From contig NC_014961.1 of assembly GCF_000186365.1 (NCBI RefSeq), positions 1,240,001-1,304,000 of the forward strand: 64,000 nucleotides of DNA. Reading direction: 5' to 3'. The notes under the pieces are model-generated. The model made no database searches and was not told the DNA's origin. It was given only the letters and a program-made list of their open reading frames with translations. The stretch comes from Desulfurococcus mucosus DSM 2162. Its GTDB lineage: Archaea > Thermoproteota > Thermoprotei_A > Sulfolobales > Desulfurococcaceae. The position numbers and the translations under genes were made by a program. Below are positions 1 to 64,000 of the stretch, one piece after another (positions within the stretch are counted from its first letter, which is position 1; every line of letters starts with the position of its first letter).

Positions 1-2
1 GG

Positions 3-86
3 AGATTCAGGCTCCAGGTTGACCCCACCGGGAAGCATAAAAGCTATGTGATAAAAATTGGTGGGAGACGTGTGAAGAAGAGCTGA
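3..86 (+). CDS. C-terminal end of an unidentified protein (partial)
   Basis: The first bases contain an open frame that enters from outside the window and ends with TGA at 84-86. Its last 27 codons read as a basic tail, ending in IGGRRVKKS. Nothing in this fragment identifies a family. The next gene on this strand begins 240 bases later, behind its own promoter, so this fragment probably belongs to a separate unit. The frame is short and could be chance, but the codon use looks normal for this genome. Confidence 0.4.
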   Translation, partial: RFRLQVDPTGKHKSYVIKIGGRRVKKS

Positions 87-278
87 GCCAGGTAGCTTAT
101 TCCCCGCGATCCTATAGTATAATCGGTGAGTCGGCTAAACCAATACCTTGGCTCGGCTGGAAGGCCTTGAGTGCTCTAGAATATTCACCGGCTTAATGAG
201 CCCATGGGAAACTGAATCACCTGCTCTACACTCTTGGCTTTCCTCGGTGATGGAGCCATATATTCTTTGAGGCTGGAT

Positions 279-298
279 GAAAATTTATTATTTTTAAA
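279..298 (+). promoter_or_regulatory. Archaeal promoter of the BREX-like operon
   Basis: A purine-rich BRE-like GAAAA at 279-283 is followed by an AT tract with a TATA-box candidate TTTTTAAA at 291-298. Archaeal initiation about 25 bases past the TATA box puts the RNA start near 320, just ahead of a GAGGGG ribosome binding site (316-321) and the GTG at 328. This supports transcription of the whole 328-7110 gene set as one unit. Positions 87-278 show no gene or RNA that I recognise. Confidence 0.6.
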
Positions 299-327
299 GT
301 AGCAGACTATATTGCGAGGGGCGTGCA

Positions 328-408
328 GTGAGTGACGAAGAGGTATTAATCCTTGAGGAAACCGGAGTTAATCCCGGATCGTTAAAGGTATCGTGGGTGG
401 GATCGTGA
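328..408 (+). CDS. 26-residue leader ORF of the BREX-like operon
   Basis: The GTG at 328 is the first start after the predicted transcription start and has the best ribosome binding site of the operon, GAGGGG six bases upstream. It encodes an acidic 26-aa peptide beginning MSDEEVLILEETG and stops at TGA 406-408. That stop overlaps the next start (GTG 405) in a GTGA arrangement, so the downstream gene is probably translationally coupled to it. It may be a real microprotein, a leader peptide that only sets translation of the next gene, or the N-terminus of the 149-aa protein separated from it by a frameshift. The amino acid sequence matches no family that I know. Confidence 0.45.
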   Translation: MSDEEVLILEETGVNPGSLKVSWVGS

Positions 409-854
409 AGTCTACCACGATGTATCGTGTGGGGAAAATCACACCAGTAGTCAAGATCCGCGGCAACGAGTTAAAGCTGTTTCTACATGAGGAGATGACG
501 AACCCAATCCTAGCTTATTCCAGTAGGAGTGTTGAGGTGGTTGGGAAAGCATTATCCAAGAGGTTCCTGGCAAGAAATAACCCCGATGGCTCCAGGGACA
601 TCCTCCTGCCCATAACAGCGTTTCCAGCGGTATCCGTGTGGCTGGCCGCGTCATACGGGGCGCGCCCATCCGAGGAGCTCCTCGAGAAACTGCTCGACGC
701 CACGCCTAAGGCTGTTGCAGACGTAATCTGGAAGAAAATCGAGTCAAGCCCCGGCGTCGTAGAGGACTGGACGCAGCCACTCATGGACGCGGCGACGCTC
801 CGCGAAACCGCTAAAACCATACGCAGGTACCTCAAAATACACGGGGTGACGTAG
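405..854 (+). CDS. Unknown 149-aa protein, second ORF of the BREX-like operon
   Basis: The reading frame is open from GTG 393, but GTG 405 is the likelier start because it overlaps the preceding stop (GTGA) and has GGTGGGAT upstream. The protein is soluble and predicted mostly helical, with a basic N-terminus (KSTTMYRVGKITPVVKIRG) and a helical C-terminal half. It ends two bases before the methyltransferase start, so it is part of the same operon and probably works with it. I recognise no domain. By position it could take the place of small BREX accessory proteins such as BrxA or BrxB, or act as a regulator. I see no sequence similarity to either, and no helix-turn-helix is obvious. Confidence 0.75.
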   Translation: MKSTTMYRVGKITPVVKIRGNELKLFLHEEMTNPILAYSSRSVEVVGKALSKRFLARNNPDGSRDILLPITAFPAVSVWLAASYGARPSEELLEKLLDATPKAVADVIWKKIESSPGVVEDWTQPLMDAATLRETAKTIRRYLKIHGVT

Positions 855-856
855 GC

Positions 857-3670
857 GTGAAGCTCATCGAGAAAGAGTTCCCGCTGAAAGAAGTCAACCT
901 CATCTCGGAGTACGAGATGAGCTTTTTAAAGATGATACCCAGGGATTTAAAGGAGGCTCTACGCAAGCTTTATAATCTACCAGAGCCGAAAGGACGGAAT
1001 CTGCCAAAAATCAGCAACATCATGTATTATCCCGCTAGGATACCGCCTTCTGCGACGAGGGCCGTCACCCTTGCCTCCGCCCTAAACTACGATCCAGCCG
1101 TGTCTAGGGAGGTGTTCTTGAGGGCCGTGGGGCTGGATAACGCTAGGGAGCTCGCGAAGAAGAGCGGGGCCCTGGTCACGCTCTACATGGCCGACCCGGA
1201 CAGGGGCCTCGTTAAACGGCTCCTCGGCAAGGATCCCCGGGAGATAACGGTCGTCGACCCGATGGCCGGCGGCGGCTCGATACCTCTGGAGAGCCTGAGG
1301 CTCGGCTTCAGGACCATTGCGGGCGACCTCAACCCGGTCTCGTACCTCATCTTGAGGGCCACGATAGAGTTCCCCGCTAAGTACGGGCGGAAGCTCTTGA
1401 AGCTCGTGGAAGAAGAGTTCAGGATGCTGAAGGAGTACACTGAGAGGGAGCTCGGGAGATTCTACGGGGAAGAGGATAAAGGTTACATATACTTCATTAC
1501 GGCAGAGCACGACTGCGGAGGCACTATCCCACTAGCCATGCACCCAGTTCTAAGCAGGAGCAGGCACATCTACGTGAAGCCCGTCTTCAACAAGGAGAGT
1601 AAGTCCGTGAGCTTTGAGATAACAACGGAGATCACCTCCTTCTCCCCCGCTCTCTGCCCGTACTGTGGGAAACCCCTAGGCGAGGAGTACATAAGGATGA
1701 AGTGGGTGAAGAAGCACACGGAGATACTAAGCGAACTGCTCAACGGAAACGAGGAGAGGGCCGAGGAGGCAAGAAAAACCTACGTGATAGCAGCCGTGCA
1801 GAAGGCCAGGGAGCGCTATTCTCCGCCAAGCGAGCTGGATGCCGCGAGGCTGGTCGACGCCGCTAAGGAGCTGGCTAGGTGCGCCCGCGAGGAGATGAGC
1901 AGGGGAGACAGCATCAGGAGGTATCTGCCGGTGTCCGAGATACCGCAGGATAACGAGGTGTTCAGCGAGCTGAGGAAATACGGCATAAAGTACTGGTACC
2001 AGCTGTTCACGCCGCGCGAGCTGTTGGCCCTATACAAGCTCACGAAGTACGTTAGGGAGCGGGCCCGGCAACTGCACGAACAGTACGGCGAGCTCGGAGA
2101 CGCGGTGGCCCTATACATGGCTATTGCGTTAGCTAAGATCATGAACTTTAACAACATTTTATCTCAATGGGATCCTGGTGACGGGACTGTAAGAGACCTC
2201 GTCGGTGGGCAATACGCTCTAACCCGTGGAGTAGAACTTGGAAGCGACTATGCCGAGGGGAGCATACCGTTCAAAGCGATTCCATGGGCTTTAGAGGTAG
2301 AGGAGGGCGAGGCCGAGGAGGAGGCTGAAGAGGTTGAATCAACGAGGGGCGGCATACTGCCCGTGCTCAGGTTGCTGTGCAATAGGCTCGAGGGCCTCTG
2401 GAAGGACGGGCTGGACGCCGTCTACCTGTGGGATGCTAGGGAAATCGATAAGCATCTGCCCGAGAAGAGCGTCGACGTGGTCGATGTCGACCCACCCTAC
2501 TACGACCAGCACGACTACTCCGGCATCTCAGAGTTCTTCTGGGTCATTATCCAGAAAGCCGTGTGGCCCGTACTTAGGGGGCTGTTCCCAGGGGACAGGG
2601 TGAAGCTCGAGGGCTGGGGGCCCGAGTCTCCTGAGTTGCCGAGGCACGCCGAGATTAGGGGTGCACCGCCGAAGAAAGTCGGCGAGGTAAGCGAGTTTGG
2701 AGGGAGCTTCAAGAGATTCCTTGAAGCGGCCTCGGGGATCCTCAAAGACGATGGGCTCCTCGTCGTGTGGTATGCGTATGGAAAGCTCCACGGGTGGGAG
2801 GAGCTCTTCTACAGGCTCTATGAAGCCGGATACGGTGTCACAAAGACATGGCAGGTCTGGACGCAGTCGGGGCAGAGGAGGATTGCCCTCCATACTTCCG
2901 CGTTCTTCACTAGTATAGTTATCGTTGCTAGACCGAGGGTTAAGAGGACGCAGATAGTAAGCTATGAAGACAACATGTTCAAAGACGATGTGAGGAGGAG
3001 CGTTGAGTCGGTGGCCAGCTTTGTACTCGGCACCTATGGTTTAGACGCCTTGAGGGAGGCTACCGTGGTATCAATTGCCGACGGCTTCGCGACCGCGACC
3101 AGGTATTCATATATCGGTGCCTCAGGGTGGCTTGGAGTATACCAGAACCTTGCGAGCATTGCTCTAAGGGAAGCAGTCTACGCGTTCCTTGAGTACCTAG
3201 CTAAGAGGGAGGGTATAAGCAGACTCGATGTGCGTGGATTAGACAGTGTTTCAAGGCTGTACACGTTCCTGCTGGTGGCGTCCGAGAAAGACAGGAACTC
3301 ACCGGCCCTAGTGGTTTCAAGCGACTTCGTGAACAGGGTTAGTCAAGCAGTTAGGGTCGATGAAGCCATTGTAAAAGAATTGAAGATAGGTGGAAGCGGG
3401 AAGGGAACCGTTAAGCTGAGAAGCCCGACGGAGGTGGCGAAGAAATACCCGGAGACCGTTATCGGTGAAAGCATCACATTAGTAGAACAAGTGAGGAAGA
3501 CTATGAGGGAGCTTGGTGTGAGAGCAGCCGAGGATATAGTGTTGAAGAGCGATAGAAGCACCGTGGATCTGGCGAGACTGCTTGCAGCATACTCGTGGGA
3601 TAAGCTTAATATACCGCCGGACGAGAAGGATGTGTTACTCAAGGTTCTATCCACAGGCACGGGTGAGTGA
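857..3670 (+). CDS. DUF1156/COG1743-type DNA methyltransferase (PglXI-like)
   Basis: This 937-aa protein is a predicted DNA amino-methyltransferase. Around residues 55-75 the segment MYYPARIPPSATRAVTLASA resembles the DUF1156 signature (usually WWARRPLAASRAV-like). SAM-binding motif I, DPMAGGGSIPLE, lies near residues 133-144, and the catalytic motif DPPYYDQHDYSG near residue 544. This order with a long insert is typical of COG1743 enzymes. A zinc-ribbon-like insert near residue 220-275 keeps only one CPYCG half; the first half reads HDCGGTIPL and lacks a CxxC pair. Start GTG 857 has GGGGTGA upstream. DUF1156 methylases replace PglX in type 3 BREX systems, and here the neighbour genes encode DUF499 and PglZ-like proteins, supporting an antiviral modification role. 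Target sequence and activity are unknown. Confidence 0.85.
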   Translation: MKLIEKEFPLKEVNLISEYEMSFLKMIPRDLKEALRKLYNLPEPKGRNLPKISNIMYYPARIPPSATRAVTLASALNYDPAVSREVFLRAVGLDNARELAKKSGALVTLYMADPDRGLVKRLLGKDPREITVVDPMAGGGSIPLESLRLGFRTIAGDLNPVSYLILRATIEFPAKYGRKLLKLVEEEFRMLKEYTERELGRFYGEEDKGYIYFITAEHDCGGTIPLAMHPVLSRSRHIYVKPVFNKESKSVSFEITTEITSFSPALCPYCGKPLGEEYIRMKWVKKHTEILSELLNGNEERAEEARKTYVIAAVQKARERYSPPSELDAARLVDAAKELARCAREEMSRGDSIRRYLPVSEIPQDNEVFSELRKYGIKYWYQLFTPRELLALYKLTKYVRERARQLHEQYGELGDAVALYMAIALAKIMNFNNILSQWDPGDGTVRDLVGGQYALTRGVELGSDYAEGSIPFKAIPWALEVEEGEAEEEAEEVESTRGGILPVLRLLCNRLEGLWKDGLDAVYLWDAREIDKHLPEKSVDVVDVDPPYYDQHDYSGISEFFWVIIQKAVWPVLRGLFPGDRVKLEGWGPESPELPRHAEIRGAPPKKVGEVSEFGGSFKRFLEAASGILKDDGLLVVWYAYGKLHGWEELFYRLYEAGYGVTKTWQVWTQSGQRRIALHTSAFFTSIVIVARPRVKRTQIVSYEDNMFKDDVRRSVESVASFVLGTYGLDALREATVVSIADGFATATRYSYIGASGWLGVYQNLASIALREAVYAFLEYLAKREGISRLDVRGLDSVSRLYTFLLVASEKDRNSPALVVSSDFVNRVSQAVRVDEAIVKELKIGGSGKGTVKLRSPTEVAKKYPETVIGESITLVEQVRKTMRELGVRAAEDIVLKSDRSTVDLARLLAAYSWDKLNIPPDEKDVLLKVLSTGTGE

Positions 3671-3676
3671 CGCACC

Positions 3677-6427
3677 ATGGCTTCACGTCTCAAAGAAGTA
3701 CTGGATAAACCATATTTGGAGGAAATAATCCGTCTAAGCCCGGATGACCTAGCGCCATCCTTTGGAACAGTGATTAGAGCGTTAGTAGATCAGCATGCAT
3801 CGGGGGCATGGCCGTACTATAGGCCAGAGGTATTCTTCGATAACACGGAGCTCACAGAGGGCTTCGCAGAAATCATCAAGAATATCGTCAACACCCTCAG
3901 CTCCAGAGGCGTTGACGGGATATTTCTTGATCTCGACATGGGCTCCGGTAAAACACACTTGTTAACACTCCTGTTACACTTGTTCGCGTCCTGCCGGTTT
4001 AACCCCAATGTCTGTACGCGATACATTAGGGACTATGGGAAGAAGACCGGCTTCAACCTCGAGCTGGCTGAGAATACCATTGTGATAGCAGCCGACATGA
4101 GGACCCCTGAAAGCATATATGAGTATCTTAAGCTGACAGCCGGGATCCTCAGGTGGGCTGGCGCGATAGACGCTGCCAACCACATTGAGGAATCCCTGAG
4201 CAACAGGAGGCTACCCGACCCTGTGAAACTCGCCCAAAGCATTCCCCTGAAGAACCACATCCTTATACTCATAGACGAGCTACATTACTCAGCTATTCTA
4301 GGCACAAGGTCCTCTAGAGAGATCGTTAAGGAGTTCCTGAAGTTTGTGTCATCGCTTATGAGTTACAGGAAGGAGATTCAAAAAGAGAAGAGGGGAGGAG
4401 TGGCACTAGTAGTGGCCTCGGCGAGAAGAGACTTTGTAAGATGGAGCGAGATAAAGACCGTGTTTGAGGACAAAGACTTTGCCGGGGTTCTCGAGGCCTT
4501 TATTGATCAGCTGGAACGGGTAAAGGGGTTGGCTGCATCAAGGTGGATGAGTAATGCTGAGGCTCAAAGAATCATTGCTAGGAGGCTCAAGTTGGGAAAG
4601 CCGTTTAACGAGGTCTTCCACGAATCCTTCAACGGGTTTATCGAGAGAGTTATTAAAGCTGACAGCGACTTTCCAGACGCCCACCACATGAGGTCGCTGA
4701 TTAAGGCGTTTGCCATCTACGCGTTGAACGCTCTTGAATCAAATGCACCCATAGTCTCGCCCGCACACTTCAGCGATACAGTGGTAACCGTATTGCTCGG
4801 AGACTCAGACATAGCTAGACGCTATAGAGCCGTATACAGTGAGATACTCAACAAATTGGAGAGCATGGAAAATACAGGGAAGAAAGGTCTCCTACGGTTG
4901 GCTGTAAACATAGTATTCACAGGCACAATCGTTGGTGATGCTAAGAAAATAATTGAAATGGTTAGAGTTGCTAAAACCAGAGAGGTCTCGGACGAGGCGA
5001 TTCCGCTTGTTAGGGAATTAGAATTGAAGGAAATACTCACCAAGGTGCATGGATACAGGGACTCAGATGTCGTGGATGTTGTTAAGGATCTTGAAAGCAT
5101 ACATCCAAACATCCATAGCGTTAAACTCGTAGGCGGTGCTCACGCATACTTTGTTGCACCATCGCGAAACGTGAAAGCAATATACAGGGATATTATCGCG
5201 AGGAATCGGTACAACTACTTGAATAACGAGAAGAATGTAGTGGAGAAGCTAAGCGAATATGTTAACGAGCTGGCTCTTAATGAAGCTCTTGTGCAACAAT
5301 CCGTCGTAGGCAACCTGAACGATCTTGACAAAACACCGCATTCCAGGGATAAGCTCTATATCTACATATACTTCAATGCACCCCTACTCTCTCAATCAAA
5401 ATGGGATGAGACAAAAGGTGATGGAACATTCAGCAGAATGTTAAATGAAGCTAGGGAATACCTGAGGCGCAAGGCGATGCACAACGTGGTCTTCGTTTTA
5501 CCGAGGATTAAGGAAAGCCTTATAAGGGATATGGCTGACTATCTTGCCGTAGAGGATGCGACGAGCCATATAATTAACACCTACCTTGTAAAAGTAGAGA
5601 AAGACGAGTCAACCCGTAGAAGCGAAGAAGACGAGCTCTTCCGCGAACTCCTAAAGATAGAGTTCAAGGATATTGTGGCTGAAGTAGTGGCGAAAATAAA
5701 CGATGCATTAGCATCGTTCTCGAGGGCCGTAGCATCCCTACCGGATAAAGCGTTGTACTACATGCCGAGCGGGGAGGTCAGAGAAGCCGATGTGAAGTTG
5801 ACCCCGGTGAAGAGAGAGGTATCAGGGCTCGAAGACGTGCACAGGGCGATAGACATCATGAGAAGTAGAAGAATGGATATCATAGAGAATACAGCGAAGG
5901 AGTTATATCAGTGGATTTCACAGGGGCCTATATCATTCATCACTTCGGAATCCGATGCATTGCGAGTAATATACAGCACTGTTACCGAGGATTTAAAATC
6001 TTTAAACAAGTACCGGCTCTGCAAGGATCACACGGTGCTACAGAAGGGCGAGAAATCATACTATATACCGCCCTCCTTTATCGAGAAAGCCTTCCAAAGC
6101 GTTGGGGAGGAGGTGAGAAAGAGCTTCGAGAAGGATTATACGGTTCGCACAGTAATCGACGGTACCTGCATGGAAATAGTGTTAGAGCCGAAGGGAGCTA
6201 TAGCAGTAGTAAACCAACCAGTCAGGGCTAGTGTACTGCCTCCCAGACCATCCACTGCTACCAGTATCATGGAGATAATAGACTCTGTTGCTGAGAACGG
6301 TGGCGGAGTTGTAACAATAGAGATCGAGGTAACCAAGGATAACTACGAGCTCGTCAAGGAGACATTGTCGCAAATCATGAAGTATGTTAAAATCAAGGAT
6401 TACAGCAGGAAGGGAGCCGGTAGTTGA
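3677..6427 (+). CDS. DUF499 ATPase (PglY/BrxC-like)
   Basis: A 916-aa P-loop ATPase starting six bases after the methyltransferase, with GGTGAG ahead of ATG 3677. Walker A is DMGSGKTHLL (about residues 87-96), preceded by the conserved segment containing FFDNTELTEGFAEI. Walker B is HILILIDELHYSA (about residues 190-200). The combination with a COG1743 methylase and this motif style point to the DUF499 (COG1483) family, which includes PglY/BrxC. BREX BrxC proteins are commonly about 1200 aa, so this copy is short. It shares TTGA (stop/start overlap) with the downstream PglZ-like gene. The frame looks richer in A/T at third positions than the flanking core genes, consistent with acquired DNA; that impression is by eye. 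Confidence 0.85.
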   Translation: MASRLKEVLDKPYLEEIIRLSPDDLAPSFGTVIRALVDQHASGAWPYYRPEVFFDNTELTEGFAEIIKNIVNTLSSRGVDGIFLDLDMGSGKTHLLTLLLHLFASCRFNPNVCTRYIRDYGKKTGFNLELAENTIVIAADMRTPESIYEYLKLTAGILRWAGAIDAANHIEESLSNRRLPDPVKLAQSIPLKNHILILIDELHYSAILGTRSSREIVKEFLKFVSSLMSYRKEIQKEKRGGVALVVASARRDFVRWSEIKTVFEDKDFAGVLEAFIDQLERVKGLAASRWMSNAEAQRIIARRLKLGKPFNEVFHESFNGFIERVIKADSDFPDAHHMRSLIKAFAIYALNALESNAPIVSPAHFSDTVVTVLLGDSDIARRYRAVYSEILNKLESMENTGKKGLLRLAVNIVFTGTIVGDAKKIIEMVRVAKTREVSDEAIPLVRELELKEILTKVHGYRDSDVVDVVKDLESIHPNIHSVKLVGGAHAYFVAPSRNVKAIYRDIIARNRYNYLNNEKNVVEKLSEYVNELALNEALVQQSVVGNLNDLDKTPHSRDKLYIYIYFNAPLLSQSKWDETKGDGTFSRMLNEAREYLRRKAMHNVVFVLPRIKESLIRDMADYLAVEDATSHIINTYLVKVEKDESTRRSEEDELFRELLKIEFKDIVAEVVAKINDALASFSRAVASLPDKALYYMPSGEVREADVKLTPVKREVSGLEDVHRAIDIMRSRRMDIIENTAKELYQWISQGPISFITSESDALRVIYSTVTEDLKSLNKYRLCKDHTVLQKGEKSYYIPPSFIEKAFQSVGEEVRKSFEKDYTVRTVIDGTCMEIVLEPKGAIAVVNQPVRASVLPPRPSTATSIMEIIDSVAENGGGVVTIEIEVTKDNYELVKETLSQIMKYVKIKDYSRKGAGS

Positions 6428-7110
6428 GGATTCAGTCGCTCATCATCGATGTTTTTGAAACCGCTAGAAACAGGAAGATAACGTACAGGGATTTTTTCAA
6501 GGCATTCATGTCCATCTACGGTGTGCCCGCACGGTTTGAAACTGATGTGTCTTTTATTACTAATCGGCTCCTAAGCCTCGCACACGCCGTGGACACAGCT
6601 GTCGAGAGCCTTGACTTAATGGTTAACCGTGTAAGGGAGCTGGAGGGAAAAGGCTACGTACTACTTGTTGTCGACTGCATAGGGCTCCCCGAGCTATACG
6701 AGATATATACATATGTCGCTGAAGCTGTTAACCCACTATCCATCACAGTAGAGGCCTACATAAACGGCAAGGCAATGACATACAGGTTCAAATACGCTTT
6801 CGGAGAGGGTACAATGCTTGAGGTCGCCAAGAGGCTCGGCGCATCCATACATAGATATATTGATAAAACAGTGCACAGAGACCTAGGGGACCCCGTGGAG
6901 CCGGACACCCTAGTAGAGCTCGCTAAATCAAGGTTAAAGCCTCTTGCGGACGACATAGCGAGGGATGCTCTAAATAGTCGAGCCGCCATCATAGTGGCAG
7001 ACCACGGCTACGATGTCGGTTGCAGAAACGGTAAGTGCTATCTAGAGCATGGAGAAGCAATTAAGCTAGCCAAGATATCGCCGCTCATAATCATGAAATC
7101 GAAAAAGTGA
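6424..7110 (+). CDS. Minimal PglZ-like phosphatase-fold protein
   Basis: A 228-aa protein whose TTG start overlaps the preceding TGA. A hydrophobic strand ending in an Asp (YVLLVVDCIGLPELYE, near residues 77-92) is followed about 110 residues later by AAIIVADHGYDVG and then KCYLEHG. This strand-Asp, DHG and His layout is that of the alkaline-phosphatase-superfamily metal site found in PglZ (PF08665), where the signatures are close to DGLR and SDHG. PglZ proteins are usually several times longer, so only the catalytic core is present, with a helical N-terminal 75 residues. The gene context (DUF1156 methylase, DUF499 ATPase) strengthens the call. Two extra Cys flank the second metal motif (VGCRNGKCYLEHG). 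An alternative is another alkaline-phosphatase-like fold protein. Confidence 0.72.
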   Translation: MRIQSLIIDVFETARNRKITYRDFFKAFMSIYGVPARFETDVSFITNRLLSLAHAVDTAVESLDLMVNRVRELEGKGYVLLVVDCIGLPELYEIYTYVAEAVNPLSITVEAYINGKAMTYRFKYAFGEGTMLEVAKRLGASIHRYIDKTVHRDLGDPVEPDTLVELAKSRLKPLADDIARDALNSRAAIIVADHGYDVGCRNGKCYLEHGEAIKLAKISPLIIMKSKK

Positions 7111-7132
7111 AAACATACTGCTCACTTCATGA
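7091..7132 (+). terminator. Possible hairpin at the 3' end of the BREX-like operon
   Basis: The end of the PglZ-like gene and the bases after it contain two overlapping complementary pairs: TCATGAA (7091-7097) with TTCATGA (7126-7132), and AAGTGA (7105-7110) with TCACTT (7122-7127). There is no T tract after them, so this is only a weak terminator candidate. It may instead influence mRNA stability. Confidence 0.25.
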
Positions 7133-7329
7133 TTGATTACCTCGCATCTCTAAAATACTTCAACACTTGCTACAAGGATTCCCTGGAGCCATGAATTACG
7201 CAGCACACGTACTTTAAGCAATCGCCTCCCGCTAAACCATGCTCCAAGGCGTCCCACGACACCAGCGTCAACAATAATGCTTCCATCTAACCCTGACCTA
7301 CCCCGGCTAACCGGCTCCTGAAGCCTATT

Positions 7330-7660
7330 ACCCCGGGGAAACTAGGCTAGGAGCCTGTAGACATCAGCCTCGACGCATGGGTTGCTGGGTCAACCAGCAC
7401 TGGGGAGCGGCGAGGGCCGGGTAAAGGAGCCGCCACCGGCATCCAAAATTTATTCGTGCCAAGCACTCCCTGGTAACGGGGAGTGCCAGCCCACACCCAG
7501 TAGATCGGGTGGGGCCTACTGCCCTCAGAGGCTGGGACCCCTGTACTTTTGCGCAACCGGTAGCCCTGGTGCACCCTGTAAGGCTGGATCCCCATGGGGG
7601 ATCCGGTGGTGCGGGGCAGCGGGAAAACTTCTCCGCTTGAAGGGGTGTTTAAGCGGTCTG
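7330..7660 (+). other. GC-rich hairpin-rich non-coding region, candidate structured RNA
   Basis: The 658-bp gap 7111-7768 holds no convincing gene. From about 7330 it is GC-rich and full of paired stems: TGCTGG/CCAGCA (7383-7388/7394-7399), an 8-bp stem 7463-7470/7479-7486, CACCC/GGGTG (7494-7498/7507-7511), a nested hairpin with GCACC/GGTGC (7571-7575/7608-7612) enclosing GGATCCCC/GGGGATCC (7586-7593/7597-7604), and CCGCTT/AAGCGG (7633-7638/7651-7656). An AAATTTATT at about 7446-7454 could be a TATA box for a transcript starting near 7475. The strand is therefore likely plus, but perfect stems fold on both. Signature sequences of SRP RNA and RNase P RNA were looked for and not found. Either an unrecognised RNA or a long 5' leader of the next gene. 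Confidence 0.35.
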
Positions 7661-7740
7661 CCTTCTCAACTTGTAGGCACTGCTCGCCGCCAGGGATGCG
7701 AGGAACACTACTGTGAACACCTAGGTGAGCGTGCCATAGC

Positions 7741-7752
7741 TAATATTTTATG
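7741..7752 (+). promoter_or_regulatory. TATA-type promoter of the aminotransferase gene
   Basis: The AT stretch TAATATTTTATG lies 17-28 bases before ATG 7769. This spacing predicts initiation at or next to the start codon, that is, a leaderless transcript, and it favours ATG 7769 over the GTG at 7787. Confidence 0.5.
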
Positions 7753-7768
7753 CCTTGCCAAAGCCTAA

Positions 7769-9173
7769 ATGATTGAGGGGGCTGGGGTGGGCTTGGACAG
7801 GGTTAGGGCTCTGACATCCAGGAGGGTTGAGAGAAGCCTCGAGGTAGTCAGGCTGGACAGGGAGCTGTTTCCTCCTGCTATGGCCCTCAAGTACTATCCG
7901 GTGGCGGTTGCCAGGGCCAGGGGGTCCAGGGTCTGGGATCTCGACGGCAATGAGTACATTGACTTCCTGTCGAGTGCGGCAGTCTGCAATGTTGGCCACT
8001 GCCACCCTGAGGTGGTTAAGGCTGTCAAGGAGCAGGTGGACGAGTTCCTCAACTATACTATTGCATACTTCTACGCGGTCAAGCCGGTTGAGCTCGCTAA
8101 AATGCTCGTCGAGATAACGCCCGGGGGGATATAAGAAGAAGGTGGTCTTCGGCTTCAGCGGCTCCGACGCCGTTGACTCATCGATAAAGGCTGCGAGGGC
8201 CTACACGGGGAGGAAGGGGGTGGTCTCCTTCCTGTACTCCTATCACGGAATGACGTATGGGGCCCTCTCCGCCACGGGAATAGTCGGGCCGAGCGTTAAG
8301 GAGGCTGTCCACCCGATGAGTGAAGTGGTGTTCGCCGAGTACCCGGATCCCTATAGGAACAAGTGGGGTGTGGACGGCTACGAGAGGCCCGTGGAGCTGG
8401 CAAACCTGGCGCTGGAGGAGGTTGAGGAAAGGGTGAAGGAGGCTGGCGCGGCGGCGATAATATTTGAACCCATACAGGGAGACGCAGGAGTCGTAGTGCC
8501 GCCGGCCGAGTTCATCAAGGGGCTCAGGGAGATCGCGGACAAGCATGGTGCAGTCCTAGTCGACGAGGAGGTTCAGGCCGGCATGGGTAGGACTGGCAAG
8601 TGGTGGGCGGTGGAGCACTTCGGGGTGGTCCCCGACCTCCTCGTATCGGCTAAGGCGCTTGGTGGCGGAATGCCTATATCTGCCGTGGTGGGCAGGGCAG
8701 AGATACTGGACTCTGTCCCTCCACCGCTCTTCGCGTTTACTCACACAGGCCACTCAGTGTGCGCGGCTGCCGCCATAGCCACGATAAACGCGATCAAGAG
8801 GGAGGGCCTGGTGGAGAGGGCGGCCATACTCGGCGACTACGCGTTGAAGAGGCTCACGGAACTCAAGGAGAAATACCATGTGATCGGCGATGTGAGGGGA
8901 AGAGGCCTAATGATAGGAGTCGACATAGTGAAAAACCCCGGGACAAGGGAGCCCGACAAGAAGACAGCGCTCAAGATATGCTGGAGGGCATGGGAGAAGG
9001 GCCTAATACTCATAACATTCGGAAAACACAGCAACGTCCTCAGGATAGCACCCCCGCTCAACATACCCCGGGAAGACCTCGACAGGGGCATAGACATAAT
9101 CGAGGAATCCATAAAGGACGTGCTCGAGGGAAGGGTGCCCGATGAAGTACTGGAGTTCCTGAGGCCATGGTGA
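7769..9173 (+). pseudogene. Class III aminotransferase / amino-acid racemase, split by a frameshift
   Basis: Two adjacent frames together encode one PLP enzyme of the acetylornithine/4-aminobutyrate aminotransferase family. The first (7769-8134) has the N-terminal domain, including VWDLDGNEYIDFLSSAAVCNVGHCHP. The second (from about 8129 to 9173) continues with [17 protein letters not shown] and carries [19 protein letters not shown] and [10 protein letters not shown], whose Lys binds PLP. Removing one G from the six-G run 8123-8128 joins them as [18 protein letters not shown], giving about 467 aa, the normal family size. It is therefore either a recent inactivating mutation, a sequencing error in a homopolymer, or programmed slippage. 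Archaeal members include broad-specificity amino-acid racemases and ornithine/GABA aminotransferases. The D-aminopeptidase and dipeptidase nearby make a racemase role attractive, but the substrate cannot be read from sequence. Confidence 0.85.
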
Positions 9174-9478
9174 AAGAAGAAAGCCCACAGTTTTTCTGCC
9201 CCGCTTCTCCAACTATTCATTCCGCCCCTATAACTCAACCGGCTTCGATTTGAATGCATGGCCTTCGGTGGGAACTGCTGGAGGGCCTGCAGCGTGGTTG
9301 CAACATAGTAAGGCGTGAATCCGCGAGAATGTTCAAGGGACGCAGCACAAACGCGATTCGTGGGCCTCGGCTTCAACACCAGTGGTCTTTGATACACTAG
9401 GCTTGCGATTCTCTGCGGGGAAGGCTATTCCGAAACTATTGTGAGAGCTGTCTCCAAGGCTCCAGCAGAGATAAAAAT
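9174..9478. other. Intergenic gap without recognised content
   Basis: These 305 bases separate the plus-strand aminotransferase from the minus-strand D-aminopeptidase; the two genes converge. A T5 run shortly after the aminotransferase stop may end its transcript. No tRNA, repeat or plausible gene was seen on either strand. Confidence 0.5.
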
Positions 9479-10327
9479 CTAGGTGGGTATCACGCTATAT
9501 GGGTATAGCTTGGGAGCGGCTGCCAGTAGGAGCTCGAATATCCTGTATGCCTCAACGATATCCCTTGCAACATACTTCACTGTTTTACCATCGATTCTTT
9601 CTATCAGCGGTAGTAGCTCGGCTACATCGGCCATTTCAGTGCCGAGAAACCTCACTTTGACCTCAACCGGGTATCTTGCCCTGAGGGGCTTAGCCTCCCC
9701 CTTATTCAACCTCTCCACAGCCTCTACAACTGCTTTTTCAAGCTCTTTCCTAATTTTCTCGAGGCTTGGGCTCGAGGAGGCGAATCTGGAGTAGGACTCT
9801 TTAAGTGTAACCCTAGTGGCCCATGGGGTGTATCTCGCGACATCTTCCTCTATCAGCGCCTTGTCCCCGGCAACCATTATCACGGGCTTGTTGAAGTGGC
9901 CGGCAGTATATGTGTTCAGAAGAAACTCGCTTGCCGGTGTGCCGTTTATTTCCAGCGAGTCAATGATCGCACTACTATATGTGTGATCGAACGTCGACTT
10001 TGGGGTCCCAGCCTTTGAGTGGTAGCCTAAGAAAACGACAGCGTCAGCCTTCTCAACCCCGGTCACCATGCTGAGGGGCCTCGGGAAACCCCTTATGAGT
10101 GTCACATATTCTGGCAGGCTCTCGACATCTAGGTTTACCATCGGCCCATGGCTATCTGCAATCACGACCTCGTTGAATCCCCTCTGGTGGAAGGCCTCAG
10201 CTGTCCACAGGGTTATCCTGGTTGCTATTCTCCTAGCCTCACTGAAGAGGGCGCCTTTTATATACAGGTGCTCGCCAGAGGCTATGAAGGGCATGCCCTC
10301 CATATCGATGGACATGAACAGTCTCAT
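9479..10327 (-). CDS. dppA: DppA-type D-aminopeptidase (M55)
   Basis: A 282-aa zinc aminopeptidase of family M55, which removes N-terminal D-residues such as D-Ala from peptides and forms ring-shaped oligomers. All family motifs are visible: the N-terminal SIDMEGM with the metal-binding Asp and Glu, VVIADSHGPM, VFLGYHSKAG, FDHTYSS, and SEFLLNTYTAGHFNKP with the conserved Glu and Asn. The frame is open to 10384, but MRLFMSIDMEG beginning at ATG 10327 is where the family starts; the longer form would overlap the upstream permease stop. The permease lies 43 bases upstream on the same strand, separated by a T6 run, so co-transcription is possible but not certain. Together they suggest import and breakdown of D-residue peptides. 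Confidence 0.88.
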   Translation of the reverse strand: MRLFMSIDMEGMPFIASGEHLYIKGALFSEARRIATRITLWTAEAFHQRGFNEVVIADSHGPMVNLDVESLPEYVTLIRGFPRPLSMVTGVEKADAVVFLGYHSKAGTPKSTFDHTYSSAIIDSLEINGTPASEFLLNTYTAGHFNKPVIMVAGDKALIEEDVARYTPWATRVTLKESYSRFASSSPSLEKIRKELEKAVVEAVERLNKGEAKPLRARYPVEVKVRFLGTEMADVAELLPLIERIDGKTVKYVARDIVEAYRIFELLLAAAPKLYPYSVIPT

Positions 10328-10370
10328 ACAATGTCGCCCCGGACGGGTTTGATTATGTGGGAGTAAAAAA

Positions 10371-11804
10371 TCACTTCCTTTCACCGTACAACTCGTCGTA
10401 GTACTCGCCGAGTAAACCCTTAGCGACTTTCTCCAACCCTATTTCCCTGATCCTCTTGCGCACATAGGCGAAGTATACGAATATGCCCAGCAACACCCAT
10501 GCTATCAGCAGCACATACTCGTAGGGCCACACCAGGCTTACATCCGTTCCAGGAATTAGCGGGGTCACCACGACTATCAAACCAATGATCAGAGCCAGCG
10601 GACCGACGAGCCACGCCGCTGGTACTCTAAATGGCCTCTCGAGCTGCGGATACCTCTTCCTGCATATCAGCATTGTTATGACCGTCGTTAGCCAGCAAAC
10701 ACCCAGTGTCACACCACTCACATCTAGGAACCACACGAGGCCCTTCCTGCCCAGCAGGCCTAGGATGAGGGAGATCGCCAGCACAAACACCATGGCCCTG
10801 GTCGGCACCCCGTACTTGGGGTGGAGGTATTCGAATTGCTTGGGGAACAATCCTCCCCGGGCCAGTGCGTAGATCATCCTTGACACAGTCATTAGAGCAG
10901 GAATCCATGAAGTGACGAGTCCCAGGAACGAGGCCAGCCACGCTACCCATCCCAATGCGGGGTGTATCATTGACATCTCGTCTATCAACCCCCGTGGGGC
11001 AACGGTGGACGATCCCTGCCACGGAATTATCAAAGCACCCGCGAACATCATTAGCGTGTAGAACATGCCAGCCAACACAGCGCTGAGGGCCACCAGGTAC
11101 CCGAACTTCCTCGGGGAGACCTTGCTCTCCTCGGCGATCATGGGGAGGGTCTCGAAGCCTGACAGGTACCCTATGCCCAAGAGCGCGAACCTGAAGGCAC
11201 TCACAGCGGGGTCAGTTCCGGGTTTGAACGGGGGCATGAAGTTGTTTAACGAGCCATATATAGCTGCCACCGCGACTAGTATAGCCCCGCACAGTATCAG
11301 CAGTATAAAGAGCGCGGTCTGGACGTTGCCCGTGAGCTTGGCGCCAAAGTAGTTTAGTGCGAACACTATGAGAGCGCTAATGTAGCCCACTATTATCCAA
11401 GGCAGGTAGACCGGGTAGCCTGCGACATAGTAGAGCGGCATGGTGTTTAGCTGGGGGAACACCCAGCTGAGGAGGAACGCTATCCCTATTACATAGAACG
11501 AGAGAGCCGCGGCGAGCATCCCCAAGAGGAACATCCACGCCACGAAGAACGAGCCCGCTGCCCCCAGCGCGGGGTACACGAACGCGACTTCGCCCCCCTC
11601 CCTGTTTATGGCCGACCCCATCTCGGAGTAAGCTAGTGCCATTAGCGACGCCATAACGGTTGCGACTATGTAGCCTAATATTACCCCTCCCGGGCCGTAC
11701 AAGTCGTAGAACGTCGTGTTCAAGTATACCCAGCTCGTCCCTACAATTCCAGCGACTCCGAGCGCTAGAATGTGGTACCAATCGAGGACCCTCTTAAGCG
11801 ACAT
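10371..11804 (-). CDS. APC-superfamily amino-acid permease
   Basis: A 477-aa polytopic membrane protein with roughly a dozen hydrophobic segments. The first contains GVAGIVGTSWVYL, the helix-1 glycine motif of the amino acid-polyamine-organocation superfamily; the segment GIGYLSGFETLPMIAEE is also typical. The cytoplasmic C-terminal tail is charged and ends in YDELYGERK. It probably imports amino acids by cation symport; the substrate is not evident. It starts at ATG 11804, just inside a palindromic control region that it shares with the divergent dipeptidase, and it precedes the D-aminopeptidase. A TTTTTT run directly follows its stop and may cause partial termination. Confidence 0.88.
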   Translation of the reverse strand: MSLKRVLDWYHILALGVAGIVGTSWVYLNTTFYDLYGPGGVILGYIVATVMASLMALAYSEMGSAINREGGEVAFVYPALGAAGSFFVAWMFLLGMLAAALSFYVIGIAFLLSWVFPQLNTMPLYYVAGYPVYLPWIIVGYISALIVFALNYFGAKLTGNVQTALFILLILCGAILVAVAAIYGSLNNFMPPFKPGTDPAVSAFRFALLGIGYLSGFETLPMIAEESKVSPRKFGYLVALSAVLAGMFYTLMMFAGALIIPWQGSSTVAPRGLIDEMSMIHPALGWVAWLASFLGLVTSWIPALMTVSRMIYALARGGLFPKQFEYLHPKYGVPTRAMVFVLAISLILGLLGRKGLVWFLDVSGVTLGVCWLTTVITMLICRKRYPQLERPFRVPAAWLVGPLALIIGLIVVVTPLIPGTDVSLVWPYEYVLLIAWVLLGIFVYFAYVRKRIREIGLEKVAKGLLGEYYDELYGERK

Positions 11805-11830
11805 ATAGTCACCCCCACCTTCTCTCTAGT

Positions 11831-11866
11831 TATACATGGAAAGATATATATATCTTTCGATGTATA
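11831..11866. promoter_or_regulatory. 36-bp palindrome in the permease/dipeptidase divergent promoter
   Basis: The core GAAAGATATATATATCTTTC (11840-11859) is a perfect 20-bp palindrome, and it extends to 36 bp with TATACAT/ATGTATA arms and one mismatched pair. It lies between two divergent genes, 27 bases from the permease start (11804) and 22 from the dipeptidase start (11888). Because the palindrome itself is a TATA-rich element at the right distance from both starts, it can serve as a two-way promoter, an operator for a dimeric regulator, or both. An Lrp/AsnC-type regulator binding here would be reasonable for amino-acid genes; that is inference. Confidence 0.7.
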
Positions 11867-11887
11867 AGAAGAAACCGTATCGGTTGG

Positions 11888-12919
11888 GTGAACAATGTGT
11901 ACCCAGTCATAGACATGCACGAAGATGTATCCGCGTACTTCTTATACCACGGAGGCGGCGAGCCACTCGGAGATCTGAGGAGCGACATACCCGGGCGCGA
12001 TGCCGACATACCCAAGTACTTCCGGGGAAATGTGAAGCTGGTCTTCGCCGCAATATTTCCTGGCATTGAGACCTTTCGGCCGGAGGAGTCCAAGAAGCTG
12101 GAAAAGCTGTATGGGAAATGGCTCCCGGCGATCGGCTACAGAGCCCCTCAAACCGATGTCTTAGAGCACTTCGCGATATACTACAGGCTCGCGGAGGCCT
12201 ACCCTGAGATAACCCTGGTGGAGTCTGCGGGCGATGCGGAGAGGGTGCTGTCGGAAGACGGGAAGATAGGGTTGTTGATTCACATGGAGGGAGCTGAGGC
12301 AATAGACGACCCCTACGACCTCGTGTTGCTGAAGAAGATGGGGTTGAGGAGCCTTGGGCTTACGTGGAACTACAACAACAAGTACGGCTCCGGGTGCACC
12401 TCTAAAAAAGACTACGGGCTAACACCCGAGGGGGAGGAACTTGTGAGGATGGCGAACAAGCTCGGCATAATCATCGACCTAGCGCACGCCGGAAAGAAAA
12501 CAGCCCTCGAGACCATGGCCGTCAGCAAGAAGCCCGTGATAATAAGCCACGCCAATGTGCGAAAATTTGTTGACACTCCCAGGAACATTGACGATGAAGT
12601 CCTAGAGGCACTTCATAAAAACGGGGGCGTCGTAGGGCTCTCGGTAATAGGCCCACTAATTGCGAGCAAGCCAAAGCCGACAATGGAGGACCTTGTTCAG
12701 CACTTCCTTTACATTCATGAAAGATATGGGGCGGACTTGCTGGCGATAGGGACGGACTTCCATGGGTTGCTAGGCCTCCCGGCGCCGGAGGGCCTGGAAT
12801 CCGTGGACAAGATACAGTCGCTCCTTCAAAGGTTAGGGGAGAAGGGGCTGGGCGATAACGATCTAAGGAAAATAGCCTACGAGAATGCATTGAGGGTTAT
12901 AAAGTCCAACCTTGCCTAG
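11888..12919 (+). CDS. Membrane-dipeptidase-like peptidase (M19)
   Basis: A 343-aa metallopeptidase of the renal dipeptidase family M19, which uses a binuclear zinc site and cleaves dipeptides, including those with a D-residue at the second position. Conserved segments are VIDMHEDVSAY near the N-terminus (usually DGHND), LIHMEGAEAID with the bridging Glu, IIDLAHAGKKT and VIISHANVR with zinc His residues, and LAIGTDFHGLLG. There is no signal peptide, so a cytosolic enzyme is expected. Start GTG 11888 has GGTTGG just upstream, and GTG 11897 is an alternative. A T6 run follows the stop. With the D-aminopeptidase and racemase-like gene nearby, a shared role in D-amino-acid peptides is likely. Confidence 0.9.
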   Translation: MNNVYPVIDMHEDVSAYFLYHGGGEPLGDLRSDIPGRDADIPKYFRGNVKLVFAAIFPGIETFRPEESKKLEKLYGKWLPAIGYRAPQTDVLEHFAIYYRLAEAYPEITLVESAGDAERVLSEDGKIGLLIHMEGAEAIDDPYDLVLLKKMGLRSLGLTWNYNNKYGSGCTSKKDYGLTPEGEELVRMANKLGIIIDLAHAGKKTALETMAVSKKPVIISHANVRKFVDTPRNIDDEVLEALHKNGGVVGLSVIGPLIASKPKPTMEDLVQHFLYIHERYGADLLAIGTDFHGLLGLPAPEGLESVDKIQSLLQRLGEKGLGDNDLRKIAYENALRVIKSNLA

Positions 12920-13305
12920 TTTTTTGTCTCAAACCTCAACCTGCTTTGTAACCAGTTGCTCTACGCCTTGGGCAGTGTGACAATGCTACTGGACATACAC
13001 GATAGTTCGGACTCCAATGCAGGAAGCTATATTATGTAAGGGGTTGCAATACTCGCGGTCTGCCTCCAGCACTAATGTGCCTAGGGGTACTTGCAGGGCG
13101 AGGATCTGCTGGAGAATTAGGCGAGCCTGGAGCGGAAACGGTAAAACATGCATATATGGTGAGCTTAGTTAAGGAGGAAAGCGTCGGCGACCAGGCACTG
13201 CCCATGCCTAGCGAAGGGTCAATGAAGCGGGAAGACAAAGGTTAAAGCTTTTAATCCTCCTAATGTATCTGGGACACAATGCTTGCACTAGACGGTGTCA
13301 AGGCC
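12920..13305. other. Intergenic gap with possible gene debris
   Basis: No confident gene lies in these 386 bases. There is a T6 run at 12920-12926 after the dipeptidase. A 56-codon plus-strand frame (ATG 13075 to TAA 13245) shows no family resemblance. A TATA-like CTTTTAAT at about 13248 is followed at 13279 by a short frame beginning MLALDGVKA, which soon stops and runs antisense to the permease fragment. The region looks like rearranged remains, perhaps of the transporter locus that dppC once belonged to. Confidence 0.4.
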
Positions 13306-14026
13306 TCAGAGATGCCTGAGTCTCGGGTTGACGTACTCCTCGATCGCGTACCCTATTAGTGCCGTGGCCTCGACCGTCAGGGTTATCATGAGCCCTGGCG
13401 CCACTATCCACCACCACTTGCCGCTCGAGATGGCCCCGCTGTTCATTGCCCAGTAGATCATACCTCCCCAGGACTTCTGGGTGGGATCCCCGAGGCCTAA
13501 GAAGCTCAGCGAGGCCTCGGCTATTATCGCACCACCCGTCCTGAGCACCACAAACGCGACAAGCAGGGGGTAGAGCTGGGGCAGTATGTGAACCCTCATT
13601 ATCCTACCCGAGCCTGCACCGTACGCCTTCGCAGCCTCGATGTAGAGGCTACCCTTGAGCGAGGCCACTTGGGCCCTCACAAGCCTGGCTACACCGGGCC
13701 ATGTGAAGGCCGCTATGGCTATCACGATGTTCTGGTAGTCCTGTCCCATGAACGCGGCCATCAATATCATGAAGGGCAGCACCGGAAGCAGGAGCATGAT
13801 GTCGGTGATCGTGGAGAGGATATCGTCCACGAGGCCGCCGTAGTAGCCAGCGATGAGGCCCACTAGAGTCCCCAGCACCACCGTGGCCAAGGCGGCTGAG
13901 AGGCCCACTAAGAGCGATATGCGAGAGCCATACACAAGCTCGCTAAATATGTCCTGACCCACGTCGTTTGTGCCCAGTAGGTGCTTCGGCGAAGGCGGTA
14001 GGAAGGGTTGATTAACAACGTCCCAG
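13306..14026 (-). pseudogene. dppC: dppC/oppC-type ABC permease lacking its N-terminus
   Basis: The frame encodes the conserved part of a peptide ABC transporter permease. KHLLGTNDVGQDIFSELVYG is the usual segment before the permease domain, and the EAA-like loop reads EAAKAYGAGSGRIMRVHILP. Several membrane helices are intact down to the C-terminus IGYAIEEYVNPRLRHL. DppC proteins normally start about 70 residues earlier with a cytoplasmic end and first membrane helix. Here recognisable sequence (NQPFLPPSPKHLLGT) runs only to about position 14015, then meets a CRISPR-like repeat at 14027 and a stop near 14057. GTG 13962 could still start a 218-aa product without helix 1. No dppB, ATPase or binding-protein gene is present, so this is probably a non-functional remnant. 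Confidence 0.8.
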
Positions 14027-14115
14027 CTTTCAATCCTCTTTGCATTGAGGTTGAATTAACCACTATAGCTGGTACAGGTGTAAACCTATTTCTTTCAATC
14101 CTCTTTATATTGAGG
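14027..14115 (-). CRISPR. Two-repeat CRISPR remnant
   Basis: Two 24-bp repeats, 14092-14115 and 14027-14050, are identical at 22 of 24 positions. Read on the minus strand they begin CCTCAAT, contain AAAGAGG, and end in ATTGAAAG, the usual 3' end of crenarchaeal CRISPR repeats; CCTC and GAGG can pair as the repeat stem. They enclose a 41-bp unique spacer (14051-14091), a normal archaeal length. The copy at 14027 has the two changed bases, as expected for the trailer-end repeat. Only about 40 bases separate the other end from the TrmI gene, leaving little room for a leader. No cas genes are present. It is an orphan remnant or a solo miniature array. Confidence 0.7.
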
Positions 14116-14156
14116 CCAGGTTTAACAAATGTGACATATGGCGAGGGTGGTATGTG

Positions 14157-14972
14157 TTATTGTTGTGCTAGTTTTCTCGCGAAGACTATGTATCCTGTGT
14201 GCCCGATCATCCTGGTGAAGGGTCTTACAGCGTTTTTCTCTACTTTGTATTCTCTTAGGAGGGTTTCATATGTGTGGATGTCTGCGAAGCCTCCGTGTTC
14301 CCGTAGTGTTATCACGGTTTTCTCCACTTGGTTTACTGTGGGGATGTAGGCTAGTAGGGTTCCCCCGGGTTCGAGGAGTTCTGCGATGGTGTTTACGGCG
14401 TTCCAGGGGTCCGGTATGTCGAGGAAGAATGCGTTGAGTGCGTGGGGGAGTTTCACGGGTTCTCTTACATCGTGTTTCTGGAGCCTCACCCTGTTTAGGA
14501 GGCCTGTTTTCTCCAGGTTGATCCTCGTGTTCTCGAGGCTTTTCTCGGAGATGTCGAAGCCGTAGAGGATGCCGGTTTCACCTATGATGCTTGCTAGGGC
14601 TATGGTGAGGGCGCCTGAGCCCACGCCTGCTTCACCTATCCTTGACCCGGGTTTAACCCCTGATAGATATATCATTAAGCCGGCGTCCTTAGGGTATATT
14701 ATCTGTGTGACCCTCGACGCTAGCAGGGCGTAGTCGTGTGGGAGAGGCTTGAAGACGAGTGCCCTAGCCCCCAGCGATGTCTCCACGGTGGAGCCATAGG
14801 GCTTCCCGACGACGTCGTCGAGTCTTACAACCCCTTTATCAGTGCCCAGTACACCGCCCCTCCTAGCCTTAGCCACAAACCTCCTCTTATCATCTATAAC
14901 CACGAGTACATCGTCGCCTTCACGTATCACGCTGCTCATAGGCAACAACCGTTCAGTCCTGGCGTCACTCAT
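14157..14972 (-). CDS. trmI: tRNA (adenine-57/58-N1) methyltransferase TrmI
   Basis: A 271-aa SAM-dependent enzyme that makes m1A at positions 57 and 58 of tRNA in archaea, important for tRNA heat stability. The N-terminal beta domain leads into TQIIYPKDAGLMIYLSG, SAM motif I RIGEAGVGSGALTIALAS, the acidic GFDISEKSLENTRINLEKTG, and the catalytic-side motif ALNAFFLDIPDPWNAV. Start ATG 14972 is preferred over the GTG one codon earlier. The gene is monocistronic, with the CRISPR remnant just past its 3' end. Confidence 0.92.
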   Translation of the reverse strand: MSDARTERLLPMSSVIREGDDVLVVIDDKRRFVAKARRGGVLGTDKGVVRLDDVVGKPYGSTVETSLGARALVFKPLPHDYALLASRVTQIIYPKDAGLMIYLSGVKPGSRIGEAGVGSGALTIALASIIGETGILYGFDISEKSLENTRINLEKTGLLNRVRLQKHDVREPVKLPHALNAFFLDIPDPWNAVNTIAELLEPGGTLLAYIPTVNQVEKTVITLREHGGFADIHTYETLLREYKVEKNAVRPFTRMIGHTGYIVFARKLAQQ

Positions 14973-15054
14973 CACTGCTCAGAAATACCAACCCTCAACA
15001 TCGATCCCTATAAGAGGCCTCGTCATCCTTATAAACATAGCACGGCGGGAAGCC

Positions 15055-15513
15055 ATGCAGGTATACCTGTTCAGCATTAAACCCGTTTACGCATACAGGG
15101 TTTTCACAGGCTCCAAGAAATTCGAGCTACGGAGGTTCCTCGGGCTCAGCGTTGAGAGAGGAGACCGGGTGATACTCTACGTGACGGGGAGGGTGAAAGC
15201 AGTCATGGGGGAGTTCACGGCTGGCAGAGTGATAAGGGGGCGGCCCGAGTACGTGTGGAAGAGGCTTAAAGCAATAGGCGACACAGGTGTTTCAGGCGAG
15301 GACTACAGGTATATAGCTGGCTCAAGGGACGCCATGGCTATAGAGGTCGTGGACCCCTTGATGTACAGGCAGCCCATAAGGCTCCAGGCGTTGAGGAGGG
15401 TTTTCCCGGACTTCAACCCGCCTATGAGCATGAGGCTCCTGGATCCACTTGACCCCGTTGTAAGAATGGTTTTCGACAAGGCGAGGGAGTTCTCCAGCAG
15501 TATGGATGCATAG
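15055..15513 (+). CDS. ASCH/PUA-like domain protein
   Basis: A 152-aa protein whose first half resembles the ASCH fold: LFSIKPVYAYRVFTGSKKFELRRF followed by ERGDRVILYVTGRVKAVMGEF. ASCH and related PUA-like domains bind RNA or modified nucleotides, and this one may act in RNA metabolism. The frame is open further upstream, but ATG 15055 lies about 25 bases after a TATA box (CTTATAAAC, near 15028), so a nearly leaderless transcript is expected. The C-terminal half has no motif that I recognise. It diverges from trmI. The family call rests on pattern similarity, not alignment. Confidence 0.7.
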   Translation: MQVYLFSIKPVYAYRVFTGSKKFELRRFLGLSVERGDRVILYVTGRVKAVMGEFTAGRVIRGRPEYVWKRLKAIGDTGVSGEDYRYIAGSRDAMAIEVVDPLMYRQPIRLQALRRVFPDFNPPMSMRLLDPLDPVVRMVFDKAREFSSSMDA

Positions 15514-15552
15514 GGGTGCTGCCCTTACGCCTCCCCAGCCGGGTTAAAAACA

Positions 15553-15732
15553 CTATATTTCAGAAGCCTCCTTAACCCAGAGCTCCTTCTTCAACAGGTC
15601 CCTTATAGCAACCCTTATAACCTCACTCCTACTACTATACCTCCCTATCCTCACTAGTTCATCAATCCCTTCAACATATAGCTCAGGCATCTTCACCGTT
15701 ATCAAACGCATCCTGGGTATGACGCCCGACAT
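15553..15732 (-). CDS. Small ribbon-helix-helix (CopG/Arc-type) regulator
   Basis: A 59-aa protein with a beta-strand ([18 protein letters not shown]) followed by [21 protein letters not shown], the strand-helix-helix arrangement with the typical SRSEVIR turn of CopG-family DNA-binding proteins, which dimerise through the strand. ATG 15732 is preceded by GAGG and by a TATA box (ATTTTTAAG, near 15770), so I prefer it to ATG 15711. No toxin gene is adjacent, so it is probably a stand-alone regulator and not an antitoxin. Its target is unknown. Confidence 0.85.
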
Positions 15733-15804
15733 GCCTCAAACCCGTGGATATTATGGGGCAACCGTAAAGCTTAAAAATCCTAGACCACTTGACGCCGCCG
15801 TGCA

Positions 15805-17292
15805 TCACCGGGTCAGCAACCATACTGTGAGCGCGGAAACCCTCCTGTAGAAGCCGGCCAGGTAAGCCAGGTTCTCCCTGCGCAACGCGTAGGCAGCCGT
15901 GTAGACGAGGCCCCCGTAGACGAACGGGGCGAGCTGCACACTGTAGAAGCTGTACTGGGATCTACCCCCTGCAAGCCACACGGCCACGTAGCCTGCGAGA
16001 ACCCCGGTTAGGAAGACCCATTGAAGCCCATACCTCTTATCCCTGAAGACCAGGGGGGCGAGCACTATGGATGCGACGAGCACAGTAGACCAGAGCGGGT
16101 AGAACCCTATGGCCGCCACCGTTGGATCCACGTAGACGGTGAAAGCGTTCACGCCCAGGAACCAGTCCCATGGGGCGGAGCTGCCTGGACAGGGGCCGTT
16201 GCACTTGATGCTGGTGTGCCATGTGATCGAGCCGAGCAGGGAGTACTTGACCCAGTTACCCAGCCCCATGTAGTTGATCAAGGGGAGGGAGACGGCTGCG
16301 AGCACTGTGAGGAAGAGAAGCCCGGATAGCAGGGTGAAGGCTGTAAGCGTGTACACCAGCATGTATGGTGAAGGCCTCCTCCTCAACCCCTGCCGTAGGT
16401 ACAGTACGAGGAGCGGTATCAGCGTGAACAACCCGGTGAACTTGAAGAGCCCGCCCACCAGGCTTGCTGCAACAGCTAAACCATGCCTCCTCTCCACTGC
16501 AAGGTAGAATGCAAGCGTGGATGTGAAGGCTACGAAGCCGTCGAGGAGCGCTATGGAGAAGAGGGTTCTAACCAGTGGGTCGGCTGTGAAGAGCAGTGAA
16601 GCCGCCAGCGCTGCTATAGTGCTGCCGGTGAGCCTTCTAAGCGAGAGGTATAGTAGTATAGTGGTGGAGGCACCGAGCACTATCAACGGGATCCTCCAGT
16701 AGAAAGGCCTATCCCCAAGCACGTACATTGTGAACGCTATAATGTACTTCCCGAGCGGGGGGTGCTCCTGGTTCAAGTAGTTGTTTATCCCGCTGTGATC
16801 AGGCATCATCCAACCAGGGATCACGTCGCCCACCTCAACATACCTCCTGGCCTCGCTGAGGAAACCGGTTAAACCCTCCCTGCTCCCCGACACGTAGAAT
16901 GCCTTGAGGTCACTGTAGTCTACTCGAAGCCTTAAACCATACCTAGCTGCAAGGGACTCGAGCACTCCGTAGTCCACCTGCCCACTGTACACCACAGTGT
17001 ACCCGTAGCTGTCCCCAGGCATCCTCGGCTCCAGTCCAAACACTTTCACAAGGATCGTCCTGGCCGAGCCAACATACCATACTTCATCCGACACATAGCC
17101 TTTACCGCCCTTCACGGATTCAAGCTCCTCGAACCCCAGGGCGCTCCACGTGAACACCGCTAGCGCCACAGCTGCAACCAGGAGGACTATTAGTGTTTCA
17201 ACGGTCTTCCACCCCAAGTCAAGCACCCTCCACGCGCAGCCCGCTTGGATAGGTATGCTCACCCACCGTAAATAATGTGGCTGCTGAAGCAT
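15805..17292 (-). CDS. Dolichyl-phosphate-mannose-protein mannosyltransferase-like membrane protein
   Basis: A 495-aa polytopic membrane protein of the GT-C/PMT_2 type. After a first hydrophobic helix (TLIVLLVAAVALAVFTW) a long extracytoplasmic loop ends in YLNQEHPPLGKYIIA, the conserved His-Pro-Pro-Leu motif of protein mannosyltransferases that lies next to the catalytic site. Several more membrane helices follow. It probably transfers a lipid-linked sugar to surface proteins. The start is uncertain: ATG 17292 lies only 20 bases below the tRNA-Ser gene, and GTG 17226 is a good alternative. It may be transcribed together with that tRNA. A second large membrane protein of similar type lies at 18164-19459. 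Confidence 0.8.
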   Translation of the reverse strand: MLQQPHYLRWVSIPIQAGCAWRVLDLGWKTVETLIVLLVAAVALAVFTWSALGFEELESVKGGKGYVSDEVWYVGSARTILVKVFGLEPRMPGDSYGYTVVYSGQVDYGVLESLAARYGLRLRVDYSDLKAFYVSGSREGLTGFLSEARRYVEVGDVIPGWMMPDHSGINNYLNQEHPPLGKYIIAFTMYVLGDRPFYWRIPLIVLGASTTILLYLSLRRLTGSTIAALAASLLFTADPLVRTLFSIALLDGFVAFTSTLAFYLAVERRHGLAVAASLVGGLFKFTGLFTLIPLLVLYLRQGLRRRPSPYMLVYTLTAFTLLSGLLFLTVLAAVSLPLINYMGLGNWVKYSLLGSITWHTSIKCNGPCPGSSAPWDWFLGVNAFTVYVDPTVAAIGFYPLWSTVLVASIVLAPLVFRDKRYGLQWVFLTGVLAGYVAVWLAGGRSQYSFYSVQLAPFVYGGLVYTAAYALRRENLAYLAGFYRRVSALTVWLLTR

Positions 17293-17312
17293 GGCGAACC
17301 GTGTGAAGGACG

Positions 17313-17396
17313 CGCCGGGGGCGGGATTTGAACCCGCGCGGGGAATCCCCCACCGGCTTAGCAGGCCGGCGCCCTACCAGGCTAGGCGACCCCGGC
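17313..17396 (-). tRNA. tRNA-Ser (anticodon GCT)
   Basis: A full cloverleaf with acceptor GCCGGGG/CCCCGGC, anticodon stem CCGGC/GCCGG around loop CTGCTAA, a long paired variable arm typical of Ser tRNA, and T arm GCGGG-TTCAAAT-CCCGC. The discriminator is G, CCA is not encoded and there is no intron. Confidence 0.96.
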
Positions 17397-17563
17397 TCCC
17401 ACGGATCCACGTAATGGTGGCTAAGACTTATAACTTTTTCCCAGCGCCATGTCTCAACTGCTTCAACACACAGCTGGATCCCTGTTTAAGCATCTTAAAA
17501 CAAGTAACTGTAAAGGAAACATTTTTAAACAATCCACTCATATTACTTATCCAGGGGATAAAA

Positions 17564-18181
17564 ATGAGCATGAGTAGGGCTTCACTAGGTGAAGAAGTCT
17601 ACCTAAGGGGCCTCACAGGCTTCCTCACCGGTGCAACCCTCTACGAGGGATACAAGAGGATAGCCGTGGTGACCGTTGCAGACAGGATCTGTTGCTCAAT
17701 CGTCGCGGCACAGGTAGCCGGCTATATGCATAGGCATGGATACGGCAACGGGGTCTTCAAGGTGTTCTTCTACGAGGAGGGCGGGGAGGACGCGTTAGCT
17801 GAGGAAGTAGCGTCAATGAAGCCTGACGCAGTGAGCATAGTGCTCGGAGGCGAGCAGAAAATGAGCTTCGTTGCATCGGCAACGCAACGAGTGCTCAAGG
17901 CGTTCGCGAGGAGAAGAATTCAAGTCCCCATAGTGTTCCACGTGAGGGTCTTCCTGGCGACAAAGCAGTTGACGACGCTGCTCTCGGATCCCGAGCTGGC
18001 GGGATACCTTGGCTCCCTCCCCGAGGTAAGGGTCTTCACAGCTGACCTAAACGCAGGGAAGTTCAACTACAGCAAGATATTGTTCACCGAGGGGAAGCCT
18101 TCCCTAGTAAAGTACGCTGAAAGCAACCTCACAGAGGAGCATGTGGAGCTACTTAAGAAGTCTCTACCCCCGCCAGAGTAG
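17564..18181 (+). CDS. Conserved-looking hypothetical protein
   Basis: A 205-aa soluble alpha/beta protein. ATG 17564 is preceded by AGGGGAT and by a strong promoter, GGAAAC then TTTTTAAAC near 17518-17529. Alternating strands and helices (RIAVVTVADRICCSIVAAQ, DAVSIVLGGEQ, VPIVFHVRVFLATKQL) suggest a Rossmann-like fold, but no nucleotide-binding glycine motif or catalytic signature is visible and I recognise no family. Two adjacent Cys at about residue 45 may be metal or disulfide sites. It converges with the membrane protein on the other strand; their stops overlap by 18 bases next to a T8 run (18182-18189). Confidence 0.75.
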   Translation: MSMSRASLGEEVYLRGLTGFLTGATLYEGYKRIAVVTVADRICCSIVAAQVAGYMHRHGYGNGVFKVFFYEEGGEDALAEEVASMKPDAVSIVLGGEQKMSFVASATQRVLKAFARRRIQVPIVFHVRVFLATKQLTTLLSDPELAGYLGSLPEVRVFTADLNAGKFNYSKILFTEGKPSLVKYAESNLTEEHVELLKKSLPPPE

Positions 18182-19459
18182 TTTTTTTTCACTCTCCTCC
18201 CCAAGGGGTTGAGTAAGGAGGCTTAAAGCGTAGAGCAGGGTGAGGGCACCCCTGAACAAGGCGATCCACTGGACGGGGTTACCCAGCGACGTTGGCTGAG
18301 GCGGTGCTTCAACCCCTAGGATTGCTGAGAGATACCTGGAGGCTTCGCCAGCCTTGAACCATAGTAGTATTATTGCGGCGTTGGATGCCTCCACTACAAG
18401 CATCCCGGGGTCAGCCGGCTTGATGAAGGAGAGTAGAAGGGGGAGCACGAGTAGGAGTGTCTGCGGCACCATCCTAGGGTGTACAGCGTAGAGAAGGAGC
18501 ATTGATGCAGCCATATGCCTTAGGAGATCCATCCTGCTGCCCGCAGGCGGGCTCATGGAGTAGAGTATGAGCATTCCAAGAATCCACACCCCTGTGTTAA
18601 AAGCGTAGGCGGCTCCCACGCTAGCCTTAAGAGTGAGGATTGAGAAGACACCGTTGTTGAAGACTGGTTGAAGCACGTCGCCGATCACATTGTTAAAGTA
18701 GCCTGGATCCATTGCGACGACGGCGATGAACAATGGTACACCGGAGAGTAGGCCGGCCACCACTCCACGCTCATCGAGGTCGCCTCTCACAACCATGTAG
18801 GCCAGTAAGCCAAGCGGGATCAACATGTAGAAGCTTACCGAGAGCGCTAGTGCAGTGGAGAAAGCCGCCCTCCTCCACCTCCCCTCACGGATAGCTATGA
18901 AGGCTTCAACTATGAAGGGCAGTGCGAACACGTCGAAGCCGTAGACACCGTAGACCAGTAGGGTTGCAGCGTACAAGGGGTAGAAGTAGACGCCACCCCT
19001 AGTAGTCAACCTGTACACGCTGTACAGGGCTGCAGCCGTGGAGAGGATGGATTGAAGCAGGTAGAACACGGAGAGGAATACCTCAGGGCCCCCGGGGGAA
19101 AGCATGCTGAGCGAGGTCATCGAGGCAAGGATAAACCCTGCGAGAGGCGGTTGATTCAGCCTGTAGTCAAGGTAGGGGAACACCAGGGCTCGTCCACCAC
19201 TACACAGCGTTGAGGCAGCCGCCTTGTCGAGCCAGACACCGCTCCCCGGGTTACAGGAGTCAACGTAGAACACCTGCTTAACCGACGCGTAGAGGTCGTC
19301 GTACACGGGGTCGTGGAGGATCACGCGTCCCAGCAGGGTTTTCTGAACCTCCGTCGGCATGTGCACGACTATTGACGCAGCCAGGAGTATCACTGTGACC
19401 GCTAACACCGCCCTGGGCGCCGTAGCCGTAGATGTTGAGGGATGCATCCTGGGAGACAT
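18164..19459 (-). CDS. Polytopic membrane protein, possible GT-C glycosyltransferase
   Basis: A 431-aa membrane protein with about ten hydrophobic helices. Helix 1 (VLAVTVILLAASIVVHM) is followed by an extracytoplasmic loop ending YLDYRLNQPPLAGFILA, which resembles the acidic-loop and PPL segment of GT-C mannosyltransferases. That makes a lipid-linked sugar transferase possible, but the match is weak. The frame is open to 19543 inside the DNA polymerase gene. ATG 19459, eighteen bases after the polymerase stop, is the more natural start and makes the gene the downstream member of a polB transcript. Confidence 0.7.
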   Translation of the reverse strand: MSPRMHPSTSTATAPRAVLAVTVILLAASIVVHMPTEVQKTLLGRVILHDPVYDDLYASVKQVFYVDSCNPGSGVWLDKAAASTLCSGGRALVFPYLDYRLNQPPLAGFILASMTSLSMLSPGGPEVFLSVFYLLQSILSTAAALYSVYRLTTRGGVYFYPLYAATLLVYGVYGFDVFALPFIVEAFIAIREGRWRRAAFSTALALSVSFYMLIPLGLLAYMVVRGDLDERGVVAGLLSGVPLFIAVVAMDPGYFNNVIGDVLQPVFNNGVFSILTLKASVGAAYAFNTGVWILGMLILYSMSPPAGSRMDLLRHMAASMLLLYAVHPRMVPQTLLLVLPLLLSFIKPADPGMLVVEASNAAIILLWFKAGEASRYLSAILGVEAPPQPTSLGNPVQWIALFRGALTLLYALSLLTQPLGEESEKKLLWRG

Positions 19460-19476
19460 GCATACATCACCAGCAT

Positions 19477-22074
19477 CTACCTGTACCTGGCAGCCCCAGT
19501 AGCATAGCCCGTTAACCCTACTCCACCCACTATATCCTCCCATCTTATGGAGAGAGCTGCCAGCAACTGTTCGAGCCCGCTTTTTATGAGCTCCACGTAT
19601 TTATCAGGGTCGACTTCATGCAGCCTCGTGAGCTGTATAGCCTTATAGCCCTCCCTACCCTTCACCTTCACATATGTTATGACATCCCCCTCCTGCACGC
19701 TGATACCGTAGTTCGCCAGCTGCATCGCAGCCCTCACATGGGGAGGCTTGGTCTTAGTGTAGCTTGAGGGAGGCTTGGTGAGTGCAACCCTTATAGCAAG
19801 CCTGTCCAAGGGCACCTCCCTACGCTTCAACCCTACATAGTACTCCTTCAACCTGTCCTCCAGCCAGTTGGCGAAGGAGACGAAGTCCTCCGGTGTCTCA
19901 ACATCCTTCAGCTTGCCGAGTATCTCCTGGAAGAGCTCCTTAAGGAACTCAGGCGTGTTCCTCTTCTTCGCCACAAGCCCCTTTATCTCGATGCCTCCGT
20001 CACCGGTTCTACCGAGATAGTTCTTCTTCAGCCCTGTGAAAACCACGTACGTGAACTCCTTGTCGAGCTCGATCTCGAGGCCGAGGTTTTCAAGTATCCA
20101 CTTCTGGAGCACCTCCAGCTGGCCCCGGTTAGGGTTCCACACGAATATGGAGTCCGTGTCCCCGTAGAGTGGTTTAACGCCTAGCTCAGCGGCCTTTAAG
20201 ACTATGGTCATAAACGACTTCCTGCCCATAGCTGTAACGCTCTCGGCCACGGCGGGCGAGAAGAGTGAGAACCGGCTGTCACCGAACACCCCGTAGCTCG
20301 CGTTGATGAACACTTTTATAGCGCGCTGCACTACATCGTACCATGCCAGAGTGTCCTTCGGCAGAGACTTATCCTTAGCCCTCTTCTTGTAGATCCCCAC
20401 TCTGAAATCCCTGAGTATACCTGTGATCTGCGCGGTTAAACCCGGCTTATCCGTGCAGACCCTGTGCAGCTTCCTGCCTGTTTCATCAGTTATATCGATG
20501 GTTGACTTACACCACGGCATGTCCACGGTTTCATAGCTGAGATTATACTTCTTGATGATACTGGGATACAGTGAAGCAATATCCAGGACCATTACGTTGA
20601 AGAATACGCCTTTCGGCGGCTCTATCACCAGGGCTCCAGCATACTTCTTCCCGTCTATTATGGCCCTGGTGCCGGCTCTCCCAGCGTACTTAACTATGTC
20701 CTCGCTGTTGGGTATAAGGTACTCCAGCCTCCTGTGCTCCCAGAAGAACTGGTTCTGTATCCAGCTGGAGATCTGCCTCCTGCACACATCCTCTATGCTT
20801 GTCTTCGAGATACGTGCAAGCAGGATCATGAGCCTCCACACTAGCTCGTTGCTGAACGTGGTCAACTGGAGGGTTATGTCTGCGTCCCTCATGTTGTAGG
20901 CTACTAGGAGCGACGCTGAGATATCGCCTATGGTCTCCTCGAACCCTATCTTGGACACGCCTAGGAGGGCTGATGACACGGCGTCCAGCTTCTCCTCCTG
21001 GTACTTCCCGCTGAAAGCATAGTTCTTCACCGCTCTATTAGAGAAGAACTTGTAGAGGTCGAGGTGGACGCCTGTTTCAAGCCTAACCATATCCTCCCCT
21101 ATGCTCAATGGGACGAGGTACCTCGGCACCCCGAGCCTTACAGCCCTCGTGTAGATGTAGACGAGGTCGAAGTTGTCGCCGTTGTACGTGAGTAGCACAG
21201 GGTACTTGGAGACGGTTTTCAACGCCTCCAGGAGCATCGCCTTCTCCGAGTCAAACACCTCGACCTCGACGTCGACAGGGTACTCCTCAATCATGTAGTC
21301 GAATCTCTGCTTGAAAGGCCTCCCGAGGAGGAGCACTTTCCTGAACCCGTTATTCGAGGAGAACGCTATGCTGATAACAGGGTACTCGCCCTGCCTGGGA
21401 TTCGGTATCCTGCCTTTGAACGGCGTGTAGACCTCGATATCCATGGCCACCCTCACGGCTCTAGGAGGAGCCTCCTCGAAGAGTATCAGGTAGTCTTCAG
21501 CCAGCTTAACGGTTTCAGGAGGCTCCTTCCTGAAGAGCTCCCTGACGCTTTGCACGAGGGATAAAGGTATCTCGGGCTTAACCAGGGTTATCCTGGGCTG
21601 CTGGCCATCGTTCTCGATTACATACCTCATGCCGGGTATCAACTGGTTATCGTAGATGTAGTTACTGTGATACTTGATCTTCGCCTCCCACACTGATGCA
21701 CCCTTAGGCACCTTATCCCTCAGCTTCTTCACGGCCAACGGGTCTTTCGTAACGATCTTTGTAACCCTCACCCTCTCCATTGTCAACGGGTTTACCTTGA
21801 CGACTTCCTCAAGGCGGTCTACATCCTTGTCGCCTGAAAGCTCCTTAATGGACTTAGCCTCATCCAGGCTGAGGTCTGTTAGAAAGTATGGTTTATGCCC
21901 TGTTGGATCGACGACTTTAACCACTCTATCTCCTTCCTCACTAAGGAACTCTAACACAGCCCTGCCGAGCTTGCCATCGTAGTATACGCCTAGGAGATAA
22001 TGGGGTTTACTCAGGGCTTTATAGGATGACCTATCAATGAACCCTGGTGGAGGCTGCTCCCCCATGTACGTCAT
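19477..22074 (-). CDS. polB: Family B DNA polymerase (PolB1-type)
   Basis: An 865-aa replicative-type polymerase with intact proofreading and synthesis sites. Exo I is VAMDIEVYTP (DIE at 212-214), Exo II contains LTYNGDNFDLVY and Exo III contains YNMRDADI. Polymerase motif A is DIASLYPSIIKKYN (near 500), motif B contains KVFINASYGVFGDS, and motif C is LYGDTDSIFVW (near 640). The length and complete motif set fit the main crenarchaeal PolB1 and not the inactivated paralogs. ATG 22074 or ATG 22065 is the start. It follows the NAC gene by seven bases on the same strand. Confidence 0.95.
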   Translation of the reverse strand: MTYMGEQPPPGFIDRSSYKALSKPHYLLGVYYDGKLGRAVLEFLSEEGDRVVKVVDPTGHKPYFLTDLSLDEAKSIKELSGDKDVDRLEEVVKVNPLTMERVRVTKIVTKDPLAVKKLRDKVPKGASVWEAKIKYHSNYIYDNQLIPGMRYVIENDGQQPRITLVKPEIPLSLVQSVRELFRKEPPETVKLAEDYLILFEEAPPRAVRVAMDIEVYTPFKGRIPNPRQGEYPVISIAFSSNNGFRKVLLLGRPFKQRFDYMIEEYPVDVEVEVFDSEKAMLLEALKTVSKYPVLLTYNGDNFDLVYIYTRAVRLGVPRYLVPLSIGEDMVRLETGVHLDLYKFFSNRAVKNYAFSGKYQEEKLDAVSSALLGVSKIGFEETIGDISASLLVAYNMRDADITLQLTTFSNELVWRLMILLARISKTSIEDVCRRQISSWIQNQFFWEHRRLEYLIPNSEDIVKYAGRAGTRAIIDGKKYAGALVIEPPKGVFFNVMVLDIASLYPSIIKKYNLSYETVDMPWCKSTIDITDETGRKLHRVCTDKPGLTAQITGILRDFRVGIYKKRAKDKSLPKDTLAWYDVVQRAIKVFINASYGVFGDSRFSLFSPAVAESVTAMGRKSFMTIVLKAAELGVKPLYGDTDSIFVWNPNRGQLEVLQKWILENLGLEIELDKEFTYVVFTGLKKNYLGRTGDGGIEIKGLVAKKRNTPEFLKELFQEILGKLKDVETPEDFVSFANWLEDRLKEYYVGLKRREVPLDRLAIRVALTKPPSSYTKTKPPHVRAAMQLANYGISVQEGDVITYVKVKGREGYKAIQLTRLHEVDPDKYVELIKSGLEQLLAALSIRWEDIVGGVGLTGYATGAARYR

Positions 22075-22081
22075 GACTGCA

Positions 22082-22444
22082 TCATCCTTCCCTGAGGAGC
22101 ATTATGGCCTGCAGTATGTCGCCTTTAGCCTTTACAAGCGCCTCCCTGGCCTTCTCGTATGAAGCCCCCGTCTGCTCCATGATGAACCGCACGTCCTCCT
22201 CGGATACCTTTACCTCTTCAACGGGTTTCACGGCTTCCTCAGCCTGTGCAACGGTTTCAGGTGTCCCGGTGACCTGGTAGAAGACCTGCCCGCCTGCCTT
22301 GAACGCGAGAACCTGGGGGTCCCTGACCACTATCTTCCTGTCCTCGAAGACTATTTCAACGCGTTTAACCCCGTTTAACTCCTCGACTTCAACCCCCATT
22401 CTCTTAAGGAGCCTCTTCAACTCACGCGGGTTGCCGGCCATCAT
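22082..22444 (-). CDS. nac: Nascent polypeptide-associated complex alpha homolog
   Basis: A 120-aa ribosome-associated chaperone subunit that works as a homodimer in archaea. It starts MMAGNPRELKRLLKRMG, carries the NAC beta-barrel (VEIVFEDRKIVVRDPQVLAFKAGGQV starts in this region) and ends with a UBA domain (VRFIMEQTGASYEKAREALVKAKGDILQAI). ATG 22444 (followed directly by a second ATG) has the leader GGTGTTTACC, a pattern also found ahead of L24e and S7. Position ahead of polB suggests co-transcription. Confidence 0.93.
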   Translation of the reverse strand: MMAGNPRELKRLLKRMGVEVEELNGVKRVEIVFEDRKIVVRDPQVLAFKAGGQVFYQVTGTPETVAQAEEAVKPVEEVKVSEEDVRFIMEQTGASYEKAREALVKAKGDILQAIMLLREG

Positions 22445-22560
22445 GGTAAACACCTAAATTATAAAAAGCTTACTACAAATCAATATGGTGGAGCACTAAA
22501 ATACGTTTCCATCAACAGGCTCCCACCAGGGCCGTGTTGCCGTTGCATCGGTGATAAGCG

Positions 22561-23835
22561 TTGAAGATAAAGGTGCTTGGAGGAGGAAGGGAGGTAGGGA
22601 GGGCAGCATACCTCGTCGAGGATGGATCACAGAGGTTCCTCCTCGACTACGGGGTCAACTTCGATGAGCGGGACATGCCCAGGCTACCCCAGCACGTGAG
22701 GCCCGTCGACGTATCAGGGCTCATAGTATCCCATGCACACCTAGACCATGTCGGTGCAGCACCCTACCTCTACATAACCGGGAGGCCTAAAGCCTTCTCA
22801 ACGAAGCCGACGCTCGAGGTTGCAAGGCTTTTAACCATGGATTTCCTGAAGCTGAACGCCGCTGTAATAGAGTATGATATGAGGGAGTTCGAGAACCTCT
22901 ACGATAACACGGTTTTCCTCGACTACGGTGAGACATACGAGGAGGATGGATTTAAACTAGTCTTCGCCAACGCCGGCCACATAATCGGCAGCAGCATAAC
23001 ATACCTTGAAACAGGGAGCGGCCGCAGACTTATGTACACGGGGGACATAAACGACAGGGAGACATGGACGCTTCCAGGAGCCGAGACACTTGAGACAGGG
23101 GTTGAAACAGTGATAGTTGAGTCAACCTACGGCGGGAGAAACCATCCACCGAGACACGTCGTTGAGAAAAGGCTCCTCGAAATAGTTGAGGAAACCATTG
23201 ACAGGAAGGGAACAGTCCTCATACCGGCGTTCAGCGTTGGACGCAGCCAGGAGATAGCTGCACTAATAGCTTCCGAAGCACCCTACATAGAGGTATACCT
23301 TGACGGCATGATCAAGGATATAACGGACATATATTTAAGGTACAGGAAGTACCTCAGGGACCCAGCGCTCTTCAACAAGGTCTTCGAGACAGTGAACTTC
23401 GTCACAGGCACCCGTGACAGGAAGAAAATAATAAACAAGCCATGCGTGATAATAGCTTCAGCCGGGATGCTGAAAGGCGGCCCCAGCGTCTACTACCTTA
23501 AGAAACTCCACCAGAACCCCCGGAACTCAATAATCATGGTCAGCTATCAAGCCCCGAACAGCAACGGCCACAAGCTACTGGAGGCAGGCGAGATCCCTGA
23601 GCTAGAGGTAGGCAGAGTGAATGCAAGAGTAGAGTGGCTCGACTTCTCCAGTCACGCTGGTCAAAAAGGATTAGTCGACATACTTTCAAGATATAAGAGC
23701 ACTGTGAGAGACATCATAATAGTCCACGGCGGCGAGGAGGAAGCATTCTCCCTGAGGGAGGCTATACTAGAGGAGCTCGGCAGCGATGTAAGAATACATG
23801 TCCCCAACACAGGGGACGAGATCGATGTGGCGTGA
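22561..23835 (+). CDS. Beta-CASP metallo-beta-lactamase ribonuclease (aCPSF2-type)
   Basis: A 424-aa RNA-cleaving enzyme. The metallo-beta-lactamase part carries SHAHLDHVGAAP (motif 2), NAGHIIGSS (motif 3) and MYTGDIND (motif 4); the beta-CASP part has ESTYGGR, PAFSVGRSQE and SAGMLKGGPS, ending with WLDFSSHAGQKGL. It lacks N-terminal KH domains, which identifies the shorter aCPSF2 group and not aCPSF1. It starts at TTG 22561, with GGTGAT six bases before. It diverges from the NAC-polB unit and probably works in mRNA 3'-end processing or decay. Confidence 0.92.
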   Translation: MKIKVLGGGREVGRAAYLVEDGSQRFLLDYGVNFDERDMPRLPQHVRPVDVSGLIVSHAHLDHVGAAPYLYITGRPKAFSTKPTLEVARLLTMDFLKLNAAVIEYDMREFENLYDNTVFLDYGETYEEDGFKLVFANAGHIIGSSITYLETGSGRRLMYTGDINDRETWTLPGAETLETGVETVIVESTYGGRNHPPRHVVEKRLLEIVEETIDRKGTVLIPAFSVGRSQEIAALIASEAPYIEVYLDGMIKDITDIYLRYRKYLRDPALFNKVFETVNFVTGTRDRKKIINKPCVIIASAGMLKGGPSVYYLKKLHQNPRNSIIMVSYQAPNSNGHKLLEAGEIPELEVGRVNARVEWLDFSSHAGQKGLVDILSRYKSTVRDIIIVHGGEEEAFSLREAILEELGSDVRIHVPNTGDEIDVA

Positions 23836-23868
23836 CAACGGGGATTAGAGCAGTAGAGTGGCAGGTAG

Positions 23869-23970
23869 CGCCGGGGCGGGGACTCGAACCCCGGACCACC
23901 GGGTTTCCGCACCAGGCTACTTTATCGGCGGTTAACAGCCCGGCGCTCTACCGAGCTGAGCTACCCCGGC
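23869..23970 (-). tRNA. tRNA-Asn (anticodon GTT) with a 28-nt intron
   Basis: The exons form a 74-nt cloverleaf: acceptor GCCGGGG/CCCCGGC, D arm GCTC-AGCTCGGTA-GAGC, anticodon stem CCGGG/CCCGG with loop CTGTTAA, T arm CGGGG-TTCGAGT-CCCCG, discriminator G. The continuity is broken after position 37 by 28 bases (23905-23932), the canonical archaeal intron site, where a bulge-helix-bulge can form for the splicing endonuclease. The exact intron edges can shift by a base because of a repeated ACC. Confidence 0.94.
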
Positions 23971-24059
23971 ACCACTATTTCATAAGGATATTTGAGGGAT
24001 TAATAAATCGTTGCCGACACCCTCCTGAAAAACAGGTTTGCTTCAACCGGCTTAAACCA

Positions 24060-26270
24060 CTATGGTGACAGGAAGTCTTCGAGCTTCGGCGGCTCCGGCT
24101 TCAACCCCTTCCTAGTCCTGATCTTCGACACTAGATCCATCAGCATGCTCTCAGGCACCGGCGCCCACCTGCTGAACTCCTGGCCCCATATTGCTTTCCC
24201 AGCTGTAACGTTTCTCAGCATGTCGGCTATGTCGAACGACTCTGAGACAGGTATCTCAGCGATAACTCTTGCAGACGTCTCCATCTGCTGCACCTCTATG
24301 AGTTTACCCCTCTTCTTAGTTATCACTGTGGAGATGTTGCCGATGTACTCCATCGGGGTCCTTATATCTAGCTTCAGTATAGGCTCCAGTATAGCGGGCT
24401 TAGCCGTCAGGAAGCCTGCGAATATAGCGTTCCTCACAGCCGGGAATATCTGCGCCGGACCCCTGTGAGCCGGATCCTCGTGGACCACTGCATCATGGAG
24501 CACCACCTTCACTCCTCTCACAGGCTCCATTGCCAGGGGGCCCTCCTTCATTGCGAGCCTGAAGCCCTGGATAACAGTGTCCTTTATCTCTCTAAGATAC
24601 TGTACACCCGTCGTCATATCCACCAGCATGTTAAGGTTTTCATCGATAGCCATTATCCTCCTGGCCTCATCAGCATCCCAGCCGGCCTGCTCCCTCAGTA
24701 TCTTCGCTCTTTCACGTGCATCCATGTCCTCCACGATTATGCCCTCTGACATCAGTCTAAGGGTCTCCTCGTTCAAGGGTGCCACACTAATATAGAACTT
24801 GTTGTGCTTGTTAGGTGACTTCCCTTCGAAGACCTGGCTGCTCTCCCTAACCGTCTCCCTGTAGACTATGACCGGTGGGGATGCAACCACCTCCAGCCCG
24901 TAGAGATCCTTCAGCAGTGTGAGAGCTATCTCTATGTGGAGTGTCCCCACTCCGCTCAACAAGTATTCTCCCGTCTCCTCGTTTATCTTCACGATGAGGC
25001 TTGGGTCCTCTAGGTGCAGCTTGTAGAGTGCGTCGACGAGCTTTGTGAGCTGCTGCGGGTTCTTCGGCTCTATTGCAACCGTCACCACGGACTCCGTTAT
25101 CATCCTGAGCTTCTCGAAAGGCGTCATCGAGTCCTTGTACTTCATTGCGACAACCGTCTCACCAGACCTAGCCTTCTCGAGGCCGAGGGCGGCTGCAATG
25201 TTGCCGGCGGTTATTTCATCCGCTAGCTCCCTGTAGGGACCCATGTAGAGGCTTACCTGGAGCACTCTCTGCGGCACTCTCGCATTCACCAACCATACTT
25301 CTTCACCAGCCCTCAGGGTACCAGAGTATATTCTACCGGTTGCAACGAGCCCGGCGTGGGGGTCAACCCTTATATCGTTGACGAGCATTACGAGGGGGCC
25401 GTTTGGGTCGGCCTCCATCATGTATTTCACGGCTTCATGGTTGAGGTCGCCGTGCCATATCTTCGGGATCCTGTATCTCTGCGCGTCCCTCGGGTTCGGC
25501 ACGTATTTCACAACCATGTCTAGGATTGCCTCATGTAGGGGGGCAGCCTTCTGGAGCTCTGCGACAGCCTCCTTGCCCTTAGTGTAGACGTCCACTATGT
25601 CAGAGAACTTTATCCCCTTCTGCTGCACTAAAGGTATCGTGAGCCCCCAGCGATCCCTGGCTGAGCCGAAGGCGACCTGCCCCTTCATGGGGTCCAGGAG
25701 CCATGCCTTCTGGAACTCCTTGTCAGCATACGTGGCGATAAGGGTGTTCACGTCTTTAACTATCTGGACCAGCCTCTGCTGTATCTCATTCGGCGACAGC
25801 CTCAGCTCCTTTATCAACCTGTCAATCTTGTTTATGAATAATACTGGGCGAACCCTTTCCTCGAGAGCTACACGGAGATACATCTCGGTCTGCGTCATAA
25901 CGCCTTCAACAGCGTCGACAACCACTATGGCGCCGTCTATCACGCGCAGTGCACGTATAGTCTTCGACTGGAAGTCAACGTGTCCAGGCGTATCTATCAG
26001 GTTGATTAAGTATGGTTTACCCTTGTACTCGTGGTACAGGCTGGCATTGGCTGCTTTAACAGTCATCTGCCTCTTCTGCTCCACGTCAAGGTAGTCGAGT
26101 GCCAGTGCCTGACCAGCGATCTTCTCGGAGAGGAGTCCAGCGGCGCTGAGAAGCGAGTCCGAGAGCGTTGTCTTCCCGTGGTCCACGTGCGCCGTGATAC
26201 CTATGTTCCTGATCTGCTCTATATTCCTCATGATCTTCAATACTTCACTAGTCTGCTTGAATCTAACCAT
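24060..26270 (-). CDS. fusA: Translation elongation factor EF-2
   Basis: A 736-aa translocation GTPase. It has G1 [13 protein letters not shown]3 DTPGHVDF and G4 NKIDR in domain I, and the domain IV loop [18 protein letters not shown], whose terminal His region carries diphthamide in archaea and eukaryotes. The length is normal. A TATA box (TTTTTATAAT, near 26320 on the minus strand) lies about 50 bases before ATG 26270, so it starts its own transcript. A tRNA-Asn gene lies downstream. Confidence 0.97.
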
Positions 26271-26357
26271 TACTCACCAGCCTCTTTCAACCTGTTTCAC
26301 GGAAATAAGCTTACCTGATTATAAAAACTTTCATGAAGCATCAGGGTTGAGGATTAT

Positions 26358-26669
26358 TCAAGACCTATACTTCTCTATCAGCTCCTCGAAAACGCTTCTC
26401 GCATAGTTTATGGCGTCCCGCAGCACCTGCCCGTAGTCGTAGATGTCGCCGAAGGGGCCTGAGGCCTCGAGGTCCAGGAGAAGGTTCACGTGGTCGCCTT
26501 CAACCTCCAGGCTCACAGTGGTATTGAAGACGCTTTTCCTCGGTAGCTTGGAGGAAAGATACTCGGACACCTTACGCTCTATCTCGGATGCTAGGTCCTC
26601 CAGCACGTCGCTCGTGAGTTCTTCCACACGTATTCTTCCAAGAGGGTTGCTAGCTCGTCGTGTATCCAT
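26358..26669 (-). CDS. DUF3194 family protein
   Basis: A 103-aa small acidic protein whose gene overlaps the 3' end of the prefoldin beta gene by 20 bases. DUF3194 proteins are archaea-specific and are found next to prefoldin beta in this superoperon, which is the main basis of the call. No motif reveals a function; predicted helices flank a central strand pair (FNTTVSLEVEGDHVNLLLDL). It is the last gene of the superoperon here. Confidence 0.75.
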   Translation of the reverse strand: MDTRRASNPLGRIRVEELTSDVLEDLASEIERKVSEYLSSKLPRKSVFNTTVSLEVEGDHVNLLLDLEASGPFGDIYDYGQVLRDAINYARSVFEELIEKYRS

Positions 26670-27015
26670 GCTTACTTAAAGCCTCCTTGATCCTCCCCTC
26701 TAAGTTGCCTGCCTCCTTGGTGAGGAAGTCCAATTGCTTACGGTACTTATCCCTCTTCACTGTGAGCAGCTCCTTCCTCTCCTCGAGTTCCTTAACCACG
26801 TCGGCTTTACTCTTCTTCACGAGTACATGGCCGAGTGCCTTGTACAGCTCGGCGTCGTCGCCGAGGTTCTTCAATGTCTCCAGAATGTTCTCTATATCGC
26901 TTAGCTCGGCCTCAATAATCCTCAGCTCGGCCTCCATCTTCGCCTTGTTCTCAAGGATCGACTGGTAGTGTATTATCATGTTCTGTACTTCCGGTGGAAG
27001 AGGCTTCTCACTCAT
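26650..27015 (-). CDS. pfdB: Prefoldin beta subunit
   Basis: A 121-aa chaperone subunit. Two long coiled-coil helices (PEVQNMIIHYQSILENKAKM and VKELEERKELLTVKRDKYRK start them) flank a short beta-hairpin region with AELYKALGHVLVKK, the classic beta-prefoldin layout. Prefoldin is an alpha2-beta4 hexamer that hands unfolded proteins to the thermosome. The start overlaps the stop of the Pcc1 gene by four bases. Confidence 0.93.
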   Translation of the reverse strand: MSEKPLPPEVQNMIIHYQSILENKAKMEAELRIIEAELSDIENILETLKNLGDDAELYKALGHVLVKKSKADVVKELEERKELLTVKRDKYRKQLDFLTKEAGNLEGRIKEALSKHGYTTS

Positions 27016-27227
27016 CCCTTAAGCACCTCTACCACATCTAATAGCATGAGCAACATATTTATAGAGCTGTTATTTAAGGCTTTCAAGGAGCCAGCGTCCC
27101 TACACGAGAGCCTCAGGACGAGTACACTGCCATTCAACACTGCCCCGCCCCTGCACCCCTCAGGCATATCCTCGAGATCCGGCTTAAGGGCGGAGGCTAC
27201 TGGTGCAGCGGCGTCCCCTGCCTCCAC
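27012..27227 (-). CDS. pcc1: KEOPS subunit Pcc1
   Basis: A small dimerisation subunit of KEOPS, the complex that makes t6A at tRNA position 37. ALKPDLEDMPEGCRGG and SLKALNNSSINMLLMLLDVVE match the Pcc1 core. The start is a problem: GTG 27227 gives 71 aa and omits the first beta-strand. The frame stays open upstream and encodes SEVVEVEYLVEAGDAA, which looks like that strand, but it has no ATG, GTG or TTG there. Either an unusual start is used or this protein is shortened. The gene lies between the Brix and prefoldin beta genes, its usual archaeal place. A Pcc1-like paralog is at 38296. Confidence 0.8.
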   Translation of the reverse strand: MEAGDAAAPVASALKPDLEDMPEGCRGGAVLNGSVLVLRLSCRDAGSLKALNNSSINMLLMLLDVVEVLKG

Positions 27228-27249
27228 CAGGTACTCTACTTCAACTACT

Positions 27250-27783
27250 TCACTTATAGAGCACCACCCTTGAAACCCGTATCACGGGACCCACCCGGTG
27301 CCCCGTGGAGCTGTGGAACTCCATGTGAATGCACTCCCTGTCCTCCAGCAGTATCTTGACGTCTGGTTGAGCAGCCGACGCCTTCGACGTAATAGTCAAC
27401 AGTACATCGGCTAGCTCGAAGCACTCATCAGTGGAGCATCCATCGTAGTCAACCCCGATCGTCCTAGGATTGTAGACTCTCTGTGAATCAGGGATCTCCC
27501 TTGAGAGCCTGACCCCTTTAAGCAGGATAACAGCCATTTCAACTGCCCTAGGGGGAAGCACAGCGGAGTCAACCCTGTAGATGTTGAGCAGTGACGGGTT
27601 CCCTCTTTTCTCGCCGACTACAAGTATGAAGGAGACCCTGCTCCTATAGGCCTCTGTAACCAGGTCGTCTATGGTCTTCTTGCCGCGGGTAACCCTCACG
27701 GAGTTCGGGAAGACTGACGAGAGATCCTTGGTGAAAGACCTGGTTCTCTGTGAAGGCCTGTGCGATGTGGTTACAAGGATCAA
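27250..27783 (-). CDS. Brix-domain ribosome biogenesis protein
   Basis: A 177-aa single Brix-domain protein, the archaeal relative of Imp4/Brix factors in rRNA maturation. It opens with MILVTTSHRPSQRTRSFTKDL and continues with TRGKKTIDDLVTEA, matching the start of the domain; it ends with VIRVSRVVLYK. The gene follows L37Ae by five bases within the superoperon. It probably binds pre-rRNA or assembling ribosomes. Confidence 0.88.
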   Translation of the reverse strand: MILVTTSHRPSQRTRSFTKDLSSVFPNSVRVTRGKKTIDDLVTEAYRSRVSFILVVGEKRGNPSLLNIYRVDSAVLPPRAVEMAVILLKGVRLSREIPDSQRVYNPRTIGVDYDGCSTDECFELADVLLTITSKASAAQPDVKILLEDRECIHMEFHSSTGHRVGPVIRVSRVVLYK

Positions 27784-27788
27784 GTAGT

Positions 27789-28052
27789 CTACTCCCTTAC
27801 AATGATGTCTGGGAAGAGCTTCGCTACCTCGGTCTTAGGCGTGTACGCGCCGCCAACCCATTTAGCACCGCACTTCCTGCACGTCCAGATCCCTGTGCTA
27901 AGCCTCACCACTCTCCCCTTGTAGCCGCAGAAGGGGCATGTGTGGGGAGCGTAGCGTTTCTCCAGTATGTCGCGGACCTTCTTCCTGAGGGTTGAACCAT
28001 ATCTCGCACCATATCTCCCAGCTATTCCGACAACCTTGGTTCTACCCATAAG
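27789..28052 (-). CDS. rpl37ae: Ribosomal protein L37Ae
   Basis: An 87-aa zinc-ribbon protein of the large subunit. MGRTKVVGIAGRYGARYG starts it, and the zinc site is CPFC...CRKC, followed by WVGGAYTP. ATG 28052 is chosen because GGTGAT lies nine bases before; an in-frame ATG sits at 28061. It follows the Rrp42 gene. Confidence 0.95.
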   Translation of the reverse strand, partial: LMGRTKVVGIAGRYGARYGSTLRKKVRDILEKRYAPHTCPFCGYKGRVVRLSTGIWTCRKCGAKWVGGAYTPKTEVAKLFPDIIVRE

Positions 28053-28062
28053 CAGCATCACC

Positions 28063-28923
28063 CTACTCTGACACTAGGGGTTTCATGTATTCACCAGGGT
28101 TATTTAATATTTTCCTCAACAGCTCTATGAGATCCCTCCCCTTGGATAACGCCGTGTTCACAGCGTTTTCAAGCGTGTTCCTCGAGAACCCCTTCATCCC
28201 CCTCTTCTGCACGCCGCAGATTCTCCCGGCTTCATCTACAGCGATGGTTAGGAAGGAGTCTAACACGGCTTCCTCCTCGAGGGATGGGTCGACCACAATG
28301 GTGTCACCGTATATACCCATGGTGACCGTTACCACGAGGGTGTTTATCGGTAGAGGCCCCGTCTGCTTGGTGTTGTCAACCCTGTACCCGGTTTCAGTCT
28401 TCACTAAACCAGGGATTCTCGCGGTTGCCAAGGCCAGCATTGACGCCATCATGCTTGCATCCGTTATATTACCCTGGTGGTCTACGAGGTAGATGTCGTC
28501 GAACACCACCCATACTACTTTACCTGGCTCCACTACTAGCGTGTCAAGCTTAACGGCCTTGGGCTCCCTTAGGGATCGATCAATGATCCTCGCTATCTCT
28601 ATTGAGTTCTCGTCCGGTGGACCCGGCTCGAACGAGGGGGATGCCAATGGAACGAACTCAGCGTGTACTTGGAGAACCCCTTCATTAGGTCTATCAGGGA
28701 ACGGCTCACCTAGCTCCAGTTTCACACCGGCTATTACCTGGGTTCCACCGAGCCTTACAAGGGAGCTCCCCGATGCCTTCTGTATAGGGTTCAACACTAC
28801 TTCCAGCGGCCTGTAGTCGTAGAGGCCTCTGCCATCTATTCTCTCCCCTCTCTTAATGGATTTAATGATGTTCTCAACCTGTAGCCGAGGTAGGAGGGGT
28901 TCTTTCTCGGGTGTTATGCTCAA
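28063..28923 (-). CDS. rrp42: Exosome subunit Rrp42
   Basis: A 286-aa RNase PH-fold protein, the non-catalytic partner of Rrp41 in the hexameric ring. ERIDGRGLYDYRPLEV and GSSLVRLGGTQVIAGVKLEL match the family start; LVDHQGNITDASMMASMLAL is conserved further on. It begins at TTG 28923, two bases after the Rrp41 stop. The pair forms the ring that degrades RNA 3' to 5'. Confidence 0.95.
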   Translation of the reverse strand: MSITPEKEPLLPRLQVENIIKSIKRGERIDGRGLYDYRPLEVVLNPIQKASGSSLVRLGGTQVIAGVKLELGEPFPDRPNEGVLQVHAEFVPLASPSFEPGPPDENSIEIARIIDRSLREPKAVKLDTLVVEPGKVVWVVFDDIYLVDHQGNITDASMMASMLALATARIPGLVKTETGYRVDNTKQTGPLPINTLVVTVTMGIYGDTIVVDPSLEEEAVLDSFLTIAVDEAGRICGVQKRGMKGFSRNTLENAVNTALSKGRDLIELLRKILNNPGEYMKPLVSE

Positions 28924-28925
28924 CC

Positions 28926-29657
28926 CTACTTCACCTCCTCAAGCATCTTAAGGTACTTGCGGTACATGGCTTCCTTAGCCACCTTGTAGATTTGTTCAAC
29001 TCCTTTGAAAGCCATCTCCATGGCCTGCTTGAATTCCTCGGGTGTTAAAACACCGTTGAGCTGGAGCAGGACTATTTCATTAGTGTTCGGCGCGATCCCC
29101 ACGGGGAGATCGGCCTCACCGTACTCGTCTTCAAGCTCATTTATATCTAGGACCAGTACGCCGCCGACTTTTCCAACGGCGACGCCGATGACGAGGTCTT
29201 TCATCGGTATCCCTGCATCGGCTAATGCTAGTGATGCAGCAGTTAACCCTGCTGTCCTGGTGCCGCCGTCTGCCTGAAGTATCTCTATGAATACATCTAT
29301 ACTGGCCCTCGGGTATTGTGTTGTGAAGACCACTGACTCCAGTGCTTCACGTATCACCTTGGAGAGCTCTATCTCCCTCCTAGATGGGGCGGGTGACTTG
29401 CGCTCGCTCGTGGAGAAGGGTGCCATATGGTATCTTACTCTGAGCACTGCGCGGTCGGGTAGGCTTATATGCTTCGGCATAGCCTCCCTTGGACCGTAGA
29501 CGGCTGCCAGCGCCTTCGTATTACCGTATTCCACCAGTGCGCTCCCGTTAGCGTTCTTTAAAACCCCTATGGCTATCCTCACGGGGCGAAGCTCGTCTGG
29601 TCTCCGCCCGTCAACCCTTAACCCGTCCTCTCTGAGTAAGACTGGTTTTTCACTCAT
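28926..29657 (-). CDS. rrp41: Exosome catalytic subunit Rrp41
   Basis: A 243-aa RNase PH-fold phosphorolytic exoribonuclease. It contains [16 protein letters not shown], the RNA-binding and catalytic stretch [23 protein letters not shown], and the conserved [20 protein letters not shown]. Its start overlaps the Rrp4 stop by four bases, and Rrp42 follows directly, which keeps the ring and cap subunits in one operon. Confidence 0.96.
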
Positions 29658-30379
29658 TTGCTTCCACCCAGCTTCGACTCTAGGAATCCACGTACCTCCT
29701 CTGTTAATCCACGCATGTGTGCTTTCGATTCAATGAGTCTTATCGCCTGTATTAAAACTTTAGTGGTGTGTTCATCCCTGCACTTCAACCACACGTATCC
29801 GTTTTGAGCAATCGTTATATCGCATCCACTAGTGGATGTCAGGATGTTATACATGCTGCCCTTCCTCCCCACGAGCCTAGCCACCTTGCTGGGCTTGACC
29901 TCGACGACAACGCCGTCCACTATTTTCCCAAGCCCCTTCCCCTTCATGGTTAAAACAGGGTCCCTTGACCTGTCGAAGACAGCTATCTTTGCCAGTATGA
30001 AGTCGCCTACATCCAGGTAGTTTCTAAGGTTATGCATTATCGGGTTAAACCCTTCTATCACGTCTGAGCCGGGTAGCACAGCCTTGTATGGAGCCCTTAT
30101 GTCAACGCTCCACGCGGTTATCCCCACGCCGTTTACAACGCCTATTACCAGGTCGTCTTTCCTAGGGTAATATATGCTTTCAAGAGGAATCACGTTGACA
30201 TCCTTATCCTCAATGTAGACGACGCCTAGTACATCGCTGTAAACCCTTCCTCCTAGGACGTAGATGTGTTTCTCAGGATACCTCTTAAGCTCCTGCGGGG
30301 CCGCCTCCTCCAGTACAGCTAGGCAGTCCCCCGGCCTAACTAGTTGTCTATCTGCTACAAGGATCTTCACATCGATCAC
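29654..30379 (-). CDS. rrp4: Exosome RNA-binding cap subunit Rrp4
   Basis: A 241-aa protein with an N-terminal strand region, a central S1 domain ([20 protein letters not shown] lies in it) and a C-terminal KH domain ([20 protein letters not shown], with GRKG as the KH loop). It caps the exosome ring and feeds RNA into it. It overlaps both the SBDS gene before it and rrp41 after it by four bases. Confidence 0.94.
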
Positions 30380-31071
30380 CCTATGCTCAGTATCTTGACT
30401 TCACCGCTACCCTTGGTCAACGCGTTGACCCTATCTATTAACTCCTGCTGTAGTCCAGCAGGTATCTCGAGCTCCATGTAGAGGCTCCCGTCTTCACGCC
30501 ACTGAACCTTCTTGCTTACACCGAAGGATTGAAGCGGCTTCAAAGCCTTACCAGCGTGCTCACTGGGTATCCTAACCGCTACATAGGCTTTCGCAACCTT
30601 GATCGGTATGACCTTAGCCAGCTGTGAAACAATGTGCTCCATCTGCTGCTCCGCAGGCTTATAGGGGTCTATTGTCACCCTAGCCTGCTCCATGGCTAGT
30701 TCAAGCCTCTTTAAGGGTATGGGTAGCTTGGTCTTAGGGTCCACGGCGTTCCTAGCTATCAAGTTGAGGATCTGCGCCTTCTTCTCCTCGAGGAGCTTCC
30801 TCCTCTGCTCGGTTGTCAATTGCAGCTCGCCGCGCTTCACGATCTCGAGTGCAACAGTCCTCGGGTCATCTGTTCCAAAGACCTCCCTCATGGACTCCGG
30901 GGATGCCTTCAAACCCTTCCTGGCATCCTTGTACACGAAGTCCCCTGCGATGGCTTCATCTATGCTGACGGGCTTCCCCTCCTTGATTTTAAGCGCTAGA
31001 TCCGGGTCCACGAGGACCTCGAACCTATGCCCCTTGGCCTCGTAGCGTGCGATGACCAGCTTCTCCTTCAT
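30376..31071 (-). CDS. sdo1: SBDS/Sdo1 ribosome maturation protein
   Basis: A 231-aa three-domain protein homologous to human SBDS, which releases the anti-association factor eIF6/aIF6 from the large subunit. The FYSH domain contains VIARYEAKGHRFEVLVDPDLAL and DEAIAGDFVYKDARKG. The middle part carries TTEQRRKLLEEKKAQILNLI, and the C-terminal ferredoxin-like domain runs to the end. It is the first gene after psmA in the superoperon, 41 bases away. Confidence 0.94.
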   Translation of the reverse strand: MKEKLVIARYEAKGHRFEVLVDPDLALKIKEGKPVSIDEAIAGDFVYKDARKGLKASPESMREVFGTDDPRTVALEIVKRGELQLTTEQRRKLLEEKKAQILNLIARNAVDPKTKLPIPLKRLELAMEQARVTIDPYKPAEQQMEHIVSQLAKVIPIKVAKAYVAVRIPSEHAGKALKPLQSFGVSKKVQWREDGSLYMELEIPAGLQQELIDRVNALTKGSGEVKILSIG

Positions 31072-31112
31072 GGTTTAAAAACCCCTTTCAGAGCCATGGG
31101 ATCAGGGATTGG

Positions 31113-31853
31113 TTAAGCCTTTAATTTACCCTCCTTCTCGAGCTCTTCAACATACCTTCTTATCTCCTCATGTGTAAGGATCTTGAAGCGCTTGCTCTCA
31201 GTGTCAACGTAGCCTATCTCCATGTAGTCCTCGTAGGGTTTACCCTCGACTATCCCGGCTAGTGTGAGCACCGTCAGCTTCAATGATTCATCCACATCTA
31301 GGTCGTACTTGTAGTTCTTCTCGAGGAACTCGATCACATTGTTACTCTTCTCGCCGATCGCTGTGGCATAGTAGCTGAGGTATCTTCCACTAGGCTCCGT
31401 CATGAATAACTGGGTGCCCTTCTCGTCGACTCCAGCTATGATCATTGCGACACCGAAGGGTCTGACGCCGGCGTGCTGCGTGTAAGCCTGTTTAACGTCG
31501 CAGACTAGTTTAGCAAGGTATTCGACTGGCGCAGGCTCATCGTAGTAGAACCTGTGGAGGAGTGCTTGACTTATAGCGTAGTTTATAAGGATTCTTCCAT
31601 CGCCAGCCATGCCGGCGTAGCTGGCCCCCACGTGGTCATCTATCTTGAAGATTTTCTGTATTGCCTTCTCGTCGACGAGAGGGGTTATCTTCCTCTTCTC
31701 GGCTGCCACTATTGATGCACTCTTCGTCCTTATACCTATGGTGGTCCATCCTCTCCTCACTGCTTCGAAAGCATACTCGACCTGGTAGATCCGTCCGTCC
31801 GGTGAGAATATCGTTATAGCTCTATCATATGCTGCAGCCATGGAGAAACCCAT
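31113..31853 (-). CDS. psmA: 20S proteasome alpha subunit
   Basis: A 246-aa subunit of the outer proteasome rings. The frame opens at 31898, but MGFSMAAAYDRAITIFSPDG starting at ATG 31853 is the natural start, with the alpha-type signature SPDGRIYQVEYAFEAVRRG. The N-terminal extension that gates the chamber is present. It heads the superoperon that continues with SBDS and exosome genes, coupling protein and RNA turnover. The tail ends EELEKEGKLKA. Confidence 0.95.
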   Translation of the reverse strand: MGFSMAAAYDRAITIFSPDGRIYQVEYAFEAVRRGWTTIGIRTKSASIVAAEKRKITPLVDEKAIQKIFKIDDHVGASYAGMAGDGRILINYAISQALLHRFYYDEPAPVEYLAKLVCDVKQAYTQHAGVRPFGVAMIIAGVDEKGTQLFMTEPSGRYLSYYATAIGEKSNNVIEFLEKNYKYDLDVDESLKLTVLTLAGIVEGKPYEDYMEIGYVDTESKRFKILTHEEIRRYVEELEKEGKLKA

Positions 31854-31949
31854 ATTCAACACACCACTCTGAGTCCTGGCTAACTCTACATGTCGCAACG
31901 CGTTTTTAACTCTTAACGGTTGGCTACGGGCATAGGCTTCGAGGAGTAT

Positions 31950-32009
31950 TGATCAGATCGTCGCGAAGCAATCATCCATCCTCATTCTGGAGCGGCGTCA
32001 TCATCCATC
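31950..32009 (-). ncRNA. Candidate box C/D guide sRNA
   Basis: Read on the minus strand, the segment has C box ATGATGA (31998-32004), a 12-nt guide, a D'-like ATGA, a C'-like ATGATTG, another 12-nt guide and D box CTGA (31953-31956). Two 12-nt spacings match archaeal dual-guide sRNAs for 2'-O-methylation, although D' and C' are imperfect. A TATA box (ATTTAATAAG, 32031-32040) is about 26 bases before the expected 5' end, supporting an independent transcript. Targets were not identified. It lies in the spacer between psmA and tRNA-Leu. Confidence 0.55.
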
Positions 32010-32102
32010 CTTTAATAGAGTAGTGGAGGCCTTATTAAATGACCCGGCGTTCTTCTACGAGGTTTTTAACCCCCTTACCAGCAATAATTACTCGGGAGAG
32101 AC

Positions 32103-32187
32103 GCGGGGGTGCCCGAGCTCGGTCAAAGGGGGCGGACTTAAGATCCGCTGGCACAGGCCTGCGTGGGTTCAAATCCCACCCCCCGCA
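32103..32187 (+). tRNA. tRNA-Leu (anticodon TAA)
   Basis: The cloverleaf has acceptor GCGGGGG/CCCCCGC, anticodon stem GCGGA/TCCGC with loop CTTAAGA, a long variable arm and T arm GTGGG-TTCAAAT-CCCAC; discriminator A. There is no intron and no encoded CCA. It converges with the Pop5 gene. Confidence 0.96.
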
Positions 32188-32199
32188 TAACCCACTCCC

Positions 32200-32670
32200 T
32201 TAACGCTTTCTTTCAACCGCCTCCCTGCATTTACGGAGGGAGCCACAGGTCTTCAACGGTATCACCACGCATTTACTGTCACCCACATGTTTAAGGGCGC
32301 CTAGCACGGCCACCGTGTGATCCCTGTAGAGGTGGCTGGTTCTCAGCACGCCTGCCTGCTTATCCTCGAGGAACAGTATCAGCTGTGGGGACGCCTTCTG
32401 GAGAGTGCTTTTCCCAAAGTACTCCGTGTAAAGCCTTGTGAACGCATCCTCTAAGACCCCTTTATCAACGGGTTTATCGCACACGAGGGAGAAGGCAATG
32501 TAGCGTTTCCTCGGTTTAACAATGACCTCTTTACCGGATCCCTTGAGGAGTACGGCTGCTCTAATGGCGCGTGAAGCAGTCCCGTAGGCTTTAACTGAGA
32601 CTGCGAGCGCTAGAATGGATGCTGTCAACGCTGCTACAGCTATGTATATTGATGCATCCACGGGGTCCAT
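32200..32670 (-). CDS. RNase P subunit Pop5 with an N-terminal membrane helix
   Basis: A 156-aa protein whose residues from about 52 on match Pop5: PRKRYIAFSLVCDKP, FTRLYTEYFGKSTLQKASPQ, and TSHLYRDHTVAVLGALKHVG. Preceding it is a hydrophobic stretch (SIYIAVAALTASILALAVSV), long enough for one transmembrane helix, then a basic linker. All possible start codons (ATG 32670, an early GTG and a TTG inside the hydrophobic stretch) lie before or within it; none lies between it and the Pop5 domain, so at least part is translated. Pop5 pairs with Rpp30 in RNase P, and the Rpp30 gene is directly upstream. The helix suggests membrane attachment of the tRNA 5'-processing enzyme. Confidence 0.85.
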   Translation of the reverse strand: MDPVDASIYIAVAALTASILALAVSVKAYGTASRAIRAAVLLKGSGKEVIVKPRKRYIAFSLVCDKPVDKGVLEDAFTRLYTEYFGKSTLQKASPQLILFLEDKQAGVLRTSHLYRDHTVAVLGALKHVGDSKCVVIPLKTCGSLRKCREAVERKR

Positions 32671-32703
32671 GCGTTACACGCTCCACTCTTCAACGATGGA
32701 TCG

Positions 32704-33315
32704 CTAACTATATATGTGTTCCAGTATTTTCTTCGAGGCCATGAGTTGCAGGGGTGCAGCAGTAATAGAGGCTAGCGCCGTCTGCCTCGGCACATCATAC
32801 ATTGATGAAAGCATGCTCACGATGACATACGGGTGGTATAGCTCCCACCACCACCTAGCCCCCGAACCCGTTACAAGCCTAATACCCATCCGTAACGCCA
32901 GGTTTACCCTCCTGTAGAACTGGCCTCCTTTAACGTCATCCAACCTGAGGAAATCCCCCACGGATACCTCGAGGGGCTTGCCGTAAGTCTTCATAGCGCT
33001 GAACTGCTTCTTATCGAAGAACTCGATGTTTCCGCCGGTCATGACAATGGTGTCTATTCTCTCGTCGTGGGCACTCCACCTTGCCACCCTCAGGGATAAT
33101 GGTGTAACAGCTATGTATGCGGAGCCCCCGTGCTCAGCTAGGATGCTCCTTAACTCGGCGACATCCCCGGTCGCCGCGTCAACCCTCCTCACGACGGCCA
33201 CCCCGTTGAACCCCGCCTGCTCCACCCCACTGCATGCAACTAGTTTAAAGCCGAGTCTCCTAGCATGCTTCAATACATCTCCATCGCATCTCGCAATATT
33301 GACGTCTATGAACAC
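32704..33315 (-). CDS. RNase P subunit Rpp30
   Basis: A 203-aa TIM-barrel-like RNase P protein. It starts MFIDVNIARCDGDVLKHA and shows DTIVMTGGNIEFFDKKQFSAM, LEVSVGDFLRL and ALRMGIRLVTGSG, matching the Rpp30 family (normally 200-240 aa in archaea). It lies 33 bases before the Pop5 gene and 18 after a COG1325 gene. It starts with GTG 33315. It assists the catalytic RNA in 5' maturation of pre-tRNA. Confidence 0.92.
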   Translation of the reverse strand: MFIDVNIARCDGDVLKHARRLGFKLVACSGVEQAGFNGVAVVRRVDAATGDVAELRSILAEHGGSAYIAVTPLSLRVARWSAHDERIDTIVMTGGNIEFFDKKQFSAMKTYGKPLEVSVGDFLRLDDVKGGQFYRRVNLALRMGIRLVTGSGARWWWELYHPYVIVSMLSSMYDVPRQTALASITAAPLQLMASKKILEHIYS

Positions 33316-33333
33316 TTAAACCCCCTTCGCTAA

Positions 33334-33810
33334 TCATGCCTGGATAAGCGAGTGTTTCGCGAGATACATTGAGAGCTTCTCGAGGCTTCTAGCACCCTTG
33401 AAGTGAAGCACCACTTTAACAACGTCGTCTGAGTCAAGTAGCCTTGCCTCACCGCGGAAGGCATCCTGCTTACTGAAACGCAGGATAAGGCGCCCGGTTC
33501 TCTGGTCTAGTCTAAGCGGGAGAGTAGCCTTCAGGATGGATTTCTCCGAGCTACTCATAATGGATGAGAGGTATTCAAGGATCTTCTCGCATTCCTCAAG
33601 GATCTGGGTTTTCACAACCACTATCCTGTTACCGTAGTATCCCTCCAAGGCCTCCTCTACGAGCACTACTCTGGAGCGGAGCTCAGGGGGCAGTAGGTTT
33701 AGGAGCGATGAGCGAACCCTGCTACAATCCTCTGTAGCGTGGCAAAAAGACGAGAGCTCCACAGAGCGTAGGACTACTTCTCCTCCTTTAGCTTCTCTGC
33801 CACCTGCCAT
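33334..33810 (-). CDS. COG1325 RNA-binding protein (predicted exosome-associated)
   Basis: A 158-aa protein related to ribosomal protein L5-like RNA-binding domains (PF01877). [19 protein letters not shown] matches the family opening, which in relatives starts a few residues before this. There is no start codon at that point, so ATG 33810 is used, giving an 11-residue extension and a 37-bp overlap with the L15e gene; GTG 33762 is the next choice. It sits between L15e and Rpp30, so a role in rRNA or tRNA processing is likely but unproven. Confidence 0.8.
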
Positions 33811-34436
33811 GGGTCACGTGCTCCCCTACTGGCCTCATGCCGCTTCCTCAGCTCCCTCTCCTTCTGCTTCCGCTTCCACTTATAGTACACGGTGCCTCTC
33901 AACCCGCGGCTCTTCCTGAGGCCCCTCATCTTCTTCCCAGCGCTCGTCAACCCTCTGAACACTCTACCCCTGTTCTGCGGCTCACATATCCAGTTTATCT
34001 CGGGGTCGCTGCATATTGATGGATGATGAGGGTCAACCATTATTACTTCGAACCACTTGTACCTCCCGTCCTCGGCAACATAGTAGCTGTTGAGCACCTC
34101 GAGCCCGGGGAACTTCCTGGCAGCCCTCTCCTCGGCTATCAGCCTAAGGCTCTTCGCAGGCGCGTAGCCGTAGACACCCATCCTCTTAGGCCTCCTCCCA
34201 CTGTCAGGCCTCGGCTTCCTCTGCCCTCCCTTCCTAACCCTTACGCGTACAATGATAAAGCCGACCTTAGCCTTGTAGCCCAGCGCCCTGGCCCGGTCAA
34301 GCCTGGTTGGAGCATCCACTCTGACAACCGATGGCTCTCTCCTCCATTCTATGAGCCTCTGCTTCATCAACGACTCTAACTCGTCTCCCCCTTCCTTCCA
34401 TGTCTCAGCTATATAGTGGTACATGCTCTTAGCCAT
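33774..34436 (-). CDS. rpl15e: Ribosomal protein L15e
   Basis: A 220-aa very basic large-subunit protein. [20 protein letters not shown] begins it, and [39 protein letters not shown] and [18 protein letters not shown] are characteristic. ATG 34436 follows a GGTGCTTAACC leader. It heads the L15e-COG1325-Rpp30-Pop5 operon. Confidence 0.96.
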
Positions 34437-34478
34437 GGTTAAGCACCGTTGTCTAGGTGTATATAAAATGCGTTAGCG

Positions 34479-34490
34479 GGGTTTATAAAA
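34479..34490 (+). promoter_or_regulatory. TATA box of the ychF gene that decides its start
   Basis: GGTTTATAAAAA ends only a few bases before the in-frame GTG at 34492. RNA should begin near 34510, so GTG 34492 would not be in the mRNA; ATG 34519 is the credible start. Confidence 0.6.
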
Positions 34491-34518
34491 AGTGAGTGGC
34501 AGTAGAGTGGTGTACTCG

Positions 34519-35754
34519 ATGCCGCCTCCAGAGAAGCTTATCGGCGTAGTCGGCAAGACCAACGTCGGTAAATCCACGCTCTTCTCGGCTATGACGCTGG
34601 CGCCAGCCAAGATAGCTAACCACCCGTTTACAACGATCGAGCCAAACATAGGTGTCGGGCACGTAAGGGTTAAGTGCGCACACGTGGAGCTAGGGCTCCC
34701 GGGGTGTAACCCGCGGAGCGGGCTCTGCATCTCAGGGCAGAGGTTTATCCCCGTTAAGGTGATCGATGTCGCCGGGCTGATACCCGGCGCCAGCACGGGT
34801 AGGGGGCTTGGAAACAAGTTCATGGATGACCTGAGGCAGGCCGACGTCCTCATACATGTCGTCGACGCATCGGGCTCCACGGATCTCGAGGGGAACCCTG
34901 TCCCCCCTGGCACACAGGATCCTGTGGAGGAGGCGGAGAAGATTCTAAACGAGATAAACGAGTGGTTTAAGGCAACGGTTACACGCATATGGGAATCCAA
35001 GATATCGAGGTATATTGCATCCTCGCAGGCTCCACTGGATCTCATGGTTCAAAACCTCTCGGGTTTAAGCGTTAAGAGGCATCATGTCATAGAGGCTGTT
35101 AGGAGGGCTGGATTAGAGGGCAAGCCCTTCAAGAACTGGACGCTGGAGGACGTAGGCTTATTCGCAGTAACGCTGAGGGAGATCAGTAAGCCAGTTATCA
35201 TAGCTGCAAACAAGATAGATGTACCCATTGCAGCCGACTACGTCAAGGAGTTGAAGAAGAGATTCGGCGATGAGAACGTTATACCTGTGAGCGCGCTTGG
35301 AGAATACATACTCAGGAAGGCTGCTCAAAACGGTTTAATCGAGTATATCCCAGGGGATTCATCATTCAGGGTCAAGGAGGCTTCAAGGCTCACCGGTGAA
35401 CAGTTGAAGGCGCTTAAACTCATCGAGGAAAACGTGCTTAAACACTATGGTTCAACAGGTGTCCAAGAACTATTGAACACGGCGGTCTTCAAGAAGCTTG
35501 GATTAATAGTTGTCTACCCTGTTGAGGATGAGAACAGGTTCACCGACCACTATGGAAACATACTGCCCGATGCCTACCTTGTGCCCGGAAACACCACGGC
35601 AAGGGAGCTCGCGTACATGGTTCACACAGAGCTCGGGGAGAGCTTCCTCTACGCTGTGGACGCCAGGAGGAAGAGGAGGATAGGGGAGGATCACATCCTT
35701 GAGAACGGAGACGTCGTCAAGATAGTGGCGGCGAAGTCCAAGAGGGAGGCCTAG
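34519..35754 (+). CDS. ychF: YchF/OLA1-type GTP-binding protein with TGS domain
   Basis: A 411-aa Obg-related P-loop protein that binds purine nucleotides and associates with ribosomes. P-loop GVVGKTNVGKSTLFSAM, switch region HPFTTIEPNIG, G3 DVAGLIPGASTGRGLGNKF with HVVDAS, and ANKIDVPIA are visible. A C-terminal TGS domain holds DAYLVPGNTTARELAYMVH. Unlike bacterial YchF, the central insert is helical and typical of the archaeal group (RHHVIEAVRRAGLEG). It diverges from L15e and has its own TATA box at 34479. Confidence 0.92.
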   Translation: MPPPEKLIGVVGKTNVGKSTLFSAMTLAPAKIANHPFTTIEPNIGVGHVRVKCAHVELGLPGCNPRSGLCISGQRFIPVKVIDVAGLIPGASTGRGLGNKFMDDLRQADVLIHVVDASGSTDLEGNPVPPGTQDPVEEAEKILNEINEWFKATVTRIWESKISRYIASSQAPLDLMVQNLSGLSVKRHHVIEAVRRAGLEGKPFKNWTLEDVGLFAVTLREISKPVIIAANKIDVPIAADYVKELKKRFGDENVIPVSALGEYILRKAAQNGLIEYIPGDSSFRVKEASRLTGEQLKALKLIEENVLKHYGSTGVQELLNTAVFKKLGLIVVYPVEDENRFTDHYGNILPDAYLVPGNTTARELAYMVHTELGESFLYAVDARRKRRIGEDHILENGDVVKIVAAKSKREA

Positions 35755-35796
35755 GGTCACCCGTTGCTTCAGAGGTTGTTTCCCTGCGTGATACAG

Positions 35797-36159
35797 CTAT
35801 GTGTTCTCGAAGGCTTTCTCCCAGTACCTTCTGGCCTCCTTATAGTAGTAGTCGTCCTGCTTCCTCCCTCCGAAGAACTCTAATCCCTTCTCCCTCAGCA
35901 GGGTCCTCAACTCCTCGGCGTCCCTAGTACTTAACTCTTCATGTTTGACGAGGTAGTCTATTACTTCAAGGGCCTCCGAGACGCTTTTACAGCGCCTTAT
36001 GTAGTCTATCACCGTTGGCACGTAGCCGCTCCACGGGTCGGAGTAACCCATGTCCACGGTGAGCTCTATGGATTGGCCCCCTTCTCCATCTAGGATTTCC
36101 CGGGCTAGGTGAGGGTATTTCTTTCTGAAGTCATCTATCCTGTATGTGCCCGGCATCAC
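35797..36159 (-). CDS. DUF2095-like archaeal protein
   Basis: A 120-aa acidic protein of unknown function, conserved in archaea as far as I recall (DUF2095/COG4069). It shows FRKKYPHLAREILDGE and helices rich in charged residues near KEARRYWEKAFE. There are no catalytic motifs or Cys pairs. It starts four bases inside the end of the sugar nucleotidyltransferase gene, implying an operon with it. Confidence 0.65.
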   Translation of the reverse strand: MMPGTYRIDDFRKKYPHLAREILDGEGGQSIELTVDMGYSDPWSGYVPTVIDYIRRCKSVSEALEVIDYLVKHEELSTRDAEELRTLLREKGLEFFGGRKQDDYYYKEARRYWEKAFENT

Positions 36160-37466
36160 TGCTCACTATTATTACTCTTGACGTCACGGGCTTTTATCTC
36201 TACCCGTCCATCTGCATAGTGGATAGAGTTGGAGTCTACATCCCTGTAGACCACTGACCCAGGCATGATCCACGTGTTGCTTCCGACTTTAACACCCGGC
36301 ATAAGTGACACGTTGACGCCTGTCTTCACGCCGGCACCTATCACGGCCCCCATTTTCCTCCTCCCAGTGTCCTCAAGCCTGTTTTTCACCAGCATTTTAA
36401 CAGTCGACTCATCGAACCTCAGGTTGGCTGTTATGGTTCCAGCCCCCAGGTTCACCTCCTCGCATATGATGCTGTCACCTATGTATGCAAGGTGGCTTGC
36501 ATGCACGTTTTCAAGTATGATGCTTTCCTTCACCTCGACGCTGAAGCCTATTTTCGACCCCTTGCAGATAACGCTCCATGGCCTTATCCTCGCGTTCGGG
36601 CCTATTTCAACCCCCTGGTCTATGTAGACGGGTCCCTCGATCACTGTGAAAGGCTTCACAATGCTTCCCTCACCTATGAACACGTCTCCCTCTATGTGCA
36701 CCGGGCCGACTACACTCCCCTTTATCTCCCTTCTAATGCTTTTCAACGCCATCTTGTTTGCTTCGAGTAGCTGCCACGGTTTACCTATGTCTATCCAGGA
36801 GGATCCCGGAAGCCTGTGAACCCGGATTTCCACACCCCTCCTACTCATATTGTTCAATATATCGGTGAACTCTAGCTCACCCCTGGGGCTCGGCGCTATG
36901 TCGCTGTTGGCAAGTATGTCTCCCACCCTCAACTTATATATCCCGCCGTTGATCAGCCTGGAGTAGGATTCAGCAGGCTTCTCCAGTACTCTCTTAAAGT
37001 AACCGTTCTCCTCGATCACCACGCCGTAGTCTCTCGGATTCTCCACCTCGCTGGCTACGAGTATATTCCCCTCCGCCCCAGCTATCTCGGGGATTATGTT
37101 TACAGGAGTGAATACATCCGAGTATATTACCAGTACTTCCTCATCGCTGTCTAGCCCGCTCACCCCTTTCACAACTGCGTCCCCTGTGCCCCTGGGTTCA
37201 CCCTGCTCCACAAACCTCGTCTTGAACGGTAGCTTCATTCCCTCAACAAACCTCCTCACTGCTTCACCCATGTATCCAACCACCAGGACTACTTCGTCCA
37301 CTACCCCGGCGAGCCTTTCAAGATGCCATTCAAGCATAGGCTTACACAGGATCGGTATGAGCGGCTTAGGCCGTGTCTCAGTTATCGGCCTCAGCCTCAC
37401 CCCGTTCCCCGCTGCAAGTATAACTGCTTTCAAAACCAGTCTCCCTTGAGCCGTGTTCTCCCTCAA
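36156..37466 (-). CDS. Bifunctional sugar-1-phosphate nucleotidylyltransferase/acyltransferase-like (GlmU-type)
   Basis: A 436-aa protein. The N-terminal Rossmann-like domain has the nucleotidyltransferase signature VILAAGNGVRLRPITETRPKP with the substrate loop KPMLEWHL. The C-terminal half is a left-handed beta-helix built from hexapeptide repeats (for example GDVFIGEGSIVKPFTVI) plus a helical end. Archaeal relatives act as glucosamine-1-phosphate acetyltransferase and UDP-GlcNAc or dTDP-glucose pyrophosphorylase. Start ATG 37466 is uncertain: TTG 37433, just before KAVILAAGNG and with GGGAG upstream, fits the family better. It supplies activated sugars for surface glycans. Confidence 0.88.
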   Translation of the reverse strand: MRENTAQGRLVLKAVILAAGNGVRLRPITETRPKPLIPILCKPMLEWHLERLAGVVDEVVLVVGYMGEAVRRFVEGMKLPFKTRFVEQGEPRGTGDAVVKGVSGLDSDEEVLVIYSDVFTPVNIIPEIAGAEGNILVASEVENPRDYGVVIEENGYFKRVLEKPAESYSRLINGGIYKLRVGDILANSDIAPSPRGELEFTDILNNMSRRGVEIRVHRLPGSSWIDIGKPWQLLEANKMALKSIRREIKGSVVGPVHIEGDVFIGEGSIVKPFTVIEGPVYIDQGVEIGPNARIRPWSVICKGSKIGFSVEVKESIILENVHASHLAYIGDSIICEEVNLGAGTITANLRFDESTVKMLVKNRLEDTGRRKMGAVIGAGVKTGVNVSLMPGVKVGSNTWIMPGSVVYRDVDSNSIHYADGRVEIKARDVKSNNSEQ

Positions 37467-37544
37467 GGTGATGAAATTAGTGGTGTAATACTAAATAAAC
37501 ATGGTTGAACGCGGCCGGCGACCCTGGGCCGGGAAGGAAGGCGG

Positions 37545-38192
37545 CTACTTGCTCTCAGCCTTCAACTGTAACGGGGAAACAACCACAGCCGGCTTCGGCC
37601 CCTCGGGGGACGGCACCATGAGCAGCTTGGACTTGTATACCTCGACTCTTCTAATAGGATATATCTTCCTAGCTAGCTCGGAGATCTCGTTGGACACCTT
37701 GTAGCTCATTATCTCCTGTATCAGCTCATCGAGCGTGAGCTCGCCAGCCTTCTTATATATGTAGTCCCGCATCACTCTCCTAATGGCTCTCTTCTGACTG
37801 GTCTTACACCTGTAGCTCGTCAAGGCTACTATTGTGAGGCGTAGTATGTAACCGTCTTTCGTGGTGACATCGAATATACCCTGGATCTTACTGCTCTTCC
37901 TCCTTATCAAGCTCCTCATGTAGTCGCGGGCCAGCTCATGACCCTTGAACCTGGTTACAGCCTTGTTTCCTTCAACGGATACTACCTGCAGGTAGAGCTT
38001 CACGTGTACCTGCGTTATATCACCGGTTATATCGTACAGGGTTGTCTCTATGACCCTACCTATAAGCTTCTCAGGCATGTCGGCGGGAGTAGTGCCGAGA
38101 CTAACCCCTCCAAGCGATGCAGGTGCGACTACCTCGAACCACTTCTTAATCTTCCACTTGTCCTTCACGACAACCCTGTGCTTCGAAGACAT
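37545..38192 (-). CDS. rps3ae: Ribosomal protein S3Ae
   Basis: A 215-aa small-subunit protein specific to archaea and eukaryotes. VVKDKWKIKKWFEVVAPASL and MPEKLIGRVIETTLYDITGD mark the start, and LRLTIVALTSYRCKTSQKR the middle. ATG 38192 is preferred to TTG 38201. A TATA box (TTTAAATATCCC, near 38250) on this strand gives it its own promoter. Confidence 0.96.
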   Translation of the reverse strand: MSSKHRVVVKDKWKIKKWFEVVAPASLGGVSLGTTPADMPEKLIGRVIETTLYDITGDITQVHVKLYLQVVSVEGNKAVTRFKGHELARDYMRSLIRRKSSKIQGIFDVTTKDGYILRLTIVALTSYRCKTSQKRAIRRVMRDYIYKKAGELTLDELIQEIMSYKVSNEISELARKIYPIRRVEVYKSKLLMVPSPEGPKPAVVVSPLQLKAESK

Positions 38193-38295
38193 ATCAGCCA
38201 ACCCTGATAATCACTTTTACCAGGCGACCTAATACGTAAAAGGGATATTTAAACATTCAGGGCACATGGATGCAGCCACGGGGACCCCCGGGGCT

Positions 38296-38571
38296 TCAAG
38301 CACCTAGTGCGTCAACCACGGCTTCAAGCATCGTGATCAAGCCGAGTATCTCGTCGACGGTGGAGCGCACAGTCTTCAAGGAGTCTCTCAACCCGTTTTC
38401 AACGCATACTTCAACCTCGTAGACCCCTTTCACGAGGGATTCAGAGATACGCATCCCACGGGCTGGCTCCATGTTGTCAGGGTGGAGTGATGCATAGAGT
38501 GCCTCAATGTAGCGTTGCCCGCCTGCCACCCTTACATGTGAGCATGTAGCCGTCACTGTTTCACCACGCAT
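38296..38571 (-). CDS. Pcc1-like KEOPS protein (candidate Pcc2)
   Basis: A 91-aa protein with the Pcc1 layout: ALYASLHPDNMEPARG, VYEVEVCVENGLRDSLKTV and VDEILGLITMLEAVV. It differs clearly from the Pcc1 at 27012, so the genome has two. A Pcc1 paralog, Pcc2, has been reported as a fifth archaeal KEOPS subunit that pairs with Pcc1. ATG 38571 follows GAGG at a good distance and overlaps the Cdc45-like gene by 19 bases. The order S15-RecJ/Cdc45-Pcc1-S3Ae is a recurring archaeal gene string. Confidence 0.8.
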   Translation of the reverse strand: MRGETVTATCSHVRVAGGQRYIEALYASLHPDNMEPARGMRISESLVKGVYEVEVCVENGLRDSLKTVRSTVDEILGLITMLEAVVDALGA

Positions 38572-39704
38572 AACTGTACCTCGTCGCACAGCGTGTAAGC
38601 CTCCTCGGGTTTCACCCCGATCCTTAAGAGCTCCCTTAGCTCTGTAACCCTCTGCCCATTGTAAAGTATTGAGACAGGCTTGTTGGGTGGTAGAGCATTG
38701 AGGTCTGCGAGAATATCCACGATGAGGCCGGGGCGCTCAAAGTACTCCTCTACATCTATGTAGTCGCCTCTCTTCGCCAGCCACTCAGGTATCACCATGC
38801 CTAGGACGCTTGAGGCTTCATCAATGTAGGAGTCGTAGATCGAGAGGATCGATGGGAGAATGCTTGGATCCAGGCTGACGCTGACCACGTGTAGCGGTGA
38901 GTCTTTAAACAGGCTGCCGAAGACTAGGAGTCCCCCCATGGCTTCACTCAACTGGAGCTCGAGCTCCCCGAATACGTCAGGGGGGATTACGAAGTCCCCG
39001 AGGATCTTATTCGAGAGCTCGTTAATGCTGAGGTTGAGGGCTTTCGCCAGCTCCATGAGGAAGTTCAGTAATAGATCCAGCTCCTTCTCGTTTGAAGCAT
39101 CTATGTTTCTCAATTGATCAGGGTCTTTCCCGAAAACCTTGGAGGCTAGTCCACGGATACTATCCGGGTTCCCTGTGAAACCCTGCATAAACGGTATAAG
39201 GGTTCTCCTGAAAGCCGAGACGAAGCCCACCCTCTTAATCCCCCATGCCCTAGGCAACGTGGGGGCTTCCTCAAGCTTCTTGTTGTCCAGGAGCTCCCTG
39301 AGAATACGGTCTTCAACACCCTTGAACTTCCCCTCCTTGAAGTCGTAGAGCCCCCTGTAGAGGCCGGCTACAATGGAGAGGGCTTTATCCCACCATTCTA
39401 GCGCGAACAAGTCGTCCAGCGTGCTTGCCACGGAACCCGTTGCAGTGTGATCCCGCTCATAGCTGATGGAGGCATGCATGCTTTGGTTCAACGGGGGTAG
39501 ATTAATCATTATCGTGGGGAAATCCCGTTCATCTATAACGGTCTTCGCGTCGAGCGTCACTCTCACTGTGAAATTATGCTCCCTAAGAGTCTTCATCAAG
39601 ATGCCTGCGGCGAGCAAGGAGTCCAGGGAGGTATCCGTGAGTATCCTTATACTCTTATTCTTAGTTATGAGGGAAACCAGGTCTGCCCTACCCAAAACAT
39701 CCAC
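38553..39704 (-). CDS. RecJ/DHH-derived Cdc45-like protein, nuclease motifs lost
   Basis: A 383-aa protein in the place where archaeal RecJ-like (GAN) genes lie, between S15 and Pcc1. The first DHH-family motif, normally Asp-x-Asp-Gly-type, reads ILTDTSLDSLLAAGILMKTL, retaining only scattered Asp, and the DHH triad position reads IMINLPPLN. It therefore should lack nuclease activity, like Sulfolobus RecJdbh, the Cdc45 counterpart that joins GINS and MCM in the replicative helicase. The rest shows helical regions and a C-terminal segment with VSILYNGQRVTELRELLRI. Function is inferred from position and motif decay. Confidence 0.78.
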   Translation of the reverse strand: MDVLGRADLVSLITKNKSIRILTDTSLDSLLAAGILMKTLREHNFTVRVTLDAKTVIDERDFPTIMINLPPLNQSMHASISYERDHTATGSVASTLDDLFALEWWDKALSIVAGLYRGLYDFKEGKFKGVEDRILRELLDNKKLEEAPTLPRAWGIKRVGFVSAFRRTLIPFMQGFTGNPDSIRGLASKVFGKDPDQLRNIDASNEKELDLLLNFLMELAKALNLSINELSNKILGDFVIPPDVFGELELQLSEAMGGLLVFGSLFKDSPLHVVSVSLDPSILPSILSIYDSYIDEASSVLGMVIPEWLAKRGDYIDVEEYFERPGLIVDILADLNALPPNKPVSILYNGQRVTELRELLRIGVKPEEAYTLCDEVQLCVVKQ

Positions 39705-39753
39705 CAGGTATAGGTGATGGCGACACGGGTTTTAGTGCTTCAAATCAAGGCAA

Positions 39754-40236
39754 CTACTGGTGTGTAAAAGCATATATACCCTGTGAGACAAGTAGCCTGG
39801 CCTTCTCGGGGTCGTACTTCCAGTCAGGCGGCAGTCTGCCAATCCTCTTATAGTACTTGACGAGGCGGTGTATCTTCGACTCCACCTCTATTAGCCCCCT
39901 CTGGCTATGCGTATCCTTCGGGTGCTCCTCGAGATGCCTCCTCAGGTTGACAGCCTTCTGGATGAGCGACATCAAATCCTCGGGGATGGTTATCTTGACA
40001 CCGTGCTTCTCAAGTATCTCCACGAGCTTCCTACCGGTGACCTGCTTAACCAGTGGTATACCGTATTGATCCCTGAGGATCACGCCTATCATTGAGGGAG
40101 TATACCCCTTCTTAGCTAGCTCGACGACAAGCAGCTCCACGTCGTTTGGACTCATATCTAGCTTCAGCCATCTGGGCGGCCCGGCTCTCGCAGGCCTCGT
40201 TGAATGCGAGCTTCCCCTATCCCTCTTCTTGTTCAT
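39754..40236 (-). CDS. rps15: Ribosomal protein S15
   Basis: A 160-aa archaeal/eukaryotic-type S15 (S13e-like). The N-terminal extension reads [19 protein letters not shown], followed by [20 protein letters not shown] and the core [19 protein letters not shown]. It begins the S15-Cdc45-Pcc2 operon, with 105 bases of promoter region before it. Confidence 0.96.
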
Positions 40237-40341
40237 TGCTGCACAACCTCTTCCACGCAGTGTTTTCCCGAGCTAAACGATACACTATTAAGACCATATT
40301 AAAGACCGGGTTTTAAATATGATTCCAACGCTCTGGGAACC

Positions 40342-40920
40342 CTATCCATGCATCGACACCCCTAGGAGGCTTCCAACCTTCTCGAAGACCGCTGCAACAG
40401 CCTTCGCTCTATGGCTATACTTGTTTTTCTCGGCGACATCCATTTCGGCAAAGGTTCTCCCCGGCTGATCCCTCGGCGTGAATATGGGGTCGAAGCCGAA
40501 GCCCCTGCTCCCCTTTGGCTCGACGGTTATGTAGCCGCATACCTCTCCATAACCCTTCACCACATTGCCGTCGACGACTGCTACTGCAACAGATTTAAAG
40601 CATGCATCCCTCTCCGCAACGCCCTCCATCAGCTTCAAGATGCCGTGTACTCCCAGTGTTTTAAAGACGTAGCTGCTATACGGCCCCGGGAACCCGTTGA
40701 GCGCCTTGATGAATAATCCAGCGTCTTCGACTAGGACGGGCTTACCGAGGATGGAGTATCCTATTAGCGCGGCCGTTAAAGCTATCCTTGATAAATCGTC
40801 ATCCTGTATCTCGACCTTGAATCCCTCCAGCGGCGTCACCTTCACACCGTATCTCCCGGCTACCTCGGCGATCTCAGCGTACTTATGCTTGTTACCTGAG
40901 AGGAGGAGTAGCTCAATCAA
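40342..40920 (-). CDS. XTP/dITP pyrophosphatase (Ham1/RdgB)
   Basis: A 192-aa house-cleaning enzyme that hydrolyses ITP, XTP and their deoxy forms to monophosphates. It begins LLLLSGNKHKYAEIAEVAG and has VEDAGLFIKALNGFPGPYSS and GFGFDPIFTP, all active-site segments of the family. TTG 40920 starts it inside the last codons of Bud32 (8-bp overlap), so it belongs to the Kae1-Bud32 transcript. Confidence 0.94.
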   Translation of the reverse strand: MIELLLLSGNKHKYAEIAEVAGRYGVKVTPLEGFKVEIQDDDLSRIALTAALIGYSILGKPVLVEDAGLFIKALNGFPGPYSSYVFKTLGVHGILKLMEGVAERDACFKSVAVAVVDGNVVKGYGEVCGYITVEPKGSRGFGFDPIFTPRDQPGRTFAEMDVAEKNKYSHRAKAVAAVFEKVGSLLGVSMHG

Positions 40921-41593
40921 GGTATCTCTCCCTCATCACCGTCCTTCTCAGCTCTCTGTCAACGTATCTACCCCTGATGCTGACCTCCCTGAGTCTCTGC
41001 AGTAGCTCCTCATAGTTCCCCTTATAGTACCCCTTGTAGGCCTCCATGAATGCATCCATGAATGGTTGGAGGAGCGGTGGATGTAGTGTGGAGACGCTTT
41101 TACGGAGTAAATGTATGTCTATAGCGTACTCCTCGATGTCCGTGCTGTAGCCGGCTAACCCGAAGTCTATTATGTAGACTCCGCGTCTGGAGCGAATCAT
41201 GTTTGCCAGTGTGAGGTCGCCGTGGTATACCCCCATGTTGTGCATTAAAGCAGTCTGCCTGCCCACGTCACGTGCAGCATCTACGACCGCCTCAATACTC
41301 ATGGCTCCAAGAGCCTCCGACATTCTCTCTCCCTCAACATACTCCATTACGAGTACACCGTTTTCTATATCCACAATTATGGGTGCCGGTACATTGATCC
41401 CTGCGGTGTAGAGCTCCACGAGTATCTTCGCCTCGGTCCTTGTCCTCGACTGTATGAAGAGTGAGTCGTAGAGGGGGTGTCTGTATGGTTTACTCCTACG
41501 CTTTTTAACGACTACTCTCCTACCGAGGAACTCACCGAGGTATATGGTGGCTTCAGCACCCCACGAGTAGGGGTTTTCCCCGTCTACAGCCAT
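40913..41593 (-). CDS. bud32: KEOPS kinase/ATPase Bud32
   Basis: A 226-aa small atypical kinase of KEOPS. It has GAEATIYLGEFLGRRVVVKKR (nucleotide loop and Lys), the catalytic loop GVYHGDLTLANMI and IIDFGLAGYSTDIEEYAIDIH with the DFG and Ile/Val-Asp contacts. It overlaps the Kae1 stop by ten bases. In many euryarchaea the two are fused; here they are separate. Its ATPase drives KEOPS turnover in t6A synthesis. Confidence 0.95.
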   Translation of the reverse strand: MAVDGENPYSWGAEATIYLGEFLGRRVVVKKRRSKPYRHPLYDSLFIQSRTRTEAKILVELYTAGINVPAPIIVDIENGVLVMEYVEGERMSEALGAMSIEAVVDAARDVGRQTALMHNMGVYHGDLTLANMIRSRRGVYIIDFGLAGYSTDIEEYAIDIHLLRKSVSTLHPPLLQPFMDAFMEAYKGYYKGNYEELLQRLREVSIRGRYVDRELRRTVMRERYLD

Positions 41594-42651
41594 GGATACA
41601 ACTCCTCATCTATCCTGTATCTCTGCCTTATACGGGTTTCACTCGGCTCACTCACCATGTTGTGAAGGTACAGGAGTAGCCCTGTGTAAGCTATCATTGC
41701 ACCATTATCACCCGCCACATCCGGCGGGGTCCCATAGTATTTCACACCATACATGGAGGTAAGGGTCTCCATCTTCCCCCTTAAAACCCTGTTCGACGCC
41801 ACGCCTCCAACCAGGAGGAGCTGCTTCTTACCGGTCAATGCTAGAACCCTCTCTGAAACCTCTATGAGCATGTTGAACGCTGTTTCCCTTAGGCTGTTGC
41901 ATATCCTGCCAAGGATCCCTTTGTCTCCACGGGCCTCTCTCGCGAGCCTCAGTGCAGCCGTTAGCAGCCCTGAGAAGCTTAGATCACTGCCTTTCACCGT
42001 GTATGGCAGTGGCTGGAAATCAGGGTTCCAGTCGGCGCATATATCCACAGCATGCCTTCCCTCAGTCACATAGGGTGGTGCTATACCTATCTCCCTTGCA
42101 AACGTGTCGAACAGGTTTCCCAGGGGTATGTCAAGGGTCTCCCCCATGACCCTGAAGCGTTTATCCTTCTGTACAACCACCATGGTGTTCCCGCCTGAAA
42201 CATACACGATCACAGGGTCGTTGAAACCACTGTATAGCTTACCTATCTCTATGTGGGCGACAGCATGGTTCACGGGGACGAAGGGTATACCGTAGTATTT
42301 CGAGAGGAATCTAGCCAGTGTGACGCCTACCCTTAGACATGGACCTATACCTGGCCCAATGGATACAGCTATAGCATTCAACTCCCTGACTGATACACCG
42401 GCCTTCCCCAAGGCTTCACGGAGTAATTGGGGAGCGGCTTTAACATGGTGGAGGGATGCCTCCCTCGGGTGTAGCCCTCCCTTCTCCGGTTTATACTGGC
42501 TGTTAACGTTGGCGAGTACTTCAACGCTTCCATCAAAGTATTCGACCACGCCTATCCCGATGGTGTGGCTCGTGGACTCTACGCCAAGGATCCTTAGCCT
42601 CCCGCCCCCGGTTGCCACAGGTAGCTTGAAGGGTATGGGGATTCCCGGCAT
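41584..42651 (-). CDS. kae1: KEOPS catalytic subunit Kae1
   Basis: A 355-aa ASKHA-fold threonylcarbamoyltransferase. The metal-binding HAVAHIEIG (HxxxH), the opening GVESTSHTIGIGVV, SIGPGIGPCLRVGVTLAR and VGGVASNRVLRGKM are present. ATG 42651 follows GAGAGGAAG; it adds an N-terminal extension of about 15 residues before the usual family start, with GTG 42618 as alternative. It starts the Kae1-Bud32-Ham1 operon. Confidence 0.96.
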   Translation of the reverse strand: MPGIPIPFKLPVATGGGRLRILGVESTSHTIGIGVVEYFDGSVEVLANVNSQYKPEKGGLHPREASLHHVKAAPQLLREALGKAGVSVRELNAIAVSIGPGIGPCLRVGVTLARFLSKYYGIPFVPVNHAVAHIEIGKLYSGFNDPVIVYVSGGNTMVVVQKDKRFRVMGETLDIPLGNLFDTFAREIGIAPPYVTEGRHAVDICADWNPDFQPLPYTVKGSDLSFSGLLTAALRLAREARGDKGILGRICNSLRETAFNMLIEVSERVLALTGKKQLLLVGGVASNRVLRGKMETLTSMYGVKYYGTPPDVAGDNGAMIAYTGLLLYLHNMVSEPSETRIRQRYRIDEELYPWL

Positions 42652-42703
42652 GTGCTTCCTCTCAAAAACCAGGGGGTGCTGGCGATGAGTTTAGATCGCG
42701 CTG

Positions 42704-42865
42704 CTACTTCACGTACTCCGTGTAGTTGCATTTACCGCAGTGCCATCTGGCAACAGGCTCCTTGTGGAACGCCATGAAGGAGCCGCACTTCGGGCACATT
42801 TTATTCTTCCTCTTCACGGTGCCGGTTTTATAGTCTACCTCGTAGAGCTTGTGAATGTAGGGCAT
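42704..42865 (-). CDS. rps27ae: Ribosomal protein S27ae
   Basis: A 53-aa zinc protein: MPYIHKLYEVDYKTGTVKR, then CPKCGSFMAFHKEP and WHCGKCNYTEYVK, giving the four zinc Cys. Its ATG at 42865 overlaps the last base of the S24e stop (TAATG). The length is normal for archaeal S27ae, which lacks the ubiquitin part of the eukaryotic fusion. Confidence 0.95.
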   Translation of the reverse strand: MPYIHKLYEVDYKTGTVKRKNKMCPKCGSFMAFHKEPVARWHCGKCNYTEYVK

Positions 42866-43209
42866 TAAGCACCAGCCTCCTGGCTTTGTGAAACCTTCTG
42901 GAGGGACTCCTCGTTGCGTTTAATAATGTATTCAGGCTCGAAAAGCTTAACGCGTTCCTCGCTATCGTACACGTGGGCTTCAACGAGGCTTACTCCCAGC
43001 CCGTACTCGGTTTTAACGTTCCTGATGTATACTAGGTTGACTCCTTTACCATAGATCTTGGCTAGCTCGAGCCTGAGTAGTCCTTTACTCGGGGTCCCCT
43101 CGTTTGGGTGGCCTACACGTATCTTCAGCTCCAGCCTCTTGATCAACGGGTTATACTTCTCCTCCACTATCTCGCCACTATACTTGCCGAGCACTACGGG
43201 TTTACCCAT
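42865..43209 (-). CDS. rps24e: Ribosomal protein S24e
   Basis: A 114-aa small-subunit protein with RVGHPNEGTPSKGLLRLELAK and NVKTEYGLGVSLVEAHVYDS, matching archaeal S24e. ATG 43209 is preferred to 43221 because GGTGA lies at the right distance. It follows dephospho-CoA kinase, overlapping it by eight bases, and is followed by S27ae. Confidence 0.94.
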   Translation of the reverse strand: MGKPVVLGKYSGEIVEEKYNPLIKRLELKIRVGHPNEGTPSKGLLRLELAKIYGKGVNLVYIRNVKTEYGLGVSLVEAHVYDSEERVKLFEPEYIIKRNEESLQKVSQSQEAGA

Positions 43210-43675
43210 TTCGCTGTTCACCTTTCAGGTTGATAATAGCCATGTGTGGTTTTAATCCTTTAAGTATTTTTAAAGCTCTCTCCCTGGAAGCGGTTTTCAC
43301 GACGCCTGTGTCCGGTTGCCCGTATATCACGCTGCCCCATGTAAGCGTGAACGGGATCACCAGTAGATCCTCCTCGCCGATCACGCAGATCCCTTTAGCC
43401 TGCTTCATCAGTGAGGCTGTGAAAGCCTGCATGCTTATCGATCCAGGAGGGTTGACGATAGTGGTGTCGCACCTGCTTAGACCGGTGTCCACGGTCATAC
43501 TCCTCTTGGTTTTAGCATCCGTGACCCTTAAAGCGACCGTGTGGTTTCTTGAAACCACGTCGCCGACGGCTACATCCGCCTCCAGCCCTTGGACAAGCCC
43601 CCTGGTGCGGGATACGTAGAGGTCTCCCTGGGGGATGCCGAGGAATGATCTATGCTCCTCGGGTAGTTTAAGCAC
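43202..43675 (-). CDS. GTP-dependent dephospho-CoA kinase (DUF359)
   Basis: A 157-aa enzyme for the last step of CoA synthesis in archaea, which uses GTP. It shows SRNHTVALRVTDAKTKRSMT, NPPGSISMQAFTASL and VIGEEDLLVIPFTLTWGSVIYGQPD, part of the conserved DUF359 core. GTG 43675 has AGGAGG six bases before and gives the family N-terminus (LKLPEEHRSFLG); the frame extends to TTG 43693. The gene sits between Spt4 and S24e, a common archaeal neighbourhood. Confidence 0.92.
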   Translation of the reverse strand: MLKLPEEHRSFLGIPQGDLYVSRTRGLVQGLEADVAVGDVVSRNHTVALRVTDAKTKRSMTVDTGLSRCDTTIVNPPGSISMQAFTASLMKQAKGICVIGEEDLLVIPFTLTWGSVIYGQPDTGVVKTASRERALKILKGLKPHMAIINLKGEQRNG

Positions 43676-43685
43676 CGGCAGCCTC

Positions 43686-43892
43686 CTAGTCAATTTTAAC
43701 CACGTATTTACCCGGCGTCTTTATTTCAAGGGTCTTAGCTATCCTCGAGTTCTCCGGGTCTATCACTATTACGACGCCACTCCACTCCATTGTGAAGTCC
43801 TGGGAGCCGCACACCGGGCACACGGTAGCGTTCTTGGGTACGAGTGAACGGCACTTCCTACACGCCTTGAAGGCCTTGCTCTTACTGCTCAC
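43686..43892 (-). CDS. spt4: Transcription elongation factor Spt4 (RpoE'')
   Basis: A 68-aa zinc protein: KACRKCRSLV and ATVCPVCGSQD give the four-Cys site; WSGVVIVIDPENSRIAKTL is the conserved second half. It pairs with Spt5 to keep RNA polymerase processive. GTG 43892 overlaps the RpoE' stop (GTGA). Confidence 0.95.
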   Translation of the reverse strand: MSSKSKAFKACRKCRSLVPKNATVCPVCGSQDFTMEWSGVVIVIDPENSRIAKTLEIKTPGKYVVKID

Positions 43893-44458
43893 TTCTGCTC
43901 ACCTTGCTTCCGGAGCCAATCCGTTTTACCGAGGTATGTCTGCCTCATCGTCATATGGATCCTCAATCCCTTACCCGGCAGTAATCCAATAGTATATATC
44001 TTCGCCCTGAGGACATCCCCCTTCTCAATCACCCTCCTCGACTCCTCCAATACTAGTGCTGTACGGGCTGGGTCGAAGACCACTTTCTCCTCGGAAACCT
44101 GGTTTATATGGATGAAGCCGTCTAGGACGCCTAGATTCACGTATATGCCGGACTTGGTGACTGTGACGGCTTCACCCTCTACCACTTCCTTGATGAATGG
44201 GGTGAACACGAGCGCATACATTTCGACGTCATGGTATGTTGCCCCGTCTCCCGGGAGTATCCTCCCGTTTTCATCCACGTTGGCGTCCACTATTGTGACA
44301 ACTATCCCCAGCTTGCTTTCACCGCGAGGGGTCTCTATGGATGTTATTGCACCCTCATACCTGCTACGCAGCTCTTCGAGGGCGACGTTTTTCACTGGTC
44401 TACCGAACTTCGATGGCGGTATCCTGACGACATCTCTTATCTTGATCAATGAGTACAT
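43889..44458 (-). CDS. rpoE1: RNA polymerase subunit E' (Rpb7)
   Basis: A 189-aa stalk subunit. The N-terminal RNP-like domain starts MYSLIKIRDVVRIPPSKFG, and the S1 domain contains VEGEAVTVTKSGIYVNLGVLDGFIH. It forms the stalk with RpoF and helps open promoters. A TATA box (TATATTTAAAC, near 44525) lies ahead. Spt4, CoA kinase, S24e and S27ae follow in one operon. Confidence 0.95.
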   Translation of the reverse strand: MYSLIKIRDVVRIPPSKFGRPVKNVALEELRSRYEGAITSIETPRGESKLGIVVTIVDANVDENGRILPGDGATYHDVEMYALVFTPFIKEVVEGEAVTVTKSGIYVNLGVLDGFIHINQVSEEKVVFDPARTALVLEESRRVIEKGDVLRAKIYTIGLLPGKGLRIHMTMRQTYLGKTDWLRKQGEQK

Positions 44459-44564
44459 GCTTGGACACCGTGCTTCTATGTAAGCATGTAGGTATAGATA
44501 TCTCTAATTGGTAGCCGGGTTTAAATATAGGTCTCCGGCGACCCTTATCCACGCATGCTTGATC

Positions 44565-44987
44565 CTAGTAGCTGGAGGGCACTCCTTCCACATCTATCCT
44601 CCAGGATTCCTCACGCAGATATATCTCGGGGAGGCCGTGCTCCCTCAGCCTCCGCCTGAGCTCCCGGTCACTGGTGGCGACTATCGCCTCGTTCTCCAGT
44701 GCATACCTCACTATGGCGTCGTCCACTTTTTCCCCGGGCTTCAACTGGTATTCCACGACTTCGCAGAACCTGCTTATGATTTCGAGTGCAAGCCTAGCCC
44801 TCCTGCTTACACTCGGCTTCCCCGTTGAAGCCAGCTTGGCTAACTCGTTTAGAACCGGGGTTATTACAATGTACCTTGGCTTCGCGAGGAGCTTCTCCTC
44901 TATTTGATCCATGAGGGGTATGCCTTCAGCCATTAGGAGGAGCATATTTGTATCCAGTAAAACAGCTACGCCCCTACTCTGAGACAC
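44565..44987 (-). CDS. PIN-domain nuclease, Fcf1/Utp24-like
   Basis: A 140-aa PIN-domain protein (COG1412-like). VAVLLDTNMLLLM has the first catalytic Asp, ITPVLNELAKLA the Glu, and DDAIVRYALENEAIVATSDRELRRRL the later Asp residues, so the active site looks complete. Fcf1/Utp24 relatives cut pre-rRNA; the frequent linkage to aIF2-gamma in archaea supports this over a VapC toxin, and no antitoxin gene is adjacent. GTG 44987 overlaps the aIF2-gamma gene by 14 bases. Confidence 0.85.
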   Translation of the reverse strand: MSQSRGVAVLLDTNMLLLMAEGIPLMDQIEEKLLAKPRYIVITPVLNELAKLASTGKPSVSRRARLALEIISRFCEVVEYQLKPGEKVDDAIVRYALENEAIVATSDRELRRRLREHGLPEIYLREESWRIDVEGVPSSY

Positions 44988-46230
44988 CCTCTATTATCCC
45001 CCATCCAGCAAGCCTCCACCTGGCGAGCACACGGCGGCTGATAGCTATCCTGGAGCCACTCCAAGTAGCCACTGGATCCGTAAGCTCTATCGTCATAACG
45101 TCTTTCCTCACGGATTTCACAACGGCCACCCTGCTCGCTGCACCTATGGCGACCGCTATCTTCTCGTTTGCCTGTAACGGCGGCAGCTTCACCAGTTCTC
45201 TCGCACCCACTATTCTCTCGAATAACTGGTATCTTACCTCAAGGGTCTTCACCACCGGGATCTCGTTGCCCGGCCTGGTTACCACGGAGCCCACGAGCTG
45301 ATCCCCCTTGGTCAGCGAGGGGTCTAGCTTTGTTTGAAGAGCTACGAGTCCACCCGGCTTAGCCTCCTCCACGACGAGGTTGCCGTAGCGTATCTCCTCG
45401 ATGCTGGTTGTCACAGGCTCGTATTTAAAGGTCTGCGACTTGGCGCCTCCCACCTGCACCCTCATACCCGGTAGTATTGTGACTTCGTCTCCAACCCTGA
45501 ACTTACCCTGGAGGAGTGTTCCCCCGATTACTCCACCCTCTATCTTATCATACGGGGTCCCCGGCTTGTTTACATCGAAGCTCCTTACGACGTACATTAA
45601 TGGGGGCTTGCTGTAATCCCTCTCCGGTGTGGGTATGGTTTCCTCTATTGCCTGTAGCAGTGCATCTATGTTAACGTTGTGGAGGGCGCTTACAGGTATC
45701 ACGGGGGCGTTCTCGGCTACAGTGCCTTTCACAAGCTTCAGGATCTCATTGTAGTTTTCGAGGGCTCGCTTCTTGTCGACGACGTCGATCTTGTTCTGCA
45801 CTATCACGATGTTCCTGATGCCCAGGATGTTTAACGCCATTAAGTGCTCCACGGTCTGCGGCTGGGGACACGGCTCGTTGGCTGCGATAACCAGTATTGC
45901 TCCATCCATTATCATTGCACCGCTCAACATAGTTGTCATGTAGGACTCGTGGCCCGGTGCATCCACATAGCTGACTCTCCTAATGAGCCTTGACTCGGAG
46001 CCATCCGGGCACTGCTCCTTCGTCGTGTAGGCGTCAGGCGTGGGCATGCCGTCGCAGTAGGCGATGTTTCCGTCAGCATACCCTAGTTTAATAGTCATTC
46101 CACGCTCAAGCTCCATGCTGTGCTTAGCTGTCCAGACGCCTGTAAGGGCTTGAACCAGCGTGGTCTTACCGTGGTCGACGTGTCCTACAACACCTATGTT
46201 GACCTCGGGTGGTTTAATGTCCCATGGCAT
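44974..46230 (-). CDS. eif2g: Translation initiation factor aIF2 gamma
   Basis: A 418-aa GTPase that carries initiator Met-tRNA to the small subunit. G1 [18 protein letters not shown]3 YVDAPGHESYMTTML and NKIDVVDKKRAL are intact. The zinc knuckle inserted before G3 normally has two CxxC pairs; here it reads YCDGMPTPDAYTTKEQCPDG, with only one Cys in each half. The metal site is therefore probably lost or altered. S6e lies upstream and the PIN gene downstream. Confidence 0.96.
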   Translation of the reverse strand: MPWDIKPPEVNIGVVGHVDHGKTTLVQALTGVWTAKHSMELERGMTIKLGYADGNIAYCDGMPTPDAYTTKEQCPDGSESRLIRRVSYVDAPGHESYMTTMLSGAMIMDGAILVIAANEPCPQPQTVEHLMALNILGIRNIVIVQNKIDVVDKKRALENYNEILKLVKGTVAENAPVIPVSALHNVNIDALLQAIEETIPTPERDYSKPPLMYVVRSFDVNKPGTPYDKIEGGVIGGTLLQGKFRVGDEVTILPGMRVQVGGAKSQTFKYEPVTTSIEEIRYGNLVVEEAKPGGLVALQTKLDPSLTKGDQLVGSVVTRPGNEIPVVKTLEVRYQLFERIVGARELVKLPPLQANEKIAVAIGAASRVAVVKSVRKDVMTIELTDPVATWSGSRIAISRRVLARWRLAGWGIIEGVSE

Positions 46231-46329
46231 GTCTAATTACCCGCTTCAACCAGGGGATAATTAGGAGTGACTCTACTTATAAGTGTTCAAGGATGCGTTG
46301 AAAACGGTTTCATACCAGCGTACCGCAGG

Positions 46330-46986
46330 CTACTTGGATTCATAAGTGATCTTGGTGTTCACTTGAACTATGTCGGGTGCTATCGTGTTACCCCTCACCA
46401 TCTTCCTCCTACGCTCACCATCCTCCTCCGGGTGGAAGCCCGGGGGACCCGACAGCAGTACTTTCTTCTTAACCGGCCCGCTTACATCAGGCCTCATTGG
46501 GAAGCCGCTTATGTCGCTTCCACCGGTTATGGTTAGCCTCACACCCTTCAAGCCCACTATGGAGCCATCTATGGAGTCACCTATCCTGAGGCCTAGCAGC
46601 GACTGAGTCCTCTCATCGTTGACCCTTATCTGCCATGCTCTCGCACGGAAGATCACGCCCTCCAGCTCGTTTTGCCCAGTGGCATTTATCAACTGCTCCA
46701 TGTTGACCTTGACAACGTAGTCGGGTACATTGTCATCGATAACTATTCTACCGGTGAACTTGACCTTGTCGCCTGTGTCAGGGCGCCTCACCCTTATGGT
46801 GGCTACACCGTGCACGGCGCCGATCTCTGCAGCCGTCTTACTATTCATCTTGAAGACCGGTAGCTCGAACTTCTCCTTCACTCTATCGGTGAACGGGATT
46901 TCGGAATCCCCCTCTACTTTAACCTTGACTAGCTTCTCCTTCTTAGGGGCTTCCGGGTCGTTTACCACTATCTTGAAGTCAGGCAT
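46330..46986 (-). CDS. rps6e: Ribosomal protein S6e
   Basis: A 218-aa small-subunit protein that is long for archaeal S6e because of a C-terminal extension beyond the common core. MPDFKIVVNDPEAPKKEKLV starts it; IGDSIDGSIVGLKGVRLTIT and SDISGFPMRPDVSGPVKKKV are conserved, and the end RRRKMVRGNTIAPDIVQVNT is typical. ATG 46986 with GGTGGTTGGAT upstream is preferred to the start at 47016. It diverges from aIF5B. Confidence 0.94.
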   Translation of the reverse strand: MPDFKIVVNDPEAPKKEKLVKVKVEGDSEIPFTDRVKEKFELPVFKMNSKTAAEIGAVHGVATIRVRRPDTGDKVKFTGRIVIDDNVPDYVVKVNMEQLINATGQNELEGVIFRARAWQIRVNDERTQSLLGLRIGDSIDGSIVGLKGVRLTITGGSDISGFPMRPDVSGPVKKKVLLSGPPGFHPEEDGERRRKMVRGNTIAPDIVQVNTKITYESK

Positions 46987-47166
46987 ATCCAACCACCAGT
47001 TGCCCGGTGGACACATGGCTCTAATGTTGGAGCCTCCTTTTATACTCAGCTACCGCCCTGGATGCATGTAGGCGGCCTCCACGGTGCTTTAACAGCGCCA
47101 GCTAGGTTAATTAAAGCATGTATCGGTTAACTTACTGCAGTAGTGCTCACTTCACGGTGTTCAGGG

Positions 47167-48981
47167 TTGAGTGGCGAGAAGAAAACCTGGATGAGGCAGC
47201 CGATAATAGTTGTATTGGGACACGTGGATCACGGTAAGACCACGCTCCTAGACAAGATAAGGGGTACGGCTGTAGCTAGGAAGGAGCCCGGTGAGATAAC
47301 GCAGCACGTGGGGGCAAGCGTGGTGCCTGCAAGCGTCCTGAAGAAGCTGGCGGAGCCGTTGAGGAAGTATTTCCCGAAACTCGTGATAGAGATACCCGGC
47401 CTCCTCTTCATCGACACCCCGGGCCACGAGCTCTTCAGCAACCTCAGGAAGAGAGGTGGTAGCGTGGCTGACATGGCTATACTGGTAGTCGACATCATAG
47501 AGGGGTTCCAGCCGCAGACCGTGGAGGCGATCAACATATTGAAGGAGAAGAAGGTTCCATTCGTTGTCGCAGCAAACAAGATAGACAGGATTGAGGGATG
47601 GAAGCCCCATGCGGATACACCGTTCCTCGAGAGCATAAGGGATCAAAGCCCTAGGACGCTGAGCCTCCTGGAGGAGAAGATATACGGGTTGGTTGGGAAG
47701 CTCTACGAGCATGGATTCGAAGCCGAGAGATTCGACAGGGTCAGGGACTTTAGGAGGACAGTAGCAATAGTCCCCATCTCAGCTAAAACAGGTGAGGGGA
47801 TACCGGAGCTACTGGCATTGATAGCCGGTCTCTCACAGCAGTTCATGAAGAAGAGGCTTGTGACAAGCGAGGAGCCGGCTAAAGGAGTGGTCCTAGAGGT
47901 GAAGGAGGAACCCGGCCTCGGCACCACCATAGACGTCATAATCTACGATGGCGTCTTAAGGAGGAACGACGTGTTCGTTGTAGCAGGCAGGAACGGCCCT
48001 ATTGTGACAAGGGTGAGGAGCCTACTGATGCCTAGGCCTCTCCAAGACATGAGGATGCATGAGGGCAGGTTCATAAACGTCGACCTTGTGACAGCTGCAA
48101 CAGGGGTTAAAGTAGCTGCACCAGGGCTCGAGGACGCACTAGCCGGCTCCCCCTTCTACGTGGTGCCATCCGATGACAAGGTGGAGGAGTATAAGAGGAT
48201 CACGCAGGAGGAGGTGTCGCAGATAAGGTTCAGGGCTGAGAGCGACGGAGTCGTATTGAAGGCCGACACCCTGGGAACCCTGGAGGCCTTGATAGAGGCT
48301 ATGAGGCGGGAGAACATCCCGGTGAAGCTGGCTGACGTGGGCCATGTGACGAGGAACGATGTGATAGAGGCCTCCGTGGTGAAGAAGTCTAAGCCCGAGT
48401 ACGGTGTGATACTCTCATTCAACGTCAAGGTTCTCCCGGAGGCGGAGGAGCTGATAGCCAAGGAGGGCATCCCCGTATTCAAGCATAACGTGATATACCA
48501 GTTGCTCGAGGAGTACTTTAAATGGTACAGGGAGTTCAAGGAGCAGGAGAAGACTAGAATAATGGAATCCCTTGTAAGACCCGGTAAGATAAGGGTGATA
48601 CCCGGCGCGGTCTTCAGGAGGAGTGAGCCAGCCATAGTAGGCGTCGAGGTTCTCGGAGGGAGGATCAAGCCCAACTACCCGTTGATGACGTCCGATGGCA
48701 GGAGTATCGGCACGGTGATGCAGATACGTGACCGTGACAACGTGTTGAAGGAGGCGATCGTCGGGCAACAGGTAGCCATAAGCATAAAGGGCAAGGTGAT
48801 GGTCGGCAGACACATAGATGAAGGCGACATATTGTACACGGATATACCAAGGGATCATGTACGCCTCTGGCTGACGACTTTCAACAGCGAGCTAAGCGAT
48901 GACGAGAAGCTGGTTCTCAAAGAAATAATAAGCATAAAGAGGAAGAGCGACCCATTATACGGGATGGTTTTCACAGCCTGA
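47167..48981 (+). CDS. infB: Translation initiation factor aIF5B
   Basis: A 604-aa subunit-joining GTPase. [21 protein letters not shown] is G1, FIDTPGHELFSNLRKRGG G3, AANKIDRIEGW G4. Domains II-IV follow, with VGQQVAISIKGKVMVGRHI in the second beta-barrel and RLWLTTFNSELSDDEKLVL at the C-terminus. The frame opens at 47143, but TTG 47167 (protein starts SGEKKTWMRQ) has the best fit to family length; ATG 47191 is also possible. The length is normal. Confidence 0.95.
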   Translation: MSGEKKTWMRQPIIVVLGHVDHGKTTLLDKIRGTAVARKEPGEITQHVGASVVPASVLKKLAEPLRKYFPKLVIEIPGLLFIDTPGHELFSNLRKRGGSVADMAILVVDIIEGFQPQTVEAINILKEKKVPFVVAANKIDRIEGWKPHADTPFLESIRDQSPRTLSLLEEKIYGLVGKLYEHGFEAERFDRVRDFRRTVAIVPISAKTGEGIPELLALIAGLSQQFMKKRLVTSEEPAKGVVLEVKEEPGLGTTIDVIIYDGVLRRNDVFVVAGRNGPIVTRVRSLLMPRPLQDMRMHEGRFINVDLVTAATGVKVAAPGLEDALAGSPFYVVPSDDKVEEYKRITQEEVSQIRFRAESDGVVLKADTLGTLEALIEAMRRENIPVKLADVGHVTRNDVIEASVVKKSKPEYGVILSFNVKVLPEAEELIAKEGIPVFKHNVIYQLLEEYFKWYREFKEQEKTRIMESLVRPGKIRVIPGAVFRRSEPAIVGVEVLGGRIKPNYPLMTSDGRSIGTVMQIRDRDNVLKEAIVGQQVAISIKGKVMVGRHIDEGDILYTDIPRDHVRLWLTTFNSELSDDEKLVLKEIISIKRKSDPLYGMVFTA

Positions 48982-49126
48982 CGAAAAGGCTCTCCTGTAA
49001 TCAGGGAGCGGTATCCCAGCCTTATTCAACCATGATTCCTGGTTCAAACCGCGGAGAGGGAGCTGGTGGCTTTCCACTAGAACACTGTGTGTGACGCCTT
49101 AAAAAGCAGGCTCCATACATGAGGCA

Positions 49127-49312
49127 CTACTTTGCTTGCTGCCCATACTTCAGGGTCCACTTATACTTCCTTGGATCCCGCTTCATCCTATAGTTCTTCA
49201 AGCACTTACTGCTACAGAACCACAGTATTGTGCCGTCATTCATGACGTACATTACACCGGTTCCAGGCTCTATCTCGCTGCCGCAGAACACGCACTTAGC
49301 CTGCCTAACCAT
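49127..49312 (-). CDS. rpl24e: Ribosomal protein L24e
   Basis: A 61-aa zinc protein: [17 protein letters not shown] and [19 protein letters not shown] supply two Cys pairs. ATG 49312 follows the GGTGTTTACC leader. It diverges from S28e, with a promoter region between them. Confidence 0.95.
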
Positions 49313-49422
49313 GGTAAACACCCTTTCTAACGCTACTCAATGTATTGGTGGCAAGGGTTTTAAAATACCCTCTAACACTTATAAAGCCCGAGTAATATGT
49401 GGAGAACTAATCGGTGGAAGCG

Positions 49423-49695
49423 ATGAGTGAGAGTGGTGCTACAGGCGATAAAGTGGTCTTGAAATCGCCCAGCGTGAATGTAGTAGAGGAGATAGGGTTC
49501 CCTGCAGAGGTGATACAGATACTCGGCCGAACAGGTGTTACAGGGGAGATAATACAGGTACGTGTCAGAGTGCTAGAGGGAAGGGATAGGGGTAGGATAA
49601 TAACCAGGAATGTCAAGGGGCCTGTAAGAGTAGGCGACATAGTTATACTGAGGGAGACTGAGAGAGAGGCCAGGAAGCTGACCAGCAGGAAGTAG
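49423..49695 (+). CDS. rps28e: Ribosomal protein S28e
   Basis: A 90-aa small-subunit protein. [20 protein letters not shown] and [20 protein letters not shown] are the conserved S1-like core. ATG 49423 has GGTGG eight bases upstream and is preferred to GTG 49414. A hairpin with a T tract lies 120 bases after the stop. S28e, L24e and L7Ae are clustered here, as in many archaea, but on mixed strands. Confidence 0.94.
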
Positions 49696-49816
49696 CTTTT
49701 CAACTAATCCAAGCATGCATCATCTAAATCCTTGAACACGTGAATCCTCTTGTTTCAAAACACTAGGGCTCCAGCTGTGCTGGGTCACATGAGTTCAGTA
49801 TGCGGTAACATGGTTG

Positions 49817-49850
49817 AAGCCGGCGTCTCCAGGAGGCGTGTTGCCGGCTT
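49817..49850 (+). terminator. Strong hairpin with short T tract
   Basis: AAGCCGGC (49817-49824) pairs perfectly with GCCGGCTT (49843-49850), with further partial pairing inside (GTCTCC/GGCGTG-like), and is followed by TT. It lies 120 bases beyond the S28e stop on the plus strand and 35 bases beyond the L7Ae stop on the minus strand, so it could end either transcript. It may also be a small RNA. Confidence 0.4.
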
Positions 49851-49884
49851 TTCGGGTTGGTTAAAAAATAGTGAGGGCTGTTGA

Positions 49885-50268
49885 TCAACCGCTCTGCGTC
49901 CTTATCTGTTGAACGCTCTTAATGACCTCGTCGACTATGTCCTTTGCTCCGCCGACATCAACTATTGCTACGGAGGCAGCTGACACCTCTATGCCGGCTG
50001 CCTGACCCAGCTTCTGCTTGCTCGGCACGTAAACGTATGGTATCTTCTTCTCCTCGCAGAGTAGAGGTAGGTGTGCCACTATCTCCGGGGGCTCCACATC
50101 CTCAGCTATTACGACTAGCTTAGCCTGCCCCCTCTCAACAGCTTTCGTGGTCTCGTTTGTTCCCTTCTTGACTTTTCCACCGGTTTCCCTAACTTTCGCT
50201 ACCGCCTGGTATACTTTCTCAGCTAGTTCCGCAGGTACCTCGAACTTTACGTAAAACGGCTTAGGCAT
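49885..50268 (-). CDS. rpl7ae: Ribosomal protein L7Ae
   Basis: A 127-aa kink-turn binding protein that is part of the ribosome, box C/D and H/ACA particles and archaeal RNase [21 protein letters not shown] is the RNA-binding face, and [20 protein letters not shown] plus [20 protein letters not shown] complete the fold. ATG 50268 follows GGAGG, with a TATA box (TTTATAAG, near 50330) farther upstream. Its presence is consistent with the guide RNA candidate at 31950. Confidence 0.97.
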
Positions 50269-50432
50269 GTATTCATCCTCCTCCCTTACTCAGGTCGTCT
50301 ACAGGCTTATATCGAGTGGTGTAAGCTCTTATAAATCATTTGCTCCCGTGGCAACGTGTTTCAAACCACTGGCTGAGGCACCCTGGGTGTGAACGGGTAT
50401 AGAGGTTGGAATGACTGTTCGGGGTCAAATGG

Positions 50433-52202
50433 TTAGTCATGTGAGAAGACGGCTGTGACGCTGTCTCTTCCAACAGAGTCTATTCTCGCGAAGCCGACTC
50501 TGTAGAGCTGTACTATTGAATCGGGTTTCTCGCTGAGGATTCGTTTCTCCACGAGGTACCTGGTTTCCTTGAGATCCACGTCGCTTGGCACTAGTAGGGA
50601 GAGAGTGGCTTTCTCTTTATCGCTTACCCATTGTATTATCGGTGCATTCATCCTCCTTGCATCATCCTGTGAGACGCTGTGTAACCTGGCCACTAGGGCT
50701 GGCTTCCCGTCGATGAACACGTGTTCCGATATAGTGAAGTTAGCTAGCCCCATGGCCCTGAAGACCCTGTGCTCACTGTTGAGTATGAGCCTTAGATCCC
50801 TTGAGGAAATGTAGATCACCGAGTCATCGGTTAGAGTGTACTCGTAGTGCTCCCTTCTAGATGGGTGGACAGGTATCTGGGCTTTCAACTCTCCTTCTAA
50901 GCCCTTAAGCACCAGGGGGATTGGTTCATCAACCGCCATGTATCTGTTTGCCACTGGATCCACTAGCACCCTGTTCATGGCGTACAGGTTTACGAGGCTT
51001 ATCTTAGCGTCTATGGGCTTTATGCCCACCTCCTTCACTATTTTCCAAATGGTTTCCCTCAGTATGCCCCTTCTCTTCAACCCGTTTATCGTGCCCAGCC
51101 TCGGATCGTCGTAGGGGGAGATACCCTGCTCCTTGACGAGCCTCCTCATCTTGGATTTGCTTAGGATCACTCCTTCCAGGGAGAGCCTGCCGAAGTGTAT
51201 GGTCTCAGGGTACTTCCACCCCATGTGGTCGTAGAGGTACTTCTGTTTAACAGTGTTTGATACGTGTTCCTTGGCGCGGAGGACGTGTGTGACGCCCATT
51301 AAGTGGTCGTCTACGCCGGCAGCGAAGTTGTAGGTGGGCCATACAACATATCTTTCACCGGTCACCGGGTGAGGGGTCTTAGAGGTATCTATTACCCGGA
51401 AAGCCACCCAGTCCCTGACGCTTGGATCCGGGTGTGCTAGGTCTGTTTTAACCCTTAGGACTGCCTCTCCTTCACCGTAATGCCCCTCCAGCATCTTATC
51501 GAACTTCTCCAGGTTGTCTTCAACCGGTGTATCCCTATGGGGGCATGCCTTGCCAGCATTCCTATATGAGCGGAACTCCTTGTCCCTGCAGTTGTCGACG
51601 TAGGCGCCTCCCCTCTTTATCAGCTCCCTGGCTACCTCATAGAATATCTCCATGCGGAGGCTCTGAACATATTCCTCGCTCCACTTAACGCCGAGCCATC
51701 TCAAGGCATCCTTTATCTTAGTGTATGCTTCAGGGTAGGGTGATTTAATCCTTGGATCCGTGTCCTCGAACCTGAGTATCATTCTCCCATTGTAGAGCTC
51801 GGCGTACCAGTAGCTCAGTAGTGCCGGCCTCGCGTTACCCAGGTGGATGGTGTAATCCGGGTTCGGCGCGAACCGGGTTACCACCTTCCCGGCCTCGGCA
51901 TTGGGGAGGGGGGTGAGCTCCTTCTCCCTAGCCTCCTTCCTCTCCTCGAGTAGCTCAGGCCAGTTGGTTTTCACTAGTTTAAGCTGCTCCTCGAGGCTCA
52001 TCTTGTTGACTTCCTCAACAATGCTCCGTATTACTTCAATGAACTCTTTCACCCGGCTACGTATCTCCGGTGTCTCACCTATAACCTTGGACATCACGGC
52101 TTTCAAATCTGCTTTCCCATCGTGTTTAACAGCGTTGACTAATGCGTGTTTAAATGCGGCTTCCCTCACCTTATCCAAGAGCGATTTCTCTGGGTTGCTC
52201 AC
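50433..52202 (-). CDS. gltX: Glutamyl-tRNA synthetase
   Basis: A 589-aa archaeal/eukaryotic-type class I synthetase. An N-terminal helical region of about 110 residues precedes RFAPNPDYTIHLGNARPALL, the HIGH-type motif in the HLGN form usual for crenarchaea; VILSKSKMRRL is the KMSKS-type motif, and beta-barrels of the GlnRS class form the C-terminus. In archaea it normally charges tRNA-Glu and also tRNA-Gln for the amidotransferase route. GTG 52202 starts it, overlapping the DUF2118 gene by 32 bases. Confidence 0.96.
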   Translation of the reverse strand: MSNPEKSLLDKVREAAFKHALVNAVKHDGKADLKAVMSKVIGETPEIRSRVKEFIEVIRSIVEEVNKMSLEEQLKLVKTNWPELLEERKEAREKELTPLPNAEAGKVVTRFAPNPDYTIHLGNARPALLSYWYAELYNGRMILRFEDTDPRIKSPYPEAYTKIKDALRWLGVKWSEEYVQSLRMEIFYEVARELIKRGGAYVDNCRDKEFRSYRNAGKACPHRDTPVEDNLEKFDKMLEGHYGEGEAVLRVKTDLAHPDPSVRDWVAFRVIDTSKTPHPVTGERYVVWPTYNFAAGVDDHLMGVTHVLRAKEHVSNTVKQKYLYDHMGWKYPETIHFGRLSLEGVILSKSKMRRLVKEQGISPYDDPRLGTINGLKRRGILRETIWKIVKEVGIKPIDAKISLVNLYAMNRVLVDPVANRYMAVDEPIPLVLKGLEGELKAQIPVHPSRREHYEYTLTDDSVIYISSRDLRLILNSEHRVFRAMGLANFTISEHVFIDGKPALVARLHSVSQDDARRMNAPIIQWVSDKEKATLSLLVPSDVDLKETRYLVEKRILSEKPDSIVQLYRVGFARIDSVGRDSVTAVFSHD

Positions 52203-52656
52203 TTGACGCCACCACCACTATCCTCTCAGGTTTCTCCCAGGTTAAATCAATGACTGCCAGTAAAAATCCCTCGCACAGTGAGTACTCGTTCCTGACCTCG
52301 TTCTTCCTGGTGGTTACGTACGCTATTAAATCCCCCTTCCTTACACGTTCAGGGTTCCCCACGTAGAATACGGCTCTACCCCTGACCTCCTGGAGGCATA
52401 GGGGGGTTTCCCCCGGGAATAATAGGGCTACCCCGTTCCTCTTCTTATCTAGGATTATTATGCTTCTCTTCAAGGCGGGTTTCTCGAGATCTACGTAGTT
52501 TAAGACCTCCTCGTATGGTATGCTACCATAGTGCTTGGAGCACTCTTCACGAGTGGCAGTGTTCTCCAGCAGGATGAACTTCGAGTCCTTGACGCATATA
52601 ACCCTGTTGGATTCAACGTCTTCAACGAATATCTCTGGGAAGATGTACTCGCTCAA
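52171..52656 (-). CDS. DUF2118 family protein
   Basis: A 161-aa protein resembling the archaeal DUF2118 group. The C-terminal part (RVRKGDLIAYVTTRKNEVRN, then EGFLLAVIDLTWEKPERIVV) looks like a biotinyl/lipoyl-type beta-sandwich hairpin, but without the Lys of a cofactor carrier. TTG 52656 overlaps the Idi2 stop (TTGA) and the gene runs into gltX, so the three are one operon. Function unknown. Confidence 0.7.
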   Translation of the reverse strand: MSEYIFPEIFVEDVESNRVICVKDSKFILLENTATREECSKHYGSIPYEEVLNYVDLEKPALKRSIIILDKKRNGVALLFPGETPLCLQEVRGRAVFYVGNPERVRKGDLIAYVTTRKNEVRNEYSLCEGFLLAVIDLTWEKPERIVVVASSEQPREIALG

Positions 52657-53771
52657 AACCCTCTCCTCACCTGCCTTAGATATGTGGCTGGATCTATGCC
52701 TCTCTGAAGCATTATGCCCGTCACTCTTCCACCGAGGATCACTGGTGCCTCCCTCAGCTCCCTGAGGGTTCTAGCGCCGCTCAGGAACATGGCTGTCTTC
52801 AACTCGAAGACGTATGTGTCGAGGTATGTTTCAGCCTGCTTCAACCCCTCTTTGAGAAGCTTCTTCAGAAGCGGCTTGGCTAATCCAGCCATGTCTGCGC
52901 CGAGCACTATGTTTACAGCTGCCTTGAAGCCGTCCCAGACGCCGCCGCTCGCTATTATAAATGAGTCGGTTGCGGTGAAGCGGGTCTCGATCACTGAGAG
53001 CGGTGTGGGTATACCCCATTTAGCCAGCATGATTCCGCACTCGTAGCGCGGGGTGCCCGGCTGGTTCCTGAGTGCTTCGACGAGAGCCCAGTTTGTGCCG
53101 CATGCACCTGCCACATCGTATATTCTGACGCCTGCGTCATGGAATACTTTAACGGTCTCCATGGATAACCCGTTGCCAACCTCTTTGACTATAACTGGTT
53201 TACCAAGGGTTTTAACGAGCTCTCTAACCTTCTCCAGTAACCTGTGGTTGAACCTGGTGTCTCCCTCCGGCTGTATTACCTCCTGCGCTGGGTTGAGGTG
53301 TATTGCCAGCGCGTCGGCTTCAAGTACCTCGACGAGTTTAACAATAGTGTCGTATTCCACATCGTTCAAGGTGTTCAAGCCTATGTTACCTATGACTGGC
53401 ACGTCTCTCGCAACATCTCTCACGACACGGTAGCTTGCCACGACATCCTCTCTGAACCCGCTTGTAACAATGGCTCTCTGGCTGCCAACACCTATTGCCA
53501 CACGCTTCTTCTCAGCTAGCTCTGCAAGCGCCCTGTTTATGCCTGTGAGCGAGGGGTGGCCTCCCGTCATACCCGTTATCATTAAAGGTGCTTCAAGCCT
53601 GTAGCCCAGGAACTCTAGTGAGGAGTCGACGTCGCCGAGCTCGAAGCCTGGGAAAGCCCTGTGCACGAGCTGTATCTCCCTGTAGAGGTCACTGCAGTTG
53701 TCCTCGAAGTCGACGCGTGGATCCAGTGCTACCTCTATGTGGTGTAGCTTCCTGCTCTGAACCTCATCCAT
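52653..53771 (-). CDS. fni: Type 2 isopentenyl-diphosphate isomerase
   Basis: A 372-aa FMN-dependent enzyme that interconverts IPP and DMAPP for archaeal lipid synthesis. SRKLHHIEVAL, PLMITGMTGG, GSQRAIV, LAIHLNPAQEVIQPEGDTRF, VIVKEVGNGLSMETVKVFHD and IASGGVWDGFKAAVNIVLGA are the family motifs for FMN, Mg and substrate. ATG 53771 is preferred: the upstream ATG 53792 sits inside the TATA-like CATTTAAT. Confidence 0.95.
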   Translation of the reverse strand: MDEVQSRKLHHIEVALDPRVDFEDNCSDLYREIQLVHRAFPGFELGDVDSSLEFLGYRLEAPLMITGMTGGHPSLTGINRALAELAEKKRVAIGVGSQRAIVTSGFREDVVASYRVVRDVARDVPVIGNIGLNTLNDVEYDTIVKLVEVLEADALAIHLNPAQEVIQPEGDTRFNHRLLEKVRELVKTLGKPVIVKEVGNGLSMETVKVFHDAGVRIYDVAGACGTNWALVEALRNQPGTPRYECGIMLAKWGIPTPLSVIETRFTATDSFIIASGGVWDGFKAAVNIVLGADMAGLAKPLLKKLLKEGLKQAETYLDTYVFELKTAMFLSGARTLRELREAPVILGGRVTGIMLQRGIDPATYLRQVRRGF

Positions 53772-53823
53772 GGCTACCGTGACCTTCAGCATTAAATGTA
53801 TACGGGATCCTAGAGGAGTTGTC

Positions 53824-54675
53824 TCACAAATAAAACTTTATACTGGCGTATCCGACTACATGGGAGCGGTCTCCAGAGGTGTCCCCGCTCGTAGCGTGCT
53901 TCAAGAGGAGTGCTTTGCCTCCAAGCATCCTAGTGTACTCGATGAGAGTCATGATGCCCCCTGGCCCACAGATACTTATGTCGTCGCGTAACATGGTGTT
54001 GTAGAATCCATCGCTATCCAACTTAAGTATCTCGTTTATCGCCGCCATATCCTTCCTAACGGTTTCATCATGTGGCTCGTAGTGGTTGAAGTCGCTGCTG
54101 GCCAGTATGATTATCTTCTTACCGGAGGATTCTGTAACCCTGCGTATTGCTTCAGCCAGATCCCTGGCGATATCGGGCGTGTGGACTCTGATAACCACTG
54201 GTACTATTCTCACGCGTCCATTGTAGAGGTATGCGATGAATGGAAGCTGCACCTCCACAGAGTGTTCTTCTAGATGTGCATACTCGTCGAACTCGGCTAC
54301 ACTGCTGTGCTTGACTATGCCCTCAGCCACCTCCCCGTCTACAGTGAGATCCCCGATCGGGGTTTCCCATAAGCCCCCGGGATACACTGATACAATTCTC
54401 CCCATCCCGGTGTGATTAGTGCCGAGGATCACTATTGTATCAGGCCTACCGTTCACAGCCATATCGTAATACGCGTGAGCAGCCACCGGGCCACTGTAGA
54501 TGTAGCCTGCATGGGGCACCACGTAACCTATTATGTTGCTTACAGGGGCCTCTGACACCGAGGGAGTGCTACCCGGCCCGACCCCGTGTTTAAAGGACCA
54601 CTCTATTACCTTCACAAGCTCCTCCCGTTTATCCGGGTAAAAATACCCGGCTACTACAGCGGTTCTCCTCTTCAT
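53824..54675 (-). CDS. Memo-like protein (AmmeMemoRadiSam system protein B family)
   Basis: A 283-aa protein of the Memo family, a relative of extradiol dioxygenases. Conserved segments are VVPHAGYIYSGPVAAHAY, VILGTNHTGMGR, EYAHLEEHSVEVQLPFI, ILASSDFNHYEPHDET and CGPGGIMTLIEYTR; the His residues in these form a metal site in relatives. The Amme and radical-SAM partners often linked to it are not adjacent. ATG 54675 follows GGGGGAT. The biological role of Memo in archaea is not established. Confidence 0.92.
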   Translation of the reverse strand: MKRRTAVVAGYFYPDKREELVKVIEWSFKHGVGPGSTPSVSEAPVSNIIGYVVPHAGYIYSGPVAAHAYYDMAVNGRPDTIVILGTNHTGMGRIVSVYPGGLWETPIGDLTVDGEVAEGIVKHSSVAEFDEYAHLEEHSVEVQLPFIAYLYNGRVRIVPVVIRVHTPDIARDLAEAIRRVTESSGKKIIILASSDFNHYEPHDETVRKDMAAINEILKLDSDGFYNTMLRDDISICGPGGIMTLIEYTRMLGGKALLLKHATSGDTSGDRSHVVGYASIKFYL

Positions 54676-54808
54676 GAAATCCCCCTTCCACATAATAGGA
54701 TCCATTGGTAGGCTAATAATGATTCAAGCCTCTCAGGGGCTCGACACGAATCCCCGTCAAGGAGGATGTAAAAGGGTGAAGCCGGCTTTGAATGTATTGA
54801 AAAGCCTT

Positions 54809-55468
54809 CTACAGGGATGCCTCGAAGTCCGTTGGCTGCTCGGGGAGCTCGGCGTTGGGCGGTATTGCGCCTTTTTCACGGAGTATTTGCCGTGTAAGTA
54901 TCCAGTATAGTAGTGCGAGACTCTTCCTCCCCTTGTTGTTTCCTGGTATTATGAGGTCTACGTAGTCAACCCTGTTATCAGTGTCGGCGAAAGCCACTAT
55001 CGGTATGCCTGTTTCAGCAGCCTCCTTGAGTGCTTGTGCATCGGACCTGGTGTCTGTGACCACTACTACGTCTGGTTCGAAGTATATTTTGAGGCTTGGG
55101 TTAGTGAATGTTCCCGGCATGAATCTACCGGTGAATGGTTTGCATCCAACGTACTGGCACATCTTCTGGGCTGGTTTCCTACCATACTGTCTCACTGAGA
55201 CCACGGCTATTTTCTCAGGCTGGTATCGTGAGAGGAATTTACCGGCTATCCTGAGTCTTTCATCGATCTTCCTGACGTCCAATATGTATAGGCCGTCCGA
55301 CCTCACCCTGTATACGAAGGGCTCCATGAACTTCGTGCATATATGTGTACCTATGTGTACGCCGGCCGACAGGTATTTCTCTATTGGTACCAGTAGCTCT
55401 ATTACGCCGCCCTCGGGTTTTGAAATGGGTGGTTCTTCTCCCCCTGGTGTTCCAGGTGTCTCACTCAT
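54809..55468 (-). CDS. rps2: Ribosomal protein S2
   Basis: A 219-aa small-subunit protein. [44 protein letters not shown]-like [20 protein letters not shown] and [20 protein letters not shown] are the archaeal S2/SA signatures. ATG 55468 is chosen over ATG 55477. It is the last gene of the S13-S2 operon. Confidence 0.96.
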
Positions 55469-55478
55469 ATGTATCACC

Positions 55479-55679
55479 CTACGAAATCTTCGGGAAGTAT
55501 AGTATCTCCCTGGATACGTCTACATATGATAAAAACATTCTCCTGCAACAATACCTTTTCACGCCTAGGTCGTCGAGTACTTTGCCAGGCTCTTCTCCCT
55601 GCTCTACTCTCTTAATGTATTCGTCCCAGAGGTGCCCTATCGGCCTACCGCATGTGAAGCATCTCACGGGGAATAGCAA
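55479..55679 (-). CDS. rpoN: RNA polymerase subunit N (Rpb10)
   Basis: A 66-aa zinc subunit with [19 protein letters not shown] and the distinctive [13 protein letters not shown] pair. TTG 55679 gives the family start ([11 protein letters not shown]) and has AGGTGG a few bases upstream; GTG 55688 is also in frame. It lies between S9 and S2. Confidence 0.95.
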
Positions 55680-55688
55680 TACGCCCAC

Positions 55689-56111
55689 CTACCTGTAGCT
55701 CTTCTGCCATCTCCTCCTCGCACTATACCTGCCCCACTTCTTGGGTTCTGTTTGACGTGGATCCCCGCTTAACATGTACCTGTCGTACTCTTTCAGGATT
55801 GTTTTCACATGGTCGCTTTCGAAGAATTCAACCAGGCCTCTTGCAATAGCTATCCTGGCTGCTTCAGCCTGGCTCATGTAGCCTCCGCCGTTCACATTCA
55901 CCTTTACATCAATGGTTTTAGCGAGGTCCCCTATCAGTAGCAGTGGTTCAAGGATCTTCATTCTCGCTAGTTCGAACGGTATGATCTCCAGTGGAGTGTT
56001 GTTTATCCAGACTCTTCCAGCTCCAGGCTTTATCACTGCTCTCGCTATACTGGTCTTCCTCTTCCCTGAGGACACCACTATTTTCACTCTCTCACTGGTT
56101 GCCTCGCTCAC
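55689..56111 (-). CDS. rps9: Ribosomal protein S9
   Basis: A 140-aa small-subunit protein that contacts the peptidyl tRNA with its C-terminal KWGRYSARRRWQKSYR. SSGKRKTSIARAVIKPGAG and NVNGGGYMSQAEAARIAIAR are conserved. GTG 56111 overlaps the L13 stop (GTGA) with GAGG just before, and is preferred to the frame start at 56129. Confidence 0.95.
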   Translation of the reverse strand: MSEATSERVKIVVSSGKRKTSIARAVIKPGAGRVWINNTPLEIIPFELARMKILEPLLLIGDLAKTIDVKVNVNGGGYMSQAEAARIAIARGLVEFFESDHVKTILKEYDRYMLSGDPRQTEPKKWGRYSARRRWQKSYR

Positions 56112-56560
56112 TTCCTCACACCCCTCCAACCCATGGCTCTAGCTATTTCCTCCAGGTAAACAAACCTGTTTCTAAGCCTGGATGCGGATGCCTCCGGGAA
56201 CTGCGTGAACTGAACGTTCTTCATGCTGCTGGGTACGCCTACGTAGACTCTGAGCCTCCTATACGCCTCCCTCCCCTTCGGCTGGTCTACTGGCAGCATG
56301 CCTCTCACGGTTCTCTTAAATATGTTTACGGGTGTCCTCGGCCTCCTGATACCTGTTTTCTCGGGATTATAGTGGGTTTTAACATTTAACAGTAGCTTGT
56401 AGCCGGCTATAACCCTGTTCTTCTCGCCGCTCACCACGGCTTTCTCAGCGTTTACGACTATGACCCTGTAGCCTTCAAGCAGTTTCTTGGCCACTATGCT
56501 GGCTACTCGTCCAAGCACCTGGTTCGATGCATCCACGTAGAGTATTTTCTCCTCACTCAT
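56108..56560 (-). CDS. rpl13: Ribosomal protein L13
   Basis: A 150-aa large-subunit protein. YVDASNQVLGRVASIVAKKL and RTPVNIFKRTVRGMLPVDQ lie at the usual places. ATG 56560 with the leader GGTGAACCAT is preferred to the earlier ATG 56569. It follows L18e. Confidence 0.95.
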   Translation of the reverse strand: MSEEKILYVDASNQVLGRVASIVAKKLLEGYRVIVVNAEKAVVSGEKNRVIAGYKLLLNVKTHYNPEKTGIRRPRTPVNIFKRTVRGMLPVDQPKGREAYRRLRVYVGVPSSMKNVQFTQFPEASASRLRNRFVYLEEIARAMGWRGVRK

Positions 56561-56565
56561 ATGGT

Positions 56566-56928
56566 TCACCCAATGATCTTAACATTGCTTCCCGACGGGT
56601 TCTCCCTCAGTAAATCCATGATGTGGAGGACCCTGCCCCCGCTCCGCACTATCTTCTCTATGGCTGTCTTCGAGAAACTGAATGCAGCCACGGTGACAGG
56701 GTGGTCGAGGTCGCCTGCTCCAAGCACTTTTCCAGGCACCACTACTATGTCGCCTGGCGCCGTATGCCTGTTTATCCTGCTCACGTTGACGGCCCTCCTC
56801 CTACGCGTCGGCTTCGAGAGTTCCTCCGCGACAGCACCCCATATGGGTGCATTGCTCCGGGATGCCTGCCTCCTCAACTCCTCTATCGTTTTCCTTAAGA
56901 CTATGTTCGTCTTCTTCAACCCGCTCAC
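56566..56928 (-). CDS. rpl18e: Ribosomal protein L18e
   Basis: A 120-aa large-subunit protein with PTRRRRAVNVSRINRHTAPG and VVVPGKVLGAGDLDHPVTVA. GTG 56928 overlaps the RpoD stop (GTGA). The gene order RpoD-L18e-L13-S9-RpoN is the archaeal standard. Confidence 0.95.
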   Translation of the reverse strand: MSGLKKTNIVLRKTIEELRRQASRSNAPIWGAVAEELSKPTRRRRAVNVSRINRHTAPGDIVVVPGKVLGAGDLDHPVTVAAFSFSKTAIEKIVRSGGRVLHIMDLLRENPSGSNVKIIG

Positions 56929-57779
56929 GTTACAACACCGTTTCTCCTTAATTCATCCATGAAAGCATCCAGTTTCCTACTTAGAATGTTCACGGCCTCT
57001 AATAAAACATTTCTAGCGCTTAAAGCCCCCGTGAGCTCCAGGCTAAGAATGTACTCGTTGTCCCTCCAGGATACTTTTACAGCGCCTGCGGGGCACGTGT
57101 TCTCGCACAGCCTGCAGAAAGTGCACTCGAGCACCCTGTCCTCCTTAACCCTTATCGCGTCCCCGGATGCCTCGAACACGCCTTTGGGACACGTGTTGGC
57201 GCACCTGGAGCACTTGGTGCCCTGGCATTTCTCAGCGTTGACGGTTATAACCGGGATATACTTATGGGTGGCGACTGAGACAGGGCTCCATTTAGCGTGT
57301 TCTTTCCCACGGCCCAGTCTCGCATAGGCCTCGAGCCTGATGCTCTGGTTCCTTGTTAGCCTGACAACCGGCACCTTCCCGTACACAGGGGTCACATCGG
57401 GATCGCTGCTCTCAAGCATTTCGCTGTATATTGTTAGGACGCCGTCCTCGGGGCCCTTGGCCTCCAGCCTCAGTGTTGCGAAGCAGTCCTGTGAGAAGAC
57501 TCCCTTCTCGCCTGCCTCAGCGCATTCCTCTGGCGGCTTATACTTGTGGAGTGCTTCATCGCTCTTCAATGGTATCAGGCCAAGCCTGTGCGCTATGTAT
57601 TCATCGTAGAAGACGCTGGAGTTCTCTGTTATCGCCACATAGTCCACGGCCATAGTGGGTACTTCTGATATAATGGTTCTCCTCAGAGAGTTGACTACGT
57701 GTAGCGGTATGCCCTTGAGGTGGAGCTTGATGGTGTAGGGGGTTTTCTCTATGATGTCTAGTTGCAAGCCTAAAAACAC
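56925..57779 (-). CDS. rpoD: RNA polymerase subunit D (Rpb3) with ferredoxin-like domain
   Basis: A 284-aa subunit that with RpoL starts polymerase assembly. The dimerisation domain begins LHVVNSLRRTIISEVPTMAV. An inserted ferredoxin domain carries KCQGTKCSRCANTCPKG and ECTFCRLCENTCPAG. Eight Cys are present, enough for two 4Fe-4S clusters, though the first set has a four-residue gap in place of two. The longest frame begins at 57836 and overlaps S11 by 47 bases; GTG 57779, right before FLGLQLDIIEK, is more plausible, and TTG 57767 is another option. Confidence 0.93.
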   Translation of the reverse strand: MFLGLQLDIIEKTPYTIKLHLKGIPLHVVNSLRRTIISEVPTMAVDYVAITENSSVFYDEYIAHRLGLIPLKSDEALHKYKPPEECAEAGEKGVFSQDCFATLRLEAKGPEDGVLTIYSEMLESSDPDVTPVYGKVPVVRLTRNQSIRLEAYARLGRGKEHAKWSPVSVATHKYIPVITVNAEKCQGTKCSRCANTCPKGVFEASGDAIRVKEDRVLECTFCRLCENTCPAGAVKVSWRDNEYILSLELTGALSARNVLLEAVNILSRKLDAFMDELRRNGVVT

Positions 57780-57789
57780 CCGTGGGGCT

Positions 57790-58191
57790 CTACATTCTTC
57801 TTCCTCTTCTACCGCCGGGCCTCCTCGTGGTGTCATGGGGTATCGGTGTTACATCCTCTATCCTGCCTATTATGAACCCTGATCTCGCCAGCGCCCTGAT
57901 CGCTGCCTGCGCACCTGGACCCGGTGTCTTCGGGCCGTGTCCCCCTGGCGCCCTCACCTTTATGTGTAGAGCAGTGATGCCTTTATCCATGGCTTCGTTT
58001 GCTGCCCTGGATGCAGCCATCATTGCTGCATAGGGGCTCGGCTTCTCCCTGTCTGCTTTAACAACCATTCCGCCGCTCCACCTGCTCACTGTTTCAGCCC
58101 CGGTGACATCGGTTATGTGTATTATAGTGTTATTGGGGCTACTGTAGATGTGGGCTATCCCCCACTTCAGCTCTCTCATCGAGAACGCCAT
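57790..58191 (-). CDS. rps11: Ribosomal protein S11
   Basis: A 133-aa small-subunit protein: [36 protein letters not shown] and [20 protein letters not shown], ending in the basic [11 protein letters not shown]. It lies eight bases after S4 and before rpoD. Confidence 0.96.
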
Positions 58192-58198
58192 CTACCAC

Positions 58199-58711
58199 TC
58201 ACCCCTGGACCTCCGTGCTTGCCCTCTGCTTCAATGGGCTGAACGGGTAGTAATCTATCAACGGCTCCTCATCCACGCTCACTATCCTGCCAGGCGACCT
58301 AATTCGCCTCCCACCTATGGCTATATGGCCATGCACGATTAGCTGGCGTGCCTCATGTAGTGTCTTAGCCAAGCCCTTCTTGTAGACAAGGGTTTGCAAG
58401 CGTCTCTCCAGTAGATCCTCTACCCTCAGGTTTAGGACGTCGTCGAGCTTGGCGCCCTCCTTGAGGAGCCCCAGCTTGATCAACCTGCCTATGAGCGCCT
58501 TCTCCTCTTTTTCACGGATCTCCTGTGGGGCTGCTAACAGGGATCTCGCTCTATGCCTATAGTATCTCACTATTGTTGCGGCCTTCCAAAGCTCCCTCTT
58601 ATTCCTTAATCCATACGTGCCTATGAGCCTCATCTCGTACATTAATACGTCGCGACGCCAAGGGTGGCGTGGCCCCTCATATGTTCTCCTCGGCTTACGT
58701 GGATCACCCAT
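58199..58711 (-). CDS. rps4: Ribosomal protein S4
   Basis: A 170-aa archaeal S4 with an S4 RNA-binding domain in the middle (LVYKKGLAKTLHEARQLIVH then GHIAIGGRRIRSPGRIVSVD). MGDPRKPRRTYEGPRHPW opens it. ATG 58711 with the leader GGTGATCTCC is preferred to 58720. Confidence 0.95.
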   Translation of the reverse strand: MGDPRKPRRTYEGPRHPWRRDVLMYEMRLIGTYGLRNKRELWKAATIVRYYRHRARSLLAAPQEIREKEEKALIGRLIKLGLLKEGAKLDDVLNLRVEDLLERRLQTLVYKKGLAKTLHEARQLIVHGHIAIGGRRIRSPGRIVSVDEEPLIDYYPFSPLKQRASTEVQG

Positions 58712-58716
58712 GGAGA

Positions 58717-59217
58717 TCACCCTTGCTCCTTCTTTCCTTGCGGTTGCTGAGCAGCCTTCTTCTTTCTGACACCCACGGTTACACCTGTCCTACCAGTTGT
58801 CCTAGTGCGCTGGCCCCTGACCTTTAAGCCCAAGGCATGCCTTATGCCGCGCCAGCTCTTAATGCGCTTCTCCCTCTCAATGTCCTCTTTAACATAATAT
58901 ATCAGGTTCGCACTAGTCAAGTGCAGGTCTTGACCCGTAGCATAGTCTTTCCGCCTATTGTAGATCCATGCCGGTATCCCATACTTACCTGGGTTGCGGA
59001 CGACTTCCTCAATGCTTTTCACAGTGTCATCGCTCAGGAATCCCGTGCGTTGCCGTGGATCCAGTCCAAGCACCCTGCACACAGCTAGGCTGAACGCGTA
59101 TCCTAACCCTTTTACCTCTGAAAGACCGTAAACTAACGGTAGCTCCCCATCGACATCCGTCTCAAGTATTCTAACTATCTGTCTAAAGCTCTCCCTGCTA
59201 CTCAACTCCTCCACCAC
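58717..59217 (-). CDS. rps13: Ribosomal protein S13
   Basis: A 166-aa small-subunit head protein, first gene of the operon. VRILETDVDGELPLVYGLSE, DYATGQDLHLTSANLIYYVK and RGIRHALGLKVRGQRTRTTG (the helix-two-turn region and basic tail) are clear. A TATA box (GCTTTAAAAACCG, near 59265) lies about 50 bases ahead. Confidence 0.96.
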   Translation of the reverse strand: MVEELSSRESFRQIVRILETDVDGELPLVYGLSEVKGLGYAFSLAVCRVLGLDPRQRTGFLSDDTVKSIEEVVRNPGKYGIPAWIYNRRKDYATGQDLHLTSANLIYYVKEDIEREKRIKSWRGIRHALGLKVRGQRTRTTGRTGVTVGVRKKKAAQQPQGKKEQG

Positions 59218-59335
59218 TTTGACTCGTAAGCATGTACGACTACCATCTAATTAGCCGTTGACGGTTTTTAAAGCTTAGCTTCATGAAGACCCGCGTCAAC
59301 GCATAAGTATTGAGCCCTGCGTGAAGAGGATTAGG

Positions 59336-59421
59336 CGCCGGGGGCGGGATTCGAACCCGCGTGCCCCTTTCGGGGCACTGGCTCTCCAGGCCAGCCCCTT
59401 GAACCGCTCGGGCACCCCGGC
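59336..59421 (-). tRNA. tRNA-Ser (anticodon GGA)
   Basis: Acceptor GCCGGGG/CCCCGGC, anticodon stem CTGGC/GCCAG with loop CTGGAGA, a long variable arm closed by TGCCCC/GGGGCA, and T arm GCGGG-TTCGAAT-CCCGC; discriminator G. No intron and no encoded CCA. It lies between S10 and S13, on the same strand. Confidence 0.96.
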
Positions 59422-59470
59422 TCCCCACTCGGTTAATTAATGCTGGCGGCTTATATCTCTTTCCTAAACG

Positions 59471-59502
59471 GGGGTCCTTGCCCTTCAGGGCGGGGGAGGA
59501 TA
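59471..59502 (+). mobile_element. Solo right-end hairpin of an IS200/IS605-type element
   Basis: A hairpin of CCTTGCCC and GGGCGGGG with loop TTCA, followed by GAGGAT, closely resembles the end that follows the TnpB remnant at about 61658-61688 (CCCCGCCC/GGGCGGGG then AGGAGGTC). There is no transposase frame next to it. It is likely the scar of an excised or decayed element, between S10 and tRNA-Ser. The same hairpin type ends the guide RNA of TnpB nucleases. Confidence 0.5.
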
Positions 59503-59558
59503 GATCTGCAATCCAGGGAGGAGTTGTATAGGGGTACCTTATGTAAAACCATGTGTCC

Positions 59559-59870
59559 CTATATCTCTATCTCCATCCATATCTCGGGGGGTATCCTTAC
59601 CCTTATCAACTGCTTCATTACTCTTTCATCTTCGGCTATGTAGAGTAGCCTCTTGTGGATCCTCATCTCCCACTTCTCATATTTCTTCTTGCCCTCGCCG
59701 TGAGGCAGCTTCATGGTTCTAATCTTCATTCTCTTAGTGGGTAGTGGTATGGGGCCATCCATTCTGACACCGGTCTTCTTCACTATATCCGTTATTTTAC
59801 CTACGAAATCATCGAGTACCTTTACATTAGTGCTCCAAATCTTTATCTTAACCATTCGTGTCGCAGACAT
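59559..59870 (-). CDS. rps10: Ribosomal protein S10
   Basis: A 103-aa small-subunit protein. MVKIKIWSTNVKVLDDFVG, TGVRMDGPIPLPTKRMKIRT and WEMRIHKRLLYIAEDERVMK match archaeal S10 (S20e). ATG 59870 with GGTTGAT upstream starts it; ATG 59855 is also possible. It follows EF-1alpha by 77 bases. Confidence 0.95.
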   Translation of the reverse strand: MSATRMVKIKIWSTNVKVLDDFVGKITDIVKKTGVRMDGPIPLPTKRMKIRTMKLPHGEGKKKYEKWEMRIHKRLLYIAEDERVMKQLIRVRIPPEIWMEIEI

Positions 59871-59947
59871 ATTGATCAACCTTGGGCAGCGGCTCGGTAA
59901 GCACCCCTGAAAGTTGATGTGAGACTCATCCGGGCTTAAAAAAGATT

Positions 59948-61264
59948 CTACTTCTTAATGTTGACCTGTGCAGGCTTTATCTCGAGCACTTGGCCTATAC
60001 CTATAGTCTTACCCATGTCTCTCATAGCGAATCTTCCAAGGCCTGGGAAGTCCGAGTACTTCTCCACTACCAGCGGCTTAATCGGCTTGAACTTCACTAT
60101 CGCTATGTCGCCCTGCTTCAGGAACTGCGGGTTCTTCTCGATTTCCTTACCGGTCCTCGGGTCAATCTTCGCTATGATCTCGGTTATCCTGCAGGCTACG
60201 CTGGCTGTGTGGACATGTATCACCGGCGTGTATCCAACCGCTATGGCTGTTGGATGCCACATAACCATTATTCTAGCCGTGAACTCGTCTGCCACGGTTG
60301 GCGGGACATCCAGTGAGCCTGCTACGTCTCCACGCTTAATATCCTTCTTCTCCACGCCTTTCACGTTGAACCCGATGTTGTCGCCTGGCTCAGCCTTCTC
60401 TATCTTAGTGTGGTGTGTCTCTATGCTCTTGACCTCGGCCACGAGCCCGGCTGGCATGAACACTACTTTGTCGCCAACCTTCAGTACACCTGTCTCAACC
60501 CTGCCCACTGGTACAACGCCTATTCCAGAGATATTGTAGACGTCCTGTATCGGTATCCTCAGCGGCTTGTTTATGGGTTTAGGCGGGACCTCCAGTGTAT
60601 CCAGTGCCTCCACTAGTGTAGGACCATTGTACCATGGCATGTTAGGCGAGCGCTCTATCAGGTTCTCACCGGTCCAAGCCGATATAGGTATGAAGGGTAT
60701 CTTCGAGACATCGTAGCCGAGTCCCTTCAGGAACTTCCCCAGGATCTCCTTGATCTCATTGTATCTCTTCTCACTGTACGGTGGCTCAGTGGCATCCATC
60801 TTGTTTATCGCGACGATCAACTGGTTTATACCCATGGTTCTCGCTAGTATAGCGTGCTCACGTGTCTGGCCCTCAGCACTCATCCCTGCCTCGAACTCAC
60901 CCTTCCTAGCGCTCACCACGAGGATCGCTGCATCAGCCTGGCTTGCACCGGTAATCATGTTCTTAACGAAGTCCCTGTGGCCAGGGGCATCGATAATGGT
61001 GAAGAAGTACTTCTTCGTCTCGAACTTCATGTACGACAGCGATATAGTGACTCCACGCTCACGCTCCTCCTTCATTCTGTCGAGTAGCCACGCGAACTTG
61101 AAGCTCTCCTTACCCATCTTCTTGGACTCTTCCTCGATCATCTTCACTGTCTTCTCGTCGAAGTATCCTAGACGGTACAGTATGTGTCCTGTCATCGTGC
61201 TTTTACCGTGGTCTACGTGCCCTATTATCACTATATTTAAATGTGGCTTCTGCGGTGCACTCAC
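59948..61264 (-). CDS. tuf: Translation elongation factor EF-1alpha
   Basis: A 438-aa GTPase that delivers aminoacyl-tRNA. G1 IVIIGHVDHGKSTMTGHIL, GVTISLSYMKFE, G3 DAPGHRDFVKNMITGASQAD and INKMDATEPPYSEKRY are intact, and the C-terminal barrels end GQVLEIKPAQVNIKK. GTG 61264 gives the usual crenarchaeal start SAPQKPHLN; GTG 61273 lies three codons earlier. TATA-like TTTTATAAAT at 61322-61331 on this strand leaves a leader of about 35 bases. Confidence 0.97.
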   Translation of the reverse strand: MSAPQKPHLNIVIIGHVDHGKSTMTGHILYRLGYFDEKTVKMIEEESKKMGKESFKFAWLLDRMKEERERGVTISLSYMKFETKKYFFTIIDAPGHRDFVKNMITGASQADAAILVVSARKGEFEAGMSAEGQTREHAILARTMGINQLIVAINKMDATEPPYSEKRYNEIKEILGKFLKGLGYDVSKIPFIPISAWTGENLIERSPNMPWYNGPTLVEALDTLEVPPKPINKPLRIPIQDVYNISGIGVVPVGRVETGVLKVGDKVVFMPAGLVAEVKSIETHHTKIEKAEPGDNIGFNVKGVEKKDIKRGDVAGSLDVPPTVADEFTARIMVMWHPTAIAVGYTPVIHVHTASVACRITEIIAKIDPRTGKEIEKNPQFLKQGDIAIVKFKPIKPLVVEKYSDFPGLGRFAMRDMGKTIGIGQVLEIKPAQVNIKK

Positions 61265-61381
61265 TTCTACCACCTTTCAACCTCATCAACATGTCATCTC
61301 TAGTTTAATAAGTTTAGGGTATTTATAAAAGCACCCTCCTACACCACTGGTGCAGCATTGACGAGGACTGCCTTCATTTCA

Positions 61382-61719
61382 CGATTCACCGCGTGCTCCA
61401 AGCCTAACATTACACACGTAGCCGTCGACCCTAAGGGGCATCTACAGCCTGCCCAAGATGCGGCTTCAGGCTCGCTGAAAACGAGTATAGGAGGTTGAAG
61501 TGCACTGGTTGCGGCTTCGAAGCCGACAGGGATACTGTCGCAGTGTTAAACATACGTGTGGAAGCCCTAACCCAGACGGAGCTCTCTGACCGCCCTGCAG
61601 AGGAGATGTGTAAACCCGGGGAGATGCAGGGGAACCAGCGAACCCCTAAACAGGGAAACCCCGCCCTTTTAGGGCGGGGAGGAGGTCGGTTCAACAGTGG
61701 TGTAGCAGGGAGGCGATAA
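61382..61719 (+). pseudogene. C-terminal remnant of a TnpB (OrfB) protein, IS200/IS605 type
   Basis: The zinc-ribbon end of TnpB is recognisable: CPRCGFRLAENEYRRLKC, then TGCGFEADRDTVAVLNIRVE with the third RuvC-type motif around DRD. The upstream part reads HVAVDPKG in a different frame, so a frameshift at about 61440 separates the usual VDPKGTS-like segment from the CPRCG motif, and earlier TnpB sequence is missing. After the frame, a CCCCGCCC/GGGCGGGG hairpin and AGGAGGTC (61658-61688) mark the element's right end. CTACACCACTG (61339-61349) and its inverse (61695-61705) flank the remnant. Inactive. Confidence 0.85.
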
Positions 61720-61817
61720 GGGTTTTTCAGTGGGGTGAAGGGTTCTCGTGTTTCCCGCAGTGTTTTCATGAATGGGGAGGAGTGGACTGTGGGTGTGAAA
61801 GCAGTGGTGTGTCTGGG

Positions 61818-62414
61818 CTACCTGCTGCTTAACGCTATTCTTTCTATCTCCTCTTTCTTCTGTATAGCGTAGCTCTTTGGATCGTTTGAGGCGGCGAGCA
61901 CTATTTCCTCTGCAAGCGCCTCCTCTATGGGGATAGGGCTGTGGAAAGCCTTCATCCTCGCGCCCTCGGTTAGGTGTCTCAGTGCTAGGTCTATTCTCCT
62001 CAGTGGTGCTACGTCTACGGAGACGTGGTATGTTATTCCACCATACATTATCCTCGTGGTCTCCTCTCTTGGCGCAGCGTTCTCGATCGCCCGCACCAAT
62101 ACCTGTATGGGGTTTTCACCCGTCTTTATGTGAATTATGTCGAAGGCCTTCTTGACTATGTTGTATGCTAGATGCTTCTTACCCATGTTTCTACCCGGCC
62201 GCATCACCTTGTTTATCAGTCTCTCAACTATGGGTACATGGGTCTTACCGAAGCGTCTATGTTCATGTCTTCCGCCTGTGTGCGGCAGGTATACTGGTTT
62301 CAGACAGATGTATTTCTTCAGGCTTGGATCCCTGACCTCTATGAAGTCGTAGCTCCACTTGTTGAACAGCTTTATCTCCTTGATTACAAGCTCTCTTGAA
62401 CCAGTGTTCTCCAT
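61818..62414 (-). CDS. rps7: Ribosomal protein S7
   Basis: A 198-aa small-subunit head protein. [40 protein letters not shown] and [20 protein letters not shown] are conserved. ATG 62414 follows a GGTGTTTACCC leader. EF-1alpha, which usually follows directly, is separated from it by the TnpB remnant. Confidence 0.96.
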
Positions 62415-62471
62415 GGGTAAACACCTTCTGGTTCAATATCTGCTGAGCGGTTTAAAACCATGTGGTTTCCC

Positions 62472-62918
62472 TTACCTGACAGGCTTCTGCTTCTTTCCAA
62501 GCCAGAGTGCCTTGAGTGAGACGCCGTTGACCATTACAACCTTGTATCTTACTCCCGGGATGTCTCCCAGGGAGCCGCCTAGTGGGCCACCTATGCCCTC
62601 TATTATTACCTCGTCGTGTTCATCTATGTAGTTTACTCCACCGTCCCATGGGACGAAGGCTGTGACAACCTTTCCGTTCTTGACTAGTTGCACCCTTACA
62701 CATTTCCTCACAGCTGAGTTCGGCTTACGGGACTCTATTCCCACTTTCTCCAGTACTATCCCCCTGGCCATTGGTGCTCCTTCCAAGGGGTCCCTTAGCT
62801 TGCCTGTCTTCCTCAGCATTCTACGCTTGAAATCCCTTTGGCTCCAACGGAACTTCAGCCTTTTCTCCTCGAGCTTTCTAGCCGCGTATAATCCAGCTGG
62901 AGCCTTCTTACCGGGCAT
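62472..62918 (-). CDS. rps12: Ribosomal protein S12
   Basis: A 148-aa decoding-centre protein. [20 protein letters not shown] and [20 protein letters not shown] carry the conserved PNSA loop, and [20 protein letters not shown] the second. The length is normal for archaea. Confidence 0.97.
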
Positions 62919-62946
62919 CTTATCCCTCCCTGCGAGAGCCTCTTGC

Positions 62947-63393
62947 TCACGCTATAACCACTGAATCTATATCGAAATGCCTTTTTAAAATAAGCCTGGC
63001 TCTCTGGACGTTTCTACCGTTTTTACCTATTGCTATCCCTTTATCGGCTGGATCCACTGCCACGTAGAGGACTTTGCTTCCATCAGGCTTCGTCGATAGC
63101 TTTATCTCCTTTATCCTTGCCGGTGCAAGCGCGTATTTAACCTGCTCCTCCAGGTTACTGCTGTATCCCACGATCTCAATGTTCTTGTTAAGTATCTTCT
63201 TCAATCTCTGGACGAAGAACCCCTTGGGCCCTATGGCTCTTCCAACATCCTCGGGGTTGACTAGGAATATGACTCGGTTGTTCTCCTCTTCAACTATGCA
63301 GTCCCTTACAACGGCGCCTGTGAGCTCGTTTAACAGGGCCATGAAACGGAACTCGTCCGGGGTTATCTTGACCTGTGACTTATCGCTACTCAT
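62947..63393 (-). CDS. nusA: NusA-like KH-domain protein
   Basis: A 148-aa archaeal NusA, which consists of two KH domains only: [19 protein letters not shown] and [19 protein letters not shown] hold the GxxG loops. It lacks the polymerase-binding and S1 domains of bacterial NusA. Its start follows the L30e stop directly. A role in transcription elongation or RNA binding is assumed. Confidence 0.94.
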
Positions 63394-63714
63394 CTATTCC
63401 TGCACCCCTTCAGCCAGCTCAAGTATGTTTGATTGACCGGGGTCCACCACGGCTATCGATGAAATACTGTGGGGTCGCCCCAGTAGTGTTCCCAGCTCCA
63501 TGTTGGTTCCCGGGAACTTTATCACCGGGATACCGCTTAGCTTCGCATAGTATGTTAAATCCCTCTTCACCTCTGGAGGCGCGTTGACTGCTATGATGAC
63601 TGCTTTAGCCTTCCCATGCAAGACGAGCCTCCTAACCTCTCTGGCACCGTATACTACGTGCCCTGTCTCAGCTGCTACCCTGATAGCCTTAAGCAGGTCA
63701 ACCTGGCTACTCAC
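63394..63714 (-). CDS. rpl30e: Ribosomal protein L30e
   Basis: A 106-aa L7Ae-fold protein. LLKAIRVAAETGHVVYGARE, HGKAKAVIIAVNAPPEVKRD and GIPVIKFPGTNMELGTLLGR are conserved. GTG 63714 has GGTGAT at the right distance and is preferred to the frame start at 63732; either overlaps or touches the RpoA2 end. Confidence 0.93.
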   Translation of the reverse strand: MSSQVDLLKAIRVAAETGHVVYGAREVRRLVLHGKAKAVIIAVNAPPEVKRDLTYYAKLSGIPVIKFPGTNMELGTLLGRPHSISSIAVVDPGQSNILELAEGVQE

Positions 63715-64000
63715 TTCTATCACCTTTACCACTACCGGAATCGCTCTTTAATATGCTTGGGGTCATATAAACATGTACCGTGCCCGTTCCTACAGGTATT
63801 ATCTGGCCTATTATAATGTTTTCCGTGACCCCGTATAGCTTGTCCTCCTCGCCCGTGGCGGCTGACTCGAGGAGCTTCTGAACAGTCATCTCGAATGTCG
63901 CCTTAGCCAGCACGCTCGGCTTCTCGCCTGCTACACCCATTCTACCAACCTGTCTCACATGCCCGGTCCACGTCATCATGTCTGCTAGGAGCATTATGTG
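63707..64000 (-). CDS. rpoA2: RNA polymerase subunit A'' (partial, C-terminus)
   Basis: The last 97 residues of the second half of the largest polymerase subunit. LLADMMTWTGHVRQVGRMG, AGEKPSVLAKATFEMTVQKL and GVTENIIIGQIIPVGTGTVH are the well-conserved end of A''. The 5' part lies outside the window, reading in from higher coordinates. It heads the L30e-NusA-S12-S7 group. Confidence 0.95.
   Translation of the reverse strand, partial: HIMLLADMMTWTGHVRQVGRMGVAGEKPSVLAKATFEMTVQKLLESAATGEEDKLYGVTENIIIGQIIPVGTGTVHVYMTPSILKSDSGSGKGDRSE

Follow-up and report, generated by a model that had tools for sequence, protein, structure and literature searches.

The protein encoded at positions 6424–7110 of the window (the whole 64,000-nucleotide stretch of Desulfurococcus mucosus DSM 2162 analyzed here) closes a small operon, probably a defence operon of the DNA-methylation type, and takes the slot usually held by a helicase or nuclease. 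The operon, at 393–7110, is probably a compact BREX-related, DUF499-centred system of restriction-modification-like character, in which a standalone, insert-less PglZ (here mini-PglZ) would serve as the nuclease effector. How BREX-type systems arrest phage has been an unsettled question, and PglZ has only recently been shown to be a metal-dependent nuclease. The crenarchaeal order of the host is known for hyperthermophiles.

The operon and its surroundings

The four genes, in operon order, are as follows.

393–854, forward strand: first gene of the operon, 153 aa; its position suggests a small accessory subunit
857–3670, forward strand: DUF1156-type adenine DNA methyltransferase, 937 aa, with DPPY at 545 (PADLOC, NCBIfam)
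3677–6427, forward strand: DUF499/HmaC-type AAA+ ATPase, 916 aa, with GSGKT and LILIDE motifs (PADLOC, family links)
6424–7110, forward strand: mini-PglZ, 228 aa, TTG start (ORF list, alignment, AlphaFold2 model, Foldseek)

The TTG of mini-PglZ overlaps the TGA of the upstream gene (TTGA, 6424–6427), and this start is supported because a 229-aa homologue, 33 per cent identical in alignment, begins at the equivalent MRI in EvPrim.Bin23 (Desulfurococcales; G116). The 228-aa frame of the preliminary description is thus borne out as a real gene, with a homologue of near-equal length in a second genome of the Desulfurococcales. That homologue, the closest mini-PglZ, lies convergent with its DUF499 ATPase (L042/L126 1094–5532); the methyltransferase there is only 334 aa and is followed by an apparently unrelated gene, an arrangement that may reflect either decay or misassembly.

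The window methyltransferase matches PADLOC HmaB (E 7e-35) and NCBIfam DUF1156_antiphage (E 1e-26, under its cut-off). The ATPase is labelled DUF499 because it matches PADLOC HmaC (E 2.5e-6) and falls in a family with other DUF499 ATPases; one ATPase of this family matches NF042962 weakly, and neither of the two window proteins scores above NCBIfam cut-offs. For the 153-aa gene no recognizable relative was found, in Pfam and PADLOC among others, and its comparison with a ∼160-aa gene of related operons gave an hhalign P of 0.005 and no hmmsearch support. Homology of that ∼160-aa gene to DUF7680 (P 0.0013) is suggestive only. The window operon contains no helicase-nuclease HmaA and no large helicase gene, and the genome, a single contig of 1,314,639 bp, contains no BrxL match and only a weak 30 per cent match to the helicase of BREX-related (BR) systems, in a different, 569-aa frame.

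The operon sits in a ∼14.7 kb segment missing from both congeners, in which the same flanking genes are separated by ∼253 bp (G070) and ∼77 bp (G071). Each end of the segment carries a one-spacer CRISPR unit of two 24-nt repeats, 65 bp apart and in the same orientation:

Window 14027–14115: one-spacer CRISPR unit
G000:C1:1239499–1239587 (L002 14500–14588): one-spacer CRISPR unit

These repeats match those of the large CRISPR arrays of the same genome exactly or almost exactly; in this genome the repeat has 161 matches, and it has none in either congener. The segment was possibly inserted through, or recombined at, CRISPR repeats. The segment also contains an aminotransferase gene (window 7769–9173) that is split into two frames of 121 and 343 aa; its paralogues elsewhere in the genome have longer open frames of 442 and 455 aa.

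Fold and predicted two-metal site

Taken alone, the window protein has zero sequence matches in Pfam, NCBIfam, PADLOC and the PDB, and no relative was returned by single-sequence searches of genome contigs and viral contigs or by an alignment-based scan of viral contigs. The family was instead found via neighbouring genes and profiles. In two genomes DUF1156 relatives (L043 in G225, L045 in G059) have beside them ∼275-aa proteins containing DHGYD; a four-row profile run across the phylum found members in G552, G277, G342 and G453 and a fragment in G429 (E 4.5e-8 or better); and a genome scan added one member from Bathyarchaeota and one from Methanodesulfokora. Profile matches weaker than the eight solid genomes were taken as general superfamily members and left out. 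A second contig of G277 carries an 81-aa C-terminal mini-PglZ fragment standing alone (L091/L125; L125 3550–3795), which is probably a decayed copy. The Pfam PglZ model, PF08665, matches none of the eight members even at E 1, which reflects a curated-model threshold rather than a structural feature; over 197 genomes of the class it matched other proteins only, mostly as partial 60–80-residue hits in frames of 330–550 residues, and it matched nothing in the host genome.

A PglZ-like fold is supported by structure prediction. AlphaFold2, given six alignment rows, modelled the window protein at pLDDT 85.3 and pTM 0.86 (best of five kept; the others 64 to 80) and a 267-aa relative at pLDDT 80.9 and pTM 0.83 (other models 58–68). 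The window model is a single domain of 228 aa, free of extra domains, in which a ∼75-residue helical lead precedes a ∼150-residue two-metal core; the short helical lead noted earlier corresponds to four helices ahead of the first core strand. In Foldseek searches of the PDB with this model PorX fills the first ten places, nine of these matches having E<0.001 and a probability of 0.99–1.00, and with either model PorX alone reaches E<0.001, while MCR, alkaline phosphatase and ENPP (ENPP6) stand at ∼0.01 or worse. The TM-scores are modest, 0.42–0.50 by query length. The alkaline-phosphatase-like PglZ fold anticipated in the preliminary description is supported by both models, with PorX closest; the effector of PorX is itself a PglZ domain (PMC12205998). 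The family profile also aligns, over DxxxH..DHG, with the core of a BREX-4 PglZ (hhalign P 1.9e-5, 78%; hmmsearch E 6.6e-6 against a small set of proteins).

The predicted site is made up of the following codons.

6673–6675, forward strand: D84, predicted Zn2 ligand (PorX-Fj D237); invariant in eight homologues, from the PorX ligand list
6763–6765, forward strand: N114, invariant and close to the nucleophile, from the alignment
6778–6780, forward strand: T119, predicted nucleophile and Zn2 ligand (PorX-Fj T271, E. fergusonii PglZ T538)
6862–6876, forward strand: D147xxxH151, predicted Zn1 ligands (PorX-Fj D360, H364), from the alignment and PorX ligand list
7000–7005, forward strand: D193-H194, predicted Zn2 ligands (PorX-Fj D414, H415), from the alignment and PorX ligand list
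7048–7050, forward strand: H209, predicted Zn1 ligand (PorX-Fj H499, E. fergusonii PglZ H741)

In PorX-Fj, Zn1 is held by D360, H364 and H499 and Zn2 by D237, the nucleophile T271, D414 and H415 (PMC11320123), and all seven ligand letters recur in the mini-PglZ family in unchanged order. The matching residues of E. fergusonii PglZ are D503, T538, D661, H662 and H741, of which T538 and H741 were tested experimentally (PMC12205998). Only M1, D84, N114, T119, D147, H151, D193, H194, G195, D197 and H209 are invariant in the eight-row family alignment. Because the ligand columns are invariant in eight members whose rows are 16–33 per cent identical to the query, the motifs at D84, D193-H194 and H209 go beyond chance. 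The preliminary description had picked out these three as VVDC (its Asp placed near residue 83), ADHG and LEHG; it overlooked T119 and D147xxxH151, which make the seven-ligand site complete, so that the protein is not reduced to three motifs. In the window model each ligand lies at or just past the end of a core strand or at the start of a helix: D84 directly follows strand E79-83, T119 begins a helix, D147 and H151 lie within the helix after strand E141-143, and D193-H194 and H209 follow strands E187-192 and E204-208, respectively. Metal binding by this site is predicted. A pseudogene reading of mini-PglZ was rejected in view of the conservation of every ligand.

What separates the family from its relatives is the spacing of the ligands. 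From D to T the family has 31–35 residues (34 in PorX), from T to D 28–47 (28 in the window protein, 89 in PorX), within DxxxH 4 (also 4 in PorX), from H to D 37–42 (50 in PorX) and from DH to the last H 15–17 (15 in the window protein, 84 in PorX). The last distance is 79 residues in E. fergusonii PglZ (H662–H741) and 74 in the BREX-4 PglZ of L120, in which the T–D gap is short. Because the T–D insert already varies among known PglZ, the loss specific to the mini-PglZ family is that of the DH-to-H insert. The proposal that this protein defines the minimal PglZ unit stands in a softened form: it is reasonable to regard it as close to minimal, because no smaller complete member turned up in this analysis and the family is without both large PorX inserts.

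Proposed function and alternative readings

In the proposed mechanism host DNA would carry the mark of the DUF1156 methyltransferase, scanning of DNA and assembly of the complex would fall to the DUF499 AAA+ ATPase, and mini-PglZ would cut phosphodiester bonds of unmarked invading DNA at its two-metal site, with Zn1 bound by D147, H151 and H209, Zn2 by D84, T119, D193 and H194, and T119 as the nucleophile. Nuclease activity, self-marking by methylation, ATPase-guided activation, the succession of these steps and a role in defence are all inferred. Loss of the DH-to-H insert could change the range of substrates. Most related systems in the literature have a helicase or BrxL partner, and none was found in the window genome.

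The closeness to PorX also admits a different role, which we consider unlikely, in which mini-PglZ would break down an oligonucleotide signal, cyclic or linear, and thereby regulate the complex instead of cutting invader DNA. Solved structures resembling mini-PglZ are those of PorX only, whose PglZ domain cleaves oligonucleotides, and E. fergusonii PglZ cleaves cA6 besides DNA, but the PglZ of Type-1 BREX does cut dsDNA (PMC12205998). An open site without inserts might favour small substrates; the operon, however, encodes no recognized signal-making cyclase or sensor, and mini-PglZ occupies the slot of helicase-nucleases in DUF499 systems.

A slightly smaller chance is given to a member of the alkaline phosphatase superfamily from outside the PglZ branch, such as a small NPP-like phosphodiesterase recruited independently. 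The best PDB sequence matches of the family profile are indeed ENPP4 and ENPP7 (E 0.04–0.06), and a Pfam PglZ match is lacking; yet the fold searches with two models rank PorX first and find PorX alone at E<0.001, the profile matches BREX-4 PglZ, and the operon is BREX-related. Least probable is that mini-PglZ is mainly a structural subunit that assembles the methyltransferase–ATPase complex, with catalysis secondary: methylation by E. fergusonii BREX needs no nuclease activity, even though PglZ belongs to the core of that complex (PMC12205998), but in the mini-PglZ family the catalytic ligands are all invariant while the remainder has diverged to ∼20 per cent identity, which points to selection on catalysis.

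Relation to known systems

Type-3 BR systems combine a standalone PglZ with DUF499 and DUF1156 proteins (569 taxa, 134 archaea; PMC12839542, Rakesh and Krishnan 2026), so the earlier statement that long extra domains are a feature of known PglZ proteins was too strong. The window operon resembles these systems: its PglZ domain is unfused, keeps all metal ligands and is encoded next to an ATPase of the DUF499 type and a methyltransferase of the DUF1156 type. In the published Type-3 BR systems a BrxHII-type helicase is present as well, 82 per cent have an iSTAND protein, and PglZ is described as retaining a three-stranded cap insert (PMC12839542). Here, by contrast, there is no linked helicase, BrxHII-type or other, the window operon yielded no identified iSTAND, and the cap appears absent judging by the DH-to-H spacing, in a comparison that takes the published PglZ by description only. 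The mini-PglZ group may, as far as the published account of the set goes, lie within those already counted by its authors (PMC12839542). A standalone PglZ with DUF499 and DUF1156 is thus already known, and what would set the present group apart is the want of a linked helicase and, by spacing, of a cap.

The PglZ proteins of BREX types 1 and 4 share the catalytic D, T, DH and H, with DxxxH common to the BREX-4 copy, and likewise adjoin a methyltransferase, an ATPase and sometimes BrxL. They differ in their size of ∼800–885 aa, their N-terminal domains and their 74–79 residues from DH to the last H (E. fergusonii, L118:2249–4903; Methanosphaera, L120:5600–8011), and their partner ATPase is BrxC (DUF6079), whereas that of the window is DUF499. 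The multidomain PglZ with BrxC of BREX types 1–4, joined by BrxL in types 1 and 4, is not what the window system contains. PorX (PDB 7PV7, 7PVA, 8THP and others), the best fold match and alike in its seven ordered ligands, is a type IX secretion response regulator with receiver and helical domains and has inserts of 89 and 84 residues. Hma, or Type-1 BR, systems share the DUF1156 methyltransferase and the DUF499 ATPase and often include a small DUF7680 gene, but their effector is not PglZ; it is a helicase of the SNF2 type that bears a C-terminal domain (NOV_C in L057), and their methyltransferases form a clade separate from that of the window.

Elsewhere the order DUF1156–DUF499–mini-PglZ–∼160-aa gene is conserved (L043, L086, L087, L088/L123), and the operon in L122 has a 248-aa gene. 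Among loci with adequate flanks, including L043, L045, L087 and L088, no linked large helicase ORF was found. L045 (1606–10727) is a hybrid in which BrxL (PF13337 E 3e-111; TIGR02688 above cut-off) stands between DUF499 and mini-PglZ, with DUF1156 and a 172-aa gene as the other members, and so places a BREX protein within a DUF499-centred system. In the METHYLTRANSFERASE tree all ten PglZ-linked methyltransferases fall in one group with 100 per cent SH-aLRT, which holds four others (three without PglZ seen, one whose contig is too short to judge) and is separate from the other 13 rows, including those of helicase- and nuclease-linked systems. The PglZ label changes at least three times on this tree, which therefore does not demonstrate a single origin of the linkage. 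Three loci (L044, L046, L048) have DUF1156-type methyltransferases of the same clade with other neighbours and no DUF499-family ORF within the stretch examined.

The DUF1156–DUF499 core is also found in this class with an SNF2 helicase bearing a NOV_C domain (L057) and, in L049–L053 (e.g. L053 4873–14237), with a divergent PDDEXK gene together with a gene for an SF1-like helicase. Three partner types on one core, mini-PglZ being the third, support effector exchange, as already proposed for BR systems (PMC12839542). DUF7680 lies between DUF499 and DUF1156 in the plasmid helicase-type systems L115, L116, L117 and L127 (Pfam E 1e-35 to 1e-44) and looks like a further core subunit there; the published three-component description of such systems does not name it. 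The sampled plasmid DUF499 loci contain no annotated PglZ.

Current annotation libraries miss the mini-PglZ family. With rather less than even confidence, we regard it as a distinct, so far unmodelled family of insert-less nucleases and as the only effector linked to a BREX-related system of four genes, free of a helicase, in the Thermoproteota. This would show the smallest PglZ catalytic unit and imply that within this superfamily restriction may do without a dedicated helicase. At 228 residues the single-domain PglZ, which shares its operon with two large partners, is a small and probably robust protein for testing DNA cutting by PglZ alone, and it is suited to asking what role the PglZ inserts have and whether restriction works without a helicase.

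Follow-up and report, generated by a model that had tools for sequence, protein, structure and literature searches.

A 5'-truncated dppC at the right edge of an inserted DNA segment framed by two CRISPR mini-arrays in Desulfurococcus mucosus

Why does a gene for a peptide-transporter permease break off beside a CRISPR repeat? The question is raised by the genome of Desulfurococcus mucosus DSM 2162 (G000), a single contig (C1) of 1,314,639 bp, from which a stretch of 64,000 nucleotides, G000:C1:1240001-1304000, was analysed and is referred to here as the window. The features at the junction are as follows (window coordinates).

13306..14025, minus strand: dppC-like permease fragment (designated dppC'), 5'-truncated; stop codon at 13306-13308, homology ending at 14023-14025
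14027..14050, plus strand: inner repeat of the right mini-array; one mismatch to the genome consensus repeat
14051..14091: spacer S2, 41 nt; no convincing protospacer
14092..14115, plus strand: outer repeat of the right mini-array; no leader beyond
14116..14156: gap of 41 nt from the outer repeat to the TrmI stop codon
14157..14975, minus strand: TrmI/GCD14-type tRNA methyltransferase (PF08704), the right flank

The open reading frame of dppC' matches PF00528 (BPD_transp_1) over positions 1-184 of 184 (98.3 bits, E 5.7e-28). Compared with the DppC/OppC permeases of this family, the remaining part is 83% identical to the intact DppC of genome G021 and 81-82% identical to that of a Desulfurococcales MAG locus (L127), but its first ~45 residues and its partner genes are missing. 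An earlier note on this DNA had placed the end of recognizable DppC sequence close to the first repeat, and the junction alignment confirms this: the homology runs to the W codon at 14023-14025, with a gap of 1 nt before the repeat at 14027. The description of the remnant as half a gene has to be corrected. The intact DppC of L127 comprises 284 residues, 45 of them ahead of the junction W, and by comparison with L127 and L066 dppC' is cut at its 5' end and keeps ~239 of 284 residues (~84%). In three intact relatives the 24 nt preceding the W codon share only 3, 3, and 6 positions with the repeat, which rules out a chance resemblance of dppC to the repeat and indicates that the join is sharp and that the repeat is foreign to dppC.

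The loci of the four closest homologues (L066, L067, L068, and L127) share the gene order binding protein-DppB-DppC. That the remainder of the transporter operon is absent, as the same note had stated, is borne out: no orthologue of DppB or of the binding protein was found in the genome, the best matches being only 37% and 31% identical and therefore paralogues. A tblastn search of five G000 stretches and the window for dppB, the binding protein, and the 5' end of dppC beside other arrays returned only chance-level matches besides dppC' itself. No equally short DppC without a repeat was noticed among the matches from 41 genomes and 80 loci, of which the four closest homologues (L066, L067, L068, and L127) were examined.

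The repeats belong to a real type I-A CRISPR system. The 24-nt repeat occurs in 161 copies in the genome (pattern search, up to 3 mismatches), 50+111 copies as compared with 0 for control patterns, and zero chance matches are expected within the window. The genome search for the same repeat and for cas genes that the earlier note had called for located three large arrays and type I-A cas genes; Cas1, Csa1/Cas4, Cas2, Cas4, Csa2, Cas3 helicase, Csa3, and Cas6 are encoded next to the leader of array A1. The two-repeat array reported in the note therefore consists of genuine repeats but is not isolated, because a second mini-array lies 14.4 kb to its left. The inventory is as follows (genome coordinates).

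Array A1, G000:C1:969467-972318: 45 repeats, plus a solitary repeat at 967460
Array A2, G000:C1:1000325-1003300: 47 repeats
Array A3, G000:C1:1028459-1032539: 64 repeats
Left mini-array, G000:C1:1239499-1239587: repeat-spacer-repeat, just outside the window
Right mini-array, G000:C1:1254027-1254115 (window 14027-14115): two repeats

D. mucosus thus has three large arrays and two mini-arrays by our count; the genome paper counted 3 CRISPRs (PMC3111991). Genome-wide there are 155 spacers, which are 37-44 nt long (41 nt in 48 of them). The repeats of the right mini-array are 92% alike and enclose a 41-nt spacer, and the locus combines near-identical direct repeats, a spacer of regular length, the same repeat elsewhere in the genome, and cas genes, as expected of a CRISPR array. 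No leader is present beyond 14115: identity there is no higher than between unrelated sequences, at 44-46% with the A1-A3 leaders and 41% with the leader of the left mini-array. The DNA at 14116..14156 is probably a remainder of the former intergenic region, or possibly a broken spacer.

A leader of ~200 bp does accompany the left mini-array; it begins at G000:C1:1239588 and is 89-93% identical to the leaders of A1-A3 by BLAST (204-240 nt) and 84-86% identical by global alignment (~200 nt). With one spacer and this leader the left locus, G000:C1:1239499-1239790 (L064), is a minimal array that is potentially active. The two mini-arrays have the same orientation, with the leader on the high-coordinate side by comparison with A1-A3. 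The left repeat starts (1239499) 2 bases past the stop codon of a gene for a small methyltransferase, which ends at 1239497, and TrmI is encoded beyond the right mini-array.

The empty site is preserved in relatives. TrmI has matches in 39 of 40 family genomes, including its own (E<=0.001), and the flanks were compared in 11 relatives (G001, G002, G007, G019, G020, G049, G050, G051, G053, G054, and G055). All 11 have the two genes, for the small methyltransferase and for TrmI, side by side and convergent, and the distance between the stop codons is -45 to 231 nt; in D. mucosus it is 14,659 nt. A segment of ~14.66 kb has therefore been inserted between two convergent genes in this Desulfurococcus lineage. 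A close strain, D. mobilis DSM 2161, is represented by a draft genome with 99.88 ANI to D. mucosus (PMC4711178). Its left edge is at G000:C1:1239498/1239499, ~500 bases left of the window, and dppC' forms its right edge. Direct repeats in the same orientation at the edges, together with the empty site in all relatives checked, are features of an integrative element. Misassembly at the locus is unlikely because the genome is finished, having been determined with 454 and Illumina reads to about 120x coverage and with a 13-kb paired library (PMC3111991).

These comparisons also bear on the proposal, made in the earlier note, that insertion of an array, or else repeat-mediated recombination, removed the greater part of a transporter operon native to this site. 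Such a deletion would account for the sharp cut of dppC at the repeat and for the partner genes that are missing from the genome. However, the synteny comparison that was expected to reveal an intact dpp operon found no transporter between the adjacent flanking genes of any of the 11 relatives, the congeners G001 and G002 have no close DppC (best matches 40% and 38%), and the neighbours of dppC' are other genes that do not occur at this site in relatives. Deletion in place is accordingly very unlikely. What survives of the proposal is a role for the repeats in a rearrangement, and neither of the results that the note had listed as refuting it was obtained; no native operon was lost here.

The inserted segment contains the following features in addition to those listed above (window coordinates).

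1..14115, no strand: inserted segment within the window; flanking genes adjacent in relatives
857..3670, plus strand: DUF1156-like DNA methylase (PADLOC HmaB, E 7e-35, and DUF1156_MTase, 6e-17; PHROG 10183 DNA methyltransferase, 2e-57)
3677..6427, plus strand: AAA ATPase-like protein (weak PADLOC HmaC match, E 2.5e-6)
6424..7110, plus strand: 228-aa protein without a family match
7769..9173, plus strand: class-III aminotransferase in two frames (7769-8134 and 8142-9173), frameshifted
9479..10384, minus strand: M55 D-aminopeptidase (PF04951)
10371..11804, minus strand: amino acid permease (PF13520), 81% identical in G020
11888..12919, plus strand: M19 dipeptidase (PF01244)

One frame of the aminotransferase matches PF00202 positions 10-85 and the second matches positions 91-401, and three-frame translation places the frameshift near 8128-8141. 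Matches to the methylase occur in 17 of 40 genomes, its own included, and outside its own genome none exceeds 42% identity. The ATPase-like protein has no match in Pfam or NCBIfam. Hma defence systems bring helicase, methylase, and ATPase genes together. Judged from these matches, the row of methylase, ATPase, and 228-aa protein (window 857-7110) is a possible diverged defence module: like the Hma (HmaB/HmaC) and DUF1156 modules in PADLOC it has a methylase and an ATPase in tandem, but the matches are weak and partial, the NCBIfam score of the methylase (93) is far under the cut-off of 1000, and the other island proteins tested have no Hma match. Since the 5 proteins scanned with PADLOC gave weak HmaB and HmaC matches and otherwise no Hma component, the row is not assigned to Hma.

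The genes of the island, those for peptide use among them, are patchily distributed in the family. The M19 dipeptidase has matches in 7 of 40 family genomes, including its own; the only long close ones are in G020 (67%) and G055 (64%), and the match in G053 is a 41-residue piece at 73%. In G020 the M55, permease, and M19 genes form a block, which indicates that the family has had parts of the island for a long time and could be taken to mean that the island is ancestral and has been cleanly lost in all relatives. This would require repeated precise losses, and the G020 block is on a different contig (C25) from the methyltransferase-TrmI pair (C18), so that an ancestral island is scarcely probable. 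No integrase or recombinase was found with Pfam among 10 ORF products of the island, a set that takes in dppC' and both pieces of the aminotransferase, nor for 4 of them with NCBIfam and PHROGs, and no replication, viral, or plasmid hallmark gene was recognized in the island. No autonomous circle is therefore identified, which counts against the entry by recombination at repeats that is proposed below.

The two edges of the insertion are not equivalent: the leader side of an array is on the left and the trailer side is on the right, as if an array-bearing circle had been opened within its array. We infer, with a probability of roughly 0.6, that the segment entered by recombination at CRISPR repeats, that its own array was split between the two ends, and that the join between dppC and the repeat is older than this event. 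In the scheme that we favour, a circular or circularized DNA would have carried one array, with dppC' on the leader-distal side and the leader and the methylase and ATPase genes on the other. A crossover or break within the array would have opened the circle so that each end of the insertion retained part of the array, the left end receiving repeat-spacer-repeat with the leader and the right end dppC' with repeat-spacer-repeat. In an older event, the terminal repeat of the array would have been joined to dppC at about codon 46, with loss of the 5' end, dppB, and the binding-protein gene.

The same edges bear on the idea that the island is an oversized spacer, namely that the Cas1-Cas2 integrase put 14.4 kb of DNA into an array, with a duplicated repeat left on either side. 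A repeat does directly border the DNA between the mini-arrays at each end, and dppC is cut exactly at the edge. However, the inserted DNA begins on the left with a complete leader, a part of an array that is not expected in captured DNA and that makes this origin unlikely, and the 155 ordinary spacers are 37-44 nt. The facing repeats are also not identical, which leaves this as the least probable of the explanations considered here.

Several observations count against the preferred reading as well. The facing repeats of the left and right mini-arrays differ at one base and their spacers differ too. In relatives there is no sign of an array at the chromosomal target, and G001 and G002 lack the repeat; a homologous target array is consequently putative. 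If a complete array had been the target, TrmI should have a leader beside it, and none is there. The lack of an array and of a leader at the target favours the main rival, in which the repeats are passengers: a linear fragment with a mini-array at each end, taken for example from between two donor arrays, would have been placed by end joining or by recombination unrelated to CRISPR. The preserved intergenic DNA, 1+41 nt, which is a normal gap for the methyltransferase/TrmI pair, is in keeping with such an origin. Random breaks, on the other hand, would not favour having a repeat at both outer edges, at distances of 2 nt and 41 nt from the stop codons of the flanking genes, and a 1983-bp cassette is equally repeat-bounded at two other places in the genome. 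We regard the passenger-repeat explanation as unlikely, although it comes closest to the recombination at repeats that we favour.

The cassette, with the structure repeat-1983 bp-repeat, is at the distal ends of A1 and A3, at G000:C1:967460-969490 (L061) and 1032515-1034551 (L108). The two copies are 93% identical and mosaic, and on both sides the identity stops inside or at the repeats, the aligned stretches being 967463-969491 and 1034548-1032515; the product is a protein of ~500 residues without a family match. Gene order is also broken at these arrays. A row comprising pyrophosphatase, tRNA-Gly, and the 984371 gene cluster is contiguous in G002, G019, and G049 (3 of the 9 relatives examined), whereas in D. 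mucosus the tRNA-Gly gene faces the distal repeat of A3 and the 984371 cluster is behind the cas genes of A1. The split fits an inversion between A1 and A3 but is suggestive only, because the other six relatives are arranged otherwise: G001 has another neighbour, and for G007, G020, G050, G053, and G055 gene 992472 is the closest neighbour that was located on this side. Together, the repeat-bounded cassettes and the gene order broken at A1 and A3 support the action of repeats as joints; this support comes from other sites in the genome, and its gene-order part is ambiguous (3 of 9 relatives), which weakens it as evidence for the island.

The distal ends of A2 and A3 are ~20-25 nt from tRNA-Arg and tRNA-Gly, respectively (L062:6323-6398 and L108:2574-2650), the gap at A2 being 21 nt. 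A further break in gene order beside an array is seen at A2, where the genes adjoining the leader (G000:C1:993510-1000115) are inverted relative to the congener G002.

A bolder reading would make the repeats standing attachment sites. Repeat-ended DNA, such as the 14.4-kb island and the 2-kb cassette, would leave its site in circular form and enter a different array or repeat, either through homologous recombination or aided by the spacer-integration machinery. The arrays would then also act as a platform for gene capture and would carry defence genes. We consider this quite improbable.

Arrays at the joints of rearrangements are already known: in Thermotogales, CRISPR loci are reported to lie where inversions have occurred (DeBoy et al. 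2006, as cited in PMC5052741). The likeness lies in the position of the arrays, but the Thermotogales cases are inversions, whereas in D. mucosus several genes have been inserted, mini-arrays stand at both ends, and one gene is cut at a repeat. Small arrays on mobile DNA are also familiar: archaeal viruses carry mini-CRISPR arrays that lack cas genes, have one or two spacers, and sometimes possess a host-like leader (PMC6858448), and the conjugative plasmids pNOB8 and pKEF9 bear small CRISPR loci (PMC4390879). Unlike these, the D. mucosus pair frames a chromosomal island without a recognized viral or plasmid hallmark gene. For Sulfolobales, direct repeats have been described as recombining with one another inside CRISPR loci (PMC4390879), and a review envisages mobile DNA entering host arrays when solitary repeat units recombine with resident repeats (PMC8616872). 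Repeat-repeat recombination of this kind would put foreign DNA inside an array, and the D. mucosus locus is a candidate natural product of an event that the review only envisages. In the literature searched, which mostly excludes subscription papers and was available in part (including PMC3111991, PMC4711178, PMC8616872, PMC5052741, PMC4390879, PMC6858448, and PMC5637354), no report of an island framed by mini-arrays was found.

The locus makes the proposal of integration through CRISPR repeats testable, as it offers, in a finished genome, an island with a mini-array on either side, a gene truncated no more than 1 base from a repeat, 11 relatives in which the site is empty, and a second kind of repeat-bounded cassette. 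The observations suggest that large pieces of DNA became joined at CRISPR repeats and that orphan mini-arrays, usually taken as dead arrays, can mark the borders of acquired DNA.

The CRISPR system itself looks patchy across the family because the repeat was not found in the congeners G001 and G002. Among the 40 other genomes searched, nearly the same repeat occurs in runs only in G009 (8 copies) and G012 (76 copies), and G038 has one stray match. For the spacers of the two mini-arrays, S1 and S2, no match covering 80% of either was found in phage records, which gave weak partial matches only, and no exact 26-nt match was found in IMG/VR. No identical pair of spacers common to different arrays, sought as proof of exchange, was present among the 155. 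Within A1, two spacers (970455 and 970779; G000:C1:970455-970820, L061) are 88% identical over 41 nt and are perhaps two versions of one target.
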